DNA of 64,000 nt from assembly GCA_947499555.1 (NCBI GenBank), contig CANMOU010000001.1, positions 496,001 through 560,000 of the forward strand. Reading direction: 5' to 3'. The translations under genes and the position numbers were made by a program. This stretch comes from an uncultured Roseovarius sp. (GTDB taxonomy: Bacteria; Pseudomonadota; Alphaproteobacteria; Rhodobacterales; Rhodobacteraceae). The notes under the pieces are model-generated. The model was not told the origin of the DNA. It saw nothing but the letters and a program-made list of their open reading frames with translations, and ran no database searches. Shown piece after piece: positions 1-64,000 of the stretch (positions within the stretch are counted from its first letter, which is position 1; each line of letters begins with the position of its first letter).

Positions 1-1
1 C

Positions 2-1453
2 ATCGAGAAATTCGTCACCCAACCGCGCCATATCGAGATTCAGGTTTTGTGCGACCAGCACGGCAATGGCGTTTTCCTGCATGAGCGGGAATGCTCCATC
101 CAGCGCCGCAACCAGAAAGTGGTTGAGGAAGCGCCGAGCCCGTTTCTGGATGCCAAGACCCGCAAGGCGATGGGAGAGCAATCCCTCGCTCTGGCCCATG
201 CGGTGGGGTATGCGAGTGCAGGCACGGTCGAGTTCATCGTTGATGGCAATAAGAACTTCTACTTCCTTGAGATGAACACACGGCTTCAGGTCGAACACCC
301 TGTGACGGAACTCATCACTGGTGTGGACCTTGTCGAACAGATGATCCGCGTGGCGGCGGGCGAAAAGCTCAAGATCAAGCAAAGCGACCTGAAAATCGGT
401 GGCTGGGCGATTGAGAACCGGCTTTATGCCGAGGACCCCTATCGCAATTTCCTGCCATCAATCGGGCGGCTTACGCGCTATCGCCCACCGGTCGAGGTTG
501 CCGCAGGCCCGATGCTGGAGGCAGGGACCTGGCATGATGATGCGCCCACAGGCGAGACCGGCGTGCGAAATGATACCGGCGTCTATGAGGGCGGCGAGAT
601 CAGCATGTATTACGACCCGATGATCGCCAAACTTTGTACCTGGGGCCCGGATCGCGGCGCGGCTATCGAGTCAATGCGCGTGGCGCTGGACAGTTTCGAG
701 GTTGAAGGGATCGGGCACAACCTGCCTTTCGTGGCCGCTGTGATGGACCACCCGAAATTCATCTCTGGCGACATGACCACCGCCTTTATCGAGGAAGAAT
801 ATCCCGATGGGTTCGACGGGGTCGAACTTGATCACAGCAGTCTGCGTCGCATCGCGGCGAGCGCGGCGGCGATGCACCGGGTGGCCGAGATCCGTCGCAC
901 CCGCGTGTCGGGCCGCATGGACAATCACGAACGCAAAGTGGGCGAGGATTGGGTCGTTTCGTTGCAGGGGCAGGACCACGTCGTCAAGATCGCCGCTGAC
1001 CGGGAAGGCTCTACCGTGGCATTCGACGATGGCGCGAGCCTGCGTGTGGCCAGCGACTGGACCCCGGGAGACCAGCTTGCAAAGCTGGATGTGGACGGAA
1101 CGCCTTTGGTGCTCAAGGTTGGCAAGATTTCCGGTGGCTTCCGCATCCGCAATCGTGGCGCGGATATCAAGGTGCATGTCCGCACCCCAAGGCAGGCAGA
1201 GCTGGCGACGTTAATGCCCGAGAAACTCCCGCCTGATACATCGAAAATGCTGCTTTGCCCGATGCCGGGCCTGATTGTCAGTGTCAACGTCTCCGAAGGT
1301 GACGAGGTTCAGGAGGGTCAGGCGCTTTGCACGGTCGAAGCCATGAAGATGGAGAATATTCTACGCGCCGAGAAGAAAGGCGTGGTGTCGAAGATCAACG
1401 CCGGTCCGGGTGACAGCCTGGCGGTGGATGACGTGATCATGGAGTTTGAATAG
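2..1453 (+). CDS. pccA: Propionyl-CoA carboxylase, biotin-containing alpha subunit (5' truncated by window edge)
   Basis: Carboxylates biotin with ATP and bicarbonate so that PccB can make methylmalonyl-CoA from propionyl-CoA. The reading frame is already open at base 2, so only the C-terminal 483 residues are present; the family is about 670-680 residues. Visible are the C-terminal part of the biotin carboxylase domain (EMNTRLQVEHPVTE), the BT linker region, and a C-terminal biotinyl domain with the AMKM biotinylation motif about 40 residues from the end. The lipoprotein gene starts 6 bases after its stop, and methylmalonyl-CoA mutase lies 2 kb downstream, so this is the propionyl-CoA to succinyl-CoA route. 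PccB should be upstream, outside the window. Confidence 0.95.
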   Translation: MEKFVTQPRHIEIQVLCDQHGNGVFLHERECSIQRRNQKVVEEAPSPFLDAKTRKAMGEQSLALAHAVGYASAGTVEFIVDGNKNFYFLEMNTRLQVEHPVTELITGVDLVEQMIRVAAGEKLKIKQSDLKIGGWAIENRLYAEDPYRNFLPSIGRLTRYRPPVEVAAGPMLEAGTWHDDAPTGETGVRNDTGVYEGGEISMYYDPMIAKLCTWGPDRGAAIESMRVALDSFEVEGIGHNLPFVAAVMDHPKFISGDMTTAFIEEEYPDGFDGVELDHSSLRRIAASAAAMHRVAEIRRTRVSGRMDNHERKVGEDWVVSLQGQDHVVKIAADREGSTVAFDDGASLRVASDWTPGDQLAKLDVDGTPLVLKVGKISGGFRIRNRGADIKVHVRTPRQAELATLMPEKLPPDTSKMLLCPMPGLIVSVNVSEGDEVQEGQALCTVEAMKMENILRAEKKGVVSKINAGPGDSLAVDDVIMEFE

Positions 1454-1459
1454 ACGGCG

Positions 1460-1975
1460 ATGGCCTGCCCTGAGCGGCATATCTTTCCGGCGATGCTTGT
1501 CGGGGCGACCATTCTGGCGGGGTGTGCGCGCGACGATGAAGTGTCGATGCGGGCTCGTCTGGCGACATGGTTTTCGCTTGGAGACACGCTGGCATTCGCC
1601 TCTGAGCGCGGCTGCGCGGCGGGGGCGTTTCGCGTCTTGGACGCGACCCCGAACGCGGCGCTCCCGGTTGAGACGGATCTCGGAGCGATGCTTCGCGCTT
1701 TGCCCACACGCGGGATTGCCGCAGTGGATGATCCAGACTTGTCACCGGACGAGGCGATGCGCCGGGCCGCGAATGCCGAACGCGCCATGGGTATGGCCAT
1801 GCGACGGGCCGCACTGGAGGCGCGATCCTGCATGCAGGGCGATCTTGGCGCGGAATTCCGAAGATTGCTGACACGCGCCGAAACCGTTCTGGCCTATCAC
1901 GCCGATGAGCGGGCGGTGCTTTTGCTTGACCGGCGCAACCGGGTTCTGGTCGTGGCGATGGGGGAAGGGGAATGA
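1460..1975 (+). CDS. Putative lipoprotein
   Basis: A 171-residue protein with a short hydrophobic N-terminus ending in a lipobox-like LAGC, predicting lipid attachment at Cys22. The start at 1460 is 6 bases downstream of the pccA stop, implying translation from the same mRNA; an in-frame ATG at 1493 would leave too short a signal, so the upstream start is preferred. The mature part is soluble and has no domain I recognise. It is probably an accessory envelope protein carried in the propionate cluster; function unknown. Confidence 0.7.
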   Translation: MACPERHIFPAMLVGATILAGCARDDEVSMRARLATWFSLGDTLAFASERGCAAGAFRVLDATPNAALPVETDLGAMLRALPTRGIAAVDDPDLSPDEAMRRAANAERAMGMAMRRAALEARSCMQGDLGAEFRRLLTRAETVLAYHADERAVLLLDRRNRVLVVAMGEGE

Positions 1976-1985
1976 GTGCGCTTTC

Positions 1986-2441
1986 TCAGCTGTCCCCGCG
2001 CCTGTCGCGAATTTCCTGCTTCCGCGTCGGCAATTTGTCGATGACCCGCGTGATTTCGCGAACGTCCCAGGGAAGCGGCTTGCGCAGCAAGATCGTGCCG
2101 TCCTTGCCAATAAGCACAAGCATGAACCCCCGAGGGTGCAGTTTTTCACGCAAGCTTGTTCCGCTGTTGCGATCGGCGTCGGTCAGAACCACAACATCAC
2201 GTTCCCGCAAGTCATCAAGACGGCTGGTGAGAAGTTCCATTTGCTCGATATATCGCGGATCCGCAGGGCTATCAGCAAATACGACAAGTGGCCGTTTTTC
2301 CCAGATAAATTCACTCAAATCCACATTATTGCCGGGCAAAACGATTTCCGGCAACAAGGTTTCTGATGTGTCAACAGCGTCGTCCGCAAATGAAGGACCG
2401 GCTGTAACTACCAGTAAAGACGCAATAACCGCTCTGAGCAT
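1986..2441 (-). CDS. DUF4174 family periplasmic protein
   Basis: A 151-residue secreted protein. An N-terminal signal peptide (MLRAVIASLLVVTAGPSFA) is followed by a thioredoxin-fold-like domain typical of DUF4174 (segments RPLVVFADSPADPRY, GFMLVLIGKDGTILLRKPLPW). No CXXC motif is visible, so a redox role is not supported. The start at 2441 is chosen because an AGGAGAA ribosome binding site lies just upstream and the signal peptide begins there; a start at 2471 would spoil the signal peptide. It is transcribed against pccA and divergently from the sulfotransferase-like gene. Confidence 0.75.
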   Translation of the reverse strand: MLRAVIASLLVVTAGPSFADDAVDTSETLLPEIVLPGNNVDLSEFIWEKRPLVVFADSPADPRYIEQMELLTSRLDDLRERDVVVLTDADRNSGTSLREKLHPRGFMLVLIGKDGTILLRKPLPWDVREITRVIDKLPTRKQEIRDRRGDS

Positions 2442-2474
2442 AGGTTCTCCTGTCATTGGAAATATAGGCAAGGA

Positions 2475-2482
2475 TTTGCAAA
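2475..2482. promoter_or_regulatory. Candidate ScfR/PccR-type half operator TTTGCAAA
   Basis: An exact TTTGCAAA lies in the 178-base divergent spacer between the DUF4174 gene and the sulfotransferase-like/mutase genes. This octamer is the half-site recognised by short-chain fatty acyl-CoA regulators such as PccR, which is known to control pcc and mutase genes in Rhodobacter. The second half-site expected four bases away is not present, so occupancy is uncertain. Confidence 0.4.
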
Positions 2483-2619
2483 AAGCGACGCTTCATTATC
2501 GTTGTGACGCAGAAAATTTTAAGTTTAAGTCTACGGTCATTTCTTCTTGCTCCAATGGATTCGTCATCACAGCAAGAAACCTCGGCACCATCGTTGAGGT
2601 GGTAAAGGGGTGCCTGATC

Positions 2620-3555
2620 ATGAAAGTTGTCCTGCAGTTAGGCGCGCACCGCACCGGAAATACCAGTTTCCACCACTATCTGTCTGAAAACAAAACCAAG
2701 CTTCAAGAGCGCGGCATCGCAGTCTGGGGTCCTGATCAGACACGTAACGGACTCTTGACCGGGGTGATTCCCGTCGCCAGCCGCCCAAATCCGGCAGAGC
2801 AGTTTCGCCGTGCAAAAACCCGGATCAAGCTGCAATTGGCCCAGGCAGAGGCGAAAGGGTATGAAACGCTCCTGGTCTCGGATGAAAACATGATCGGTGC
2901 TGCGCGGTCCAACCTGCGCGAAGAGCGGCTTTATGCGGCAATGGGTGAGCGGATGGCGCGCTTTTTTGATGCATTTTGCGGACGGATCACAAGCGTGGGC
3001 CTGTCCATACGGGCGCAAGACACCTATTGGGCGTCGGCGATGGCTTATGGGGTGGCACGCGGTCACAAGGTGCCCTCGGCCCGGGTTGTGGAACGTCTTG
3101 GACAGTCTCCTAGATTTTGGCGCGATGTGATCACCGATCTTGCCTGCGCCATGCCCGATGTGGCGCTGAAGGTGTTGCCCTTCGAGACATTTGCGGCTCT
3201 GCCGGAAATGCGGCTGGCCACCCTTACAGGGCAGACGGGATTGCCCACAACACACGCCCGAGAATGGCTTGGCAAAAGCCCCGATTTGCGCCAGCTGCGC
3301 CAGATCGTGGAAGCCCGCGGCGGCGATACTGCCCGCCTTGGAGTCGGCCATGGCCGCTGGCAACCCTTTACCACCGAACAGGCCAGCGCCCTGCGCGAAG
3401 CCTATGCTGACGATCTTTTCTGGCTGCGCGCCGGGGCGGATGGGTTGGCCACACTGACAGAGGAAACATGGTCTGAAACAAAGCGGTCCGAGCCGCAGCA
3501 GGCCAAGACGACCAGAGGACGAAATCATGGGAACGAAGATCGACGACTGGCGTGA
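2620..3555 (+). CDS. Sulfotransferase-fold P-loop protein
   Basis: A 311-residue protein starting with a beta strand and a PAPS-binding-type loop ([19 protein letters not shown]), as in the sulfotransferase superfamily. The remainder is poorly conserved and no acceptor specificity can be read. The ATG at 2620 is chosen; the frame is open far upstream, but that stretch is antisense to the DUF4174 gene. The end overlaps the start of methylmalonyl-CoA mutase by 29 bases in another frame, so the two are co-transcribed. A related protein with a broken loop is found at 58643-59518. Confidence 0.7.
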
Positions 3556-5677
3556 CATCGCCGAAAAAGAGCTGCGTGGGCGACCACTTGATGAGCTGAC
3601 ATGGCACACACTTGAGGGGATCGCCGTCAAGCCGCTCTATACCGAAGAGGACACTGCGAGCCTTGCGCATATGGGCTCAATCCCCGGACAGGCACCATTC
3701 ACGCGTGGCGTGAAAGCCACCATGTATGCCGGTCGCCCCTGGACGATCCGGCAATATGCAGGGTTCTCCACGGCCGAGGAATCCAACGCCTTTTACCGCC
3801 GCAACCTCGCTGCAGGACAGCAAGGTGTGTCGGTCGCCTTCGATTTGGCCACCCACCGGGGATATGACAGCGATCATGCCCGCGTTGTCGGCGATGTGGG
3901 CAAAGCCGGTGTTGCCATTGACAGTGTGGAGGACATGAAAATCCTCTTCGACGGCATCCCGCTTGATCAGGTGTCGGTTTCAATGACGATGAATGGCGCC
4001 GTGATCCCGGTTCTGGCCAACTTCATCGTCGCGGGCGAAGAGCAAGGGCATGACAAATCGGTGCTGTCGGGCACCATTCAGAACGACATCCTGAAAGAAT
4101 TCATGGTGCGCAACACCTATATCTATCCGCCCGAGCCAAGCATGCGGATTGTCTCGGACATTATCGAATACACCGCCAACGAGATGCCGAAATTCAACTC
4201 GATTTCGATTTCGGGCTATCACATGCAAGAGGCCGGTGCGAACCTTGTGCAGGAGCTGGCCTACACCCTCGCCGATGGGCGCGAATATGTGCGCGCGGCC
4301 ATTGAGGCGGGCATGGATGTCGATAAATTCGCCGGGCGTCTGTCATTTTTCTTTGCCATCGGCATGAATTTCTTCATGGAAGCGGCCAAGCTGCGGGCGG
4401 CGCGGCTTTTGTGGCATCGCATCATGACCGAGTTTGGCGCGAAGAATGACCGCTCGAAAATGCTGCGCACCCATTGCCAGACCAGCGGTGTCAGCCTGCA
4501 GGAGCAGGACCCGTACAACAACGTGATCCGCACCGCCTATGAGGCGATGAGCGCGGTTCTGGGCGGCACGCAGTCGCTGCATACCAACGCGCTTGATGAA
4601 GCCATTGCGTTGCCCACCGATTTCAGCGCGCGGATTGCGCGCAACACGCAGCTTGTGCTGCAGGAGGAAACCGGTGTGGCGAATGTGGTGGACCCCTTGG
4701 CAGGCTCATATTACGTCGAAAGCCTCACTGCCGAATTGGCCGATAAAGCCTGGGCGCTGATGGACGAGGTTGAGGAAATGGGCGGTATGACCAAGGCGGT
4801 GGCCTCGGGCATGCCCAAGCTTCGGATCGAGGAATCCGCCGCCACACGTCAGGCCATGATCGACCGGGGCGATGAGGTGATCGTCGGTGTGAACAAGTAC
4901 CGCAAGGACCGCGAGGACCCGATCGATATTCTGGACATTGACAATTCCGCCGTGCGCGCGAGCCAGATCGCGCGTCTGGAAAGCATCCGGGCAAGTCGCG
5001 ATGAGGCGGCCTGTCAGGCGGCTCTGGATGAGCTGACACGGCGGGCAAAAGAAGGCGGCAATCTGCTTGAAGGCGCGGTCGAGGCCGCACGGGCGCGGGC
5101 ATCTGTGGGAGAGATCAGTATGGCTTTGGAAAAAGAATTCGGTCGGCATCGCGCCGAGGTGAAAACACTCGCCGGTGTCTATGGCGCAGCCTATGAAGGC
5201 GATGAGGGGTTCGCCGCGATCCAGAAATCGGTTGAGGATTTTGCCGAGGCCGAAGGGCGTCGCCCGCGTATGCTGGTGGTCAAGATGGGCCAGGACGGGC
5301 ATGACCGGGGTGCCAAGGTGATCGCCACGGCATTCGCCGATATCGGCTTTGATGTCGATGTTGGCCCGCTTTTCCAGACGCCGGACGAGGCCGCGCAGGA
5401 CGCCATCGACAATGATGTGCATGTGATCGGTATTTCAAGTCAGGCGGCCGGACATAAAACGCTTGCCCCCCAGCTCATCGATGCCCTCAGGGACAAGGAT
5501 GCAGAGGACATCATCGTGATTTGTGGCGGCGTGATCCCGCAGCAGGATTATGAGTTTCTGAAATCCGCAGGTGTGAAGGCCATCTTTGGCCCCGGTACCA
5601 ACATTCCCGAGGCGGCGCAGGACATTCTGGGTCTGATCCGCGAGGCGCGCGCGGCCTTATGCCCAAGCGGGCCGTGA
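3527..5677 (+). CDS. scpA: Methylmalonyl-CoA mutase, single-chain catalytic subunit
   Basis: Adenosylcobalamin-dependent isomerisation of (R)-methylmalonyl-CoA to succinyl-CoA, the last step of propionyl-CoA assimilation. The 716 residues carry an N-terminal TIM-barrel substrate domain ([33 protein letters not shown]) and a C-terminal B12-binding domain with the base-off DxHxxG motif ([11 protein letters not shown]). The length fits mutases of the alpha/single-subunit type and exceeds ethylmalonyl-CoA mutase. It lies downstream of pccA with a sulfotransferase-fold gene overlapping its start and a MAPEG gene overlapping its end. The TTTGCAAA half-site at 2475 suggests acyl-CoA-responsive control. 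Confidence 0.96.
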
Positions 5678-6153
5678 TCTTGATCGGAATGCTGGCCGGG
5701 GCGCTGTGGGCCTGTGGCGTTCTTTGGGTAGGCAGACAGATCCCCGTGCCCATTGCCATGATTCAGCCTGTGCTGATGGGGGCGGTGTTTGCGCCGGGGC
5801 TTGTGCTGTCGATGATGATCGCGCGTCTGGCGCAGCGCCGGTTTTTTGATGATCGCAGCATCAATGGCGAACCCCCTCAGGGGGCCGCTGCGGTCGATCA
5901 GGCTGTTCTGACCAACACGGTGGAGCAAATCATTCTCGCCTTGTGTATCTGGCCCTTGGTTGGGTTTTTTGTGGGGGCAGGGACCGTTCTGGCCTTGGGT
6001 CTGGCGTTTGCTGTGGCGCGCCTTGTGTTCTGGGTCGGATATCATCTGTCGCCCGCCTTGCGCGCCTTTGGCTTCGCGGCGAGTTTTTATCCAACGGTTT
6101 TCGCCGCTTTATTGGTGGTATGGCGGCTGGCGTCAACCTTGGGTGGTGCCTAA
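5659..6153 (+). CDS. MAPEG family membrane protein
   Basis: A 164-residue polytopic protein with about four hydrophobic segments and a central loop containing NTVEQ, which fits the MAPEG family (membrane-associated eicosanoid/glutathione metabolism proteins). The ATG at 5659 overlaps the mutase stop by 19 bases, indicating translational coupling. A catalytic role in bacteria of this type is not established; the link to propionate metabolism is positional only. Confidence 0.7.
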
Positions 6154-6192
6154 GCGGTTGCGCGGCATTGCCGCTTGCCGCATGATTTGCCC

Positions 6193-6807
6193 ATGCATCT
6201 GGAACTCGATCACATCGCCGTTGCCGCGGCAACGCTGGAGGAAGGGCGCGCCTTTGTCGAGGCGTCGCTGGGGGTGCGCTTGCAGCCGGGCGGCAAACAC
6301 GCGCGTTTTGGCACGCATAATATGCTTCTGGGGCTAGAGGACGGGCTTTATCTGGAGATTATCGCGATTGATCCCGGTGCGCCTACGCCGGGGCGGCCTC
6401 GATGGTTTGATCTTGATCGGTTTGACGGTCGGTCCAGGATTGATAACTGGATCTGCCGCACAGATGGCCTGGACAAAGCCACAGATGTTTTCCCCGAGGC
6501 AGGCACGCCGCTTCGAACGACACGCGACGATCTGGTCTGGCATATGGCCGTGCCGGACACCGGCATCCTGCCATTTGACGATTGTTTTCCCGCGCTGATG
6601 GATTGGGGGGACACCGCGCATCCGGCCACGCGGCTGAACCCGTCGGGATGCCGCTTGCGCAAACTTACTGTGTCTCATCCCGAAGTGGCGCAGCTGGACG
6701 CTATGCTCGCTGACTATCTTGATGACGATCGCGTTGTATTTGAGATCGGCCCGCGCCGGATCACAGCCGCATTCGACACAGCCGCCGGACCGAAGGTGCT
6801 GGCATGA
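6193..6807 (+). CDS. VOC superfamily (glyoxalase-like) protein
   Basis: A 204-residue protein of the glyoxalase_3-like vicinal oxygen chelate type, beginning MHLELDHIAVAAATLEEG, the usual beta-alpha-beta metal-binding entry strand with His in DHIAV. The ATG at 6193 is preferred to an upstream in-frame TTG at 6175. The stop overlaps the next gene as ATGA. Substrate unknown. Confidence 0.78.
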   Translation: MHLELDHIAVAAATLEEGRAFVEASLGVRLQPGGKHARFGTHNMLLGLEDGLYLEIIAIDPGAPTPGRPRWFDLDRFDGRSRIDNWICRTDGLDKATDVFPEAGTPLRTTRDDLVWHMAVPDTGILPFDDCFPALMDWGDTAHPATRLNPSGCRLRKLTVSHPEVAQLDAMLADYLDDDRVVFEIGPRRITAAFDTAAGPKVLA

Positions 6808-7313
6808 TCATTCGCGACGCGAGCACCGATGACGCCGCCGCAATCGCCGCAATCGCAAATCACTACATCCAGGAGACAAGTGTTTCGTTCAACGAGGTCA
6901 ACAAGAGCGTGCCTGACATCAAGGACGAGGTCGCCGCACGACACGCCGCCGGATGCGCCTACCTGGTGGCCGAGCGTGACCAAAAGATTCTGGGCTTTGC
7001 GACCTATTCCCAATTTCGCAGCGGAACCGGATACCGCCACACGATGGAGCATACGGTTATGATTAGCCCCAATGAGGTCGGTCAGGGGACGGGGGGTGCG
7101 CTGATGCAAGCGCTGGAAACCCATGCCCGCGCGGCAGGGGTGCACAGCCTTGTGGCTGGGATCAGCGCAGAAAACTCAGAGGCCATAGGCTTTCACCGCA
7201 AGATCGGCTTTGATCACATTGTGTGCCTGCCGGAGATGGGCTTCAAATTCGGACGCTGGATCGACCTGGTTCTGTTGCAAAAACGCCTGTTGTCTGACCC
7301 TGACAGTCGTTAG
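6804..7313 (+). CDS. GNAT N-acetyltransferase, phosphinothricin acetyltransferase-like
   Basis: A 169-residue GNAT protein. It begins MIIRDASTDDAAAIAAIANHY and contains the sheet and acetyl-CoA pyrophosphate loop typical of the PAT/YncA branch (VGQGTGGALMQALETHA; EAIGFHRKIGFDHI). These enzymes acetylate the amino group of phosphinothricin or methionine sulfoximine-like compounds; the real substrate is unknown. The four-base ATGA overlap with the VOC gene indicates coupling. Confidence 0.82.
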   Translation: MIIRDASTDDAAAIAAIANHYIQETSVSFNEVNKSVPDIKDEVAARHAAGCAYLVAERDQKILGFATYSQFRSGTGYRHTMEHTVMISPNEVGQGTGGALMQALETHARAAGVHSLVAGISAENSEAIGFHRKIGFDHIVCLPEMGFKFGRWIDLVLLQKRLLSDPDSR

Positions 7314-7322
7314 GATTTGCCC

Positions 7323-8000
7323 ATGTCGCTTTGGAGCCGCATATCAGAGGCCTTGTCGGCCCTCTCAAAAGGAGAGCCGCTCAGTCGTGTTTTTGACGCT
7401 TTGCGTACGCCGCCTGAACGCAGTGTCGCGTTCGCCATTGCCGTGATTGCGCTTGGCGCGAAAATGGCCAAGGCCGATGGTCTGGTGACGCGCGATGAGG
7501 TGACCGCCTTTCGCGAGGTTTTTCAGATTGCGCAGGATGATGAGGCCGGTGCCGCGCGGGTCTTCAACCTCGCGCGTCAGGATGTCGTGGGCTTTGAGGA
7601 TTATGCCCATCGGATCAAGGCGATGTTCGGCACCGAGACAGAAACGCTTTTCGACCTGATGGAAGGGCTCTTTCATATCGCTGTGGCCGATGGGGTTTAT
7701 CACCCCAATGAGGATCTGTTTCTGGAACGCGTGGCCGAGATTTTCGATATCTCTGATGCGCATTTCAAGGTCCTGCGCAGCCGTTTCGTACCCGATGCCA
7801 AGCCTGATCCTTATGCGGTCCTGGGAGTTGAGCCGACGATGCCAATCGAGGATATTCGCAAACATTACAGAGGCCTGGTGCGCGATATGCATCCTGACCG
7901 GATGATTGCGCGCGGGGTACCGCAAGAGGCGATTAAACTCGCCGAGAAGCGGATGAGCGACATCAATCAGGCCTGGGAAGAAATCAGCGGGGCAGGCTGA
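7323..8000 (+). CDS. TerB/DjlA-like J-domain protein
   Basis: A 225-residue protein with an N-terminal TerB-type helical domain (IALGAKMAKADGLVTRDEV, acidic AMADG-like repeats) and a C-terminal J domain with the HPD motif (VRDMHPDRMIARG). It resembles DjlA without the membrane anchor and presumably stimulates the DnaK ATPase. The ATG at 7323 is preferred over a TTG at 7317. The EEP nuclease gene starts one base after its stop. Confidence 0.85.
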   Translation: MSLWSRISEALSALSKGEPLSRVFDALRTPPERSVAFAIAVIALGAKMAKADGLVTRDEVTAFREVFQIAQDDEAGAARVFNLARQDVVGFEDYAHRIKAMFGTETETLFDLMEGLFHIAVADGVYHPNEDLFLERVAEIFDISDAHFKVLRSRFVPDAKPDPYAVLGVEPTMPIEDIRKHYRGLVRDMHPDRMIARGVPQEAIKLAEKRMSDINQAWEEISGAG

Positions 8001-8001
8001 G

Positions 8002-9039
8002 ATGCGGATTGCCACCTATAACGTGGAATGGTTCAACGCGCTCTTTGATGACGAGGGTGCGCTGCTCGATGACAACGAATTGTCGGGCCGCCACGGGATC
8101 AGTCGGGATGCGCAGCTGACGGCACTCGGAACGGTCTTCACGGCCCTTGATGCCGACGCGATCATGATCATCGAGGCGCCCGATACTAACAAGAAACGCT
8201 CCACCGAGACGGCACTTGAGAATTTCGCGCGCGCCGTTGGTCTGCGGGCACGCAAGGCGCTGATAGGCTTTGCTAATGCGACGCAGCAGGAGATTGCGCT
8301 GCTCTATGATCCTGATGTGCTCACATGCCGGCACGACCCGAAAGGCGAGGAGACGGGCAAGCGGGGCTCGCCGGATGCGCCGCGCTTTGACGGTGTCTTT
8401 CGGATCGATCTGGATATTGATGCCACCGAAGACCTTGTAGAGTTCTCCAAGCCGCCCCTGGAGGTTGCGGTCGAGACGCGCGAGGGGTTCCGGTTTCGCA
8501 TGATCGGGGCACATCTGAAATCGAAAGCCCCGCATGGCGCGCGCAGTCGTGACGAGGCGATGCGCATGGGCATTTCCAATCGCCGCAAGCAACAGGCGCA
8601 GGCAGTCTGGCTGCGGCGCCGGGTCGAAGAGCATCTCGGTCAGGGTGAGTCGCTTATCCTGCTGGGCGATCTCAATGACGGACCGGGCCTTGACGAATAC
8701 GAACATCTTTTTGGCCGCTCGTCGGTTGAGGTCATTATGGGCGAAGGCAAGGGGGATGTGCCTATGCTTTTTGACCCGCATGCCAAACGCGCCCTGACGC
8801 GCCGGATCGGGGCAATGAACACGACGGCGCGATTCTATATTCCTCAGGAAAAACGGTATCTTCAGGCGCTTTTGGACTACATCCTGGTATCGCCTGACCT
8901 GGCCGCAAGATCCCCGGTCTGGCGCATCTGGCATCCGTTCGACGACCCCGATTGCTGGAAAAACGCAGAGCTTCGCGACGCACTGATCACAGCCTCGGAT
9001 CACTTCCCTGTTGTGATGGATATTGACCTGACATCTTAA
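8002..9039 (+). CDS. Endonuclease/exonuclease/phosphatase family protein
   Basis: A 345-residue metal-dependent phosphoesterase of the EEP superfamily. N-terminal TYNVEWFN, central GDLNDGPG (metal/catalytic Asp-Asn pair) and C-terminal SDHFPVVMD (catalytic Asp-His) are all present, so the active site looks complete. No signal peptide, so a cytoplasmic nuclease or phosphatase. It follows the J-domain gene by one base and is likely co-transcribed with it. Confidence 0.85.
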   Translation: MRIATYNVEWFNALFDDEGALLDDNELSGRHGISRDAQLTALGTVFTALDADAIMIIEAPDTNKKRSTETALENFARAVGLRARKALIGFANATQQEIALLYDPDVLTCRHDPKGEETGKRGSPDAPRFDGVFRIDLDIDATEDLVEFSKPPLEVAVETREGFRFRMIGAHLKSKAPHGARSRDEAMRMGISNRRKQQAQAVWLRRRVEEHLGQGESLILLGDLNDGPGLDEYEHLFGRSSVEVIMGEGKGDVPMLFDPHAKRALTRRIGAMNTTARFYIPQEKRYLQALLDYILVSPDLAARSPVWRIWHPFDDPDCWKNAELRDALITASDHFPVVMDIDLTS

Positions 9040-9070
9040 AATCCTGCTCGAAATCGCTTATACTAGGTAT

Positions 9071-9424
9071 ATGAGACAGGTGCTTTACCCCCTCGCTGCG
9101 ATTGGATTTCTGGCACAGCCGGCCCTCGCGGAAGAAGAGGCCCCTTCGCTGATGGAGCGGGGGGCGCAGCTTTTTATTGAAGGGTTCATGCAGGAAATGG
9201 AGCCTGCGTTGAAAGATCTGCAGGGTCTTGCCGACGAAATGGAACCCGCGCTGCGGCAATTCATGACCGAGATCGGGCCGGGCTTTATGGATTTGCTGGG
9301 TGAGATTGAGGATCTAAGCGCTTACCATGCACCGGAGATCCTGCCCAACGGGGATATCATCATCCGCAAGAAAACCCCGGCTGAGAAAGCGGCCGAAGAC
9401 AGCGACGGTGACATTGAGATTTAG
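9071..9424 (+). CDS. Small secreted acidic protein
   Basis: A 117-residue protein with a signal peptide (cleavage after AQPALA) and an acidic helical mature part rich in Met-Glu-Pro repeats (QEMEPALKDL, DEMEPALRQF). No known domain is recognised, although similar proteins are common in Roseobacters, often mis-named as AAA ATPases. A TATACT promoter-like box lies about 10 bases upstream of the ATG. Its stop overlaps the convergent ppx stop by four bases. Confidence 0.7.
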   Translation: MRQVLYPLAAIGFLAQPALAEEEAPSLMERGAQLFIEGFMQEMEPALKDLQGLADEMEPALRQFMTEIGPGFMDLLGEIEDLSAYHAPEILPNGDIIIRKKTPAEKAAEDSDGDIEI

Positions 9425-10968
9425 GTTCGTTCGACGCGAACTTTGCTTTCGGCTTCAAGGGTTTGGACCAGCGAGTTAAAGCGGGCTTCGGCCACTTCTC
9501 CAAACATCGGAACAGCCGCTTTCGACAGTCTCAGTGTCAGGTGTTTTTTCTTCGGCTTCCAGATCAGCTCTCCGAGGTTTTCGTCCTTGCGCAGCCAGAA
9601 CATTGCGGCAAATCGCATGGCTTTGCCCAGAACCTCGGCGCGATGTTCATCCTGTTGTGTGGCAAGCTTGGTCAGCGCCTCGAACCGTGTGCCCTCACGC
9701 TGATTGGAATAGCGGTGCATCAGGGCCAGACCCAGAAAGACCCGCTCGGCGTGTTTCAGACCACCTAGGTTGGCGCGCGTTGCGTTGTCGAAGCAATCTT
9801 CGGCGCGGTAATCGGGATGCGCGCGCCAGCTGACGTCATGCAAAAGGCACGCAGCCTTTATGATCCGCTGCTGATCCTTGGGCGTGGACCGGAAAAGCGG
9901 CTGGACGAAGTTGAACACCATCCGGCCATAGCCGGGCAGGCGGGCATCTTTGGCCTCGGCAAAGCGGCAGGCCTCGATTAACGGGTCGCGGTCGCGCAGG
10001 GCCTGCGGCATCTGCTCGTAAAGCAGACCCTCCCGAATGCCGTAGCTCGAAACGGCAATGTCTCGGGGCTTGAAGGTTTTAACCACCTGTCGCAACACAT
10101 CAATCGCAATGACGGCGAGGACCATCCGCGCCGAGGAGACGCCAGCACGCTGGCGCAGTTCCTCGTGATTGCATTCGTTCATATAGGCCGCAGTCGCGCG
10201 GACCGATTTGGCGCTCATCCGGTATTCATGCAGCACATGAAGCGGATAGCCCCGCCGTTCCATGTCTATCTTGGCAATCGCGCGCCAGGAGCCGCCGACA
10301 AGGAAAAGCCGGTTCTTCTGCTCGCCCATTTGATCATACATGGTACCCAGCGTGTCGCGGATATGGGCGCGGCGGGCTCGTCGGCCGCCTTTGATATCCT
10401 TGAGTTTGAGTGGGCCGAGCGGCGAAGTCAGCCGTTTGCCCACCTTGCCGCCGTCGATCTCGGCCAGTTCCATGGAAGAGCCGCCAATGTCGCAGACAAG
10501 CCCGTATGACCCGGGCCAGCCCAGCAAAACGCCTTGCGCCGAAAGACGCGCCTCTTCTTCACCATCCACGACCCATAGCTGGATACCCGTTTCGCGCTCA
10601 ACCTCGTCACGGAAGGCGGCACCGTCTTCGGCTTCCCGGATTGCGGCGGTGGAAACGGCGGTGAGGGGGCCATCACAAATGTTGTCTGCCAAGAGACGAA
10701 AGCGCCTGAGAGCTGACAGCGCGCGGGCGCGCCCCTCGGGGTTCAGACGCCCGCTCTCGGACAGGCCTGCGCCAAGCGCGCACATGATTTTCTCGTTATA
10801 GAAATAGGCCGGGCTGCGCGCCGCGCCGTCAAACACCACAAGGCGAACCGAGTTCGAGCCGACATCGACCACGCCGACCCGGCTTAGCGCCTTGGCCCGG
10901 GGATCATTAAAGAGCGGGCGACCAAAGGGTCCCCAATCGCTCTGCGCGGCGTCGGTTGGTCCGTCCAT
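9421..10968 (-). CDS. ppx: Exopolyphosphatase, Ppx/GppA family
   Basis: Removes terminal phosphates from polyphosphate. The 515-residue protein has the ASKHA phosphate-1 motif (VVDVGSNSVRLVVFDG), phosphate-2 motif (VCDIGGSSMELAEI) and a C-terminal HD-like helical domain (LLHDVSWRAHPDYR). The ATG at 10968 is chosen; an in-frame TTG at 11025, one base after the ppk stop, would add 19 residues. The ppk gene is directly upstream on the same strand, giving the classic opposing ppk-ppx pair. Confidence 0.9.
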   Translation of the reverse strand: MDGPTDAAQSDWGPFGRPLFNDPRAKALSRVGVVDVGSNSVRLVVFDGAARSPAYFYNEKIMCALGAGLSESGRLNPEGRARALSALRRFRLLADNICDGPLTAVSTAAIREAEDGAAFRDEVERETGIQLWVVDGEEEARLSAQGVLLGWPGSYGLVCDIGGSSMELAEIDGGKVGKRLTSPLGPLKLKDIKGGRRARRAHIRDTLGTMYDQMGEQKNRLFLVGGSWRAIAKIDMERRGYPLHVLHEYRMSAKSVRATAAYMNECNHEELRQRAGVSSARMVLAVIAIDVLRQVVKTFKPRDIAVSSYGIREGLLYEQMPQALRDRDPLIEACRFAEAKDARLPGYGRMVFNFVQPLFRSTPKDQQRIIKAACLLHDVSWRAHPDYRAEDCFDNATRANLGGLKHAERVFLGLALMHRYSNQREGTRFEALTKLATQQDEHRAEVLGKAMRFAAMFWLRKDENLGELIWKPKKKHLTLRLSKAAVPMFGEVAEARFNSLVQTLEAESKVRVERT

Positions 10969-11026
10969 CACATCCCCGGTTCTGCTGATCTGTTTATGCG
11001 TCACCCGTAGCGGCAGGGTCAACAAA

Positions 11027-13201
11027 TCAGTCTTCGGTATGCGTCAGTTTTGGCACATCCGATGCACCGGCCGAGCCTCGGCCCGACAAAGACGGATTTT
11101 CCATGAAGAAGCGATGGCAATTAAAGGCAAACTCGCCTGCGGGGATCACAGCACGGTTGAAGCGGCCTTCGGGCGACATGACCCAGCTTTGTGCCACATC
11201 CGCCATGTTGGCCGCCATGATCTGGCTGACGATCTGGGCCTTCACGGTTTTGTTCGTGATTTCCACGAGCGTCTCCACCCGGCGATTGAGGTTCCGGCTC
11301 ATCCAATCGGCGGAGCTGATAAAGACACTGGCCTTGTTTGACGGAAGCGCTTTGCCATTGCCGAAACACACAATGCGTGAATGCTCCAGAAACCGGCCAA
11401 TGACCGATTTGACACGGATGTTTTCACTCAGCCCCTTGATGCCGGGCCTGAGCCCGCAGATGCCACGCACCACAAGGCTGATCTTCACACCGGCCTGGCT
11501 CGCCTCATAAAGCGCGTCAATAACGTCACGTTCGATCAGCGAGTTCATCTTGGCCCAGATCTCGGCAGGCTTGCCAGCCTTGGCATTGGCAATCTCGTGC
11601 TGGATCATCTCGATCAGCTTCGGTTTCATCCCGGCAGGTGAAATTGCCAGGTTTTCAAGCATTTCCGGCTGGGCATAACCCGACAGAAAGTTGAAAACCT
11701 TGGTGGCATCGCGCCCAAGCGCCGGATCACAGGTGAAGAAGCTCAGATCGGTGTAAATCTTGGCGGTGTCAGGATGATAATTGCCGGTGCCGTAATGCGT
11801 ATAAGTAACCAGGCTGTCACCTTCGCGGCGCACCACGGTCGAGATCTTGGCATGCGTCTTGAGATCCATGAACCCGTAGACAACATGAGCGCCCGCGCGT
11901 TCGAGGCGCCGCGATTGCCGGATATTCGCGGCCTCGTCGAAGCGCGCCTTGAGTTCGACAAGCGCGGTGACCGATTTGCCATCCTCGGCCGCCTCGCAGA
12001 GCGCCTCGACAATGGGTGATTTTTTCGAGGTTCGGTAAAGCGTCTGTTTGATCGCCACGACATCGGGGTCGCGCGCCGCCTGGCTCAGAAACCGCACCAC
12101 CATGTCGAAGGTCTCATAAGGGTGATGCAACAGCATGTCCTTTTGGCGGATGGCCGCAAACATGTCGCCGTCGTGATCCTGCACGCGTTCGGGCACTCGT
12201 GGTGTGAAACTGGGCCACAAAAGATCAGGCCGGCTGTCGATGACCAACTCTTTGAGATCGGCAAGCCCGATCATGCCTTCTACCTCGACCACCTCATAGG
12301 TTTTGACGTCAAGCTCGCGCATGATCGTGCGTCGCAAATCTTCAGGCGCCCCCAAGGACATCTTGAGGCGGACAACCTCGCCTCGGCGGCGGCGCTTGAG
12401 TGCCACCTCAAACTCGCGCACCAGGTCTTCGGCCTCTTCCTCGACTTCCAGGTCGCTGTCGCGCAGAACCCGGAAGTTGCAATGCGCCTTGTAGCTGTAG
12501 CCGGGGAAGAGGTGTCGCAGATGCAAAAGCAGCAGTTCTTCGAGCGGCAGCACGCGATGCTCGCCCGGCTCGGACGGCAGCGTCACGAAACGGTCGATCT
12601 GCGCCGGGATCGGCAACAACGCCTGCAAGGGGCGCTTGTCCGATTTCCGTTCCATCTGCAGCGCAAGGGAATAGCCCAGGTTCGGGATGAACGGGAACGG
12701 ATGCGCGGGATCAATGGCCAGTGGCGAGAGAACCGGAAAAACCTTGGACAGGAACGTCTCTTCGAGAAAGCTTTGATCCTGTTCGCTGAGGCCCGTGCCA
12801 TCCAGGATCGAGATATTCTCCGCCTCCATCTCTTTGCGAAGAGATTGCAGGGTGTCCTGCTGGTCGGCAAGAAGCTTACGGGCGTCCTCGTCAATCAGAA
12901 CCAGTTGCTCGGCCGGTGTCAGCCCGTCGATGCCCGGTGTCATATTGCCCGCATGGGCAAGCTCGCGTAGACCGGCGACGCGCACATTGTAGAATTCGTC
13001 CAAATTGGTCGCGGAGATCGACAGGAAGCGCAGCCGCTCCAGAAGGGGGACGCGCGGGTTCTTGGCCTCTTCCAGAACACGCCAGTTGAACCCAAGCCAA
13101 CTGAGCTCGCGGTTGTAAAATCGCGCAGGCCCCGACACGTCCAGGCCGTCTGGCATGGCCGGGTCGGGAAAAGGGGACTGAAGAAAATCTGCGTTGCTCA
13201 T
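11027..13201 (-). CDS. ppk: Polyphosphate kinase 1
   Basis: Makes polyphosphate from ATP by a phospho-histidine intermediate. The 724-residue protein shows the N-domain entry ([20 protein letters not shown]), the catalytic region with [19 protein letters not shown], and the late conserved stretch [15 protein letters not shown] followed by [10 protein letters not shown]-like residues. Upstream by 51 bases lies hdaA and downstream ppx, all on the minus strand. A second, unrelated polyphosphate kinase (PPK2) is encoded 18 kb away. Confidence 0.96.
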
Positions 13202-13252
13202 CCGGGGTTTATGTCGGGTTTTGGTAACGGAAAGATGACGAGTGTGCCTGTA

Positions 13253-13924
13253 TCAGTCCGTCTTGTCCAGAACCTCTTTGGCCAACGCACGGGTGACGGC
13301 ACGCCCTTGCGCCAGAGCGGCGCTGTCGAGTGCCTCGACCATCTTTCGCGCAGCGGCACAAGAGCGATCAATGCGGCGCACGAGGTAGGGCAGCACATCG
13401 GCATGCGGCACGACCTGCCTGTCGTAAAAAAGCTTCGCCATAAGCGCTGTGAGAAGTGCATCATCGGGTGGCTCAAGTGCGGCGACCGGCGTGGCCTGAA
13501 GCCGACTGGCCAGATCAGGCAGGGAAATGGGCCAGTAATTCGGCGCATCCTGCCCTGTGAAAAGAAGGCTTTGTCCCTCTGCCAGTGCGAGGTTGTGCAA
13601 GTGAAACAACGCTTCCTCGGCCTCTGGCTGAGCGTTCAGCCGGTCACAGTTCTCCACTGCCACCGGGGCCTCTGCCAAGTCAGGAATATCCGCGCCTGCG
13701 AGGTCGGGCGCTTCAATGATCCGAGCGCTGGAAAGCGTTGCCCAGACATGCACCAGATGTGTCTTTCCCGACGCTTCTGCGCCGACAAGCGCAAGTTTTC
13801 GGCCCGGCCAGTTGTGCCATCCTTCGATCATGGCCACGGCATTTGCATTGGCGGCGGAAACGAAAAACTCTTCGCGCCCGTGAGCGGTTCTGACGGGCAA
13901 ATCGAAGCTGAGCTGTCGTACCAT
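13253..13924 (-). CDS. hdaA: DnaA-homologous regulatory ATPase HdaA
   Basis: A 223-residue DnaA-like AAA+ protein without the DnaA DNA-binding domain, which together with the beta clamp stimulates DnaA-ATP hydrolysis and prevents over-initiation. Seen: the N-terminal clamp-binding peptide (RQLSFDLP), Walker A (VGAEASGKTHLVH) and a sensor region (DLASRLQATPV). The start codon overlaps the stop of the upstream permease gene as TAATG. Confidence 0.88.
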   Translation of the reverse strand: MVRQLSFDLPVRTAHGREEFFVSAANANAVAMIEGWHNWPGRKLALVGAEASGKTHLVHVWATLSSARIIEAPDLAGADIPDLAEAPVAVENCDRLNAQPEAEEALFHLHNLALAEGQSLLFTGQDAPNYWPISLPDLASRLQATPVAALEPPDDALLTALMAKLFYDRQVVPHADVLPYLVRRIDRSCAAARKMVEALDSAALAQGRAVTRALAKEVLDKTD

Positions 13925-15009
13925 TATTCGGCGTCCTGCTCCGGCCCTGGCTTTTGCGGTTCCAATCCGCGATAAAGCTTGCTGCCAAGATACTGCCCGG
14001 TGGCAAAACGCGCCAGAACGCCAATTGCGGCGGCCACCGGAACGGCAACAAGCATGCCGACAAAGCCGAAAAGCGCACCAAAGACCGACAGCGCAAAGAT
14101 AAGCCAGACCGGGTGCAGGCCCACGGAGCTGCCCACAAGCTTGGGCGTCAGCACGTTGCCTTCAAGCACCTGGCCGATCATGAAGATCCCGGCCACCAGC
14201 CCGATCGACACCCAATCGCCCCAGAACTGGAACAAGGCAAGGCCAATAGCCAGTGCGCCGCCCAGCAAGGCACCGATGTAAGGGATAAAGGTGATCAGGC
14301 CGGCAAAGGCTCCGACGACAAGGCCAAATTGCAGCCCGACCGCCATAAGCGCCACGGCATAGTAAGTTCCGAGCACAAGACAAACCGTCCCCATTCCCCG
14401 GATAAAGGCCGCGAGCGTTTTGTCGATCTCGTGGGCCAGCTGGCGGATCACCGGCGCATGGTCGCGCGGCAGAAGGCGGTCAATCTCGGCGACCATCCGG
14501 TCCCAATCATAGAGCAGGTAGAAGGCCACGACGGGCACGATGACCAGCAGAACAACGACGTTGATCAGCGAAGACACGGAAGACAGAACTGTCTCAATCA
14601 ACTGCCCGCCGCGTTCCTGAATGGTTTCGCCGACCGCAATAAGAGATTTGCGCACGGTCGATGTCTCATCCACGATTTGCGGGAAGCGGTCTGTCAAAAA
14701 GACCTGCAAGTCATTGAAAAGCTGAGGCGCGATATTGATCAGGTTGGCGGTCTGCTCGACCAGGGTCGGGATGACCAGTAGCGCCATGATCACAAAGATC
14801 ATCAACGCAAAGAGCGTGATGATCGTGACCGATACCGCGCGCGAAAAGCCCATCTTTTCAAGGCGATCCGCAACGGGATCAAGGAAATAAGCGATGGCGC
14901 CGCCAAGCACAAAGGGCAGGATTACATCGCCCAGAAACCACAGCAGTAGGAAGAAAAAGACCGAGGCAATGCCCCAGTATTTCAGCTGCGTCGAAACAGG
15001 AAGTGCCAT
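13924..15009 (-). CDS. AI-2E family transporter (PerM-type permease)
   Basis: A 361-residue integral membrane protein with seven to eight predicted segments, beginning with the typical double hydrophobic hairpin (YWGIASVFFFLLLWFLGDVILPFVLGG, given here as residues 8-34 region) and ending with the conserved GxxLGxxLxxP-like core (EGNVLTPKLVGSSVGLHPVW). Family members export small molecules or act as Na+/H+ antiporters; substrate unknown. It is translationally coupled to hdaA, an arrangement common in alphaproteobacteria. Confidence 0.88.
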   Translation of the reverse strand: MALPVSTQLKYWGIASVFFFLLLWFLGDVILPFVLGGAIAYFLDPVADRLEKMGFSRAVSVTIITLFALMIFVIMALLVIPTLVEQTANLINIAPQLFNDLQVFLTDRFPQIVDETSTVRKSLIAVGETIQERGGQLIETVLSSVSSLINVVVLLVIVPVVAFYLLYDWDRMVAEIDRLLPRDHAPVIRQLAHEIDKTLAAFIRGMGTVCLVLGTYYAVALMAVGLQFGLVVGAFAGLITFIPYIGALLGGALAIGLALFQFWGDWVSIGLVAGIFMIGQVLEGNVLTPKLVGSSVGLHPVWLIFALSVFGALFGFVGMLVAVPVAAAIGVLARFATGQYLGSKLYRGLEPQKPGPEQDAE

Positions 15010-15061
15010 AAACCCTCGAAATGCGTTTTCTTACACATTGCGTATGCCGGGCGGCGTTGCA

Positions 15062-15086
15062 AGGGGCGCTCGTAAAGAACGCCCCT
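15062..15086 (-). terminator. Hairpin downstream of the fasciclin gene
   Basis: A perfect 7-base-pair inverted repeat (AGGGGCG at 15062-15068, CGCCCCT at 15080-15086) lies just after the fasciclin gene stop and before the AI-2E permease gene. There is no clear T-run on the minus strand, so termination would be weak; it could also stabilise the 3' end. Confidence 0.45.
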
Positions 15087-15103
15087 CGAAACCTCAGAAA
15101 ATC

Positions 15104-15619
15104 TTAGTGGCAGGCAGGGCGGGTGCCTGGCAACAACACTTTGTCGACGACGTGGATCACGCCGTTCGACGCTTTGATGTCGGCGATCACGACGTTGGCG
15201 GTTTCGCCAGTGCCGTCGGCAATGCTCACACCGCTGGAATCTTTGGTGATGCACAGACGCTCGGACGCGAGAACTGGCTTGAAGTAGTTTGAACCGGCCG
15301 GGATATTGGCTGCGGACAGCTTGCGGTCATCGACGTGATAGAGCAGCACGTTGGTCAGCTGGTCTTTGTTTTCGGGCTTCAGAAGGGTCTCGACTGTGCC
15401 CTCGGGAAGCGCGGCGAATGCGTCGTTAACAGGCGCGTAAACGGTAAATGGGCCGGGGCCGGACAGCGTTTCGGCCAGACCTGCGGCCTGAACGGCGGCC
15501 ACGAGAGTGGAAAAACGTTCATCCCCTGCTGCGATCTCAACAATGTTGGCGGCCTTCGCGCCGGTTGCCAGTGTTACGGCCGTTGCGGCCACTGCGGCAA
15601 TCTTGAAGATCGATTTCAT
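15104..15619 (-). CDS. Fasciclin (FAS1) domain secreted protein
   Basis: A 171-residue protein with a signal peptide (MKSIFKIAAVAATAVTLATGAKA) and one FAS1 domain showing the H1 and H2 boxes (FTVYAPVNDAFAALPEGT; NGVIHVVDKVLLP). Two Cys residues, one in RLCITKD and one near the C-terminus (RPACH), could form a disulfide. The start at 15619 has an AGAGGT site upstream; longer versions starting at 15703 would read through the structured leader. Probably an extracytoplasmic adhesion-type protein. Confidence 0.88.
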   Translation of the reverse strand: MKSIFKIAAVAATAVTLATGAKAANIVEIAAGDERFSTLVAAVQAAGLAETLSGPGPFTVYAPVNDAFAALPEGTVETLLKPENKDQLTNVLLYHVDDRKLSAANIPAGSNYFKPVLASERLCITKDSSGVSIADGTGETANVVIADIKASNGVIHVVDKVLLPGTRPACH

Positions 15620-15644
15620 TTCTAGTACCTCTTTTTTGCTAGCA

Positions 15645-15713
15645 TGCTCTGTGCATGTGCATAGAGCTACGCGGATACGTGCGGATCGGTTCACTTTCCG
15701 CACGTATCTTTTT
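15645..15713 (+). promoter_or_regulatory. Double hairpin with T-run in the proS leader (attenuator or small RNA end)
   Basis: Two consecutive stem-loops precede proS. The first, 15645-15666, pairs 9 of 10 bases with a two-base loop. The second has perfect 12-base arms (15674-15685 and 15697-15708) followed directly by TTTTT at 15709-15713, which is a textbook intrinsic terminator on the plus strand. No plus-strand gene lies upstream to be terminated, so it would end a leader transcript or a short RNA before proS. Confidence 0.6.
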
Positions 15714-15807
15714 GTGCCGGGCGCACATTCCCGCCGATCCCGTCTTGTTTCATTTGGACCAAGGTCATAAACGGGACCGAACGCCAGTTTTGAAGATGAG
15801 AGTGCCC

Positions 15808-17199
15808 ATGCGCCTGTCCCGTTATTTCCTGCCTGTGTTGAAGGAAACGCCGTCCGAGGCTCAGATTGCCAGCCACAGACTGATGCTGCGGGCGGGCATG
15901 ATCAAACAGTCGAGCGCGGGGATTTATTCCTGGCTTCCGCTGGGCTTCAAAGTTTTGCGCAAGCTGGAAAATATCGTCCACGAAGAACAAATGCGCGCGG
16001 GCCATATCCCGATGCTCATGCCCACGTTGCAATCCGCCGATCTGTGGCGCGAAAGCGGGCGCTATGACGATTATGGCGAGGAAATGCTGCGCATCCGCGA
16101 CCGGCATGATCGCGATATGCTCTACGGTCCGACCAACGAGGAACTGATCACCGATATCTTCCGCGCCCATGTGGGCAGCTACAAGGACCTGCCGCTAACA
16201 CTCTACCATATCCAGTGGAAGTTCCGCGACGAGATCCGGCCGCGCTTTGGCGTGATGCGGGGGCGCGAATTCTTCATGAAGGACGGCTACAATTTCGATT
16301 TGACCAAAGAAGACGCGCTGCATTCCTACAACCGCCATTTGGTAAGTTATCTGCGCACCTATGAGCGTATGGGCCTGCAGGCTATCCCGATGCGCGCCGA
16401 TGGCGGGCCGATTGGGGGCGACTACACCCACGAGTTCCTCGTTCTGGCCGAAACGGGCGAATCCGAAGTGTTCTATGACAGCGAGATCACCGATCTGCGC
16501 TTTGGCGACCGCGAGATTGACTATGACAGCCACGAAGCCTGCCAGGCCGTGCTTGAGGAGTTCACGTCTCGCTATGCGCGCACCGATGAGACCCATGACG
16601 AGGCGCTGTTCAATGAGATCCCCGAAGTGCGGCGGCGCTCGGCGCGGGGGATCGAAGTGGGGCAAATCTTCTATTTCGGCACCAAGTATTCCGAACCGAT
16701 GGGGGCCACCGTGCAGGGCCCCGACGGCAAGCCGGTGCCGGTGCATATGGGCAGCCACGGCATTGGCGTGAGCCGTCTGATTGGTGCGATCATCGAGGCC
16801 AGCCATGACGAGAATGGCATCATCTGGCCCGAGGGCGTCACGCCGTTCCATGCCGGCATCGTGAACCTCAAGCAAGGCGATGCCGAGGCCGATGCGGCCT
16901 GTGACGCGCTTTACACCTCGCTCACTGCTTTGGGCCTTGAGCCACTTTACGATGACCGCGATGAGCGGGCCGGGGGTAAGTTTGCCACTATGGATCTGAT
17001 TGGTCTGCCCTGGCGGATCACTGTGGGGCCAAGGGGGCTCAAGAACGGTGTTGTCGAGCTCACAAGCCGCAGAACCGGCGAAAGCGAAGAGATGCCGCCG
17101 GAAAAAGCCATTGAAAAGATTGCGGAAATCTATGCGCCGCATCACCGGAGCGTGGCGGTAGAGCCTATGGCACAGCGCAGTTTCCACACCTGGCTTTAA
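15808..17199 (+). CDS. proS: Prolyl-tRNA synthetase, short form lacking the editing insert
   Basis: Charges tRNA-Pro. At 463 residues it lacks the roughly 180-residue INS editing domain; class II motif regions are visible ([46 protein letters not shown]) with a C-terminal anticodon-binding domain. This compact form is usual in alphaproteobacteria and mitochondria. [15 protein letters not shown] is taken as the N-terminus (ATG 15808); an in-frame ATG at 15796 is possible. The upstream terminator-like hairpin may regulate it. Confidence 0.95.
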
Positions 17200-17243
17200 A
17201 TGCTATACTGGCCTCAATAATAAAAAGAACGAGGCAGGCAGAT

Positions 17244-17750
17244 ATGATTAGAGCACTCGCTTTGGCGGGCGGCATGGCCGCTTGTGCAGGGTTTTCCCAG
17301 TTTCCTGAATACTCACAACAATACTATCAGCGCCTGTCCGGCGCTGTGGATGAACTGGCGGTGATCGTGGCCGATTTTGACCGGGACGCCTCGGCGGTTG
17401 GTCTGGATCGAGGGGCCGCTCTGGCACAGCTTGAACTTGGCTCGGCGATGGGCGAGGCGCGGGCACTCTCGATGTCACGGGTCTTCAAGCGCCATGACCG
17501 GCTCAGCGAAGATTTGTACCAGCTGCGGGGGCGCACCTCTCTTGAACGGGCCTTTACGCCATGGCGTTTCACCGAGCCGAAACTTGCGCAGGAAACCCTC
17601 GCCGATTTCCGGCCCGCGGTGCCGCTTTCTTTTGAAGGCATCGGGTTTGCGGCGATGGGTTTGGCCATGGGCTACGCATCGGTCAGCTTTCTGCTTAGCC
17701 TTCTGGCAAGAGCGTTTCGGCGCAAGAAAAGAGAGCCGCTGGCAGGGTAA
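17244..17750 (+). CDS. DUF2937 family membrane protein
   Basis: A 168-residue protein with one hydrophobic segment at each end and a central helical region, matching the DUF2937 pattern (FSQFPEYSQQYYQRLSGAVDEL). Both termini membrane-anchored suggests a periplasmic loop. TATACT-like promoter sequence occurs about 35 bases upstream. Function unknown. Confidence 0.78.
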   Translation: MIRALALAGGMAACAGFSQFPEYSQQYYQRLSGAVDELAVIVADFDRDASAVGLDRGAALAQLELGSAMGEARALSMSRVFKRHDRLSEDLYQLRGRTSLERAFTPWRFTEPKLAQETLADFRPAVPLSFEGIGFAAMGLAMGYASVSFLLSLLARAFRRKKREPLAG

Positions 17751-17837
17751 GGGGCCAAAACCGTCCCGTGATGCGTTCCGCTTGACCCCGGCGCGCATGT
17801 TGAGCAATGTCCGCGCAAAGAAAAACCCGAGGTCGAA

Positions 17838-19148
17838 GTGGCAGCCCAAACCGCCCCGTTTTCCCGTTTTGAATGGATGATCGCATGGCGTTATCTACGC
17901 GCCAAACGCGCCGAGGGCGGCGTGAGCGTGATGACATGGATCAGCCTGATTGGCATCACTCTGGCGGTCTTTGCACTGATTGCAACGCTTTCTGTGCGCT
18001 CGGGTTTTCGCGCGGAATTTGTCGATACGATCCTTGGCTCAAATGCCCATGTCACCGTTTATAGCGTCGGCACGATGAATGAGGCGGGCCGGCTGGATCG
18101 GTCTATCCCCAATTACGCCGAGATGGCCGACCGCGTGCGCGAGGTCGAGGGCGTGACGCGCGTGGCGCCGCTTGTCAAAGGGCAGGTGATGGCCAATTCG
18201 CGCGCTCTTAACGCCGGGGTACAAGTCTTTGGAATAGAATACAAAGATATGTTGACTCTACCTCGAATTGCCGATCCGGAAACAGGCTTGGGCAATATCG
18301 AAGACTTTAATGCCAACCCGGAAGAAAGTCTTGATCGGCCGATCGCCATCGGATCGGGCGTGGCACGGACTTTGGGTGTTGGTGTTGGCGACAAGATCAA
18401 GCTGATCAATCCCAACGGTAATCAGACCGCCTTTGGCACCAGCCCGCGCATTAACGCCTATGACGTGGTCTATATCTTCTCCGCCGGGCGTTATGACATC
18501 GACCAAGTGCGCGTTTACCTGCCGTTTGAAGAGGCGCAGAGTTTCTTCAACCGCGAAGACAAGGCCGACGAGCTTGAGGTCATGGTCACCGACCCTGAGG
18601 CGGTGGATGACATGAACCTGGCTCTTTTACGTGCAGCAGGCGATGGCTCGCAGGTGTGGACCTGGCGCGATGCAAGCGGTGGCTTTCTGCGCGCTCTGGA
18701 GGTCGAGGACAACGTGATGTTCATCATCCTGTCGATCCTTGTGCTGATTGCCGCCATGAACATCACGAGCGGATTGATCATGCTGGTAAAAAACAAGGGT
18801 CGCGACATCGGCATCCTGCGCACCATGGGCCTCACAGAAGGGTCCGTTCTGCGGGTGTTCTTTATCTGTGGTGCAATGACGGGTGTGCTAGGCACGATCT
18901 TTGGCGTGATCCTTGGCGTGCTCTTTGCCACCTATATCGACCCGCTCTTCAGCTTTGTGAATTACATGATGGGCGGCGGGGTATGGGACCCGTCGATCCG
19001 GGGCATTTACCAATTGCCGGCCAAGCTTGAGTTCTGGGATGTGATGTCCGCCATTGGCCTGTCGCTGGGGCTTAGTTTCATCGTCACGATCTTCCCGGCA
19101 AGGCGCGCGGCGCGTATGAACCCGGTTGAGGCGCTGCGCTATGAGTGA
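17838..19148 (+). CDS. lolC: Lipoprotein-releasing ABC transporter permease, LolC/E type
   Basis: A 436-residue inner-membrane subunit that, with LolD, extracts outer-membrane lipoproteins for LolA. One N-terminal segment, a large periplasmic domain (about residues 50-270), and three C-terminal segments in the FtsX-like domain are seen ([22 protein letters not shown]). Start is GTG at 17838 with an AGG upstream. One permease gene serves as LolC and LolE in alphaproteobacteria. lolD overlaps its end by eight bases. Confidence 0.92.
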
Positions 19149-19824
19149 CGTGATGCTGCGCCTGTCGGGGCTCCACAAGAGCTACAACAAGGGCAAATCC
19201 AACGCGGTCACGGTGCTGCAAGACGCGTCGCTTGATATCAACACAGGCGAGATGGTGGCCCTTGTGGCCCCCTCTGGAGCTGGCAAATCCACGCTTTTGC
19301 ATATCGCGGGCCTGCTTGACACACCTGATAGGGGCTCGGTTGAGATCGGGGGGGTCGCAATGACTGGTCTTTCAGATCGCCGACGCACCATCGCACGACG
19401 TCAGGACGTGGGCTTTGTCTATCAGTTTCATCATTTGCTGCCCGAATTTACCGCTGCTGAAAACATCATCCTGCCGCAGCTCGCCAATGGCATTGCGCAA
19501 TCACAAGCGGAGGCGAGGGCACAAGACCTTCTGGCCCGCGTCGGAGTGGCCGACCGCGCCAGCCATCGCCCCTCGGCCATGTCAGGCGGCGAACAGCAGC
19601 GCGTGGCCTTCTGCCGGGCGCTGGCAAATGCGCCGCGCCTGCTTCTGGCCGATGAGCCGACGGGCAACCTCGATCCGGGCACATCCGATCAGGTGTTCGA
19701 GGCGTTGATGGAACTTGTACGCGGCACAGGCCTTGCCGCGCTCATCGCCACGCATAACCTCGAGCTTGCCGCCCGCATGGACCGTGTGGTGAAGCTAGAA
19801 GGCGGTCAGGTCGTCGCCACGTAA
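19141..19824 (+). CDS. lolD: Lipoprotein-releasing ABC transporter ATPase LolD
   Basis: A 227-residue ABC ATPase with Walker A (APSGAGKST), Q-loop ([12 protein letters not shown]), signature (MSGGEQQR), Walker B ([12 protein letters not shown]) and H-loop His (ATHN). The HHLLPEF stretch is typical of LolD/MacB-type ATPases. Start ATG 19141 overlaps the lolC stop. It energises lipoprotein release with LolC. Confidence 0.94.
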
Positions 19825-19845
19825 GTGCAGAAACGGGAGAATGGC

Positions 19846-20826
19846 ATGAAGCTGTCTTTGAACGAATTAGAGGCCACCTCCAAAACCGCGCTGGTCCAGC
19901 ATGGCGCGGCAGAGTGGGTCGCCACGGAAGTCGCTGCCGCCATTCGCGAAGCCGAGGGGTTGGGAAACAAAATCTGCGGACTCTACTACCTTGAAAGCTA
20001 TTGCCAGCAATTGCGCACAGGCCGTGTCAAAGGCGATGTAGAGCCACAGGTCACGCGCCCCAAGTCAGGCACCGTCATGGTTGATGCCAAGTTCGGCTTT
20101 GCCCAGGCCGCCTTTGCGCGCGCCTTGCCCGAAGCGCTCAAGGCCGTGCAAGAGGCCGGGGTGGTCTCGCTTGCCGTTTGTCACGCCCATACATGTACCT
20201 CTTTGGGCTATTTCACATCCCAGATTGCACGCGCAGGCTATGTTGTGCTCGGCATGACCAACGCCTCGCCTGTCGTGGCCCCGCCGGGCGGCAAGCATCG
20301 TGTGATCGGAACCAACCCAATCTCCTTTGCTGTTCCGGACGGTCAGGGCGGGGTCGCAATGCTCTTTGACCAATCCACTACCACTGTGGCTTTGGGCAAG
20401 ATCACCATGGCGAAAGCGGCAGGAGAGGCGATCCCCGAAGGCTGGGCGGTGGATGCCGACGGCAGACCCACCACTGATCCCGAGGCGGCGCTCAAAGGCT
20501 CTCTTGTTAGCATGGGTGGCTACAAAGGCTGGGGTTTTGGTCTGATGGCTGAACTTCTTGCGGCAGGGATGACCGGAAGCGTGGCGGCTGTGGACATCGG
20601 GCCGCTCAAGGCCCCGGAAGGTCCGCCGCACGATATCGGAGACTATTACCTGATCATGGACCCATCTGCCTCAGGGGTGTTTTTTGATCGCCTGACGCAG
20701 ATCAAGACAGCCGTGTCGCGCGATGAAGGCGCACGTATGCCGGGGCAGGACCGCCGGGTTGCAGATCCTGTCGAGATAGAAGACCACGTATGGGACGCCG
20801 TGCTGAAACTGGCCGATGCGACCTAG
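19846..20826 (+). CDS. Ldh_2 family NAD(P)H-dependent dehydrogenase (malate/lactate or imino-acid reductase type)
   Basis: A 326-residue protein of the Ldh_2/YlbC fold (family includes malate/L-lactate dehydrogenases and delta1-piperideine-2-carboxylate reductase DpkA). Visible are the N-terminal helical region, the His-containing catalytic stretch (VCHAHTCTSLGYFTSQIA), the cofactor-binding stretch (GTNPISFAVP) and GYKGWGFGLMAELLA. The His motif departs from the usual NSHHFG, so substrate cannot be assigned. Start ATG 19846, 21 bases after lolD, with GGGAGAA upstream. Confidence 0.8.
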   Translation: MKLSLNELEATSKTALVQHGAAEWVATEVAAAIREAEGLGNKICGLYYLESYCQQLRTGRVKGDVEPQVTRPKSGTVMVDAKFGFAQAAFARALPEALKAVQEAGVVSLAVCHAHTCTSLGYFTSQIARAGYVVLGMTNASPVVAPPGGKHRVIGTNPISFAVPDGQGGVAMLFDQSTTTVALGKITMAKAAGEAIPEGWAVDADGRPTTDPEAALKGSLVSMGGYKGWGFGLMAELLAAGMTGSVAAVDIGPLKAPEGPPHDIGDYYLIMDPSASGVFFDRLTQIKTAVSRDEGARMPGQDRRVADPVEIEDHVWDAVLKLADAT

Positions 20827-20835
20827 AGACCGGCT

Positions 20836-21153
20836 TTAGCCACAACTCGTTTGCGCCTGACGGCGTGCAGCTTCGGGGCTTTCGCTGGAACTGCGGATGA
20901 TGGCGCGGCTTTGCGAGACGGTGCAGCCGTCAATGGTAATGGGACGACCACGGCGCACCGCGATCAGCACCTGAAAAATTTCGGGATCTGACAACTGGGC
21001 AAACTTGGTTACCGAAAACCGGCGCGGCACAAGATCGGCCGGATCAAGCTCTTCCGCGCCATTTGCATGTGCGGACGGGCTTGTCAGGCTGGCTGCACCG
21101 ACAAGAATTGACAGGATCAACGCCATTTGGATCAGGGGGAATGTGCGTTTCAT
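20836..21153 (-). CDS. Small secreted protein
   Basis: A 105-residue protein with a signal peptide (MKRTFPLIQMALILSILVG...) and a mature domain that ends with a conserved-looking Ser/Arg helix and Cys residues (TIDGCTVSQSRAII; AQTSCG) that may pair. Start at 21153 is placed by an AGAGG site 8 bases upstream. Convergent with the Ldh_2 gene. Function unknown. Confidence 0.6.
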   Translation of the reverse strand: MKRTFPLIQMALILSILVGAASLTSPSAHANGAEELDPADLVPRRFSVTKFAQLSDPEIFQVLIAVRRGRPITIDGCTVSQSRAIIRSSSESPEAARRQAQTSCG

Positions 21154-21229
21154 GGCCATAGCCTCTTTCTGAATAGCCCTAAGATAGGTATCCCGAACCC
21201 TCACTTTCAATCCACGATTGCGAGAGCGG

Positions 21230-21670
21230 TCAGGCCTGTTGTGTTACAAAAACACCTGCTGCCATGAGCGCAATGCCAGAGGCACGGGTAAACGACAAGG
21301 GCGATACCGGATTTCCAAAAAGCCCGAACTGATCGATCAGCGCCGCCGAGACAAGCTGCCCCAGCAGGACGAAGAACACTGCATTGCCGACGCCAAATCG
21401 CGGGGCGATGAACGTGATCGACAAGACGTAGAACGCAATCAGCACGCCACCGAGCAAAAGATGTTTTGGGACGGTGACCACGCCAAGAATGGGGCTAGGC
21501 CCCGTAATCAGAAGAACGACAAGGCCAAAAAGAAAGGCCACAGTAAAAAGAACCGAAGCCGCCGCGATCGGAGAGCCAAGCCGCACTCCGAGCGCTGCAT
21601 TCAGGGCGGCCAGAAGCGGCACGGCGATCCCGGCCAGAAGCATGATGAAGGCGTAAAGCGTGGTGGGCAT
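21230..21670 (-). CDS. DMT superfamily transporter, YdcZ (DUF606) type
   Basis: A 146-residue protein with five hydrophobic segments, the half-size DMT form (LLAGIAVPLLAALNAALG; VGNAVFFVLLGQLVSAALID). Such five-segment units usually work as dimers. Substrate unknown. An FNR-like box lies in the divergent spacer upstream. Confidence 0.82.
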   Translation of the reverse strand: MPTTLYAFIMLLAGIAVPLLAALNAALGVRLGSPIAAASVLFTVAFLFGLVVLLITGPSPILGVVTVPKHLLLGGVLIAFYVLSITFIAPRFGVGNAVFFVLLGQLVSAALIDQFGLFGNPVSPLSFTRASGIALMAAGVFVTQQA

Positions 21671-21718
21671 GGTGAAGGTCCTTTTGCGTGATGCAAAAGA
21701 GTGGCACGCGTCATAGGT

Positions 21719-21732
21719 ATGATCCAGATCAA
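21719..21732. promoter_or_regulatory. FNR/FnrL-like box
   Basis: ATGAT-CCAG-ATCAA matches nine of ten positions of TTGAT-N4-ATCAA. It sits in the divergent spacer, about 50 bases upstream of the YdcZ-type gene start and about 190 upstream of the DUF4864 gene. Confidence 0.5.
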
Positions 21733-21742
21733 TTCGCTCTTT

Positions 21743-21830
21743 GGGCCTGCGTGATAGACCGGCTCAAACCGGTTCCCGTGCTACGGGAGGCAGGCCCGGG
21801 CAGAAGGATTGCGGGATCCCGATGCCCGGG
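21743..21830 (+). ncRNA. Candidate structured RNA with alternative stems
   Basis: An 8-base-pair closing stem (GGGCCTGC 21743-21750 with GCAGGCCC 21790-21797) encloses two hairpins (ACCGG/CCGGT at 21758-21773 and TCCCGT/ACGGGA at 21774-21788), forming a three-way junction. A second perfect 8-base stem (CCCGGGCA 21795-21802 with TGCCCGGG 21823-21830) reuses three bases of the first, so the two are mutually exclusive. It lies 88 bases upstream of the DUF4864 start. Strand is assumed; no known riboswitch class fits. Confidence 0.35.
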
Positions 21831-21918
21831 TCTGAACTTCCTTGCCCGCACCTGGCATCGCGGTCATTGATCACGCCGGCCCTTGCGCTACCTTCCAGAA
21901 AATACAAGGAGCGCGCAT

Positions 21919-22341
21919 ATGCCCAGATGGATTTCAACCTTGCTCGCCGTTCTGGTGCTGACACTCGGGCTGGGCCCGACATCAAACGGTCCTGCAAAAG
22001 CAGATGACGCCGCGCGGCAGGTGATCTCGGACCAGATCGCGGCCTTCAAGCAGGATGATTTCGTCACCGCCTTCACCTTTGCCAGCCCCATGATCAAGGG
22101 TATCTTCGGCACGTCAGAGCGTTTTGGCGAGATGGTCCGAAACGGATATCCCATGGTCTGGCGACCCTCGGAAGTGGAGTTTTTGGGCGAGCGCGAGATT
22201 GGCGGAGCTCTTGTGCAGGATGTGCTTATTCGAGACGCGGATGGTGTCTATTACGAGTTGGAATATGAGATGATATCGGGCGAGGATGGCTGGAAGATCA
22301 ACGGCGTGCGCGTGCGCCAGGCCGGAGAAGGCACCGCCTGA
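21919..22341 (+). CDS. DUF4864 family secreted protein
   Basis: A 140-residue protein with signal peptide (cleavage near GPAKA) and an NTF2-like DUF4864 domain (VISDQIAAFKQDDFVTAFTF; GYPMVWRPSEVEFLG). Start ATG 21919 has AAGGAG upstream. Two other small genes follow. Function unknown; periplasmic. Confidence 0.82.
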   Translation: MPRWISTLLAVLVLTLGLGPTSNGPAKADDAARQVISDQIAAFKQDDFVTAFTFASPMIKGIFGTSERFGEMVRNGYPMVWRPSEVEFLGEREIGGALVQDVLIRDADGVYYELEYEMISGEDGWKINGVRVRQAGEGTA

Positions 22342-22407
22342 TTGGCCCGGGCGATTGCCCGTCGCGCGGAAGCTGATAGTCTTCTGGTAGCACAAGGAGA
22401 CGCATCC

Positions 22408-22728
22408 ATGCTTTCGATCAACCCTGCCGCCGATATTCAAACCGTCATCACAACCTTTGAAACCTCGCCGGGCGTCTGTCAGGATCTTCTGGACGAGCTT
22501 CGCGATGCCTATCAGGCGTTCATCTCGCAGCAACCGGGCTTTATCGCCGCGGGCCTGCATGTAAATGACGCCCAGACGCGGATTGCCAATTATTCGCAAT
22601 GGCAAAAGCGCGACGACTTTCTGGCCATGCTGCGCAGCGATGAGATGCGAACGCGAAACCGAAAGATCAACGATCTGTGCAAGAGCTTTGAGCCGGTCAT
22701 GTATGACGTGGCGGAGAGCTTTGGGTGA
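22408..22728 (+). CDS. Antibiotic biosynthesis monooxygenase (ABM) family protein
   Basis: A 106-residue ferredoxin-like ABM-fold protein (TSPGVCQDLLDELRDAYQAF; QPGFIAAGLHVNDAQTRIANYSQW), the cofactor-free monooxygenase/heme-degrading superfamily. ATG 22408 follows AAGGAGA. No heme-ligand signature can be assigned, so enzyme activity is uncertain. The next gene overlaps by four bases (GTGA). Confidence 0.8.
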   Translation: MLSINPAADIQTVITTFETSPGVCQDLLDELRDAYQAFISQQPGFIAAGLHVNDAQTRIANYSQWQKRDDFLAMLRSDEMRTRNRKINDLCKSFEPVMYDVAESFG

Positions 22729-22997
22729 GCGAGGATCAGGACATGACGCAGGAGCTTCGCGCCCTGCGCCAGGAGGTGTCGCGGCTTAACGGCCTGGCCT
22801 TCGTACGCATCCACAATTCCATCCCAAAGCTTTTGGGCTACAGCTTTGCACGTGGTCTGGCCTTTGGCCTTGGTACCGTGCTTGGAGCCTCGCTCTTGCT
22901 GTCGGTTGTCGCCTGGTCCGTGAGCCAGGTGGAATTCCTGCCGGTGATCGGCGAATGGGCCGCCGAGATTGCCAAGCAGATGGAAGCGGCGCGTTAG
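22725..22997 (+). CDS. DUF5665 family membrane protein
   Basis: A 90-residue protein with a charged N-terminal helix (ELRALRQEVSRLNGL) and one central membrane segment rich in Gly/Leu (GLAFGLGTVLGASLLLSVVAW), as in DUF5665. GTG at 22725 couples it to the ABM gene; ATG at 22743 is the alternative start. Function unknown. Confidence 0.75.
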   Translation: MSEDQDMTQELRALRQEVSRLNGLAFVRIHNSIPKLLGYSFARGLAFGLGTVLGASLLLSVVAWSVSQVEFLPVIGEWAAEIAKQMEAAR

Positions 22998-23108
22998 AAA
23001 CGGGGACCGGCTGGCCAGGCCTGCCGTCGGGCGGTCTGGCGGTCACGCGGCGGCGCTACGCGCCTTGATTCCACGCGGGGGCGTCATTTTGGGCTCAATC
23101 CCGAGCTG

Positions 23109-23777
23109 TCATATATGTCGCGCTTTGTCCTCTCTAAGAGGGCAGGCAAGGTACACACCGAATTCCTGCCCGATATCCGCGCTGACCCGTGCATGCACTG
23201 CGCCCTGCCGATCCAGAAAACGCTGTTGATCATGCACGGGGAACACGCCCTCATGCCAGATGCCCGCATGAATATACAAACCCTTCTGGCCGTCGCACCA
23301 GAAAGCGACAACCTTATCAGGATGAAGATTGTCTCCGGGAAGCGCGAGGGGAACGATGAACGGGGACTTGTCCAGTGGAAAGAAAAGCTGTCCACCGTCA
23401 GGGTGATAATTCATGTGCCACAAAAGCACCTGATCGCGAGGCTGTGTCTGGTTCTGGGATTGCGCCTGCTGAGGGCCTGCTGACCAGCCCAGGACGTAAT
23501 TTCCCGCAACGGCATCATTTTCTCCATAGAGAACATCGCCACGCCAATCACATTTGAAAGTGCCTTCGACAAACCCACCCTCATCACCTGTGCCGTCATC
23601 GATGGGCCGCCAGCCCTGTTGTGGCCAGCGTGTGATTTCGATTTCGAACTCGGTGGGATCGTCGACAAGGCAGCCATAGCCCTGAACAGATGCATCGGTG
23701 GCGTATAAAAGCGGAACCTCGTGCCAGGGCAGCGACGGTTTTGAACTGGCTTCGAACATATATTGTGGCGAATTCAT
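23109..23777 (-). CDS. Ureidoglycolate lyase-like cupin protein
   Basis: A 222-residue protein whose C-terminal half resembles the AllA/ureidoglycolate lyase cupin fold (VAFWCDGQKGLYIHAGIWHEGV, with His residues where AllA has its conserved WH pair). No other allantoin or purine catabolism genes are near, so the family assignment is structural rather than functional. The 111-base convergent spacer 22998-23108 holds no gene. Confidence 0.6.
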   Translation of the reverse strand: MNSPQYMFEASSKPSLPWHEVPLLYATDASVQGYGCLVDDPTEFEIEITRWPQQGWRPIDDGTGDEGGFVEGTFKCDWRGDVLYGENDAVAGNYVLGWSAGPQQAQSQNQTQPRDQVLLWHMNYHPDGGQLFFPLDKSPFIVPLALPGDNLHPDKVVAFWCDGQKGLYIHAGIWHEGVFPVHDQQRFLDRQGAVHARVSADIGQEFGVYLACPLREDKARHI

Positions 23778-23975
23778 ATCGTCGTTCCGTCTTTTGCGCA
23801 GGTGTCCGGATCAACTGCGGGCCTTTTGCACCAAGCGGGACATCGTAATGCAAATATGCGGAAAACATCGGTGATAACCCGCGCCAATGCAAGCCTCCTC
23901 CGCCTCCATCCAAAGGTGCCGCAAATCCGCATGTTTCGGGTCGCGCTTTGCGCGGCCTCATGCCATCCATCAGTC

Positions 23976-24884
23976 ATGACAGATCAGACATCGCCCCGCA
24001 TCACATCGCTTTCCGCGCTCATGCTCGTGGCCTTGGCCGCTGTCTGGGGCGGATCGTTCTTTTTTGCCGAAATCGCGCTGCGTGAGGTGCCGCCGCTGAC
24101 GATTACCTTGCACCGCGTCTTCTGGTCGATCCCTGTGCTTTTCGTGGTGATCCGCGCTCTGGGCCTCCGCTTGCCCCGCTCACCGCGTCTTTGGGGCGCG
24201 TATCTCATCATGGGGGCGCTCAATAATGCGATTCCCTTTTCTCTTATCTTCTGGGGGCAGGTGCAGATTGAAAGCGGGCTGGCCTCGATCCTGAATGGCA
24301 CAACCGCCGTTTTCGGCGCGGTGGTGGCAGGCCTCCTGCTACGTGATGAGCCGCTCACCGCGCCAAAACTCATCGGCGCTCTTTTCGGCTTGGCGGGCGT
24401 GGCCAGCATCATGGGGCTTGATCTGCTCACCGGGCTTGACCTGCACAATCTGGCGCAGCTTGCCATCATCGGTGCGGCGCTAAGCTATGCCTTTGCCAGC
24501 GTCTGGGGCAAGGTTGCGCTGGCCGGGCAGCCGCCGCAGATGAATGCGCTTGGCATGCTCATCGGCTCAACCCTCCTGATGATACCGGTCGCGGTTTGGG
24601 TCGATGGTCTGCCGCGTCTTGATCTTTCCGTTTCGGTCTGGGCTGCGCTTCTGGCGGTGGCGGTATTTTCCACGGCGCTCGCCTATCTGCTCTATTTCGC
24701 CATCCTCAAACGGGCAGGGGCGGCCAACCTGATGCTTGTGACGCTGATGATCCCGCCATTTGCGGTCGGACTCGGCGCGGCATTTCTTGGCGAAAGCCTT
24801 GGGCCAGAGGCCTTTCTCGGTTTCGGCCTTATCGCGGTTGGCCTCCTCATCAGCGACGGTCGGCTCTTTCGGCGCAAAAGCTGA
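23976..24884 (+). CDS. EamA/DMT superfamily transporter
   Basis: A 302-residue protein with ten predicted membrane segments and two EamA repeats (AAVWGGSFFFAEIALREVPPL; repeat 2 from about residue 155). The ATG at 23976 is chosen because upstream sequence in this frame is low-complexity non-membrane. An exporter of a metabolite, substrate unknown. Its stop codon overlaps an FNR-like box that serves the next gene. Confidence 0.85.
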   Translation: MTDQTSPRITSLSALMLVALAAVWGGSFFFAEIALREVPPLTITLHRVFWSIPVLFVVIRALGLRLPRSPRLWGAYLIMGALNNAIPFSLIFWGQVQIESGLASILNGTTAVFGAVVAGLLLRDEPLTAPKLIGALFGLAGVASIMGLDLLTGLDLHNLAQLAIIGAALSYAFASVWGKVALAGQPPQMNALGMLIGSTLLMIPVAVWVDGLPRLDLSVSVWAALLAVAVFSTALAYLLYFAILKRAGAANLMLVTLMIPPFAVGLGAAFLGESLGPEAFLGFGLIAVGLLISDGRLFRRKS

Positions 24885-24894
24885 TACAGATCAA
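24881..24894 (+). promoter_or_regulatory. FNR/FnrL-like box upstream of the universal stress gene
   Basis: CTGAT-ACAG-ATCAA matches nine of ten positions of the FNR consensus and lies 57 bases upstream of the ATG at 24952. Universal stress genes are common members of FnrL regulons in Rhodobacteraceae. Confidence 0.6.
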
Positions 24895-24951
24895 GGCGCG
24901 CGCCGGATCAAGCTGTCAGGGTTCCTCTCGACCAAACCCAAGGAGGAAGCC

Positions 24952-25359
24952 ATGTACAAGCACGTTGTTGTCCCCGTTTCGTTTGATGAAGATCGCGATG
25001 CCGCCGGCGCGCTGGAGATCGCCGGTGCGGTTCTGGCGGAGGACGGCCAGATCACGATCCTGCACGTGATCGAACAGATCCCGGCCTATGCGGTCTCCTA
25101 CCTGCCGGGCGCCTACATGTCCCAACAGCGCGAGGCGAGCGAAAGCGCCGTTGAGAAACTGGCCGGTGAGACGCCCAAGGCCACCGGTGTTGTGGTTAGT
25201 GGACATTCGGGCCGAAAGATCGTGGACTGGGCCGAAGAGCATGGCGCAGACTGTATTGTCATCGCCAGCCACCGGCCCGGCATGCACGACCTGCTGCTCG
25301 GCTCCACGGCGCAGTTCGTCGTCCGCCATGCCAATTGCGCGGTGCATGTGGTGCGCTGA
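24952..25359 (+). CDS. Universal stress protein UspA family
   Basis: A 135-residue single Usp domain: MYKHVVVPVSFDEDRDAAGA at the start and the ATP-binding-type end (CIVIASHRPGMHDLLLGSTAQFV, the GxxGS-N motif being LLGSTAQFVV) characteristic of ATP-binding Usp proteins. Strong AAGGAGGA site upstream. The FNR-like box implies oxygen-limited induction. Confidence 0.9.
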   Translation: MYKHVVVPVSFDEDRDAAGALEIAGAVLAEDGQITILHVIEQIPAYAVSYLPGAYMSQQREASESAVEKLAGETPKATGVVVSGHSGRKIVDWAEEHGADCIVIASHRPGMHDLLLGSTAQFVVRHANCAVHVVR

Positions 25360-25433
25360 CGCAGAAGGGTTGAGACCGGGCATCGTTGCTCCCATTTCGA
25401 AGACAGGATCAAAACCAACGCAGGAGAGCAGCC

Positions 25434-25667
25434 ATGCAATGTCCGGTGGACGGAGAAACCCTTGTGATCGCAGACCGCGCCGGGGTCGAGATAGACTATT
25501 GCCCGAAATGCCGCGGTGTGTGGCTTGACCGGGGCGAGCTGGACAAGATCATTGACCGATCCGCCCCCGAAGCCCCCCCAGCGCGCGTCTGGCAGGCCGA
25601 AGAGCACGACCGCCCGCGCAAGAAGAAAAGCCGGGGCGGGTTCCTCGAAGATCTGTTTGATTTTTGA
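25434..25667 (+). CDS. TFIIB-type zinc-ribbon protein
   Basis: A 77-residue protein with two CxxC knuckles, the first CPVD (Cys3) and the second CPKCRGVWLDRGELDKI, the typical zf-TFIIB signature, and a basic C-terminal tail (RPRKKKSRGGFLEDLFDF). Unknown function, often associated with stress or metal genes. CAGGAGA site upstream. Confidence 0.85.
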   Translation: MQCPVDGETLVIADRAGVEIDYCPKCRGVWLDRGELDKIIDRSAPEAPPARVWQAEEHDRPRKKKSRGGFLEDLFDF

Positions 25668-25730
25668 GTGTTTTCAGAACAGTGAAAGCCTGAAACGCTG
25701 CGCTTTCACTGTTCGGTCAAATACTCAAAT
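25661..25730. repeat. Long imperfect inverted repeat after the zinc-ribbon gene
   Basis: Arms of about 27 bases, with an uninterrupted 12-base core (GAACAGTGAAAG at 25677-25688, CTTTCACTGTTC at 25703-25714) and further pairing between TTTGAGT and ACTCAAA at the outer ends. The left arm includes the zinc-ribbon stop codon. No T-run follows, so a simple intrinsic terminator is not supported. Confidence 0.6.
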
Positions 25731-25784
25731 CCCCCCAATTGCCCCAAGGCCTGTCGCGCGGTAACCTGATCGCGGGAGGGGGCC

Positions 25785-26540
25785 ATGCAGAAGATCATCG
25801 CGCTCTGGGCGCATCCGCGCTCGATGTCGACGGCGACCGAACGGATCATGCGCGAACGCGGTGATCTGACCTGTCTGCATGAGCCGTTTATGCATGACTA
25901 TTACGTCGGGCAGGGCCGCGATTTTCCCGGCTTTGAGCCCGTTGAGGGACATCCCACCGAGTATGATGGCATTCTGTCTATGATGGAGGCTGAGGCCGTC
26001 AGCCAGCCGGTGTTCTTCAAGGATATGGCCTATTATGTCGTGCCCCGGATGCTCGAGGATACCGGTGCTCTTGGCCGCATCACGCACAGCTTTCTGATCC
26101 GGTCACCCATGGCGTCGATCCTGAGTTATTACAAATTAGATCAAGGCTTTACGCTTGAACATGTCGGGCTGGAGGCGCAGTGGCGCCTTTATGAGGCAGT
26201 GCGGGAGGCCGGGCATGCGGCGGTGGTGCTGGACGCCGAGAGCGTCCGCGCCGACCCCAAGGGGATCATGCGGGCCTATTGGGCGAAGGTGGGGCTTGAC
26301 TATCGCGAGGCGGCGTTTGACTGGCAGGCACCGCCGCGCGAGTGGGAGCATGTGAGCGCCTGGCATGAGGAGGCGATGACATCGTCTGGTATTCGCACCG
26401 CGGATGCCGAAGAGATGCTGCGCAAGGAAATGGAGTTTGACGTGCTTGCCGAAGAGGTGCCGCATCTGCTCGATTACCTTGAGCATCATGCGCCGTTTTA
26501 CCAGAAATTGAGCGATGAGGCCCTGCGGGTGACGAATTAA
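25785..26540 (+). CDS. Sulfotransferase family protein
   Basis: A 251-residue cytoplasmic protein with an N-terminal PAPS phosphate-binding loop (LWAHPRSMSTATERIM, RSMSTATE) and a later FLIRSPMASILSYYK stretch matching the 3'-phosphate-binding motif. Bacterial homologues are often mis-named branched-chain aminotransferase-like. Acceptor unknown. Followed by a convergent spacer containing repeats. Confidence 0.85.
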   Translation: MQKIIALWAHPRSMSTATERIMRERGDLTCLHEPFMHDYYVGQGRDFPGFEPVEGHPTEYDGILSMMEAEAVSQPVFFKDMAYYVVPRMLEDTGALGRITHSFLIRSPMASILSYYKLDQGFTLEHVGLEAQWRLYEAVREAGHAAVVLDAESVRADPKGIMRAYWAKVGLDYREAAFDWQAPPREWEHVSAWHEEAMTSSGIRTADAEEMLRKEMEFDVLAEEVPHLLDYLEHHAPFYQKLSDEALRVTN

Positions 26541-26571
26541 GGTTAACGCGCGGAATTTGCGCCAAAAAGCC

Positions 26572-26615
26572 ACGTCGGTATCACGTCGGTATTATGTCGG
26601 TATCGCGTCGGTGGG
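26572..26615. repeat. Four 11-base direct tandem repeats
   Basis: Units at 26572, 26583, 26594 and 26605 share the core GTCGGTAT (last copy GTCGGTGG), e.g. ACGTCGGTATC. They lie just after the sulfotransferase stop. Nothing else is encoded between 26541 and 26706. Confidence 0.7.
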
Positions 26616-26706
26616 CCTGCTGGGGTTTTTCGGGGTTAACGGGGCGCGCGCTCGGTGGCGGTCGCGCGCAACGACATCGCTGGCATGTGCTGATTTTCAG
26701 AAGGGG

Positions 26707-26751
26707 CGAAATCTTGAAAAGATTTCGGGACGCGTTCTTTTCAAGAACGCG
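26707..26751. repeat. Tandem double-hairpin element, copy A
   Basis: Two perfect 9-base-pair stem-loops in a row: CGAAATCTT-gaa-AAGATTTCG at 26707-26727 and CGCGTTCTT-ttc-AAGAACGCG at 26731-26751, separated by three bases. Their cores, CTTGAAAAG and CTTTTCAAG, are reverse complements, so the whole is an inverted pair of palindromes. It lies between convergent genes and contains the stop codon of the 81-residue minus-strand gene. The same architecture with different stem bases is at 40888-40931. Confidence 0.8.
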
Positions 26752-26986
26752 GGGTCAGGCGCAGGAAACGAACAGGGGCGCGGTTGCAGAAGATCACGAT
26801 CTGCCCGCTGTTTTCCGCCACCTGATAGCCGCGCCTGTCAATCTCTTCCAGGAACCGTGTCATCCCGACAAAGCGCTCAATGTCGCGCGCCTTACGCCGG
26901 ATCACGCCGCCCTGTTGCACCGCTTTGGAGGTGAAGAGGTCCATGAGCCAAACATCGGGCGCCAGAGGTGAGTTGCGCGATTGCAT
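26741..26986 (-). CDS. Small conserved hypothetical protein
   Basis: 81 residues, beginning MQSRNSPLAPDVWLMDLF and containing an SKAVQQGGVIRRKARDIERFVG stretch (given to 22 residues as positions 20-41) then FLEEIDRRGYQVAENSGQIVIFCN. The pattern matches a small Rhodobacterales family sometimes mis-named as phosphoribosylanthranilate isomerase; it is too short for that enzyme. Stop codon lies in the loop of the second hairpin of repeat copy A. Function unknown. Confidence 0.6.
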   Translation of the reverse strand: MQSRNSPLAPDVWLMDLFTSKAVQQGGVIRRKARDIERFVGMTRFLEEIDRRGYQVAENSGQIVIFCNRAPVRFLRLTPRS

Positions 26987-27029
26987 GACGCAGATTGCGG
27001 CGGGCAGGGTTAAGGGAAGATGAAGAGCC

Positions 27030-27458
27030 TCAGGAAAGCGACCGTGCCGGATCACAGGCGCGAAACCGCGCCAAAGGCTCGGCAATGCCAGCCAGCGGGA
27101 AGGTGACATTGGCGTCACCCGCGATGGCCGTCGTCGTCTCGTTGAATTCCAGCCCGCCGAGCAGATTGCCAAAGCCCACATCCGCCACGGTCAGAGAGCG
27201 TGCGTCATCGCTCAACTGATGCCGGTTCGTGCCGATGCGAAGGGCGCGGGGGCCGTTGAACTGCATCTCGAAACTTTGGGTTTGCGGCCACGGTGCGCTG
27301 CGGGTGACCGTGACCGTATAAAGCGGCTGGGTGGGGTCATATGTGAGCTCTATCGCGGCGTCAGGTGTGGCATGGCTCAGACGGCAGGGCAGGCCGGGGG
27401 TGAACTCCCAGGCGGAAAGGGATGTGGGCAGAAAGCAGAGAAGGGCGAGGTGGCGCAT
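27030..27458 (-). CDS. Conserved hypothetical secreted protein
   Basis: A 142-residue protein with a short signal peptide (MRHLALLCFLPTSLSA) then WEFTPGLPCRLSHATP and a beta-rich domain (IELTYDPTQPLYTVTVTRS). Homologues occur near uvrB in Rhodobacteraceae and have been mis-labelled excinuclease subunit. Start at 27458 is where the signal peptide begins; the upstream frame enters repeats. Confidence 0.65.
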   Translation of the reverse strand: MRHLALLCFLPTSLSAWEFTPGLPCRLSHATPDAAIELTYDPTQPLYTVTVTRSAPWPQTQSFEMQFNGPRALRIGTNRHQLSDDARSLTVADVGFGNLLGGLEFNETTTAIAGDANVTFPLAGIAEPLARFRACDPARSLS

Positions 27459-27558
27459 GTGGGGGAGGTAGGGCGGTTTGGGTGCTGGGCGAGGGAGATA
27501 AAAGAGGTGAGCCGAGCGCCATGTGCGTAGCTGAATAAACGTCGCGTGCGTTGCGCGG

Positions 27559-27743
27559 GTAGGGTGGGCATTCTGCCCACCAAGGCAGCATTTATTGCCC
27601 AAAGAGATCGAGATCTTGAAAAGAGGTTTGCTCGCGTTCTTTAACGACCGCCCCCGAAGAAACCATACTGGTGCGCAACTTCAGGAAATGTCGTTGTGGC
27701 TTAGAGGACGTCTTGTGGATGGTGGGCAGAATGTCCACCCTAC
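27559..27743. repeat. 23-base terminal inverted repeats bounding a 139-base segment
   Basis: The left arm 27559-27581 and right arm 27721-27743 are inverted copies with one mismatch in 23. Each arm is also a hairpin (GGTGGGCA-ttc-TGCCCACC on the left). No coding capacity is seen inside. The whole gene-free stretch 27459-27771 consists of this element, a degenerate double-hairpin copy inside it, and short flanks. It resembles a REP pair or a miniature inverted-repeat element. Confidence 0.7.
27612..27650. repeat. Degenerate copy C of the double-hairpin element
   Basis: CGAGATCTTGAAAAGA followed by CTCGCGTTCTTT aligns with copy A over both hairpin 5' halves, but the second hairpin has lost its 3' arm. 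It is nested between the 23-base inverted repeats. Confidence 0.45.
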
Positions 27744-27771
27744 GTTTGTTGCCCTAAAATTCTGCACCAAA

Positions 27772-28596
27772 TCAGTCACTACACTTTCCGGGCTTTTGAA
27801 CTACCGAAAGTTGTACTTTCCCATCTTTGCTAGGCGTGAAAGAGGCGTTTGCATAACAATTTGAAACACCGTGGTTTGCTTTCCAGCAAGCGGCTTGCGC
27901 TGTGATCTTACCGTTTTCTTTCTTTGGAAACTTATATTTTGCCGCAGGATTCCAATTCTTTTTCCACGGCCATGGGCGATAGAGAGGTAAGCCTTCAAAA
28001 TTCCAAAGCTCTTCGATATCGAAATCTGCCTTTTTGCTACCGTCAATACCTTCTTCAAGTTTGGCTTGGTAGTACGATCTTCTATCAAATGCGGCATCGT
28101 TGCAGTGGTAAAACGTTCTACCTTGATTGGACTGCAAATTTCCTTCGGCTCTCACACCCAAACAAACCGTATGATCAAACGTTTCCGCCAAAAACTCATC
28201 CATTTGTAAAATCACGTCGTCGTAGCAATGAATAAGGTCAATCGGAATGAACCAAAGGGTGTCGTTTGCTAAATCTTTTTCAAGTTCTCTCGTTAGGTTC
28301 ATTGGGTACCGAGAATTTAAACCTCGGTCACAAGTGTTCCAAAAATCTGAGGAAGCGCTAATTTTGAACTCTGGCCAATACTTGAGTAAAGATTGATAGT
28401 ACTTTTCTAAAGTGTGTTTGAATAACTTTTTCGGGTCTTCGCCAGCCATTAACAACATCTGTTTCAACGAAAGTTCGATTGCATACCCCAGATTAATCAA
28501 GCCGGCTTGAAATTGGCTGCTAATCATCAAAGTTCGTCCAGCTAAGTAATAACTTTCCCGGAGAACAGTAAATTTCTCTTTCGTGCTTTGATCCAT
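27772..28596 (-). CDS. AT-rich orphan protein, possible HEPN-like N-terminal domain
   Basis: A 274-residue protein clearly poorer in G+C than its neighbours by eye. The N-terminal 80 residues look like a HEPN helical bundle (YYLAGRTLMISSQFQAGLIN, YAIELSLKQMLLMAG, KKLFKHTLEKY); no clear RxxxxH nuclease motif is visible. The C-terminal half is Trp/Lys/Asn rich (YRPWPWKKNWNPAAKYKFPK). It starts five bases after the uvrB stop and uses a GAGGTAG site contained in the uvrB tail. Adjacent inverted repeats and base composition suggest horizontal acquisition. Confidence 0.6.
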   Translation of the reverse strand: MDQSTKEKFTVLRESYYLAGRTLMISSQFQAGLINLGYAIELSLKQMLLMAGEDPKKLFKHTLEKYYQSLLKYWPEFKISASSDFWNTCDRGLNSRYPMNLTRELEKDLANDTLWFIPIDLIHCYDDVILQMDEFLAETFDHTVCLGVRAEGNLQSNQGRTFYHCNDAAFDRRSYYQAKLEEGIDGSKKADFDIEELWNFEGLPLYRPWPWKKNWNPAAKYKFPKKENGKITAQAACWKANHGVSNCYANASFTPSKDGKVQLSVVQKPGKCSD

Positions 28597-28601
28597 TTGC
28601 T

Positions 28602-30791
<2,190 letters not shown>

Positions 30792-31010
30792 GGGGGCGAT
30801 TCCTTTGGGATGTCCCACAGTTGTGGCCAGCGCCGCAGAGTTCAAGAGATCGCGCGATGCCGGGATGGGGTGCTGTCACGTGCTGTCAGGAGGATTCGGG
30901 TATTTTCGACAAGAAAGAAGCTGGGTTTGAAGAGACTTGCGCGCATTTGCGCTCTTGTCGGGGGGCGGGCGTTTGGGCTACATCACGAGGGCGGAAAACG
31001 GAGACGCAGC

Positions 31011-31322
31011 ATGCCAGCACGGATTTACAAGCCAACGCGCAACGCCATGCAGTCGGGCAGTGCCAAGACCAAGTATTGGGTTCTCGAACATGTCAATGAA
31101 ACCGGCCGCGAGGTGGATCCTCTGATGGGTTGGACCAGCTCGGCTGACACGCAGGCGCAGGTGCGGCTCCGCTTTGAAAGCAAGGAAGCGGCACTGGATT
31201 ACGCCAGGGAGCATGGCATTGACGCGGTGGTGAGCGAGCCAAAGACGCGCAAGGCCAATATCCGCCAGGGCGGATATGGCGAGAATTTTGCCACCAGCCG
31301 CCGGGGCGCGTGGACGCACTGA
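31011..31322 (+). CDS. NDUFS4/NDUFA4-type complex I accessory subunit (ETC complex I conserved region)
   Basis: A 103-residue homologue of the mitochondrial 18-kDa complex I subunit: [41 protein letters not shown], and C-terminal RRGAWTH. It is an alphaproteobacterial accessory subunit at the NADH-binding arm; the main nuo genes are elsewhere. ATG 31011, no partner genes adjacent. Confidence 0.9.
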
Positions 31323-31344
31323 CGCGCCCGAAACTCTCTCAAAA

Positions 31345-31358
31345 TTGATACGGATCAA
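31345..31358 (+). promoter_or_regulatory. Perfect FNR/FnrL box upstream of ppk2
   Basis: TTGAT-ACGG-ATCAA matches all ten conserved positions of the FNR palindrome and lies 60 bases upstream of the ppk2 ATG. It predicts induction of ppk2 under low oxygen. Confidence 0.75.
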
Positions 31359-31417
31359 GGCTGTCTTTGGCGATCAAAGGTAGACTTGGGTCATGTCAAA
31401 TTGAATGGGAGCGTGTG

Positions 31418-32332
31418 ATGGCCAACGGAGCTGCAAAAGCGCAAGATAAGAAACCTTCGGTGAAAGTTGTCCCCGTTGAGGCCAAGGTTGTGGCCGAGCA
31501 AGATGCCGAAACCGAAACTTACCCCTATACCGACAAGCTCAGTCGCAGAAGTTATGAGACTCAAAAGGCCAAACTTCAGGCCGAATTGCTCAAGGCCCAG
31601 CTTTGGGCGCAGGAGAGCGGTGAGAAATTCGTGTTGATCTTCGAGGGCCGTGACGCGGCCGGCAAGGGCGGCACGATCAAGCGGTTCACCGAACATCTTA
31701 ATCCCCGTCAGGCACGGGTTGTGGCCCTGAACAAGCCCACCGATGATGAAAAAGGCCAATGGTTTTTCCAGCGATACATCGATCATCTGCCTACCTCTGG
31801 CGAAATGGTCTTCTACGACCGCTCCTGGTACAACCGCGCCGGGGTTGAGCGGGTGATGGGCTTTTGTGAGCCCGGGGAATATCTTGAGTTCATGCGCCAG
31901 ACGCCCGAGCTTGAGCGAATGCTGGTCCGCTCGGGCATTCGGCTCTTCAAATACTGGTTCTCGGTCGGTCAGGACGAACAGAAGCGCCGGTTCGACAGCC
32001 GCGCAACTGATCCGCTGAAGCAGTGGAAGTTGAGCCCGATTGACAAGCAGTCGCTTGGCAAATGGAACGAATACACCGAGGCGAAAGAGGCGATGTTTTT
32101 CTACACCGACACCGCCGATGCCCCCTGGACCGTGATAAAATCCAACGACAAGAAGCGCGCGCGGCTGGCTTGCATGCGCCATTTTCTGAATGCGGTGGAT
32201 TACCCCGGAAAGGACCGGAAAATCATTCAGGCGCCTGATCCGCTGATCGTGTCGTCGGCGAAACATATCCTGCATGGATCGGACCATATCCTTGGAAAAT
32301 CACTGCATCCCGAAACCCGGCACGTGCGCTAA
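31418..32332 (+). CDS. ppk2: Polyphosphate kinase 2 (class I)
   Basis: Transfers phosphate between polyphosphate and nucleotides, mainly polyP-driven phosphorylation of ADP or GDP. 304 residues with Walker A (FEGRDAAGKGGTIKRF), the lid/Walker B region (VFYDRSWYNRAGVERVMGF) and DPLKQWKLSPID typical of single-domain PPK2. N-terminal 40 residues are low-complexity and likely disordered. Expression is predicted to be FnrL-dependent from the perfect box at 31345. Confidence 0.94.
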   Translation: MANGAAKAQDKKPSVKVVPVEAKVVAEQDAETETYPYTDKLSRRSYETQKAKLQAELLKAQLWAQESGEKFVLIFEGRDAAGKGGTIKRFTEHLNPRQARVVALNKPTDDEKGQWFFQRYIDHLPTSGEMVFYDRSWYNRAGVERVMGFCEPGEYLEFMRQTPELERMLVRSGIRLFKYWFSVGQDEQKRRFDSRATDPLKQWKLSPIDKQSLGKWNEYTEAKEAMFFYTDTADAPWTVIKSNDKKRARLACMRHFLNAVDYPGKDRKIIQAPDPLIVSSAKHILHGSDHILGKSLHPETRHVR

Positions 32333-32390
32333 GCTGCCGATCGCATAAGAACGGTTGCGGGTGCCTGTACCGGGCCTTAAATCTGTCGGC

Positions 32391-33020
32391 ATGGTTCGAA
32401 TTTGCGCCTTGATGCTTGCCGTGTTGGTCGCGCCCCTTGCGCAGGCGCATCCGCATGTTTTTGTCGAAGTTGAACTGACCTTCGAGACCGATGAAGATGG
32501 CTCGGTGACAGCTGTCGAAGTACAGTGGACTTATGACGGGCTTTTTTCGCTCTTGGTGCTGGCCGATGGCGGGTATGATTCCGATGCCGATCTGAAGCTG
32601 ACCGAAGATGAGAAAGCGGCACTTCTGGGCTTTGAGCTGACCGACTGGCCCGAGGGGTTTGAAGGTGCGCTTTTCCTGCATAGCGAAGGCGAGAAGGTCA
32701 CCCTGGGTACGCCAGAGGCCGTGTCGGTTGACCTGGTGGATGGTCAGATCGTTTCCGTGCACCGCCGCGAGGTTGCGCCCGTGGCTCTGCAGGGGCTTCG
32801 GGCTGAGCCATTTGATCCGTTTTACTATGCCGCCCTGAGCTTGCGAAAGGTCAGCGGTGTGCCGGAGCGGTGCGAAATCCGGATCACGCGCCCCGACAAG
32901 GCCGAGGTTGCCAATTGGGTGTCAGGTCTGGGTGACCAGTCGGGTGAGGCGTTCTTTGAAGAGTTTCGTGTCGGGAAATACTACACGGACCGGCTGGACG
33001 TGACATGCGCCGCATCCTAG
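32391..33020 (+). CDS. DUF1007 family periplasmic protein
   Basis: A 209-residue secreted protein with a signal peptide (cleavage after LAQA) directly followed by HPHVFVE, the N-terminal His motif of DUF1007. It is almost always paired with a NicO/RcnA-type metal permease, as here (16-base overlap), suggesting it binds nickel or cobalt in the periplasm and assists transport. Confidence 0.88.
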   Translation: MVRICALMLAVLVAPLAQAHPHVFVEVELTFETDEDGSVTAVEVQWTYDGLFSLLVLADGGYDSDADLKLTEDEKAALLGFELTDWPEGFEGALFLHSEGEKVTLGTPEAVSVDLVDGQIVSVHRREVAPVALQGLRAEPFDPFYYAALSLRKVSGVPERCEIRITRPDKAEVANWVSGLGDQSGEAFFEEFRVGKYYTDRLDVTCAAS

Positions 33021-33886
33021 CAGGTGGGGCGGTTTGCGTTATTGGCCTTGCCGTCTGGCTTTGGGGTTTTGGCGGAGATGACACGGTTCTGCGATGGGCG
33101 TTGGCCGGGCAGGAGCGCGCGCAAAACACCATGGCCGGATATTTGCAACGCTTGCGGGCCAATGACAGTGCCGCTCTGGCGGGGCTCTGGGGCATTTGCT
33201 TTGCCTACGGCTTTTTCCACGCCGCCGGGCCGGGACATGGCAAGCTGCTTATCGGCGGGTACGGCATGGGAGCGCAGGTGCCGCTTTCGCGGCTCAGCGT
33301 CATTGCGGTAATCTCGAGCCTCGCGCAGGCGGCGGTGGCCGTGGCGCTGGTCTATGCCGGTGTCTTCCTTTTCGGTCTGTCGCGCTCGTTCATGACGGAT
33401 TTGTCGGATCGCTGGCTGGCCCCGGCCAGCTATGCCGCCATCGCGCTGGTGGGGCTCTGGCTTGTCTTTCGCGGCCTGCGTCACTTGCGGCGGGCGCAGG
33501 CCGCACCCCATAGCGACGTCTGCCACACCTGCGGCCACAGCCATGCGCCCGATGCCGCCCATGTGGCCCAGGCAAACGGGCTGCGCGATATGATCATGCT
33601 GGTGGCCGCCGTGGCGATCCGGCCCTGCACCGGTGCGCTTTTTTTGCTTATCCTGACTGTCCAGCTGGGCCTTCACATGGCCGGTGTCGTGGGGGTCTTC
33701 ATCATGGGGCTCGGCACGGCAAGTGTGACCCTTGCCGTGGCGGTGGCCTCAGTGACCTTGCGCGACGGGTTCTTTGCCCGGCTGGCCACTTCGGGACGTC
33801 TCCCACTGGCCTTGCCGCTGGTCGAGATTGCGGCGGGCGTGATCGTGGCCATCGTGTCTCTGCAATTGATGCGCGCCTCGCTCTGA
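33005..33886 (+). CDS. Nickel/cobalt transporter, NicO/RcnA type
   Basis: A 293-residue membrane protein with about six segments, the HAAGPGHGK motif (with HX-GHGK) in an early segment, a His/Cys-rich cytoplasmic loop (CHTCGHSHAPDAAH) and RPCTGAL in a later one. These are hallmarks of NicO/RcnA permeases. Coupled to the DUF1007 gene. Direction (import or export) cannot be read from sequence. Confidence 0.9.
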   Translation: MRRILAGGAVCVIGLAVWLWGFGGDDTVLRWALAGQERAQNTMAGYLQRLRANDSAALAGLWGICFAYGFFHAAGPGHGKLLIGGYGMGAQVPLSRLSVIAVISSLAQAAVAVALVYAGVFLFGLSRSFMTDLSDRWLAPASYAAIALVGLWLVFRGLRHLRRAQAAPHSDVCHTCGHSHAPDAAHVAQANGLRDMIMLVAAVAIRPCTGALFLLILTVQLGLHMAGVVGVFIMGLGTASVTLAVAVASVTLRDGFFARLATSGRLPLALPLVEIAAGVIVAIVSLQLMRASL

Positions 33887-33932
33887 CGCTTATGTCCTTG
33901 TGTTGCAGACCGCGCGGTTCTAGGGCTGCGCC

Positions 33933-35321
33933 ATGCAAGCTCGTCTGACATATAGCCAACATGCCCGGGCCACCTTGCGCCTTGGCCTGCCCTTGGTGGG
34001 CAGCCATGTCGCGCAAATGGCGATTATCCTCTCTGACGCGGTGATGCTTGGGTGGTATTCGGTCGAGGCACTGGCGGCCGAGGTGCTGGGCGGGACGTTG
34101 TATTACACGCTCTTCTTGGTGGGATCGGGATTTGCCTGGGCTGTGATGCCGATGGTGGCAGCAGCGGAGGCTAACGGAGATGAACGGCAGATCCGGCGCG
34201 TGGCGCGGATGGGTGGCTGGGCCTCGATGATGTTTGCGGTACTAGCCTTGCCGATCATGTTCTGGGCCGAGCCGTTGTTCTTGATGGCCGGGCAAGAGCC
34301 CGATGTCTCGGCACTGGCGGGCGATTATGCGGAATTGGTGGGGATCGCCCTTTTCCCGTCGCTCATGGTGATGGTGCTCAAGTCCTATCTGGCGGCGCTG
34401 GAGCGCACGCAGATCGTGCTTTGGGTCACGGTGGGCGCGGTGGGCGTCAATATCCTCGTCAATTACCTCTTCATTTTTGGCAATTGGGGCATGCCGGAGA
34501 TGGGCGTTCGGGGGGCGGCGCTGGCCTCTTTGGTGACCACAAGCCTGTCTTTCGTGATCCTGGCCATTTACGCCGCGAAGGCGGAGCCGGAACATGCGCT
34601 TTTCACCCGCGTCTGGCGGCCTGATTGGGAGGCTTTGGGACAGGTCTTTCGCCTCGGCTGGCCTATTGGCATGACAAGCCTGGCCGAGACCGGCCTCTTT
34701 GCCGCCTCGACCGTGATGATGGGCTGGCTGGGGACGATTGCGCTGGCCGCGCACGGGATTGCGATGCAGGTCGCTTCCGTGACCTTCATGGTGCATCTCG
34801 GCCTGTCCAACGCGGCCACTGTGCGGGCCGGTCAGGCCTTTGGTCGCGGTGATGGCCCGGGACTGCGCGACGGGGCCAAGGTGGTGCTGGGCCTCTCGGC
34901 GGTCTTTGCGTTGGTGACGGTGATCATCATGCTGGTTTGGCCGGAAACACTCATTTCACTGTTCCTTGATCCTGAAGAACCGGACCGTGCTGCGGTGATT
35001 GGCGTGGGCGTGGGTCTTCTGGCCGCCGCTGCCCTTTTTCAGTTCATGGACGCCGGGCAGGTGATGGCGCTTGGCCTGTTGCGCGGCGTGCAGGACACAC
35101 GCGCACCGATGATCATCGCCACGATCAGCTACTGGATCATCGGCGTGCCGGTTTCCTACGTCTTTGGGTTCACTCTCGGCGGCGGCGGCGTGGGCATATG
35201 GCTGGGCCTTGCCGTGGGCCTGGCACTGGCGGCGGTGCTCTTGCTCATCCGCTTCTGGGGTTGGTCAGGGCGCAATGTGGGCGTGCGGGCCTTGCAAGAG
35301 AGCCGCGAAGGCGCTAATTGA
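33933..35321 (+). CDS. MATE family multidrug/toxin exporter
   Basis: A 462-residue protein with twelve predicted segments in two MatE repeats (LGLPLVGSHVAQMAIILSDAVM; GWPIGMTSLAETGLFAASTV). NorM-like cation-antiport exporter. A preQ1 riboswitch begins about six bases after its stop, so queC has its own control signal but could receive read-through. Confidence 0.92.
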   Translation: MQARLTYSQHARATLRLGLPLVGSHVAQMAIILSDAVMLGWYSVEALAAEVLGGTLYYTLFLVGSGFAWAVMPMVAAAEANGDERQIRRVARMGGWASMMFAVLALPIMFWAEPLFLMAGQEPDVSALAGDYAELVGIALFPSLMVMVLKSYLAALERTQIVLWVTVGAVGVNILVNYLFIFGNWGMPEMGVRGAALASLVTTSLSFVILAIYAAKAEPEHALFTRVWRPDWEALGQVFRLGWPIGMTSLAETGLFAASTVMMGWLGTIALAAHGIAMQVASVTFMVHLGLSNAATVRAGQAFGRGDGPGLRDGAKVVLGLSAVFALVTVIIMLVWPETLISLFLDPEEPDRAAVIGVGVGLLAAAALFQFMDAGQVMALGLLRGVQDTRAPMIIATISYWIIGVPVSYVFGFTLGGGGVGIWLGLAVGLALAAVLLLIRFWGWSGRNVGVRALQESREGAN

Positions 35322-35325
35322 CCGG

Positions 35326-35364
35326 CCTGCGGTCGCAGCCTACCCGCGTTAAAAAACAAGGACC
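35326..35364 (+). promoter_or_regulatory. preQ1-I riboswitch
   Basis: A short H-type pseudoknot-like element directly precedes queC. Stem P1 pairs TGCGG (35328-35332) with CCGCG (35344-35348); the intervening loop TCGCAGCCTAC carries the CGCAG recognition segment, and the tail GTTAAAAAACAAGG (35348-35361) is the A-rich strand containing the ribosome binding site. The pattern aligns with the Thermoanaerobacter tengcongensis translational preQ1-I switch. The start codon is at 35371, so preQ1 binding would hide the AAGG. Confidence 0.85.
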
Positions 35365-35370
35365 AAATCA

Positions 35371-36063
35371 ATGGATACGATTGTGATCTGCTCAGGCGGG
35401 CTCGATTCCGTGTCGCTGGCCCATAAGGTGGCCGGTGAGGCGGTGCTTCGGGGGCTTTTGTCCTTCGACTACGGCCAGCGCCATGTGAAGGAAGTGGAGT
35501 ATGCTGCGGCCTGTGCGGCGCGTCTGGGCGTGTCGCACAAGGTGGTGGATATCTCAGACGTTGGTGCTGCGCTGTCCGGCTCGGCGCTGACCGATGATGT
35601 GGACGTGCCTGACGGGCACTATGCCGAAGAGACCATGAAGATCACCATCGTGCCCAACCGCAATGCGATCATGCTGGCGATTGCCTTTGGCATGGCAGCG
35701 GCGGAAAAGGCAGATGCCGTGGCCGCAGCAGTGCATGGCGGGGATCACTTCATTTATCCCGATTGTCGTCCTGGCTTCATCAAGGCGTTTCAGACCATGC
35801 AGGATCACGCACTGGAAGGTGTGGCGAGTGTGAAGCTCTACACGCCATTTGTGGAAATCTCGAAGGCCGGCATCGTGACCGAGGGGGCGCGTCATGGCAC
35901 GCCCTTTGCTGAGACATGGTCCTGCTACAAGGGCGGCGAGGTGCATTGCGGGCGCTGTGGCACCTGCGTGGAGCGGCGCGAGGCGTTTCATCTGGCGGGC
36001 GTCGAGGACCCCACGGTCTATGCCGATACAGATTTCTGGAAATCCGCCGTGGGGGTGGCCTGA
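35371..36063 (+). CDS. queC: 7-cyano-7-deazaguanine synthase QueC
   Basis: Converts 7-carboxy-7-deazaguanine to preQ0 with ATP and ammonia. The 230 residues have the PP-loop (CSGGLDSVSL) and the four-cysteine zinc site near the C-terminus (CYKGGEVHCGRCGTC). First gene of queCDEF; stop and queD start overlap as TGATG. Confidence 0.96.
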   Translation: MDTIVICSGGLDSVSLAHKVAGEAVLRGLLSFDYGQRHVKEVEYAAACAARLGVSHKVVDISDVGAALSGSALTDDVDVPDGHYAEETMKITIVPNRNAIMLAIAFGMAAAEKADAVAAAVHGGDHFIYPDCRPGFIKAFQTMQDHALEGVASVKLYTPFVEISKAGIVTEGARHGTPFAETWSCYKGGEVHCGRCGTCVERREAFHLAGVEDPTVYADTDFWKSAVGVA

Positions 36064-36419
36064 TGTACCGGATCACCAAGGAATTTCACTTCTCAGCCAG
36101 TCATCAGCTGCATGGCCTGCCTGACGATCACCAATGCGCTCGCCTGCATGGGCATAACTACATCGTTGAGATTGAAATGCAGGCCGAGGCGCTCAACACG
36201 CATGGCTTTGTGCGCGACTACCTCGATATGGCCGAGTTGAAACACTATATCGACGACACGCTCGATCACCGGCACCTCAATGACGTGCTGGGCGATGATG
36301 GCGTGACCGCCGAGCAGATGGCCAAACATTTCTACGACTGGTGCAAGACCCGCTGGCCCGAGGTGAGCGCCGCACGAGTCAGCGAAACCCCCAAGACATG
36401 GGCCGAGTACAGGCCATGA
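36063..36419 (+). CDS. queD: 6-carboxy-5,6,7,8-tetrahydropterin synthase QueD
   Basis: A 118-residue 6-pyruvoyl tetrahydropterin synthase homologue. Zinc-ligand His residues appear in SASHQL and LHGHNY; a catalytic Cys is present before them (CARLHGH). Makes 6-carboxytetrahydropterin from dihydroneopterin triphosphate. Overlaps queC by one base and queE by four. Confidence 0.95.
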
Positions 36420-37141
36420 GTGGTGACACGATCCGTGTGTCCGAGATTTTCGGGCCGACGATCCAGGGCGAAGGCGCGCTGATCGGGCAGCCCACGGTTT
36501 TTGTGCGCACCGGTGGCTGCGATTTCCGGTGCAGCTGGTGTGACAGCATGCACGCGGTGGACAATGACTACCGCGACACGTGGAAACCAATGACGGCACA
36601 GGCGGTGATGGAAGAGGTGGCGACGCTCTCGGGCGGCAAGCCCATTCTGGTTACGCTTTCGGGTGGCAATCCGGCCATTCAGCCTTTGGCAGAATTGATC
36701 CGCCTGGGGCAGAGCCAAGGCTATTACTTTGCCATGGAAACCCAAGGATCAGTTGTGAAGGACTGGTTCGAAGCGCTTGATATGCTGGTGCTTTCGCCCA
36801 AACCACCCTCGTCAGGGATGGAGACGAACTGGGAGTTGGTGACGGAGTGTATTGAGGCTGGACAGGGCACGCAGACGGTGCTGAAGATCGTGGTCTTCAA
36901 CGAGGCCGATTTCGCTTATGCGCGTGAGGCCGCGGCACGCTTTCCGCAGCTGCCCCTATATCTGCAACCCGGCAATCACACGCCGCCGCCGCCCGAGGAT
37001 GACAGCGCTGTGGTCGATCAGGCCGGGTTGGATGCCCGCATGCGCTGGCTGGTGGATCGCGTGGCCGAAGAAAAATGGTATGACGTGCGCGTGCTGCCGC
37101 AGCTGCATGTGAGCCTCTGGGGCAATAAACGGTGCGTATGA
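36416..37141 (+). CDS. queE: 7-carboxy-7-deazaguanine synthase QueE
   Basis: A 241-residue radical SAM enzyme. The CX3CX2C cluster motif (CDFRCSWC) is at about residue 38, preceded by the substrate loop ([21 protein letters not shown]). Makes CDG from carboxytetrahydropterin. Start ATG 36416 overlaps queD (ATGA). queF follows 11 bases later. Confidence 0.95.
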
Positions 37142-37152
37142 GGGAGACCGAC

Positions 37153-37617
37153 ATGGCCGAGAACATCTACAAGGATCTGAAGCAACTGGGCGGCGCGACG
37201 GTGGTGCCGCAAAGCCCGGAAGAGGCCGAGCTTGAGCGTGTCGAAAACCCGCAGGCCGATGTGGCCTATAACGTGCGGTTCACAGCGCCCGAGTTCACCT
37301 CGCTCTGCCCGATGACCGGCCAGCCCGATTTTGCGCATCTGGTGATCGACTATGTGCCGGATCAGTGGCTGGTGGAAAGCAAATCGCTTAAGCTTTACCT
37401 CACAAGCTTTCGAAATCACGGGGCTTTTCACGAGGATTGTACGGTGAGCATCGCCCGACGGCTGGTGGCGTTTCTTGAGCCACAATGGCTACGCATCGGC
37501 GGCTACTGGTATCCGCGCGGCGGCATTCCGATTGATGTGTTCTGGCAGACGGGGGACTTGCCTAAGGGCGTGTGGGTGCCTGATCAGGGTGTCCCAGGGT
37601 ATCGCGGGCGGGGGTAG
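37153..37617 (+). CDS. queF: NADPH-dependent preQ0 reductase QueF
   Basis: A 154-residue unimodular QueF: catalytic Cys in [12 protein letters not shown], the QueF motif ESKSLKLY and [11 protein letters not shown]. Reduces preQ0 to preQ1 and completes precursor synthesis; preQ1 then feeds back on the upstream riboswitch. Start ATG 37153 has AGGGAG ten bases upstream. tgt and queA are not in this window. Confidence 0.95.
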
Positions 37618-37661
37618 ACGTCATCCACGGGCATGACCCGAGGACCACTTCACCAAGAGAA

Positions 37662-37735
37662 CCCCGATCAAGTCGGGGATGAGGGTACGCTAAGCTGTGT
37701 CAGCGGCGGCCCTTTCGGGCCGGTCCGGCGCTGGC
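37662..37735 (+). terminator. Stem-loops after queF
   Basis: In the 173-base convergent spacer, CCCCGA-tcaag-TCGGGG (37662-37678) is followed by a longer hairpin 37698-37735 (outer GTGTCAGCG with CGCTGGCAC, inner GGCCC with GGGCC). Neither has a T-run. The first resembles a repeat type found widely between alphaproteobacterial genes. Confidence 0.5.
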
Positions 37736-37790
37736 ACGGCGGGGCTGCGGCCCCTGGTTCCGTGCCTTTGTCGAAGTGAAGAATTGTCAC

Positions 37791-38705
37791 TTAAACCAAC
37801 GTCACCGGCGGTTTGCGACGGATGCCCATCACCGCGTTAAAGCCAATCGCCACCAGCAAAATTGCGCCGCCAATGGCCGTAGCGGCTGATATCGTTTCAC
37901 CGATGAAAAGCCACACCCAAAGCGGCCCCAGCACCACTTCGGCCAGCGAAAGAAGCGTCAGCTCGGCCGCAGGAACATATTTCGAGCCGATGGTGTAAAG
38001 CACCAGACCCGCCCCCACCTGAAAGACGCCCATGCAAAGGGCAATGCCACCATCATGAGGCGTCAGGATAAGCGGCAATCCAAGCATCAGGCAGATCACC
38101 CCCATGACAACAATCGCCATCAGGCCTGAGACAAACACGGCTGGCAGCATTTCTCCCTTACGGCCCCAGCGCAAAGCGATGGTGAAAACGGCAAAGCCGA
38201 GGGCCGATAGAAGCGCCGCGAAATTGCCCGCCATGGAAGACACGCCCGATGTGTCGCTCACCATCACGCCGATGCCGCCACAGGCCGCCAGAATGGCGAT
38301 CCATGTATGCGGGCGCACCTTTTCGCGCAGGATGATCCAGGCCAGGACCGCCGTCATGAACGGGGCCGTGGCAAAGAGCAGCAGCGCGTCGGCGACAGAT
38401 GTCTTCTGAATGGCGTAAATCCCGCCAGTGTAGGCCGCCACCAACGCGGCACCGCCGATGAATGTGGGCCAGCCTCCGAGCCGAACCAAACGCAACGGGT
38501 CCTGCCCGGTGCGCAATCGGATCACGATGTAAAGCAGGGCTGTCAGGCCAAAGGAGCGATACAAAAGGATCTGCCAGACCAGCGCGTCTTCAATAAGACG
38601 GATGCCAAGCCCAACGGTTGACCACATCACACCAGCGAGGATCACCAGAAGGTAACCCGAGGCCCGTGTGTCGGGCACAGGTGTGGCGGGGGCGGTGCCG
38701 GTCAT
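37791..38705 (-). CDS. EamA/DMT superfamily transporter
   Basis: A 304-residue ten-segment protein with two EamA repeats (LAGVMWSTVGLGIRLIED). Start overlaps the stop of the upstream DMT gene as ATGA, so the two are one transcription unit. Substrate unknown. Confidence 0.85.
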   Translation of the reverse strand: MTGTAPATPVPDTRASGYLLVILAGVMWSTVGLGIRLIEDALVWQILLYRSFGLTALLYIVIRLRTGQDPLRLVRLGGWPTFIGGAALVAAYTGGIYAIQKTSVADALLLFATAPFMTAVLAWIILREKVRPHTWIAILAACGGIGVMVSDTSGVSSMAGNFAALLSALGFAVFTIALRWGRKGEMLPAVFVSGLMAIVVMGVICLMLGLPLILTPHDGGIALCMGVFQVGAGLVLYTIGSKYVPAAELTLLSLAEVVLGPLWVWLFIGETISAATAIGGAILLVAIGFNAVMGIRRKPPVTLV

Positions 38706-39730
38706 GACAGGTTTTCCTCATCCGGGATTTGCGTGGGGTGCGGAGAGGCGGGGGCAAAGACGGTCTCGGCGACCACGGGTGTATCGTCCGTATGCTGTGT
38801 GGCGCGCAGCTCGCGATAGCCAAGGTAAAGTCCGCTTGAGACAATCAAAGCCATGCCAAACAGCGTGTTGACCCCGGGCACTTCGTCAAAGAGGAAATAG
38901 CCAAGCGCGGTGGCCAGCGGCAGGTAGGTGTAGTCAAAGGGTGCCACAAGGCTGGCATTGGCCACCTGATAGGCACGGCTGAGAAAGATGTAGCCGCACA
39001 TACCGGTGGCCCCGAGCAGCAGCAGCCAGTACCACTCCGACAGCCCCTTTTCGGGGAAGCTCAGTAGCAGATGCGGAAACGTTGTCGTCTCGGGCACGAA
39101 TTGATTTACAAACCACCCCATGGGCAGGATGACCAGGCCAGACCAGGCCAGCGTGTGCAGACCCACCGTCAAAGAGCTTTCCTGTTCGCCGATCTGGCGC
39201 ACGAGAATCTGGCTTATGGAATAGGTCACAGCACACAGAAGCGGCAGGACCGCGATCCAGGAAAACCCGGCGCTGGTGGGATTGACGGCAATAAGCACGC
39301 CCGCGAACCCAACAGCCAAAGCCCCCATCCGATGGGGCCCGATGGTTTCCTTCAAAAACACCGCCGCCATCAGCGCGGTGATCAGAGGGGCGGAGAAGAA
39401 GATCGTGGTGACCTCAGCCAGCCCCATGAACGGAAAAGCCGTGTAAAAAAGCGAAAAACCCAGGGCAAAGAGCGTGCCGCGCAGACAATGGGTCTTCCAG
39501 AAGCCGGTGCGAACCGTGTGCGGCCCCGCCAGGATCAGGATCAGCGGCACAAGCACCAATACCGAGACAACCGAGCGGATGAAAAGCAACATCCAGATCG
39601 GATAGCTCAGCAAGAGCGTCTTCATCATCGCATCCTGGACAACAAAGAACAGCATGCCGAACAGGATGCAGGTTATGCCTTGCACCGCACGCGAGGGGGC
39701 GTGCGACGAAAGCGGGGCTTGCGTCGTCAT
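38702..39730 (-). CDS. EamA/DMT superfamily transporter
   Basis: A 342-residue ten-segment EamA protein (GMLFFVVQDAMMKTLLLSYPIW) with a hydrophilic C-terminal tail of about 40 residues beyond the last segment. Resembles exporters of amino acids or riboflavin-like compounds, but substrate cannot be read. Coupled to the next DMT gene. The 236-base spacer up to 39966 is a divergent promoter region with no further gene. Confidence 0.85.
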   Translation of the reverse strand: MTTQAPLSSHAPSRAVQGITCILFGMLFFVVQDAMMKTLLLSYPIWMLLFIRSVVSVLVLVPLILILAGPHTVRTGFWKTHCLRGTLFALGFSLFYTAFPFMGLAEVTTIFFSAPLITALMAAVFLKETIGPHRMGALAVGFAGVLIAVNPTSAGFSWIAVLPLLCAVTYSISQILVRQIGEQESSLTVGLHTLAWSGLVILPMGWFVNQFVPETTTFPHLLLSFPEKGLSEWYWLLLLGATGMCGYIFLSRAYQVANASLVAPFDYTYLPLATALGYFLFDEVPGVNTLFGMALIVSSGLYLGYRELRATQHTDDTPVVAETVFAPASPHPTQIPDEENLS

Positions 39731-39966
39731 GGCTCACCTAGGGTTTGGTTGGACGGCGCAAAATACGCCGGTAAGTCAAGGGTGACTCGCGCTTTGGGGC
39801 CGCGTCTCGCTTGTTTGCGACGCCGTGTCGGGAATGAGACAGTTCGGAATTTCCAAGAAATTCAGCGGCGCCCAGTTTTGAAGAAAATACCTGCGCCAGA
39901 TTTCTGCGGCTGGTCTTGCCCCTGATCCGCCGATAGACAGGGCAGAACAGACCGAAAGACATCCCG

Positions 39967-40845
39967 ATGCAGACCCAACGCCCGCTCTGGCTTATCGCCG
40001 CCCCAGTGGTGTTTCTGATGCTGTGGTCGGGCGGCTATCCGGTGGCCAAGGTGGGGCTGCAATACACCCAGCCAATGACGCTTCTGACGTTCCGCTTTGG
40101 TGTGGTCGTGGTGCTGATGCTGGTGCTATTTGCCATCCTGCGCCCGCCCGTGCCGAAGACCCGCGCCGAATGGGGGCATTTGGCTTTTGTCGGCTTTCTT
40201 ATTCAGGCGGTTTATTTTGGCCTTAGTTATTTCGCCTTCGCCTCAGGCGTGGCGGCGGGCACGGTGGCGCTCTTCATGTCGTTGCAGCCTGTTCTGGTTG
40301 CGCTCATCGTGCCGCGTTGGGCCGGAGAGCGCGTGGGGCAAAGCCAATGGCTCGGGCTTGTTCTTGGCCTTGTCGGCGCGGTGGTCGTGATCTCGGCCCG
40401 TTCGGCGATAGAGGCACCGTCGATTTTTGGGTTCACCTGCGCGCTTCTGGGACTGGCGGGGATTACCGCTGGATCGCTTTGGGAAAAACGATTTGGGCTC
40501 AGCCATCATCCGGTCACCGCCAATCTGGTGGGCTATGTGGCCGGGCTTGTGGGCGTGGCGCCTCTGATGCTCTTGCAGGAGGAGATTTCGATCACCTGGA
40601 CCTGGGAGTTCACAGCGGCCTTCGGGTATCTGGTGGTTGGCAATTCGCTTATCGCTGTGGGTCTTTTGCTGGCCATGATCCGGGCAGGCGATGTGGCGCG
40701 TGTGTCGGCGCTTTTGTTCCTGGTGCCGCCTTTGGCCGCGCTCTTGGCGTGGGGGATGCTGGGGGAAGTGATGCCGCCCTTGGCCTGGGCAGGCATGGGA
40801 ATTGCCGCAGCGGGGGTGTTTTTGGCGACGCGGAAGGTGGGGTAG
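39967..40845 (+). CDS. EamA/DMT superfamily transporter
   Basis: A 292-residue ten-segment EamA protein (VFLMLWSGGYPVAKVGLQYT; second repeat from about residue 150). Divergent from the two DMT genes above. Convergent with acs; repeat copy B lies in between. Confidence 0.86.
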   Translation: MQTQRPLWLIAAPVVFLMLWSGGYPVAKVGLQYTQPMTLLTFRFGVVVVLMLVLFAILRPPVPKTRAEWGHLAFVGFLIQAVYFGLSYFAFASGVAAGTVALFMSLQPVLVALIVPRWAGERVGQSQWLGLVLGLVGAVVVISARSAIEAPSIFGFTCALLGLAGITAGSLWEKRFGLSHHPVTANLVGYVAGLVGVAPLMLLQEEISITWTWEFTAAFGYLVVGNSLIAVGLLLAMIRAGDVARVSALLFLVPPLAALLAWGMLGEVMPPLAWAGMGIAAAGVFLATRKVG

Positions 40846-40887
40846 AACCGGCAGGCGTCGCTACCGGAGAATATACGTGCTCACTAT

Positions 40888-40931
40888 GGAAACTTGAAAA
40901 GTTTTCGGTCCGATTTCTTTTCAAGAAATCG
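40888..40931. repeat. Tandem double-hairpin element, copy B
   Basis: GGAAACTT-gaa-AAGTTTTC (40888-40906, one G-T position) followed by CGATTTCTT-ttc-AAGAAATCG (40911-40931, perfect). Same loops, spacing and CTTGAAAAG/CTTTTCAAG cores as copy A at 26707, with the outer stem bases changed on both sides. Again between convergent genes. Confidence 0.8.
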
Positions 40932-41022
40932 ATGCAAAGACCGCTTGTGGTAAAAAAAAAGACCAGCCGCAACGGGCTGGCCCTTGATCTGCTTAGCCGG
41001 AACGAAACCCCGCCCTACGGCA

Positions 41023-42972
41023 TCACCCTCTGTTCATCCGGTTCTCGATCAGATCATCCACCACGGCCGGCTCGGCAAGCGTGGACGTATCTCCCAACGC
41101 ACCATAGTCATTCTCAGCGATCTTGCGCAGGATGCGGCGCATGATTTTGCCCGAGCGGGTTTTCGGCAGCCCCGGGGCCCATTGGATCAGATCCGGTGAG
41201 GCAATCGGGCCGATCTCAGAGCGCACCCAGTTGCGCAGTTCGGTTTTCAGCTCGTCGGTATATTCCTCACCACCCATCAGCGTCACGTAGCAATAAATGC
41301 CCTGACCCTTGATGTCATGCGGGTAGCCCACAACGGCGGCCTCAGAGACTTTGGGATGTGCCACAAGCGCGCTTTCCACCTCGGCCGTGCCCATACGGTG
41401 GCCAGAGACATTGATCACGTCATCCACACGGCCCGTGATCCAGTAATAGCCATCCTCATCCCGGCGGCAGCCGTCGCCGGTGAAGTAATAGCCTTTGTAA
41501 TCGGCAAAGTAAGTTTTCATGAACCTTTCATGATCGCCCCATACGGTGCGCATTTGCCCCGGCCAGCTGTCCTTCATGCAAAGCACGCCTTCCACGCCAT
41601 TGCCTTCGATGACCTCGCCAGTCGTTGGTTCCAGCACCACGGGTTCGATGCCAAAGAATGGCCCGCAGCAGGAACCGGGTTTGGCCGCTGTTGCGCCGGG
41701 CAGGGGGGTCATCAGGTGACCGCCTGTTTCGGTTTGCCACCACGTGTCCACGATAGGACAGCGCCCGCCACCCACCACGTCGTTATACCAGTTCCAGGCC
41801 TCGGGGTTGATCGGTTCCCCCACCGTGCCGAGCACCCGGACAGAGCTCAGATCGCATTTGGTCACGAACTCATTGCCTTGCCCCATGAGCGCACGAATGG
41901 CCGTGGGTGCGGTGTAGAACTGATTGACCTTGTGCTTTTCGCAAACCTGCCAAAAGCGCGAGGCATCGGGATAGGTGGGCACGCCTTCGAACATGAGCGT
42001 GGTCGCGCCATTGGCGAGCGGGCCATAGACGATATAGCTGTGGCCCGTAACCCAGCCCACATCCGCTGTGCACCAGTAGATGTCGCCCTCGTGATAGTCG
42101 AAAACCAGCTCATGGGTCATCGCGGCATAGACAAGATACCCACCCGTGGTATGCACCACGCCTTTGGGCATGCCGGTTGAGCCTGAGGTGTAGAGGATGA
42201 AGAGCGGATCTTCGGCCCCCATCTCCTCTGGCGGGCAATCGGCATCGACCTTGGCGGCCTCTTCATGCAGCCAGTAGTCGAGGCCCTCGCGCCAGGCGAT
42301 CTGTTCGCCGGTGTGTTTCACGACAAGGCATTTTACTTCGTCAAAGTCATTCAGGAGAGCCTGATTAACATTATCCTTTAGCTTGGTCACACGACCGCCT
42401 CGAGGTGCGGCGTCAGCGGTGATCACCACCTTGGCGTCACAGCCATTCACACGTGCGCCCAAAGCGTCCGGCGAAAAGCCGGCAAAGACGATGGAATGAA
42501 TCGCCCCGATGCGCGCGCAGGCGAGCATGGCGTAGGCCGCTTCCGGGATCATCGGCAGGTAGAGAACAACACGGTCGCCTTTGCCCACGCCCAGGGACTT
42601 GAGCACATTGGCCATCTTGCAGGTCTGTGCATAAAGCTCGTTATAGGTGATATGCATCGCATCTGCGTTGGGATCATCAGGTTCCCAGATGATCGCGGTC
42701 TGCTCGCCACGCTTCGCGAGATGGCGGTCGATGCAGTTGGCGGCCACGTTCAGCGTGCCGTCCTCGAACCATTTGATCGAGACATTGCCGAAGGAATAAT
42801 CGACGTCTTTGACCTTGGTGAAAGGCTTGATCCAGTCAACGCGCTTGCCGTGCTCGGCCCAGAATGCCGCAGGATCGGCCATAGAGGCGGCGTACATCTC
42901 TTCATACTTGGCAGCGTCAATATGAGCGTTGGCCGCAAAATCGGATGCGGGGGCGAAGGTGGTGTCAGACAT
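41023..42972 (-). CDS. acs: Acetyl-CoA synthetase
   Basis: Activates acetate (and possibly propionate) to acyl-CoA with ATP. 649 residues with the AMP-binding P-loop ([15 protein letters not shown]), the GETGG-like pocket ([16 protein letters not shown]) and the C-terminal catalytic Lys in [13 protein letters not shown], the known acetylation site. It is the last gene downstream of a branched-chain-type ABC transporter, and a ScfR-like/SSF-kinase regulatory cluster lies upstream on the other strand. Confidence 0.96.
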
Positions 42973-43011
42973 GGCAGTCCCTCACAGTCTTGTCTTGGGT
43001 CTTGAAGTTTG

Positions 43012-43050
43012 TGCCTGCCCCGCCGACAGGGAGATTTCGTGGGGCAGGCA
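43012..43050 (-). terminator. Hairpin between livF and acs
   Basis: A perfect 10-base inverted repeat (TGCCTGCCCC 43012-43021, GGGGCAGGCA 43041-43050) with a 19-base loop lies just after the livF stop and 40 bases before acs. Without a T-run it more likely sets relative mRNA levels than ends transcription fully. Confidence 0.55.
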
Positions 43051-43057
43051 ATTGGCC

Positions 43058-43813
43058 CTAGATGGCCAGGTATTCGGCGCGCAGTTCTTCGTTTTCAAGA
43101 ACTTCGCTGGCGGTGCCGTCGAAAACAATGCCGCCGGTGTCGAGAATGATCGAGCGATCCGCAAGCTCCAGTGCGCGGACGGCGTTTTGTTCCACCAGAA
43201 CCGTTGTGATGCCCTGTTCCTTGATCGCGTGAAGCGTCTTTTCAATCTCGTCCACAATCACAGGCGCAAGGCCCTCATAAGGCTCATCGAGCAGCAGCAC
43301 CTTGATGTCGCGCGCCAGTGCGCGGGCCACGGCCAACATCTGTTGTTCGCCACCCGAGAGCGTCACGCCCTCTTGCTTACGGCGTTCGGCCAAACGCGGG
43401 AAGAGGTCGTAGATACGATCCAGCGACCAGCCAACAGGCGGTGCGATCTGTGCAAGTTGCAGGTTTTCCTCAACCGTCAGGCCGGGAATGATGCGCCGGT
43501 CTTCAGGCACAAGCCCGATGCCCGCAACCGAGGCCTGGTGCGACGACATGTTATGGAGGGGCTGATGATCCAGCCAAATCTCGCCTTGGTGCAGTTGGGG
43601 GTCATCCATGCGGGCGATGGCACGCAAAGTGGTCGTCTTGCCCGCACCGTTACGGCCCAGAAGGGCCAGGATTTCACCTTCATGCACGTTGAACGAGATG
43701 TCCTGCACGATGTAGCTTTCGCCGTAATAGGCCCGCATGCCCCAGACAGACAGATAGGCAGGTGCGGTTTCGGCGTAGTTTTTACCTTTGGAGAAGTCGG
43801 GTTTCACATTCAT
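43058..43813 (-). CDS. livF: ABC transporter ATPase, LivF type
   Basis: 251 residues with Walker A (LGRNGAGKTTTLRA), signature (LSGGEQQML), Walker B (VLLLDEPYEGLAP) and H-loop region. The LivF branch of the hydrophobic-amino-acid (HAAT) ABC family. 14 bases downstream of livG. N-terminal about 20 residues are a non-standard extension (FSKGKNYAETAPAYLSVWG). Confidence 0.92.
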   Translation of the reverse strand: MNVKPDFSKGKNYAETAPAYLSVWGMRAYYGESYIVQDISFNVHEGEILALLGRNGAGKTTTLRAIARMDDPQLHQGEIWLDHQPLHNMSSHQASVAGIGLVPEDRRIIPGLTVEENLQLAQIAPPVGWSLDRIYDLFPRLAERRKQEGVTLSGGEQQMLAVARALARDIKVLLLDEPYEGLAPVIVDEIEKTLHAIKEQGITTVLVEQNAVRALELADRSIILDTGGIVFDGTASEVLENEELRAEYLAI

Positions 43814-43827
43814 CGGTCGTCTCCTGA

Positions 43828-44583
43828 TTAGGCCGCCTCACCAAGATACGCTTCGCGCACCTTTGGATGGCCCTTGATTTTGTCCGGTGTGTCCTCGACC
43901 AGAGGTGTGCCTTGCGCCAGCACCGTAATCCGCTCGGCCAGAGAGAACACCACATGCATGTCGTGCTCGATGATTGCGATTGTTATGTCGCGCTCATCCT
44001 TGATCTGTTTGAGCAGGTCGATCGTGTTGTTGGTGTCGGCCCGGGCCATGCCGGCTGTCGGCTCATCCAGAAGCAGAAGCCGAGGTTCCTGCGCCAGGCA
44101 CATGCCGATTTCCAGGCGACGTTTGTTGCCACGCGACATCGCGGCAGCGTGGTCATGGCGCGCATCGGCAAGGTTGAGGCTTTCGAGCATGTCTTCGGCC
44201 TGCTCAACGATTTCCTTTTCGTTGAACGTGCTTTCAATGGCATGCATCCGGAACGCCCCGTCACGCTTGGCAAAAATCGGGATCATCATGTTTTCCAGCA
44301 CTGAAAGGTCGCCGAAGATCTCAGGTGTCTGGAACACGCGGGAGATGCCCATCTGGTTGATCTGGTAGGGTTTGCGCCCCAATACAGATTGCCCGTCAAA
44401 CATCACCGATCCGGTGTCGGGGATCAGCTTGCCGATGAGGCAGTTGAGCAGCGTGGACTTGCCCGCCCCGTTGGGGCCGATGATGGCATGCACACTATGC
44501 TCTGCCACGCTGAGGTTTACATCGCCCAGGGCCTGCAGGCCGCCGAAGCGCTTGTTGACGTTCTTGACTTCAAGAATACCCAT
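43828..44583 (-). CDS. livG: ABC transporter ATPase, LivG type
   Basis: 251 residues with Walker A ([12 protein letters not shown]) and Walker B (LLLLDEPTAGMARAD). The signature stretch reads MSRGNKRRLEIGMC instead of the usual LSYGEQRRLEIA, an unusual change that marks a distinct HAAT subgroup. Pairs with the LivF-type ATPase to drive uptake. Confidence 0.92.
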   Translation of the reverse strand: MGILEVKNVNKRFGGLQALGDVNLSVAEHSVHAIIGPNGAGKSTLLNCLIGKLIPDTGSVMFDGQSVLGRKPYQINQMGISRVFQTPEIFGDLSVLENMMIPIFAKRDGAFRMHAIESTFNEKEIVEQAEDMLESLNLADARHDHAAAMSRGNKRRLEIGMCLAQEPRLLLLDEPTAGMARADTNNTIDLLKQIKDERDITIAIIEHDMHVVFSLAERITVLAQGTPLVEDTPDKIKGHPKVREAYLGEAA

Positions 44584-44595
44584 CGCTCTGGCTCC

Positions 44596-45795
44596 TTATT
44601 CTGCAGGGGTTGATTGTGTGGCTTCCTCAGCATCGCCCTTGGCCTTCTTGCGACCAAAGAGACGGGCGATGCGCTGGCCACCTTCCACAAGGCCACCGGG
44701 CAGGAAGATCACCACGGCCATGAAGATGATGCCGAGCGTCAGGTGCCAGCCTTTGCCGACGAAGGGATAGACGATCGTAACCAGGAAATTCTCGATCCCG
44801 TCGGGCAGAATGGCGAACCATTGATGCAGGATGTCCTTGTTGATCTTGCTGAGGATATTTTCCATGTACTTGATCGCACCTGCGCCAAGAACCGGACCAA
44901 TAAGTGTGCCGACACCACCAAGAATGGTCATCAGGACGACTTCACCAGACGCCGTCCAGAACATCCGCTCGGGGCCGGCTTGTGTGTCCATCGCGACCAG
45001 CAGGCCACCGGCGAGACCGGCATACATGCCCGAAATCACGAAGGCCGCGAGCGTATAGGGCCGCGCATTGAGGCCTGTGTAGTACATCCGTGTCTGATTT
45101 GACTTCACCGCCCGCAGCATCGTGCCAAACGGCGACCGGAAGATGCGGATCGAGAGGTAAAACGCCAGGATCATGAACACCGCGGCAATGTAGTAGCCAG
45201 AGTTGAAGGTGAAGAGCCAATCGCCCAGGCCAAGCTCAAAGCTGGTGCGCATATCCATGCCAAACAGATTGGCGCGACCGATCTCACCGGGTTCGAGGTT
45301 GGACAGGATCGGACGGTCGGTTGCCTTGATCTGCAGGCCGGTTTCGCCACCCGTGATGGGTGTCAAGACGGAGTAGGCCAGGGCATAGGACATCTGTGCA
45401 AAGGCCAGTGTCAGGATCGAGAAATAGATGCCTGACCGTCGGAGCGAGATATATCCAACGGCCAGTGCGAAGATACCAGCAAAGATCACACCCATGATGA
45501 TCGCAGGGATCACGTTGAGCGTAACAAGCTTCATCATCCAGATCGCTGCATAAGAGCCGACACCCAGGAAGGCCGCGTGACCAAAGCTGAGATATCCCGT
45601 GAGACCAAAGAGGATGTTGAACCCGATGGCAAAGATGCCAAAGATCACAAACCGCTGCATCAGATCGGGATAGCCCGCGTTGAATTGCGCCAGTCCCGAG
45701 CTTTCCGGGAAGGGGTTGAGGAGGAAGGGCGCCAGCATTGTCAGCGCCACGACAATCACGAGAAGGCGGAAATCTTTCTTGTCGAGACCCAGCAT
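44596..45795 (-). CDS. livM: ABC transporter permease, LivM type
   Basis: A 399-residue membrane protein with about ten segments and the LivM core ([34 protein letters not shown]). The C-terminal tail is charged ([17 protein letters not shown]). Spaced by three bases from livH and 12 from livG. Confidence 0.92.
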
Positions 45796-45798
45796 GAT

Positions 45799-46920
45799 TT
45801 ACTCCTCCATGACGCCCTTGCGGCCCATAAGGCCCCGAGGACGGGTCAACAGAATGATGATCGCCACCAGGAAGATGATGATCTGATTGAGGCCAGGCAG
45901 CACTTCGAGCACTTCACCCATTGAGGCAAAGGCTTCGAGTACGCCCAGGAGGAAGCCGGCAAGCACCGCACCGGGCAGTGATCCCATGCCGCCCACAACC
46001 ACGACAACGAAGCTCAGAACAAGAAAGTCCATGCCCATGTGGTAGTTGGGAGAGTTAATGGGGGTGTACATCACGCCCGCAAGGCCTGCGACAGCGGCGG
46101 CAAGACCGAACATCAAGGTAAAGCGCCGGTCAATGTTGATACCCAGAAGCTGCACGGTTTCGCGATCCGCCATGCCAGCGCGGACAACCATCCCGAAAGT
46201 GGTGAATTGCAGGAAGGCAAAGACGCCACCGATGAGAAGCGCGCCAAAGGCGAAGTAGATGATCCGCCAATAGGGGTAGATGATGACATTGGGGTCAAAG
46301 CCCAGCATCGCGCCAAAATCAAACGATCCGCTGAATGCGGCCGGCGCCGGTGTCGGGATCGGGTTGGCGCCGTAGAAGGCCTTGATGATTTCTTGTAGGA
46401 CGATGGCCAGACCGAAGGTCACCAGGATCTGGTCTGCATGCGGACGTTTGTAGAAATGCTTGATCAGCCCGCGCTCCATCACGATGCCAACCAGCACCAT
46501 GATCGGGATCGAGAACAAGATAGCCAGTGGGACGGCCCAGTCGATGATTGCATCGCCCGTCTCTTTTCCGAACCAGTCATAGAGGTAAGGCACCTGAATC
46601 TTGGACGGGTTTCCCAGGAAATCGGTTTTGGATTCGTCAATCACCGTGTGCGAGAGCGTCAAGACCCGGCTGAGTGTCACAGCACAGAATGCGCCGATCA
46701 TGAACAGCGCACCATGCGCAAAATTCACCACACCCAGCGTGCCAAAGATCAGCGTCAGGCCAAGCGCGATGAGCGCATATGCTGAGCCCTTGCTAAGCCC
46801 GTCGAGTGTCTGGAGGATTGTCGCCTCGACACCGAAAAGCAGCCCTACGACGACAAAGAACGCGACGATTGCGCCCAATACGCCGGTGGTCGCAGTCAGA
46901 TTGCTACGAGAGTTGTCCAT
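45799..46920 (-). CDS. livH: ABC transporter permease, LivH type
   Basis: A 373-residue membrane protein with the LivH core (GLTLIFGTLGVVNFAHGALFM; AVAGLAGVMY). About 70 residues longer than typical LivH, with an insertion after the second segment (about residues 85-120), which is seen in urea/amide-type HAAT permeases. Separated from the binding-protein gene by a 117-base spacer holding hairpins. Confidence 0.92.
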   Translation of the reverse strand: MDNSRSNLTATTGVLGAIVAFFVVVGLLFGVEATILQTLDGLSKGSAYALIALGLTLIFGTLGVVNFAHGALFMIGAFCAVTLSRVLTLSHTVIDESKTDFLGNPSKIQVPYLYDWFGKETGDAIIDWAVPLAILFSIPIMVLVGIVMERGLIKHFYKRPHADQILVTFGLAIVLQEIIKAFYGANPIPTPAPAAFSGSFDFGAMLGFDPNVIIYPYWRIIYFAFGALLIGGVFAFLQFTTFGMVVRAGMADRETVQLLGINIDRRFTLMFGLAAAVAGLAGVMYTPINSPNYHMGMDFLVLSFVVVVVGGMGSLPGAVLAGFLLGVLEAFASMGEVLEVLPGLNQIIIFLVAIIILLTRPRGLMGRKGVMEE

Positions 46921-46953
46921 AGTCCCACCTATTGAATTCTATTCGGAGCCAGT

Positions 46954-47014
46954 CATGCCGATTTCAGGCCATACTGGCCGGCATGTGGGGGGTGGCAGGG
47001 GCGAAAATTCGCCC
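46954..47014 (-). other. Hairpins between binding-protein gene and livH
   Basis: CATGCC...GGCATG (46954-46985) encloses GGCCA-tac-TGGCC, and GGGCGAA-aa-TTCGCCC lies at 46999-47014. Such 3' structures commonly protect the upstream binding-protein message, giving it higher abundance than the membrane subunits. Confidence 0.5.
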
Positions 47015-47037
47015 GAGCCAGATTTTTCGAATGACGC

Positions 47038-48390
47038 TTATGCGCCGGGGTTACAGGTGCCCAGCGTCGCTTCGGCGCCGCCCATCTGTGGGTGGTCCGG
47101 TGCGTATGTCACCTGATCAACCGGCGTCACCTCAACGATTTCGAGCAGGTCGAATTCGCTGTCAGGGTTCTCCTTGCCTTTCACAACCAGCACGTCTTTG
47201 AAGCACTGGTGGTCATCGGCGCGATACAGCGTCTTGCCGTTACCCATGCCATCGAATTCGAAGCCTTCAAGCGCTTCTACAACAGCACATGGGTTGAACG
47301 ATCCGGCGCGTTCCACGGCGTCTGCATAAAGCAGGGCCTGAACGTAGCAGGTGTGCGCGGCCTGTGACGGCGGGAAGCCGTACTTGGTGCCGAACGACTT
47401 GACGAACGCCTTGGAGCCTTCGTCCTGCAGCGACCAGTGCCAGTTGGTGGACCCAAAGATGCCCTTCACGTTCGCGCCCGCACCTTTCGCCATCAGGCGA
47501 GAGTAGAGAGGCACGATGATCTGGAAGTCTTTACCGTTCACCTGCTTGTCACGCAGACCGAACTGAACCGCGTTGGTCAGCGAGTTCACCATGTTGCCGC
47601 CGTAGTGATTCAGAACCAGCGTATCGGCACCCGACTGCAGAACCGGTGCGATATAGGAAGAGAAGTCGGTTTGTGTCAGCGGAGTTTTCACAGCCGCTAC
47701 CGTTTCCCAGCCCAGAGCCTCGGTTGAAGCTTTCACGGCTTCTTCAGTGGTGTAGCCCCAGTTGTAGTCAGCCGTCAGGTGATAGGCTTTGCGGTCTGTG
47801 CCGTAAGCGCCTGCAAGCACCGGCGCCAGAGCGGCACCCGACATGTACGAGTTGAAGAAGTGGCGGAAGCCATTGGCCTTGCGGTCTTTACCCGTGGTGT
47901 CGTTGGAGTGTGTCAGACCGGCCATGAAGATAACGCCAGCCTCTTGACAAAGCGCTTGTACGGCCACGGCCACACCCGAGGACGAGCCACCGGTGATCAT
48001 CACCGCACCGTCTTTTTCGATCATCGACTTCGCGGATGCGCGTGCGGCGTCAGCTTTGGTCTGTGTGTCGCCGGTGACGTACTCGACTTTCTTGCCCAGG
48101 ATACCGTTGCCTTGCAGGGCCTTGGACGAGAAGGTGCTCATCATGCCGCCGTCGCCACCACCGTTGAGGTGTTCAACAGCCAGTTCGTAAGCGCGCAGCT
48201 CATCCGCACCCTCATCAGCGTAAGGGCCAGTCTGAGGCACGTTGAAGCCGAGCGTAACGGACCCGCCGGTTGGCTCGTTCGTGAACGCCGAGGCGGATTG
48301 TGCCGTGAAGATCGTCGGCAGAGCGACGCCAGCACCGGCAACTGCGCCGGTCTTTAGAAGTCCACGACGTGTGAGGTCAGTTTTTGACAT
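47038..48390 (-). CDS. ABC transporter periplasmic substrate-binding protein (HAAT family)
   Basis: 450 residues with a twin-arginine-type signal (MSKTDLTRRGLLKTGAVAGAG) and a type I periplasmic binding fold (LGFNVPQTGPYADEG; ITGGSSSGVAVAVQALC). First gene of the transporter-acs unit. The ligand cannot be read; the neighbours (acs, ScfR-like regulator) suggest an acyl compound or short-chain carboxylate rather than an amino acid. Cys pairs near the C-terminus (HQCFKD, GTCNPG). Confidence 0.9.
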   Translation of the reverse strand: MSKTDLTRRGLLKTGAVAGAGVALPTIFTAQSASAFTNEPTGGSVTLGFNVPQTGPYADEGADELRAYELAVEHLNGGGDGGMMSTFSSKALQGNGILGKKVEYVTGDTQTKADAARASAKSMIEKDGAVMITGGSSSGVAVAVQALCQEAGVIFMAGLTHSNDTTGKDRKANGFRHFFNSYMSGAALAPVLAGAYGTDRKAYHLTADYNWGYTTEEAVKASTEALGWETVAAVKTPLTQTDFSSYIAPVLQSGADTLVLNHYGGNMVNSLTNAVQFGLRDKQVNGKDFQIIVPLYSRLMAKGAGANVKGIFGSTNWHWSLQDEGSKAFVKSFGTKYGFPPSQAAHTCYVQALLYADAVERAGSFNPCAVVEALEGFEFDGMGNGKTLYRADDHQCFKDVLVVKGKENPDSEFDLLEIVEVTPVDQVTYAPDHPQMGGAEATLGTCNPGA

Positions 48391-48536
48391 TTAGTTCCTC
48401 CCTAGTGTCAAACGGCGAAGATTGCCGAAAAGGAGACGATCTCCTCCATCGTCTCTTCGCCACGCACTGAAGTGCAAATCCATTATCGCAGGTCAGAAGA
48501 AAATCAGGCAACAAGCGCCTCAGCTTAAACGGTTTT

Positions 48537-48577
48537 TTTGTAAATAAATTGATCATGATATTCGTAAATCTTGTAAA
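48537..48577. promoter_or_regulatory. Cluster of TTYGTAAA sites in the divergent spacer
   Basis: Three similar octamers (TTTGTAAA at 48537, TTCGTAAA at 48561, CTTGTAAA at 48570) lie between the binding-protein gene and the ScfR-like gene. They differ from the ScfR half-site TTTGCAAA at one or two positions. The last two are direct repeats nine bases apart. The spacer is AT-rich and should hold both promoters. Confidence 0.5.
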
Positions 48578-48627
48578 TTTCTTTCATTTCGGATAAGGAA
48601 AGTAAATGTTTTGAAGGGTAACTGAAA

Positions 48628-49950
48628 ATGCTGGATCGCAGCATGGTGGGCACTCGGATCCGCGAAAGACGGGTGATGACGGGGCTCAAACAGGCCGAAT
48701 TGGCAGAGAAGGCCGGAATTTCTGCGTCTTACCTTAATCTTATCGAACACAATCGGCGCCGAATCGGCGGGCGAACGCTTTTGCAGATTGCCGAGGTTCT
48801 GGAAGTGGAGCCGACAGCGCTGAGCGAAGGGGCAGGCGCGCATCTTCTGACGGCATTGCAAGAGGCCGCTGCAGGCCAAAGGCAAATTGGCGATTCCTCT
48901 GATGCGATCGCTGAACCGGAACTTGATCGTGTCGAGGAATTCGCAGGCCGTTTTCCCGGATGGGCCGGGCTTTTGGCCGGTTTGAGCGAACGGTGCACCG
49001 GAATGGAACGCACGATCACGGTTCTGACTGAACGCCTTGCCCATGATCCGCAATTGGCCGAAGCCCTTCACGAAGTCATCTCGACAGCGACATCCATTCG
49101 CTCCACCGCGGCCATCCTTGCCGAGACGCGCGAGCTGGAGCCCGAATGGCAGATGCGCTTTCACCGGAATATCAACGAGGACGGCCAGCGATTGGCGGAA
49201 GGGGCCGAGACGTTGATGCATTACCTTGAATCCGCCCCAGATACGGGTGCCGACATCCGGTCACCACAGGATGAATTGCACCTGTTCCTGGAACAGTACG
49301 GGTTTCATTTTTCGCAACTGGAAGGCTGGGGGGCCGCGCCTCGTGTCGAGGCATTGGTTGACAACAACCCCGCGCTTCGAACTGAACCTGCCCGTATTCT
49401 GGCCCGGAACGTATTGCGTCAAACCGCTGATGATGCTCGTGCGTTGCCGCTCGAAGATATGCGGCGGATCGTGGCGAAGGTAGGTGTGAGACCAGACCAT
49501 ATCGCCGATAAGACAGGGCAGCCCCTGGCGCGTGTCTGTCGCCGGCTGGCCTTCCTGCCGGAAGATATCACCGGGCCAGTAGGTCTTGTCACGATTGACG
49601 GTGCTGGCGCGCTTTTGCTGCGCAAATCCGTTTTGGGCTTCGCCCTGCCACGTAGTGGCGCGGCATGCACGCTTTGGCCGGTTTATGAAGTGCTGGCCCA
49701 ACCAGGCCGCCCGCTGCGCCGCATTCTGCGGCAAGGAGATCTTTCGCTCGAAGCGCTTTCGCTGACCGAAGAAGTCAGGCCGGCTTCCTTTGGTGCCGCG
49801 CCTTTGACGCATGCGCATATGCTTCTGCTGCCCCTAGAGAAAGGCGCCGCATCTGAAGCTGTACTTGATGTCGGAGTGACCTGCCAGATCTGTACGAAAT
49901 CCGATTGTCCTGCACGCCGTGAACCTTCGATCCTGTCAGGTGGTCTCTAG
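48628..49950 (+). CDS. ScfR-like transcriptional regulator with XRE HTH and DHp-like segment
   Basis: 440 residues. Residues 8-65 are an XRE helix-turn-helix (TRIRERRVMTGLKQAELAEKAG). Residues about 140-195 (LHEVISTATSIRSTAAIL ... RFHRNINEDGQRLAEG) resemble the HisKA/DHp phospho-acceptor helix pair, with His148 in H-E-x-x-S. The C-terminal domain ends with a CxxCxxxxC cluster (CQICTKSDCPAR), as in DUF2083/short-chain fatty acyl-CoA regulators. The M78 peptidase HExxH motif of many ScfR relatives is absent. Divergent from the transporter-acs unit; receiver and SSF kinase follow. Confidence 0.75.
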   Translation: MLDRSMVGTRIRERRVMTGLKQAELAEKAGISASYLNLIEHNRRRIGGRTLLQIAEVLEVEPTALSEGAGAHLLTALQEAAAGQRQIGDSSDAIAEPELDRVEEFAGRFPGWAGLLAGLSERCTGMERTITVLTERLAHDPQLAEALHEVISTATSIRSTAAILAETRELEPEWQMRFHRNINEDGQRLAEGAETLMHYLESAPDTGADIRSPQDELHLFLEQYGFHFSQLEGWGAAPRVEALVDNNPALRTEPARILARNVLRQTADDARALPLEDMRRIVAKVGVRPDHIADKTGQPLARVCRRLAFLPEDITGPVGLVTIDGAGALLLRKSVLGFALPRSGAACTLWPVYEVLAQPGRPLRRILRQGDLSLEALSLTEEVRPASFGAAPLTHAHMLLLPLEKGAASEAVLDVGVTCQICTKSDCPARREPSILSGGL

Positions 49951-50043
49951 CCCTTTGAGCGATATGAGTTTTTGACAGAGCGGCGCGGTTTGGCGATAGT
50001 CCATCACACGCGCATACCGACTGATCGGAGGGAGGCCGATTGG

Positions 50044-50412
50044 ATGGGCAAGAAAGTTCTGTTGATCGAGGATGAACAAAACATCATCGAAGCGGTCAGC
50101 TTCATCCTATCGCGTGACGGTTGGGAGGTGAAAACCCATTCCAACGGACATGACGCGATTGATGCGGTGCGCTCCCGTGCGCCCGATATTGTAATACTGG
50201 ATGTGATGCTGCCGGGTAAAAGCGGGTTCGACATCTTGCGCGAGATCCGTGCGGATGAGGCATTTTCAGGGCTGCCAGTCCTGATGTTGTCTGCGCGTGG
50301 TCAGGCGAAAGACGTGGAAATGGCCGAACATGCCGGAGCCAACCAATATATGACGAAACCGTTCTCAAACGCCGAGGTTCTTGATGCCGTGCGTAATCTG
50401 GTGACGGCATGA
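50044..50412 (+). CDS. Stand-alone CheY-like response regulator
   Basis: 122 residues, receiver domain only. Acidic pair E9/D10, phospho-acceptor Asp53 (VILDVMLPGKSGFD), switch Ser in LMLSARG and Lys in YMTKPFS are all present. Start ATG 50044; upstream frame start at 49972 lacks a site. No DNA-binding output, unlike CrbR of the CrbSR pair. The next gene overlaps as ATGA. Confidence 0.9.
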   Translation: MGKKVLLIEDEQNIIEAVSFILSRDGWEVKTHSNGHDAIDAVRSRAPDIVILDVMLPGKSGFDILREIRADEAFSGLPVLMLSARGQAKDVEMAEHAGANQYMTKPFSNAEVLDAVRNLVTA

Positions 50413-50687
50413 GTCGCGAGCCAAGCCCACTCTTTGTTGCGAAAAGAACCTATCGCAGTCGCCGCATGGCAGATGCCGCGCGGTTTCTGCCCATTCTTGG
50501 CACGGGACTCTTCCTTTTGCCGTTGCTTTGGAAAAAGTCCTCCTCGGATGATGCGCCCATGACCGGGACGGTCGAGGTCATGCTTTATGTGTTTCTTGTG
50601 TGGGTCTTTCTGATCGGGGCGGCTGCGATCCTGTCGTACCGAATTCCGCGCTCGGATGAAACGGGTTCGGACCCCGAGCAGGATTAG
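50409..50687 (+). CDS. Small two-segment membrane protein
   Basis: 92 residues with two membrane segments (about 24-38 and 55-75), basic N-terminus and acidic C-terminus (SDETGSDPEQD). Coupled to the receiver gene (ATGA) and nine bases before the SSF kinase. Small membrane proteins accompany SSF-type symporters and kinases (for example CbrX), so a kinase partner is plausible; not recognised by family. Confidence 0.6.
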   Translation: MSREPSPLFVAKRTYRSRRMADAARFLPILGTGLFLLPLLWKKSSSDDAPMTGTVEVMLYVFLVWVFLIGAAAILSYRIPRSDETGSDPEQD

Positions 50688-50696
50688 AGGCGCGCT

Positions 50697-53390
50697 ATGG
50701 CGACGCTGAATATCCTCATCCTGGCTAGCCTGCTTTATGTGGTCCTGCTCTTTGCCGTGGCGTTTGCCGCAGACAGTGCGGCACAACGGGGTCGGGGCAG
50801 GTGGCTTGGTTCCCCGCTGGTCTACACGCTGTCGCTTTCGATCTATTGCACGGCCTGGACGTTTTACGGGGCCGTCGGCTTTGCCGCACGCTCTGGGCTG
50901 GAATTCGTGACAATTTATCTCGGTCCGACGCTGGTCATGATCGGCTGGTGGTGGACGCTGCGCAAAATGGTACGGGTCGGGCGCAGCCAGAGGATCACGT
51001 CCATCGCCGACTTGATTTCTTCTCGCTTTGGCAAATCAAACGCTCTGGCCGTCTTTGTCACGGTCCTCGCCGTTGTCGGAACCACGCCTTACATAGCGCT
51101 TCAGCTGCAGTCGGTCACACTGTCCTACGCGGCTTTTGCCGAATTTGGTGCAACAGGCGAGGCAGAGATCAACCACAGCCTGACGGCATTCTGGGTTGCT
51201 GCTGGCCTAGCGCTTTTCACGATCATTTTCGGGACACGAAACCTTGATGCCAATGAACGGCATCATGGCCTCGTCATGGCGATTGCGATTGAGGCGGTGG
51301 TCAAACTTTTTGCCTTGCTGGCCGTTGGTGTCTTCGTCGTGTGGGGTCTGGCCGGCGGGCTTGAGACCACACTTGCCCGCATCGAAGCCTCGGAGATCGC
51401 CAGATGGGAGGTGCCGGGTTCCCGCTGGGTTGGGTTGACACTCTTGTCGGCGGCGGCGTTTATCTGTCTTCCCCGCATGTTTCAGGTCATGGTCGTGGAG
51501 AACGACGACGAGCGGCATTTGCGTACGGCATCCTGGGCGTTCCCGGCCTACCTGATGCTAATGAGCCTTTTTGTTGTGCCGATTGCGGCGGTCGGCCTTG
51601 ACCTGATGCCTCAGGGCAGCAACCCGGATCTTTTCGTCCTCACGCTTCCCCTGTCGGAAGGCCGGGATGGTCTGGCCATCCTGTCCTTCCTTGGGGGGTT
51701 CAGCTCTGCCACGTCGATGGTAATCGTGGCGGCCATCGCACTCTCGACGATGGTTTCAAACCATGTCGTGATGCCCGTCTGGCTTCGGATGACCGGCGGG
51801 TCGGCCATGATTTCCGGTGACGTGCGGCTTGTGGCCATGCGCGCCCGCCGCCTGTCAATCGCGGTGATCCTGTTTCTGGGGTATCTGTATTTTCGGCTAT
51901 CAGGCGGCGGTACGGCGCTGGCGGCGATCGGGCTTATCTCTTTTGTGGGCGTCGCACAATTTCTGCCAGCGCTTTTGGGCGGCCTGTTTTGGCGCGGCGC
52001 GAACCGCAAAGGGGCCCTTGCGGGCTTGGCGACCGGATTTGCAATCTGGGCCTTTTGCCTTTTCCTGCCAAGTTTTGGTCCCTTTGCTCTTATGCCTCAA
52101 ACGGTGCTTGATCAGGGTCTCATGGGGATTAGCTGGCTCCGGCCACAGGCGCTTTTCGGCACTGATGGTCTTAGCCCCGTGGTGCATGCGTTTATGTGGA
52201 GCCTGTCACTCAACACACTTGTGTTCTTCGTGGTCTCTATTTTCAGCTTCCCCCAACCGGTTGAACGGCTTCAGGGCGCACAGTTTGTGAATGTCTTCGA
52301 ACATTCAACCACAGCTGGGGGCTGGCGCGGCGGCAAGGCGCAGAGTGAAGACCTTCTGATCATGTCACAAAGAATCATGGGGGCAGGCGAAGCGCAGGCG
52401 CTTTTTTCCAGCGCAGCCAAGGCGCAGGGCATTGACGGCTATCTTCCGGAACCGACCCCGGATTTCCTGAGCGAGTTGGAGCGCGCCATGGCTGGTTCGG
52501 TCGGAGCGGCCACGGCGCATGCGATGATCGGGCAAATCGTGGGACGTGCAACAGTGTCGGTTGAAGACCTTATGGCGGTGGCCGATGAGACCGCGCAGAT
52601 TATGGAATATTCCAGCGAGCTTGAAGCCAAGACCGAAGAGCAGGAACGCACCGCGCGCCAGCTGCGACAGGTCAACGAGAAGCTCACCCAGATTTCGGTG
52701 CAAAAAGACGCGTTCCTGAGCCAGATCAGCCACGAGCTGCGCACGCCAATGACCTCCATTCGTGCCTTTTCCGAGATCCTTCGGGATTCGGCGGACATGA
52801 ACGAAAAGGAGCAAAACCGCTATGCCTCGATCATTCATGACGAGGCCATCCGTTTGACCCGGCTCTTGGATGATTTGCTTGATCTTAGTGTGCTGGAAAA
52901 CGCGCAGATCATGCTCAACATGCAGCAAGCGACGCTTGCGGAACTTCTGGACCGGTCCGAGGTCGCGGCGGGGATGGCCGAGGGCGCCATGGTGATGATA
53001 CGTGACCCCGAGGCGGAAGACATCGAGCTTTACACTGATACCGACAGACTGGCGCAGGTCTTTATCAACCTGATGTCGAACGCCCGAAAGTATTGTGATG
53101 CCGAAGCGCCCGAGCTGCGAATTGTCGCCCATGTCATGGGGACCGAAGTCACCATCGACTTCATGGACAATGGCACAGGTATTCCCGCTGACAAACAGGG
53201 GACGATTTTTGAGAAATTCGCCCGCGTGAGTGAAACCAAGGCAGGCGGGGCCGGACTTGGCCTTGCCATCAGCCGCGAAATCATGGCGCGTCTGGGGGGC
53301 AGCATCCAATACCTGCCGGGTCAGACCGGTGCTGCGTTCCGCGTGACATTGCCGTTGGGTGTCGAAAAGGCCGTTGAAGCCGCACAATAA
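50697..53390 (+). CDS. Sodium:solute symporter-histidine kinase fusion (CbrA/CrbS-like)
   Basis: 897 residues. Residues 1-520 form an SSF domain of about thirteen segments (YCTAWTFYGAVGFAARSGLEF, GFSSATSMVIVAAIALSTMV). A linker (about 560-660) with coiled-coil leads to HisKA with His679 (SQISHELRTPMTSIRAF) and a HATPase domain (DNGTGIPADKQGTIFEKFARV; GGAGLGLAISREIM). No PAS or attached receiver is seen. CbrA/CrbS-type kinases sense or import histidine/acetate; CrbS controls acs in gammaproteobacteria. Receiver gene is 280 bases upstream. Confidence 0.92.
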   Translation: MATLNILILASLLYVVLLFAVAFAADSAAQRGRGRWLGSPLVYTLSLSIYCTAWTFYGAVGFAARSGLEFVTIYLGPTLVMIGWWWTLRKMVRVGRSQRITSIADLISSRFGKSNALAVFVTVLAVVGTTPYIALQLQSVTLSYAAFAEFGATGEAEINHSLTAFWVAAGLALFTIIFGTRNLDANERHHGLVMAIAIEAVVKLFALLAVGVFVVWGLAGGLETTLARIEASEIARWEVPGSRWVGLTLLSAAAFICLPRMFQVMVVENDDERHLRTASWAFPAYLMLMSLFVVPIAAVGLDLMPQGSNPDLFVLTLPLSEGRDGLAILSFLGGFSSATSMVIVAAIALSTMVSNHVVMPVWLRMTGGSAMISGDVRLVAMRARRLSIAVILFLGYLYFRLSGGGTALAAIGLISFVGVAQFLPALLGGLFWRGANRKGALAGLATGFAIWAFCLFLPSFGPFALMPQTVLDQGLMGISWLRPQALFGTDGLSPVVHAFMWSLSLNTLVFFVVSIFSFPQPVERLQGAQFVNVFEHSTTAGGWRGGKAQSEDLLIMSQRIMGAGEAQALFSSAAKAQGIDGYLPEPTPDFLSELERAMAGSVGAATAHAMIGQIVGRATVSVEDLMAVADETAQIMEYSSELEAKTEEQERTARQLRQVNEKLTQISVQKDAFLSQISHELRTPMTSIRAFSEILRDSADMNEKEQNRYASIIHDEAIRLTRLLDDLLDLSVLENAQIMLNMQQATLAELLDRSEVAAGMAEGAMVMIRDPEAEDIELYTDTDRLAQVFINLMSNARKYCDAEAPELRIVAHVMGTEVTIDFMDNGTGIPADKQGTIFEKFARVSETKAGGAGLGLAISREIMARLGGSIQYLPGQTGAAFRVTLPLGVEKAVEAAQ

Positions 53391-53492
53391 AGCGCGCCAA
53401 TCCTGCGCCTTTCCCGCGGCGGTTTAGTCAATGGTAACCAAACCGCAGGTAAGGTCTCTTCGTGTAACAAGGTTTGACGAGCAACATTAGTT

Positions 53493-54632
53493 ATGAGCGC
53501 TGAGACACCCGAAACGGTTCTCCACCGCAAAGCACGGGTGGGGCGCGATGGATTTGACGCGCGAGAAATGTCTCCGGCAAAGGCGCTTCGGCTGGCCTTG
53601 GCCAAATCCGCGGCCCGGCTGATGGATCTTGTGCTGGTGGTGCGCACGGTTGAGCAATCTGATCTGCCTCTGGCCAAGCTTGAAGAAAAGCTTGGCGATG
53701 ACGGGTTGCTCATTCTCCTTGACGGTCCTGATCAGGCGCGGGGTGCGGTGCGACTTGATCTTCAGGTGGTCTCGGCCCTGATCGAAATGCAGCTTAAGGG
53801 TCAGGTAAAACGGGCAGAGGCCACGCCGCGGCCCTTCACGCAAACCGATGCCGCCATCGCGCAGCCGTTGATTAATGCGATGCTGGAAGGATTTGATGAG
53901 ACCTTGCTGGAGGCAGGGATCACGACAGACCCTGATGGCTTTCGGTTTGGTGACCGGATAGCTGATGCGCGCACATTGTATTTGGCCCTGACCATTCCGC
54001 TCTATGATCATTTCCGTCTCATGCTCGATCTGGCAGGCGGTGCAAAATCAGGTCGGATCGATATTCTGCTGCCAAAGCGTGACCATATGCAGAAATCCGA
54101 AGCCAACCGGGCCGAAGAACCAACCAGGCCCAGTCTTGAACAGGTCGCGCTTGGCGCGCCGGTGACATTGAACGCGGCACTTGGAGGGGTGAAGTACCCA
54201 CTGGATGAGGTGTGCGCCTGGAGCGCGGGAACCATTGTGCCGCTGCCGCCTGACATTCTGAACGCCGCGCATCTTCTTGGGGCAGGGCAGCATGTTGTCG
54301 CCTCGGTTTCGCTTGGGCAATTACATGGGTTTCGGGCTGTGCGCCTGGTGGACCGGGCCTCGGGCAAGCCGATTGAGCGCACGGTGCCGCGCCAGACAGC
54401 GGCCTCGACTCCGGCCGCGCCAGACCTGATAGACGCGGTCGCGGAAGGCGTGGTGCCCGGTGAACACGGCCCTGAAAAGGACAAAAACCCCCAGACGCTC
54501 ACGCAGATCGATGGTGACGTCAAGACGGGGCAATCATCCATTGGCGTGACAGATGCTGCAGGCGCGTTAGATCCCGACGATGATCTTGAGGCGCTGATTG
54601 CCGCGTCGACCCTGCCATCAACAGCCGCGTAA
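53493..54632 (+). CDS. FliM/FliN-like (SpoA domain) protein outside a flagellar operon
   Basis: 379 residues. A C-terminal SpoA/FliN domain at about 213-285 (ALGAPVTLNAALGGVKYPLDEV) and a FliM-middle-like region at about 28-150 (PRPFTQTDAAIAQPLINAML). The N-terminal CheY-binding peptide of FliM is missing; a similar acidic-amphipathic peptide, DPDDDLEALIAAS, occurs at the C-terminus. 102 bases after the SSF kinase, with a hairpin (53418-53446) between. No flagellar genes surround it. Confidence 0.72.
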   Translation: MSAETPETVLHRKARVGRDGFDAREMSPAKALRLALAKSAARLMDLVLVVRTVEQSDLPLAKLEEKLGDDGLLILLDGPDQARGAVRLDLQVVSALIEMQLKGQVKRAEATPRPFTQTDAAIAQPLINAMLEGFDETLLEAGITTDPDGFRFGDRIADARTLYLALTIPLYDHFRLMLDLAGGAKSGRIDILLPKRDHMQKSEANRAEEPTRPSLEQVALGAPVTLNAALGGVKYPLDEVCAWSAGTIVPLPPDILNAAHLLGAGQHVVASVSLGQLHGFRAVRLVDRASGKPIERTVPRQTAASTPAAPDLIDAVAEGVVPGEHGPEKDKNPQTLTQIDGDVKTGQSSIGVTDAAGALDPDDDLEALIAASTLPSTAA

Positions 54633-54646
54633 TGGCGGCGGTATGA

Positions 54647-55510
54647 CTAGAGCTTGTTGAGCGGCACCTTCAGCATCACATCGCCCTGTTCATCTGCGGG
54701 GGGCATTTTTCCGGCGCGCATATTGATCTGCAGCGACGGAATGATCAGCCGCGGCATCGGTAGTTTGGCATCCCGTGCATCGCGCATTTCGACAAAGCTG
54801 TCGCAATCCTGTCCGCCGCCCACATGAACGTTGCGGGCCTTTTGTTCGCCCACGGTGGTTTCCCAGGCATACTCCTCTCGCCCCGGCGCCTTGTAGTCGT
54901 GACCGACGAAAATGCGTGTTTCTTCCGGCAAGGAGAGAATCCGTTGAATCGACTGATAAAGCATCTCCGATGAGCCGCCCGGAAAATCACAGCGCGCGGT
55001 GCCAAAATCCGGCATGAAAAGCGTGTCACCCACAAAGGCTGCATCGCCCAGAACATAGGTCAGGCAGGCCGGTGTGTGCCCAGGTGTGTGCATCACATCC
55101 CCACGCAATTGTCCGACGGCGAAACTATCTCCATCGACGAACAGCCGATCAAATTGAGATCCGTCCCGCTGAAATTCGGTGCCTTCATTGAAGACCTTGC
55201 CAAACGTGTCCTGCACCGTGGTGATCTGGTCCCCGATGCCGATCTGGCCACCGACGCGCTCCTGAATGTAGGGGGCCGCAGAAAGGTGGTCGGCGTGTAC
55301 ATGCGTCTCCAGCAGCCAGTCGACTTTCAGTGCTTCTTTTTCGATATGCGCGACAATCGCATCCGCTGACCGTGTGTCCGTCCGGCCTGAGGCGTAGTCA
55401 AAATCGAGCACGGAATCGATGACGGCACAGGAGCGGCCTTCGGGGTCTTTCACCACGTAGGAAATCGTATTTGTCTGTTCGTCAAAGAATGCTGTGACGT
55501 CGGGCCGCAT
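54647..55510 (-). CDS. ETHE1/Blh-like MBL-fold metallohydrolase
   Basis: 287 residues. HxHxDH (ETHVHADHLSAAPY), HTPGHTPACLTY, GDTLFMPDFGTARCDFPGG and VGHDY place it among persulfide dioxygenase-like Blh/ETHE1 proteins, which oxidise glutathione persulfide using one iron. ATG 55510 with AAAGGAGG immediately upstream. The usual rhodanese and BigR neighbours are absent here. Confidence 0.88.
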   Translation of the reverse strand: MRPDVTAFFDEQTNTISYVVKDPEGRSCAVIDSVLDFDYASGRTDTRSADAIVAHIEKEALKVDWLLETHVHADHLSAAPYIQERVGGQIGIGDQITTVQDTFGKVFNEGTEFQRDGSQFDRLFVDGDSFAVGQLRGDVMHTPGHTPACLTYVLGDAAFVGDTLFMPDFGTARCDFPGGSSEMLYQSIQRILSLPEETRIFVGHDYKAPGREEYAWETTVGEQKARNVHVGGGQDCDSFVEMRDARDAKLPMPRLIIPSLQINMRAGKMPPADEQGDVMLKVPLNKL

Positions 55511-55679
55511 CACGACCTCCTTTTTTTGCACAGGAATTGGGCACTTACCTGCAAGTTAAGCAAATTGCGTCGGAACTGTCATGACAATGTTGCTATAAAA
55601 ATGGCATACTGACTGTATTCTGCAAGTCCACGGTTGGTTTTTCGGGAGTGACCATGCGTGAAAAGAGGGAGGAATATGA

Positions 55680-55889
55680 ATGGACCGTCTGTCCGAGGAA
55701 ATGAAGGAATTACACCAGACAATTTTGAATACAGCAGAAGACTCTCGCTATCTGCTGCAGCCGCATCTGGCAGGATTGCTGGCTCGTGTCGAGGCCGCAG
55801 GTCAACCCATACCGAGAGATATCCGCGCTCTGAATGACGAATTGACCGATGCCGCGATTGAGGCACAGTTCGACAACATGCCCGTCTAA
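55680..55889 (+). CDS. Small conserved hypothetical protein
   Basis: 69 residues, soluble, helical (DRLSEEMKELHQTILNTAEDS), no signal peptide. GGAGG site eight bases upstream of ATG 55680. Divergent from the metallohydrolase gene; the 169-base spacer holds AT-rich promoter-like sequence (TATAAA, CATACT). Family unknown. Confidence 0.6.
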   Translation: MDRLSEEMKELHQTILNTAEDSRYLLQPHLAGLLARVEAAGQPIPRDIRALNDELTDAAIEAQFDNMPV

Positions 55890-55990
55890 AAGAAACGAGA
55901 CGCACCTCAAAGCTTGCCTCCCGCGTCATTTCGGCGTGTAATCACGTCAAGCCGACTGCAAAATCGGCAGGGAACGAAACGAGGCTTTGA

Positions 55991-58033
55991 GTGGGGTCCG
56001 AGGTTCACTACAGCGTGGAAAACGGTGTTGCTGTCATTCGCATGACGCGCGGTGCCGAAAATGCGCTTGTGCCCGACATGCGGGCAGAGCTTGTCGACGC
56101 ACTGAAACAGGCCATTGCTGATGGTGATGTTTCGGCGCTGACCCTAAGTGGTCTTGGTCGGGTGTTTTCTTCCGGGATTGATCTTGAAGAATATAACAGC
56201 GGCCTGCAGCAGCCTTGGGTGACGGATGTCTGTCAGGTGATCGAGTCCTCTCCCAAACCTGTGGTTGCCTCACTGCATGGCGCTGCACTTGGTGCGGGGT
56301 TCGAGCTAGCATTGTCGGCCCATGCCCGGGTCGCCGAAGCGGAAACGAAAGTTGGCTTGCCGGAAGCGCGCTTGGGGATGCTGCCGGGCGGGGGCGGAAC
56401 GCAACGCCTGCCGCGGCTCGTCGGGGCGCAGGCATCGCTCAAAATGCTTTTGTCGGGGCAGGTCTACCCGGTGGATGATCCGATGCTTGCTCCGGTTTTT
56501 GCGCGGATTGTTGCGGGCGATCCGATCTCGGTTGCAATCGATCTGGCAGGCCGCCTCGCACAAGCCGGAGGGTGGGGCAGGACCGCAGAGGCAGATATCG
56601 GCTTTAGCGATCCCACCGGCTACCAGCGCGCGATCCAGTCTGTCCGCGCAAAGCTGACACCTTCTGACACGCTTGAGGCAGAGATCTTGCGCTGCGTCGA
56701 GGCGGCACAGCTCTTGCCCTTCGATCAGGCACTCGAAGTTGAACGAACCTTGTTTGAGGCCCGGCGCAAATCAAGTGCGGCACGCGGCATTCGTCACGCC
56801 TTTGCAGCTGAACGCCGCGCGCGCGGCATGCCGGACCTGACCGGTATCATGGCCAAGGACGTCAAAAAAGTGGTGATCATCGGCACGGCGCCATCGCATG
56901 CCGATCTGGCAGTTGCCGCGTTGAACCGGGGCAAGTCGGTCACGCTTCTGGCCTCTGAACCGCAAGAGGCCGATGCCATCGCCGCCAGGGTGGGCGAGAT
57001 TTACCAAAGCGCGCTTCAACGCGGTCGCATAGACATTATTGACCGCGACGCGCGTCTGCGCGAGCTGAGCGCCGGTGATGACCGCAGCGCCATTCTTGAC
57101 GCTGATCTTATCCTCGACAGCGGCGGCGTTGTGATCGCCCATACCAAGGCCAAACCCGATGCCGCATGGTGTGTACTGGACGAGGCACAGCCATCACAGA
57201 CCCGTGCCAATGAGGTTGGCAATCCAACTATGGCGCTGCGGGTCTACCGCCCGGCCTATATTCCCCGGCTGGCCGAGATCGCCACCAACCCCGATAGCCC
57301 GACCGAGGCCGTGGCCCGCGCCGTCAGCTATTTCTCGGGGCAGGGGGCCACTGTGTTGCGGGTGCGTGAGCGGCCGGGGCTGCTTGGTCATACGCTGTCG
57401 GCGATTCTGAATCGGGCGGCGCTTATCCTGGTGCGCTCGGGTGCGGATGTGGAAACGGTTGATTCCGCCGCCGAAGAGCTGGGTTTCGTGCGCGGGCCGT
57501 TTCATCAGATGGACGCCGGCGGACTGCAACACAGCCTACAGCTGATCGAGCATGTGATTGGAACCGATGCTGCGGCACCAGAACTTGACCTTCTGCGCGC
57601 CCGGGTCGGCTTGATGGCATCCGGTGACGTGGCGGGCACAGGGTTTTACGCCACCCAGGGCGAGGCCAGCGTGGTTGATCCGGGCCTTCGCGCCTGGCTT
57701 GAGACCTGGCGCAGCGGACAGATCGACCTTAAGGCCGACCTTTCCAAAGTCGAAGGCCCGTCGATTCAGGTCGCGCTGCACGCTGCTATTGTGAATGCCG
57801 CTGTCAGGATGATCGAGAACGGCGACGTCCTTCGGGCCTCTGATATCGATCTTTGCCTGGTGAAGGGTTATGGCTTTGACCGGACAAAAGGCGGACCACT
57901 TCTTTGGGCGGACATTCAGGGCCTGCTGCCGCTCTTGCGGACCATGAAGGCATTGAAGCCGCTCTCAGAGATATGGCAAGCTCATCCCAGAATCGAAGAA
58001 ATGGTCAAGAACGGACAGCGATTCTTCAGCTGA
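55991..58033 (+). CDS. FadJ-like fusion: enoyl-CoA hydratase with degenerate 3-hydroxyacyl-CoA dehydrogenase half
   Basis: 680 residues. The N-terminal crotonase domain is intact (GAALGAGFELALS, Glu; VGLPEARLGMLPGGGGTQ, second Glu). The C-terminal half keeps the overall dehydrogenase length but the Rossmann glycine motif GxGxxG reads GTAPSHADL, the NTS Ser region is missing, and the catalytic His of HFFxP is replaced (MALRVYRPAY). So hydration of enoyl-CoA is expected, dehydrogenation is doubtful. GTG start at 55991 after GAGGC. Ends convergently with a small membrane gene (8-base overlap). Confidence 0.85.
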   Translation: MGSEVHYSVENGVAVIRMTRGAENALVPDMRAELVDALKQAIADGDVSALTLSGLGRVFSSGIDLEEYNSGLQQPWVTDVCQVIESSPKPVVASLHGAALGAGFELALSAHARVAEAETKVGLPEARLGMLPGGGGTQRLPRLVGAQASLKMLLSGQVYPVDDPMLAPVFARIVAGDPISVAIDLAGRLAQAGGWGRTAEADIGFSDPTGYQRAIQSVRAKLTPSDTLEAEILRCVEAAQLLPFDQALEVERTLFEARRKSSAARGIRHAFAAERRARGMPDLTGIMAKDVKKVVIIGTAPSHADLAVAALNRGKSVTLLASEPQEADAIAARVGEIYQSALQRGRIDIIDRDARLRELSAGDDRSAILDADLILDSGGVVIAHTKAKPDAAWCVLDEAQPSQTRANEVGNPTMALRVYRPAYIPRLAEIATNPDSPTEAVARAVSYFSGQGATVLRVRERPGLLGHTLSAILNRAALILVRSGADVETVDSAAEELGFVRGPFHQMDAGGLQHSLQLIEHVIGTDAAAPELDLLRARVGLMASGDVAGTGFYATQGEASVVDPGLRAWLETWRSGQIDLKADLSKVEGPSIQVALHAAIVNAAVRMIENGDVLRASDIDLCLVKGYGFDRTKGGPLLWADIQGLLPLLRTMKALKPLSEIWQAHPRIEEMVKNGQRFFS

Positions 58034-58241
58034 AGGCGATGCCGAGGATCACCATCATCAGGCCGATGACCGAAAGGAAAAGCGCGCCTGTGTTGACGGG
58101 CACCACTTTCTGAAGCTCCGCGCGCAGCGCGTCATCGCTCATGCCCGCCCGTCGGGCTTTCATCACACGCAGAATGCACCAGACCAGAAGGGCAAGGCCA
58201 CCGAGCGTGACCGCCGCGCCAAGCCAGATCAGAATTTCCAT
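58026..58241 (-). CDS. Small two-segment membrane protein
   Basis: 71 residues with segments near both ends (MEILIWLGAAVTLGGLALLV; ALFLSVIGLMMVILGIA) and a basic loop (MKARRAG). Start at 58241 with GGGAGCG upstream. Conserved-looking in Roseobacters; function unknown. Overlaps the FadJ-like stop by eight bases. Confidence 0.65.
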   Translation of the reverse strand: MEILIWLGAAVTLGGLALLVWCILRVMKARRAGMSDDALRAELQKVVPVNTGALFLSVIGLMMVILGIAFS

Positions 58242-58374
58242 GGCACCCGCTCCCAAAGCCGTTCGCCGCCGCGTAAAACATTCCAAGAGCCGCTGCAAGG
58301 CTCAGGCTCAAATCGGGGTTGCGGGGGGACATCGGCACAGGTAGTCAGTGGCCCTGTCGCAAGCGGAGGATACC

Positions 58375-58638
58375 ATGGACGACCAGACGCCCGGATCAGA
58401 AAGCAGCTACCGTGTTACAGCCGATGAGCTGCGTCAGTTTATCGAGCGTTTTGAACGTCTGGAGTCTGAAAAGAAGGACATTGCCGACCAACAGAAAGAG
58501 GTGATGGCCGAGGCCAAGGCGCGCGGTTACGACACCAAGGTCATGCGCAAGGTTATCGCACTGCGCAAGCGCGACAAGGACGATCTGGCCGAAGAAGAAG
58601 CAGTGCTGGACATGTATAAGGAAGCCTTGGGGATGTAA
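58375..58638 (+). CDS. DUF2312/GapR family protein
   Basis: 87 residues, highly helical and charged (ADELRQFIERFERLESEK; GYDTKVMRKVIALRKRD). GapR homologues are alphaproteobacterial nucleoid proteins that bind AT-rich or overtwisted DNA ahead of replication forks. ATG 58375 with GCGGAGGA upstream. Confidence 0.9.
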   Translation: MDDQTPGSESSYRVTADELRQFIERFERLESEKKDIADQQKEVMAEAKARGYDTKVMRKVIALRKRDKDDLAEEEAVLDMYKEALGM

Positions 58639-58642
58639 GCGA

Positions 58643-59518
58643 TCAGGGTGCGATCATGTTGATCCCGGAAACCCGCGCAACCTCGTAGACATCCTCGTCA
58701 TAGGCCTCTGTGAGCCGGTCAATCAACGGCTCGGTCCAGCCCGGTACATCAAGCTCTTCCTCGATCTCCTCCTCGACCACGAACTTGTCGAGAAAGGCAG
58801 CAATAACGCGGCGCTTTTGCACTTCGCTCATATTGGGGTGACTTTTCAGGTAGACCTCAAACCGCTCCATTCCCTCGTTGCTCATGATCTCGTGCAACAA
58901 CAGGTATTCACCATTGAAACTGGCGATGGGGTCAAGACCGGCCATCTCGCGCACCACCTGCGCCCAGATGAGCGGCGTATCTTCATTGCACCAGATGGTC
59001 ATGGGCATGTCAGGATGCGCCTCGCGCAGCCGCTTGACCATATCGGTCCAGCGAAATGCACCCGGGTCCACCCCGTTAAGCATATCTGCCATATCCAAAT
59101 AGGGCGTCTTCGGCAGGATCGCTGGAAAGAAGCTGGCGGGGTTGCGCAATCCAACAAAGAACTCGATCTCGTCATTTGGAAAAATCTGGCGAAACGCCTC
59201 CATCCGGGCAGCCGCCTGCGGATAAAGCTGGCCCTGACCCACAGCCATTTTCTGGGTGCCGAAGAACCCCTGATTGGACAGCACCAGCCGGTCAGCGGCA
59301 GGATCATGGTTGATGGTATCAAGAACGATCTCGCGGGCCTCTTCATTGATGCCTGACTTCATCGCCACGTTGAGAATATCGCGCATCAGCTTGCGATAAA
59401 TGCGCGGGTCGGGCACATCGGTGCCAATCGCCGAGAGGCGTTCCTTGTTTTGCAACAGGCACTGGATAAGCCTGTCATCGTCCGTCATATGGGCGCCTGC
59501 GTGAATGACGACCTGCAT
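58643..59518 (-). CDS. Sulfotransferase-fold protein with degenerate P-loop
   Basis: 291 residues beginning MQVVIHAGAHMTDDDRLIQC, which aligns with the PAPS-loop start of the protein at 2620 (GAHRTGNTS) but replaces the Ser/Thr/Gly contacts by Met/Asp/Asp/Asp. Further shared features are the helical second half and acidic stretch (DKFVVEEEIEEELDVPGW). Start 59518. Ends four bases from the convergent DUF2312 gene. Probably a non-enzymatic or altered-ligand relative. Confidence 0.6.
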   Translation of the reverse strand: MQVVIHAGAHMTDDDRLIQCLLQNKERLSAIGTDVPDPRIYRKLMRDILNVAMKSGINEEAREIVLDTINHDPAADRLVLSNQGFFGTQKMAVGQGQLYPQAAARMEAFRQIFPNDEIEFFVGLRNPASFFPAILPKTPYLDMADMLNGVDPGAFRWTDMVKRLREAHPDMPMTIWCNEDTPLIWAQVVREMAGLDPIASFNGEYLLLHEIMSNEGMERFEVYLKSHPNMSEVQKRRVIAAFLDKFVVEEEIEEELDVPGWTEPLIDRLTEAYDEDVYEVARVSGINMIAP

Positions 59519-59651
59519 TTTTGCCTCATGGATCGTTTGGCTGTGCAATATAACTTCTTTGAGCCCCTTGAAAACCAGTTTTGCTGCTTTGTACCGGAAG
59601 CGCGTTTTTCATCTTGCAAGACGCGCCCGGGATGCGTAATCAGGCGCCCGT

Positions 59652-59727
59652 GCCCCTATAGCTCAGCTGGTAGAGCAACTGATTTGTAATCAGTAGGTCC
59701 GCGGTTCGAGTCCGTGTGGGGGCACCA
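59652..59727 (+). tRNA. tRNA-Thr(UGU), reads ACA
   Basis: 76 bases forming a full cloverleaf: acceptor GCCCCTA with TGGGGGC, D arm GCTC, anticodon stem ACTGA/TCAGT with loop TTTGTAA (anticodon TGT), T loop TTCGAGT, and encoded CCA end. Confidence 0.95.
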
Positions 59728-59843
59728 TCCTCTACATTCGAATGTTTCCGCTCGACAGTCTACTTGACGCTCGGCCTTCCGCGGCTTGATTTCGCGGCGG
59801 GTTTCATGCGTTACTTTGGCAAAAGAAAAGAGCAGTTCGCAGC

Positions 59844-61466
59844 ATGAAATTCAGCCATCTCCTGTTTGCCGTGGCCTTGGGTCTTCTGGCGCATGCGTTT
59901 GTTGGGTACACGGCGTTTCCATTTGGAGATGACTTTGCTTATGCGCCTTTGGCGGAGTATCGCGCCAACCCCGAGCTCTTTGCTCGCGATGACCAACTCA
60001 AGCTCTTTGCCAATCATGCCCGCGTCTATGATTGGGTCTACGGGCTTGGTGCGAATACGTTTGGCGTTGAGCCGGTTTTTCGCGTGGCAGTCTGGTTGTT
60101 GGCGGTGGCGGCGGTTCTGGCGTTGACCTGGTGTGCCCGGGCGTTAGGAGCGCCCTTCTACACGGTGCCTGCGGCCTTGGGTCTTGGTGTTCTGGTGCAG
60201 ATGGATGGCCTTGGACGCGGAGATTTCGGGGGTTTGATCTCGACATTTTTTCATCACCACAATGTCGCTCTGGTGCTGGTCCTCGGGGCGATTGCGGCAG
60301 GCCTCTCGCGCCAAGCCTGGCTGGCCGGAGCGTTTCTGGGCCTGGCGGTCTTTGCGCAACCCATGACTGCCTTTCATGGTGCGATCCTCGCGGGGCTTGG
60401 TGCGCTGCTGCGCCATCCGGCCGAGGCTTTCAAAATGGCGCTTGCTGCCATTGTCGTGTCACTGCCCGCAGCTTTGCCGGTGCTGTCATCGGTGCTGGCC
60501 ACGCCAGAAACCGAAGCCACGATTGACCTGATACCAGAGGCCTATCGGTTCCGCGCCCCGCTGCATTACGATCCTGCATGGCCCGCGATTGGCTTGACCA
60601 CGCTTTACCTTCTGGCCGGCTTGGCCGGGGCGCTGGCGCTCTGGAGGCGTGCGCCGGAACTGGGCCGTTTTGTCCTTGGTGTCATGGCGGGCTTTGGTCT
60701 TTTGCATCTGGTCACGGTGGTCATCTACAAGTTTGGCCTGCTGCAATGGATCGGGTTTTTCATTCTGGATGCCAATCGCGCCACTGCGCTGCTATTTATT
60801 CTGGGCCCACTTTTTGCACTTGCCGCGATGGCGCAAGGTGCGTCGCGGGAATTGATGGTGGCAACAGGGGGCCTGCTGCTGGCCATTCTGGCCTTTAACG
60901 GCACCATCGCGGCGGTCATCTTTTTGTTGCTGGCCGCACTCTTTTGGCGGTTTCAGGCTTTGCCTCGTTTCGATCCGGTCATGGGGTTGGCGCTTCTCGG
61001 CGGGCTGATCCTGTTCTTTCCCGCCAAACCTGCGCCGTCGGTTGTTCCAGACGAGACGCGCGTCGTATTGAGGCAAATCCGCGAAGAGACGCCACGCGAT
61101 GCATTGTTCGTGATCCCGGTGGGCCTGTCGGAGTTCCGCATCATCGCGCAACGCAGTGCGTATGTGGATTTTAAACTCTTCTCGGTGGCGCAGCCCGATC
61201 AGGCATCGCTGACGCGGACACGGATCGATGAGATCGTCGCGCCATCCGCAGCACTTGCCGATGTCGGCGGTTGGGAGGCGGCTGTGCTTTTGAGCGAGGA
61301 ACAACGTCAGGAAGCCACGTGCGCGCGTATGCAAGAGGTCTTGTCCCAGACCGGCGCTACTTATTTTCTGCGCAGCCTGGCCGAGGCGGAGCCTCCCCCT
61401 GATTGCCCGGCGCTCGGGCTTGTGATGGCCAGTGAAACGCTGGCGCTTTATGGTCCATCCCGCTGA
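59844..61466 (+). CDS. Polytopic membrane protein, GT-C-like
   Basis: 540 residues with about ten to twelve membrane segments and a C-terminal soluble domain of about 140 residues. The first loop contains FGDDFAYAPLAEY, an acidic motif after segment 1 reminiscent of GT-C glycosyltransferases, but no family is certain. Convergent with, and overlapping by 19 bases, the gtrA gene, suggesting membership in the glycan-modification cluster. Confidence 0.6.
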   Translation: MKFSHLLFAVALGLLAHAFVGYTAFPFGDDFAYAPLAEYRANPELFARDDQLKLFANHARVYDWVYGLGANTFGVEPVFRVAVWLLAVAAVLALTWCARALGAPFYTVPAALGLGVLVQMDGLGRGDFGGLISTFFHHHNVALVLVLGAIAAGLSRQAWLAGAFLGLAVFAQPMTAFHGAILAGLGALLRHPAEAFKMALAAIVVSLPAALPVLSSVLATPETEATIDLIPEAYRFRAPLHYDPAWPAIGLTTLYLLAGLAGALALWRRAPELGRFVLGVMAGFGLLHLVTVVIYKFGLLQWIGFFILDANRATALLFILGPLFALAAMAQGASRELMVATGGLLLAILAFNGTIAAVIFLLLAALFWRFQALPRFDPVMGLALLGGLILFFPAKPAPSVVPDETRVVLRQIREETPRDALFVIPVGLSEFRIIAQRSAYVDFKLFSVAQPDQASLTRTRIDEIVAPSAALADVGGWEAAVLLSEEQRQEATCARMQEVLSQTGATYFLRSLAEAEPPPDCPALGLVMASETLALYGPSR

Positions 61467-61849
61467 GGCGTGGCGAAGACCCAGAATTTACACATGATGA
61501 AAGTGGAAGCCGGCACTGCGACGGCCACCACAGCCATAGCAATGGCAAAGGCCAGTCCCATGATGTCGGTGATCAGAAAAGTGAGCCCGCTTGACACTGC
61601 CAGCCCGAGTGCTGACACGCCGAGAAAACGCGGCCCGTGAAATCGATGTTGCAAGTCTGTGTCGAAGGTAAAGCGGCCATGGCCGAAATAGGACAGGCTC
61701 ACCGCCGCGAAAAACCCGCATAGGTTTGCGCCTTGCGGTGGGATGCCAAAGACCGTCTTTGCGATCATGGCTGTCAGCACATGCAAAAGGGTACTCATGA
61801 CCCCGACGCTGGCAAATCTCGAAAGCTGACCCAGCATCACGTGGCTCAT
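61448..61849 (-). CDS. GtrA-like flippase
   Basis: 133 residues with four membrane segments and typical GtrA motifs (LSRFASVGVMSTLLHVLTA; NLCGFFAAVSLSYFGHGRFTF). Flips undecaprenyl-linked sugar. Start 61849 overlaps the methyltransferase stop (ATGA), so with the GT2 gene it forms a gtrB-methyltransferase-gtrA operon. Confidence 0.87.
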   Translation of the reverse strand: MSHVMLGQLSRFASVGVMSTLLHVLTAMIAKTVFGIPPQGANLCGFFAAVSLSYFGHGRFTFDTDLQHRFHGPRFLGVSALGLAVSSGLTFLITDIMGLAFAIAMAVVAVAVPASTFIMCKFWVFATPQRDGP

Positions 61850-62574
61850 TTGGCAGCCAACACAGCACAAAGCGAAAGACCAACCGGCATCTTGACGCGC
61901 CCGATGAGGTGGCGTTCTGCGCCAAAGACCGTGCGCAAGGCGGAATTGACAAGCGGAGCCGGCAAAGTGTCATCGGCACGGTCCATGCGCATGAGCGCTT
62001 TGAATGCCCGTCCGGCGACCGCAACAGGAAAGAGCGCGGTATTGAAGTAGAATCCGTGCTCCATTCTGAGACCGGCCCGATCTGCGACCTCTTGAAGGTG
62101 CCCGCGCGTATAGCGGCGGAAGTGGTGATGGCGCTCATCATGACGCGACCACAGCCATGGAAAGGCCGGCACGGTCATGACGATGCGCCCCTTCGGTGTC
62201 AGTTTTTCACCCAGTTGGCGCAGCGATGCCTCGTCTTCTTCCACATGCTCCAGCACATCAAAAAGACCGATCAGGTCAAACTGCTCGGCCTCGAATGGCA
62301 CAGCGTCTGGCAGCGCGCCTTCGGCGATGGCAAGGCCGCTTTTTTGCCCGGCCACACCGCGTGCATCTTGATCAAGCTCGAACGCGCGCACCTGGCCAAA
62401 TTCCTGCAGCATCTGCAGATTGCCCCCAGTACCGCATCCCGCTTCAAGCAGGCGTGGTGCCTCTGGCAAACTGACGAGGCGGTCGATGACGGTGCTCAGG
62501 ATCTGACGCCGTGCGGCAAACCACCAATGCACGTCTTCCTGTGCGGCCATCCGATCAAAAACGGCGCGATCCAT
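61846..62574 (-). CDS. Class I SAM-dependent methyltransferase
   Basis: 242 residues with SAM motif I (LLEAGCGTGGNLQML), acidic residue at motif II (RAFELDQDA) and motif IV (FDLIGLFDVLEHVEED). Start 62574 with AGGAGA upstream, overlapping the GT2 stop as TAATG. Likely methylates a sugar or lipid-linked intermediate. Confidence 0.9.
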   Translation of the reverse strand: MDRAVFDRMAAQEDVHWWFAARRQILSTVIDRLVSLPEAPRLLEAGCGTGGNLQMLQEFGQVRAFELDQDARGVAGQKSGLAIAEGALPDAVPFEAEQFDLIGLFDVLEHVEEDEASLRQLGEKLTPKGRIVMTVPAFPWLWSRHDERHHHFRRYTRGHLQEVADRAGLRMEHGFYFNTALFPVAVAGRAFKALMRMDRADDTLPAPLVNSALRTVFGAERHLIGRVKMPVGLSLCAVLAAK

Positions 62575-63605
62575 TATTTTTTCTCCTGTCCGAGATGAAC
62601 CGAGCGCAGAACGTATAGGGGTCGCTCGCGCACTTCGGAATAGATCCGGCCGATATACTCGCCAAGGATGCCGATGGCGAAGAGGTTCAATCCGCCAAAG
62701 AGCAGGATCAGGATCAGGGTCGACGCATAGCCGGGCACGTCGACGCCGACGATGAGTGTGCGGACGAAAATTGTGGTCGCATAGAGAAACGAAAGAATAG
62801 CCAGGAACCCGCCTGTGTATGTCCAGATGCGCAAGGGTGCGGTGGTGGACGAGAAAATGCCATCCAGCGCGAAATTCCAAAGCCGCCAATAGGACCAGGC
62901 GCTTGTCCCGGTCTCTCGTTTGGGCCGCTTGAACGTAACCTCTGCGGTCTCAAAGCCAACCCAGCTGAAAAGCGCCTTGTTGAAACGCACACGCTCTCCC
63001 ATGTCGCGCACCACCTCGACCACTTGTTTGTCGAGAAGCCGGAAGTCGCCGACATCGGCGGGAATGCTTTGTTCGGCCATGCGGTTGAAGATGCGGTAGA
63101 AGGCTCGCGCGGTCAGGCGCTTGAGCCAGCCGTCGTCAGACCGACAGCTGCGGCGCGCATTGACGACTTTTGCACCGCGCTCCCAATGGGTGAGCATCTC
63201 GGGGATCAATTCCGGCGGGTCCTGAAGATCAACATCGATGGGAATGCAGGCATCACCACGTGCATGGTCAATGCCCGCAGAAAGCGCGGCTTCCTTGCCA
63301 AAATTGCGAGAGAGATTCACAAGGCACAGCCGCGGGTTGGCTTGCATCCGGCTGCGGATTGCGAATTCCGTGGCATCGCGGCTGCCGTCATTCACAAAAA
63401 CAACCTCAAAGTCGTATTGTGCGGCCAGCGGTGCGAATACGGCTTCGATGCGGAGCAGAAATGGCTCGATGGCGTGCTGCTCATTGAAGACCGGCACGAC
63501 GAGAGAGACAAGCTTGCGCTTGTTGTGCGCACCTGCCGCTTTCCGCTCCGCGGGGGGCGCCTTTGTGCTGGCTGCCTCATTTGCCTTGCTAACCGCTTTG
63601 CCCAT
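62574..63605 (-). CDS. GT2 glycosyltransferase, GtrB/DPM1-like
   Basis: 343 residues with the GT-A entry (LVSLVVPVFNEQHAIEPFL), NDGSRDAT, the IDVDLQDPPELIPEM metal motif, and two C-terminal segments ending in GEYIGRIYSEVRERP. Makes undecaprenyl-phosphate sugar. First gene of the minus-strand cluster; N-terminal 25 residues are low-complexity Ala/Lys. Confidence 0.92.
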   Translation of the reverse strand: MGKAVSKANEAASTKAPPAERKAAGAHNKRKLVSLVVPVFNEQHAIEPFLLRIEAVFAPLAAQYDFEVVFVNDGSRDATEFAIRSRMQANPRLCLVNLSRNFGKEAALSAGIDHARGDACIPIDVDLQDPPELIPEMLTHWERGAKVVNARRSCRSDDGWLKRLTARAFYRIFNRMAEQSIPADVGDFRLLDKQVVEVVRDMGERVRFNKALFSWVGFETAEVTFKRPKRETGTSAWSYWRLWNFALDGIFSSTTAPLRIWTYTGGFLAILSFLYATTIFVRTLIVGVDVPGYASTLILILLFGGLNLFAIGILGEYIGRIYSEVRERPLYVLRSVHLGQEKK

Positions 63606-64000
63606 CAGGTGTTACCCATTCCCATATGCCGACCAAAGGTCGTTCAGCGATGGGGTAGCGGGTAAGTCGGGCCAAATTTGGGCAATAATGCAGTGTTTCT
63701 CTGAGGAAATGCTCTAATTGGCGTTCGGGTCGTCGGGGATGGAAGTCAGGGCAGGGGACGTGAAAGATGGCGGGAATGTGTCATTGCCTGCCTTGATTCG
63801 TGTCTCTGGCGGGTCAATTGTTTCCTCCACGCGCTTGCTTTGGCTAAAAACACCTCATTGGTTCGGAAAGCTGATCAATCCTTGTGCAAAGCTCCAAGAT
63901 CATACGCGGGATTACGTTCAGTTGAGATTATACCCTTTTTGGAAACAGTTCTCGTCAGTGTGACGCCGAACTTTCAGGCAAAGTGCCACATTTCAGGCAT
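63606..64000. other. Gene-free 395 bases at the window end
   Basis: This should contain the promoter of the GT2 operon. An 81-codon frame at 63718-63963 has no ribosome binding site or protein-like composition and is not accepted. The far end has two TTTCAGGCA copies about 20 bases apart. Nothing else seen. Confidence 0.5.

Follow-up and report, generated by a model that had tools for sequence, protein, structure and literature searches.

A recurrent alphaproteobacterial gene block that may join an SLC5-type histidine kinase and a stand-alone receiver to an ScfR-like regulator of small-carboxylate uptake

To which partner does a sensor histidine kinase signal when the receiver encoded with it has no DNA-binding part? 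The question is raised by a 64-kb stretch of DNA (the window) from a Roseovarius-type genome (3.73 Mb, 99.9% complete), whose nearest named relatives, among the matches listed, are Roseovarius. All genes that an earlier note on this DNA had described were present, each at its position and on its strand. On the negative strand, a transporter operon begins with the gene of a periplasmic binding protein (47038..48390; Peripla_BP_6), followed by a LivH/UrtB-like (45799..46920) and a LivM/UrtC-like (44596..45795) permease, each with PF02653 (BPD_transp_2), a LivG/UrtD-like ATPase (43828..44583; PF00005, BCA_ABC_TP_C), a LivF/UrtE-like ATPase (43058..43813; PF00005) and, as its last and optional member, acs, encoding acetyl-CoA synthetase (41023..42972; TIGR02188, 1011.8 bits, cut-off 724.95). 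The intergenic gaps within this series range from 3 to 117 bp.

Divergently, the positive strand carries genes for an ScfR/RamB-like regulator (48628..49950), a stand-alone receiver (50044..50412; PF00072), a small protein of 92 aa (50409..50687), a non-hybrid SLC5-type (SSF) histidine kinase of 897 aa (50697..53390) and a FliM homologue (53493..54632). The receiver and small-protein genes share four bases, and nine bases separate the small protein from the start of the kinase. The listed reading frame of the receiver opens with TTG at 49972; a GGAGG precedes the ATG at 50044, which is the likely start. Beyond FliM lie a metallo-beta-lactamase-fold protein and an enoyl-CoA hydratase/3-hydroxyacyl-CoA dehydrogenase (54647-58033), which are often retained there in relatives.

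We evaluated this gene order in named loci whose kinase is closely related to that of the window (the best 80 of 583), scoring neighbours only on sufficiently long contigs. Upstream of the kinase, the small membrane protein was found in 77/77, the receiver in 76/76 and the ScfR-like regulator in 73/73. The divergent transporter was nearly as constant: the binding protein adjoined in 69/72 loci, the LivH/UrtB-like and LivM/UrtC-like permeases in 69/72 and 68/71, and the LivG/UrtD-like and LivF/UrtE-like ATPases in 68/71 and 59/62, respectively. FliM adjoined in 70/76 loci, and acs in just 36/62. Three loci (L063, L064 and L130) have lost the transporter and retained the other four genes. Two DMT-type exporter genes adjoin ScfR in these three; in the window they stand beyond acs.

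A profile built from the kinase's transporter part had matches in 103 of 387 alphaproteobacterial genomes. Twenty loci with non-hybrid kinases, in nearly all cases each from a different family, and 10 with hybrid kinases were chosen for a search of partners by tblastn at 1e-4, a threshold at which diverged copies may escape. Among the 20 non-hybrid loci, the receiver lay upstream in 19 (15 within 1 kb and 4 at 2.4-2.7 kb), ScfR was present in 14 and the transporter in 12. Direct adjacency of acs was seen once, in L185, where the gene closes the transporter block immediately before the receiver and kinase; a second locus has acs several kb off. The 10 hybrid loci had no such block of receiver, ScfR, transporter, acs or FliM partners, and in five of them a response regulator, identified as LuxR-type by sequence rather than by Pfam, lay within ~200 bp of the kinase. 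Because gene order is constant in the 80 named loci and in most of the 20 distant ones, chance linkage is excluded. The genes are real, their linkage is strong, and the block of regulator, receiver, small membrane protein, kinase and transporter recurs in other alphaproteobacterial families, as the earlier note had anticipated for the family. Neither acs, an optional member, nor FliM, a neighbour, is core to it.

Two further arrangements were seen. A genome that bears the standard module (G011) also has a second, diverged one (L050), in which the order is receiver, kinase, ScfR on the opposite strand, then binding protein and permeases. On plasmid 1 of Paracoccus denitrificans (L251), an SLC5 kinase is encoded with a nucleotidyltransferase-substrate-binding protein, a small protein, a bare receiver and an exonuclease-domain protein.

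The description of the kinase as an SSF kinase stands in substance, although the Pfam SSF family itself had no match to it: residues 4-464 match the solved CbrA chain 10ed_A (E=4e-67), and this match is the basis of the SLC5 assignment. It ends ahead of the presumed STAC domain, for which the remaining interval is suitable in length. The only Pfam domains are HisKA and HATPase_c, with no further PAS or REC domains, and the kinase is the single one of the non-hybrid SLC5 type in its genome. In a quick tree of 38 transporter parts, non-hybrid and hybrid kinases were separated by one branch (SH-aLRT 100); the tree holds no named CrbS, and "CrbS-like" is a label drawn from size and neighbour.

By our own reading of the alignment with 10ed_A, the pocket residues Y50, W54, F70, Y74 and F416 are kept, T55 stands for CbrA A56 and S251 for F248. 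T52 replaces the CbrA serine that holds the ligand carboxylate, and K203 corresponds to the lysine of the Na2 site (roles as given in the available part of PMC13022988); both are invariant in 10 rows. The pocket therefore appears compatible with a carboxylate ligand and proton coupling, and leaves the identity of the ligand unspecified.

Pfam confirmed that the receiver carries no output or DNA-binding domain. Its residues E9, D10, D53 and K105 are invariant across 78 aligned receivers, and position 83 is T in 88% of these rows and S in the window; the protein is very likely phosphorylatable. The small protein shows two hydrophobic stretches by eye. No Pfam family scored above cut-off, and a comparison with solved chains gave no match to CbrX; in place and topology the protein is CbrX-like.

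The regulator upstream of the receiver combines HTH_3 with PF09856 (ScfRs; 48.4 bits, cut-off 24) and falls below the cut-off of the RamB model NF038139 (105.7 of 700 bits). Regulators of the ScfR family read acyl-CoA inside the cell. In the regions between the binding protein and ScfR, pairs of TTGTAAA-type boxes had starts 32 bp apart in 41/70 and 33 bp apart in 7/70, and no pair at 32 bp arose in 100 mononucleotide shuffles. The window has the 33-bp form, with boxes at 48538 and 48571 (48538..48577, positive strand), the sole such pair in the 64 kb. A strict double box at either spacing is absent from ~22/70 regions; it is retained in two of the three loci without a transporter (L063 and L130), and of the 12 distant loci that carry one, only 3 showed it. 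In the RamB operator, a spacer of 18 bp separates two boxes of almost the same sequence (PMC10370305, in extract), and a box of 14 bp, a length that is our own reading, plus 18 bp gives 32. The double box is thus the predicted ScfR operator, which would control both operons and, where acs ends the transporter operon, acs as well. Regulation of the transporter and acs through the ScfR-like regulator, as first suggested, gains from this footprint and loses from the frequent absence of acs.

As to what is carried, the solved chains that best match the binding protein bear the names of branched-chain amino acid-binding or other ligand-binding proteins, and those named for urea match less well. A urea ABC transporter, UrtABCDE, was considered and rejected, the models scoring below their cut-offs (UrtA 68.2 of 492.75, UrtE 203.1 of 285.8 and UrtD 243.7 of 304.1). 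In R. pomeroyi, SPO1017-1021 is listed as a "lactic acid" ABC transporter (PMC9870897 and PMC9723723, in part); it is not starred as mutant-confirmed in the available part of PMC9870897. That these genes are orthologues of the window transporter is a lead only: the gene order fits, and the tags are unlinked to locus L124. The earlier note had included acs in the system and proposed that it senses acetate or short-chain acyl compounds. Given that acs adjoins in just 36/62 named loci and one of the 20 distant ones, acetate as ligand is unsupported and is only one candidate among possible ligands.

On balance, we lean slightly towards an alphaproteobacterial module for sensing and uptake of small carboxylates, in which ScfR relays the action of kinase and receiver to the transporter(-acs) operon. 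Through its transporter domain, the SLC5-type kinase would sense a small carboxylate, or its flux, possibly with the two-helix small protein as a CbrX-like subunit, and would pass a phosphoryl group to the stand-alone receiver. Having no DNA-binding part, the receiver would most likely act on the co-encoded ScfR-type regulator, which may additionally read intracellular acyl-CoA, as its family does. ScfR would bind the double box of the divergent promoter and set the ABC transporter operon, with acs where it stands at the end, and its own operon. The downstream fliM, presumably the flagellar switch gene of motile relatives and perhaps under its own promoter, would lie outside the core. Against the module stand the loss of the transporter in 3/72 loci, the frequent absence of acs, the incomplete occurrence of the strict double box and the receiver-kinase pairs that occur without ScfR. 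The bareness of the receiver bears out the idea of a system "without a conventional output", yet the phrase may be too strong, since the ScfR-like regulator encoded just upstream is able to serve as the DNA-binding output.

Alternatively, the receiver could be a feedback or sink protein that damps the kinase by binding it, in the manner of FixT and Osp, with the true output regulator encoded elsewhere, a reading that we regard as unlikely but worth weighing. Osp, a single-domain receiver of R. sphaeroides, directly inhibits the kinase CckA, and both FixT and Osp are without the acid residues tied to phosphorylation (PMC9430884, in extract), whereas the window receiver keeps its acceptor residues. 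Its linkage to the kinase in all 76 named loci scored (best 80 of 583) and 19 of the 20 distant ones also speaks against a mere damper. For an output regulator elsewhere, the genome does hold distant LuxR-type proteins: a CrbR profile made from five proteins beside hybrid kinases had five matches there, the best at 144 bits. By comparison, four of the five profile members scored 321-368 bits in searches of their own genomes, a hybrid-adjacent protein outside the profile 276 bits, proteins not beside the hybrid kinase in hybrid-bearing genomes 283 and 289 bits, and unlinked matches in Rhodobacteraceae up to 219 bits. No response regulator of CrbR strength was thus found in the window's genome with this profile, in agreement with the original remark that a bare receiver stands in place of CrbR, and from these scores a true CrbR, even a distant and unlinked one, is unlikely there.

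It is rather improbable that the linkage is purely historical, with transporter plus ScfR and receiver plus kinase as two independent units side by side. Transporter loss with the remainder kept, and receiver-kinase pairs without an ScfR match in 6/20 distant loci, are what such independence would leave; together with the Paracoccus variant, these pairs imply that the receiver may not need ScfR. However, in every one of the 73 named loci scored (best 80 of 583), ScfR lies ahead of the receiver and shares its strand, and the pairing of ScfR and receiver recurs in other families and in the diverged L050 copy, there with ScfR on the opposite strand. 

The FliM-like protein had been offered as a second possible output. 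It has the FliM fold, with a CheC-like middle domain and a SpoA domain (FliMN_C, 26.3 bits against a cut-off of 23.8), and probably corresponds to the FliM of the flagellar switch in motile relatives. In 85/110 family genomes that bear the kinase, FliM follows it downstream within 3 kb; across the 20 distant loci, tblastn gave zero FliM matches at E<=1e-4, a search that a strongly diverged copy could escape. An element ~70 nt before fliM (53423..53437, positive strand) is loosely CtrA-box-like, matching TTAAN7TTAA, which we take to be the CtrA consensus. With up to two mismatches, this site occurs in 85/90 regions, against ~13 expected from shuffles; it resembles TAAA-N7-GTAACC, is found in genomes without FlhA too, and may be a separate promoter for fliM. 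The tail of the window protein hinted at a C-terminal motif of the CheY-binding kind; only 4/29 FliM sequences have it, and the idea was discarded.

FlhA has no match in the window's genome and PF01052 only one, with no second such as FliN; by these two measures the genome has no working flagellar motor. It is one of 22 among 120 family genomes in which FlhA is missing (20 listed, plus G155 and G157 deduced from the FlhA match list). Thirteen of the 22 keep FliM, 12 of them linked to the kinase, and all 13 have FliG; the remaining nine have neither. The random chance of this split is 2e-6, a figure for genomes that share ancestry, and the paired retention could follow from the age of flagellum loss. 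Six genomes without FlhA keep the kinase and have no FliM, and the receiver was present in the four fetched (L201-L204). When presence and absence are mapped onto a quick tree of 37 chosen kinase rows, the minimum number of changes is 11 for FlhA and 6 for FliM, of which 7 and 5, respectively, are forced by starred branches. The absence of distant matches, these six genomes, the element before fliM and the probable flagellar identity make FliM an unlikely output, and the idea that FliM is indispensable to the module was rejected.

Could FliM and FliG nonetheless have a second job? A non-flagellar FliM-FliG switch complex in Rhodobacteraceae that outlives the flagellum and is controlled by the SLC5 kinase and the CheY-like receiver seems to us quite improbable. 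In the closest pair without FlhA, G001/G010, dN/dS was 0.18 for FliM and 0.10 for FliG, which shows purifying selection on both. In more distant pairs without FlhA, where synonymous sites are less reliable, the ratios were 0.27-0.41 for FliM and 0.15-0.46 for FliG, as compared with 0.24-0.51 for flagellated FliM pairs; the weaker constraint on FliG in these pairs counts against the FliM reading. At matched kinase identity, the identity of the FliM core was similar with and without flagella, and slightly lower without them in two bins (0.278 and 0.287 vs 0.306 at 0.60-0.65; 0.297 and 0.292 vs 0.319 at 0.65-0.70).

A full-length orphan fliG with FliG_N/M/C domains and unrelated genes on either side was located in the window's own genome (C1, ~188 kb; L205:4160-5272). 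In P. inhibens, an orphan fliG is required for motility (PMC12363192, available part). There, fliM appears solely in the reference list, so the screen, as far as that part extends, did not report fliM as needed. A second job is countered by the escape of orphan genes from cluster deletion, by the motility role of fliG, by the FliM of G157, which is interrupted by a stop, and by G163, G178 and G181, which were without FliG in a search of 20 own-genus genomes lacking FlhA. Among the titles and abstract starts listed in literature searches, few of them from subscription papers, there was no report of FliM and FliG kept without a flagellum.

The slimmest chance of all is that of a private chemotaxis line with the receiver binding the FliM-like protein and steering a motor directly: CheY-type receivers do bind FliM, and the fold and the proximity to the kinase would suit it, but the distant loci lack FliM matches, the window's genome lacks an FlhA match, no CheY-binding-like motif is conserved at the FliM C-terminus, the element before fliM suggests a separate promoter, and six kinase-bearing genomes without FlhA dispense with FliM, with the receiver still present in the four fetched.

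What emerges is a widespread branch of SLC5 kinases firmly linked, at the head of an uptake operon, to a bare receiver and a regulator of the acyl-CoA type, an arrangement in which sensors of outside and inside metabolites may meet on one promoter. The same titles and abstract starts, again with few subscription papers, gave no report of this wiring of kinase, receiver, ScfR and transporter. That FliM and FliG persist together where the flagellum is missing bears either on a role of the switch in a motor-less cell or on the pace of orphan-gene decay; if their second job were true, a nutrient sensor would be wired to a motor-less flagellar switch.

Several parts of the locus have counterparts in described systems. 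Osp and FixT are, like the window receiver, stand-alone receivers acting with histidine kinases (PMC9430884, in extract), though only the window receiver keeps the phosphorylation residues. The FliM fold is shared with the Fla2-type FliM of R. sphaeroides, where fliM and fliG likewise lie away from the cluster (PMC7277832, in part); the window FliM, by contrast, stands beside a sensor kinase in a genome without an FlhA match or a second PF01052 match. With the ScfR regulators RamB, PccR and PrpR, the window regulator has HTH_3 and PF09856 in common, and its divergent promoter resembles the double-box layout of the RamB operator (PMC10370305, in extract). It differs from them in falling below the RamB model cut-off and in sharing its gene block with those of an SLC5 kinase and a receiver.

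The closest likenesses are to the SLC5 kinases themselves. CrbS/CrbR (MxtR/ErdR), whose known output is acetate assimilation (PMC5715377 and PMC9100948, available parts), shares with the window module an SLC5-type histidine kinase and a link to acs. Its kinase is a hybrid with a LuxR-type partner, whereas the window has a non-hybrid kinase and a bare receiver, and CrbS-like hybrids stand across the supported branch from window-type kinases. CbrX/CbrA/CbrB has a homologous SLC5 kinase, a small two-helix protein directly upstream and the same Na2-site lysine (PMC13022988, in part). The small protein of the window agrees with CbrX in place and hydrophobic stretches, without a sequence match. CbrB, however, is a sigma-54 activator with a DNA-binding domain. 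While the described SLC5 kinases CrbS, CbrA and RpuS signal to DNA-binding response regulators, kinases of the window type are paired with a bare receiver.
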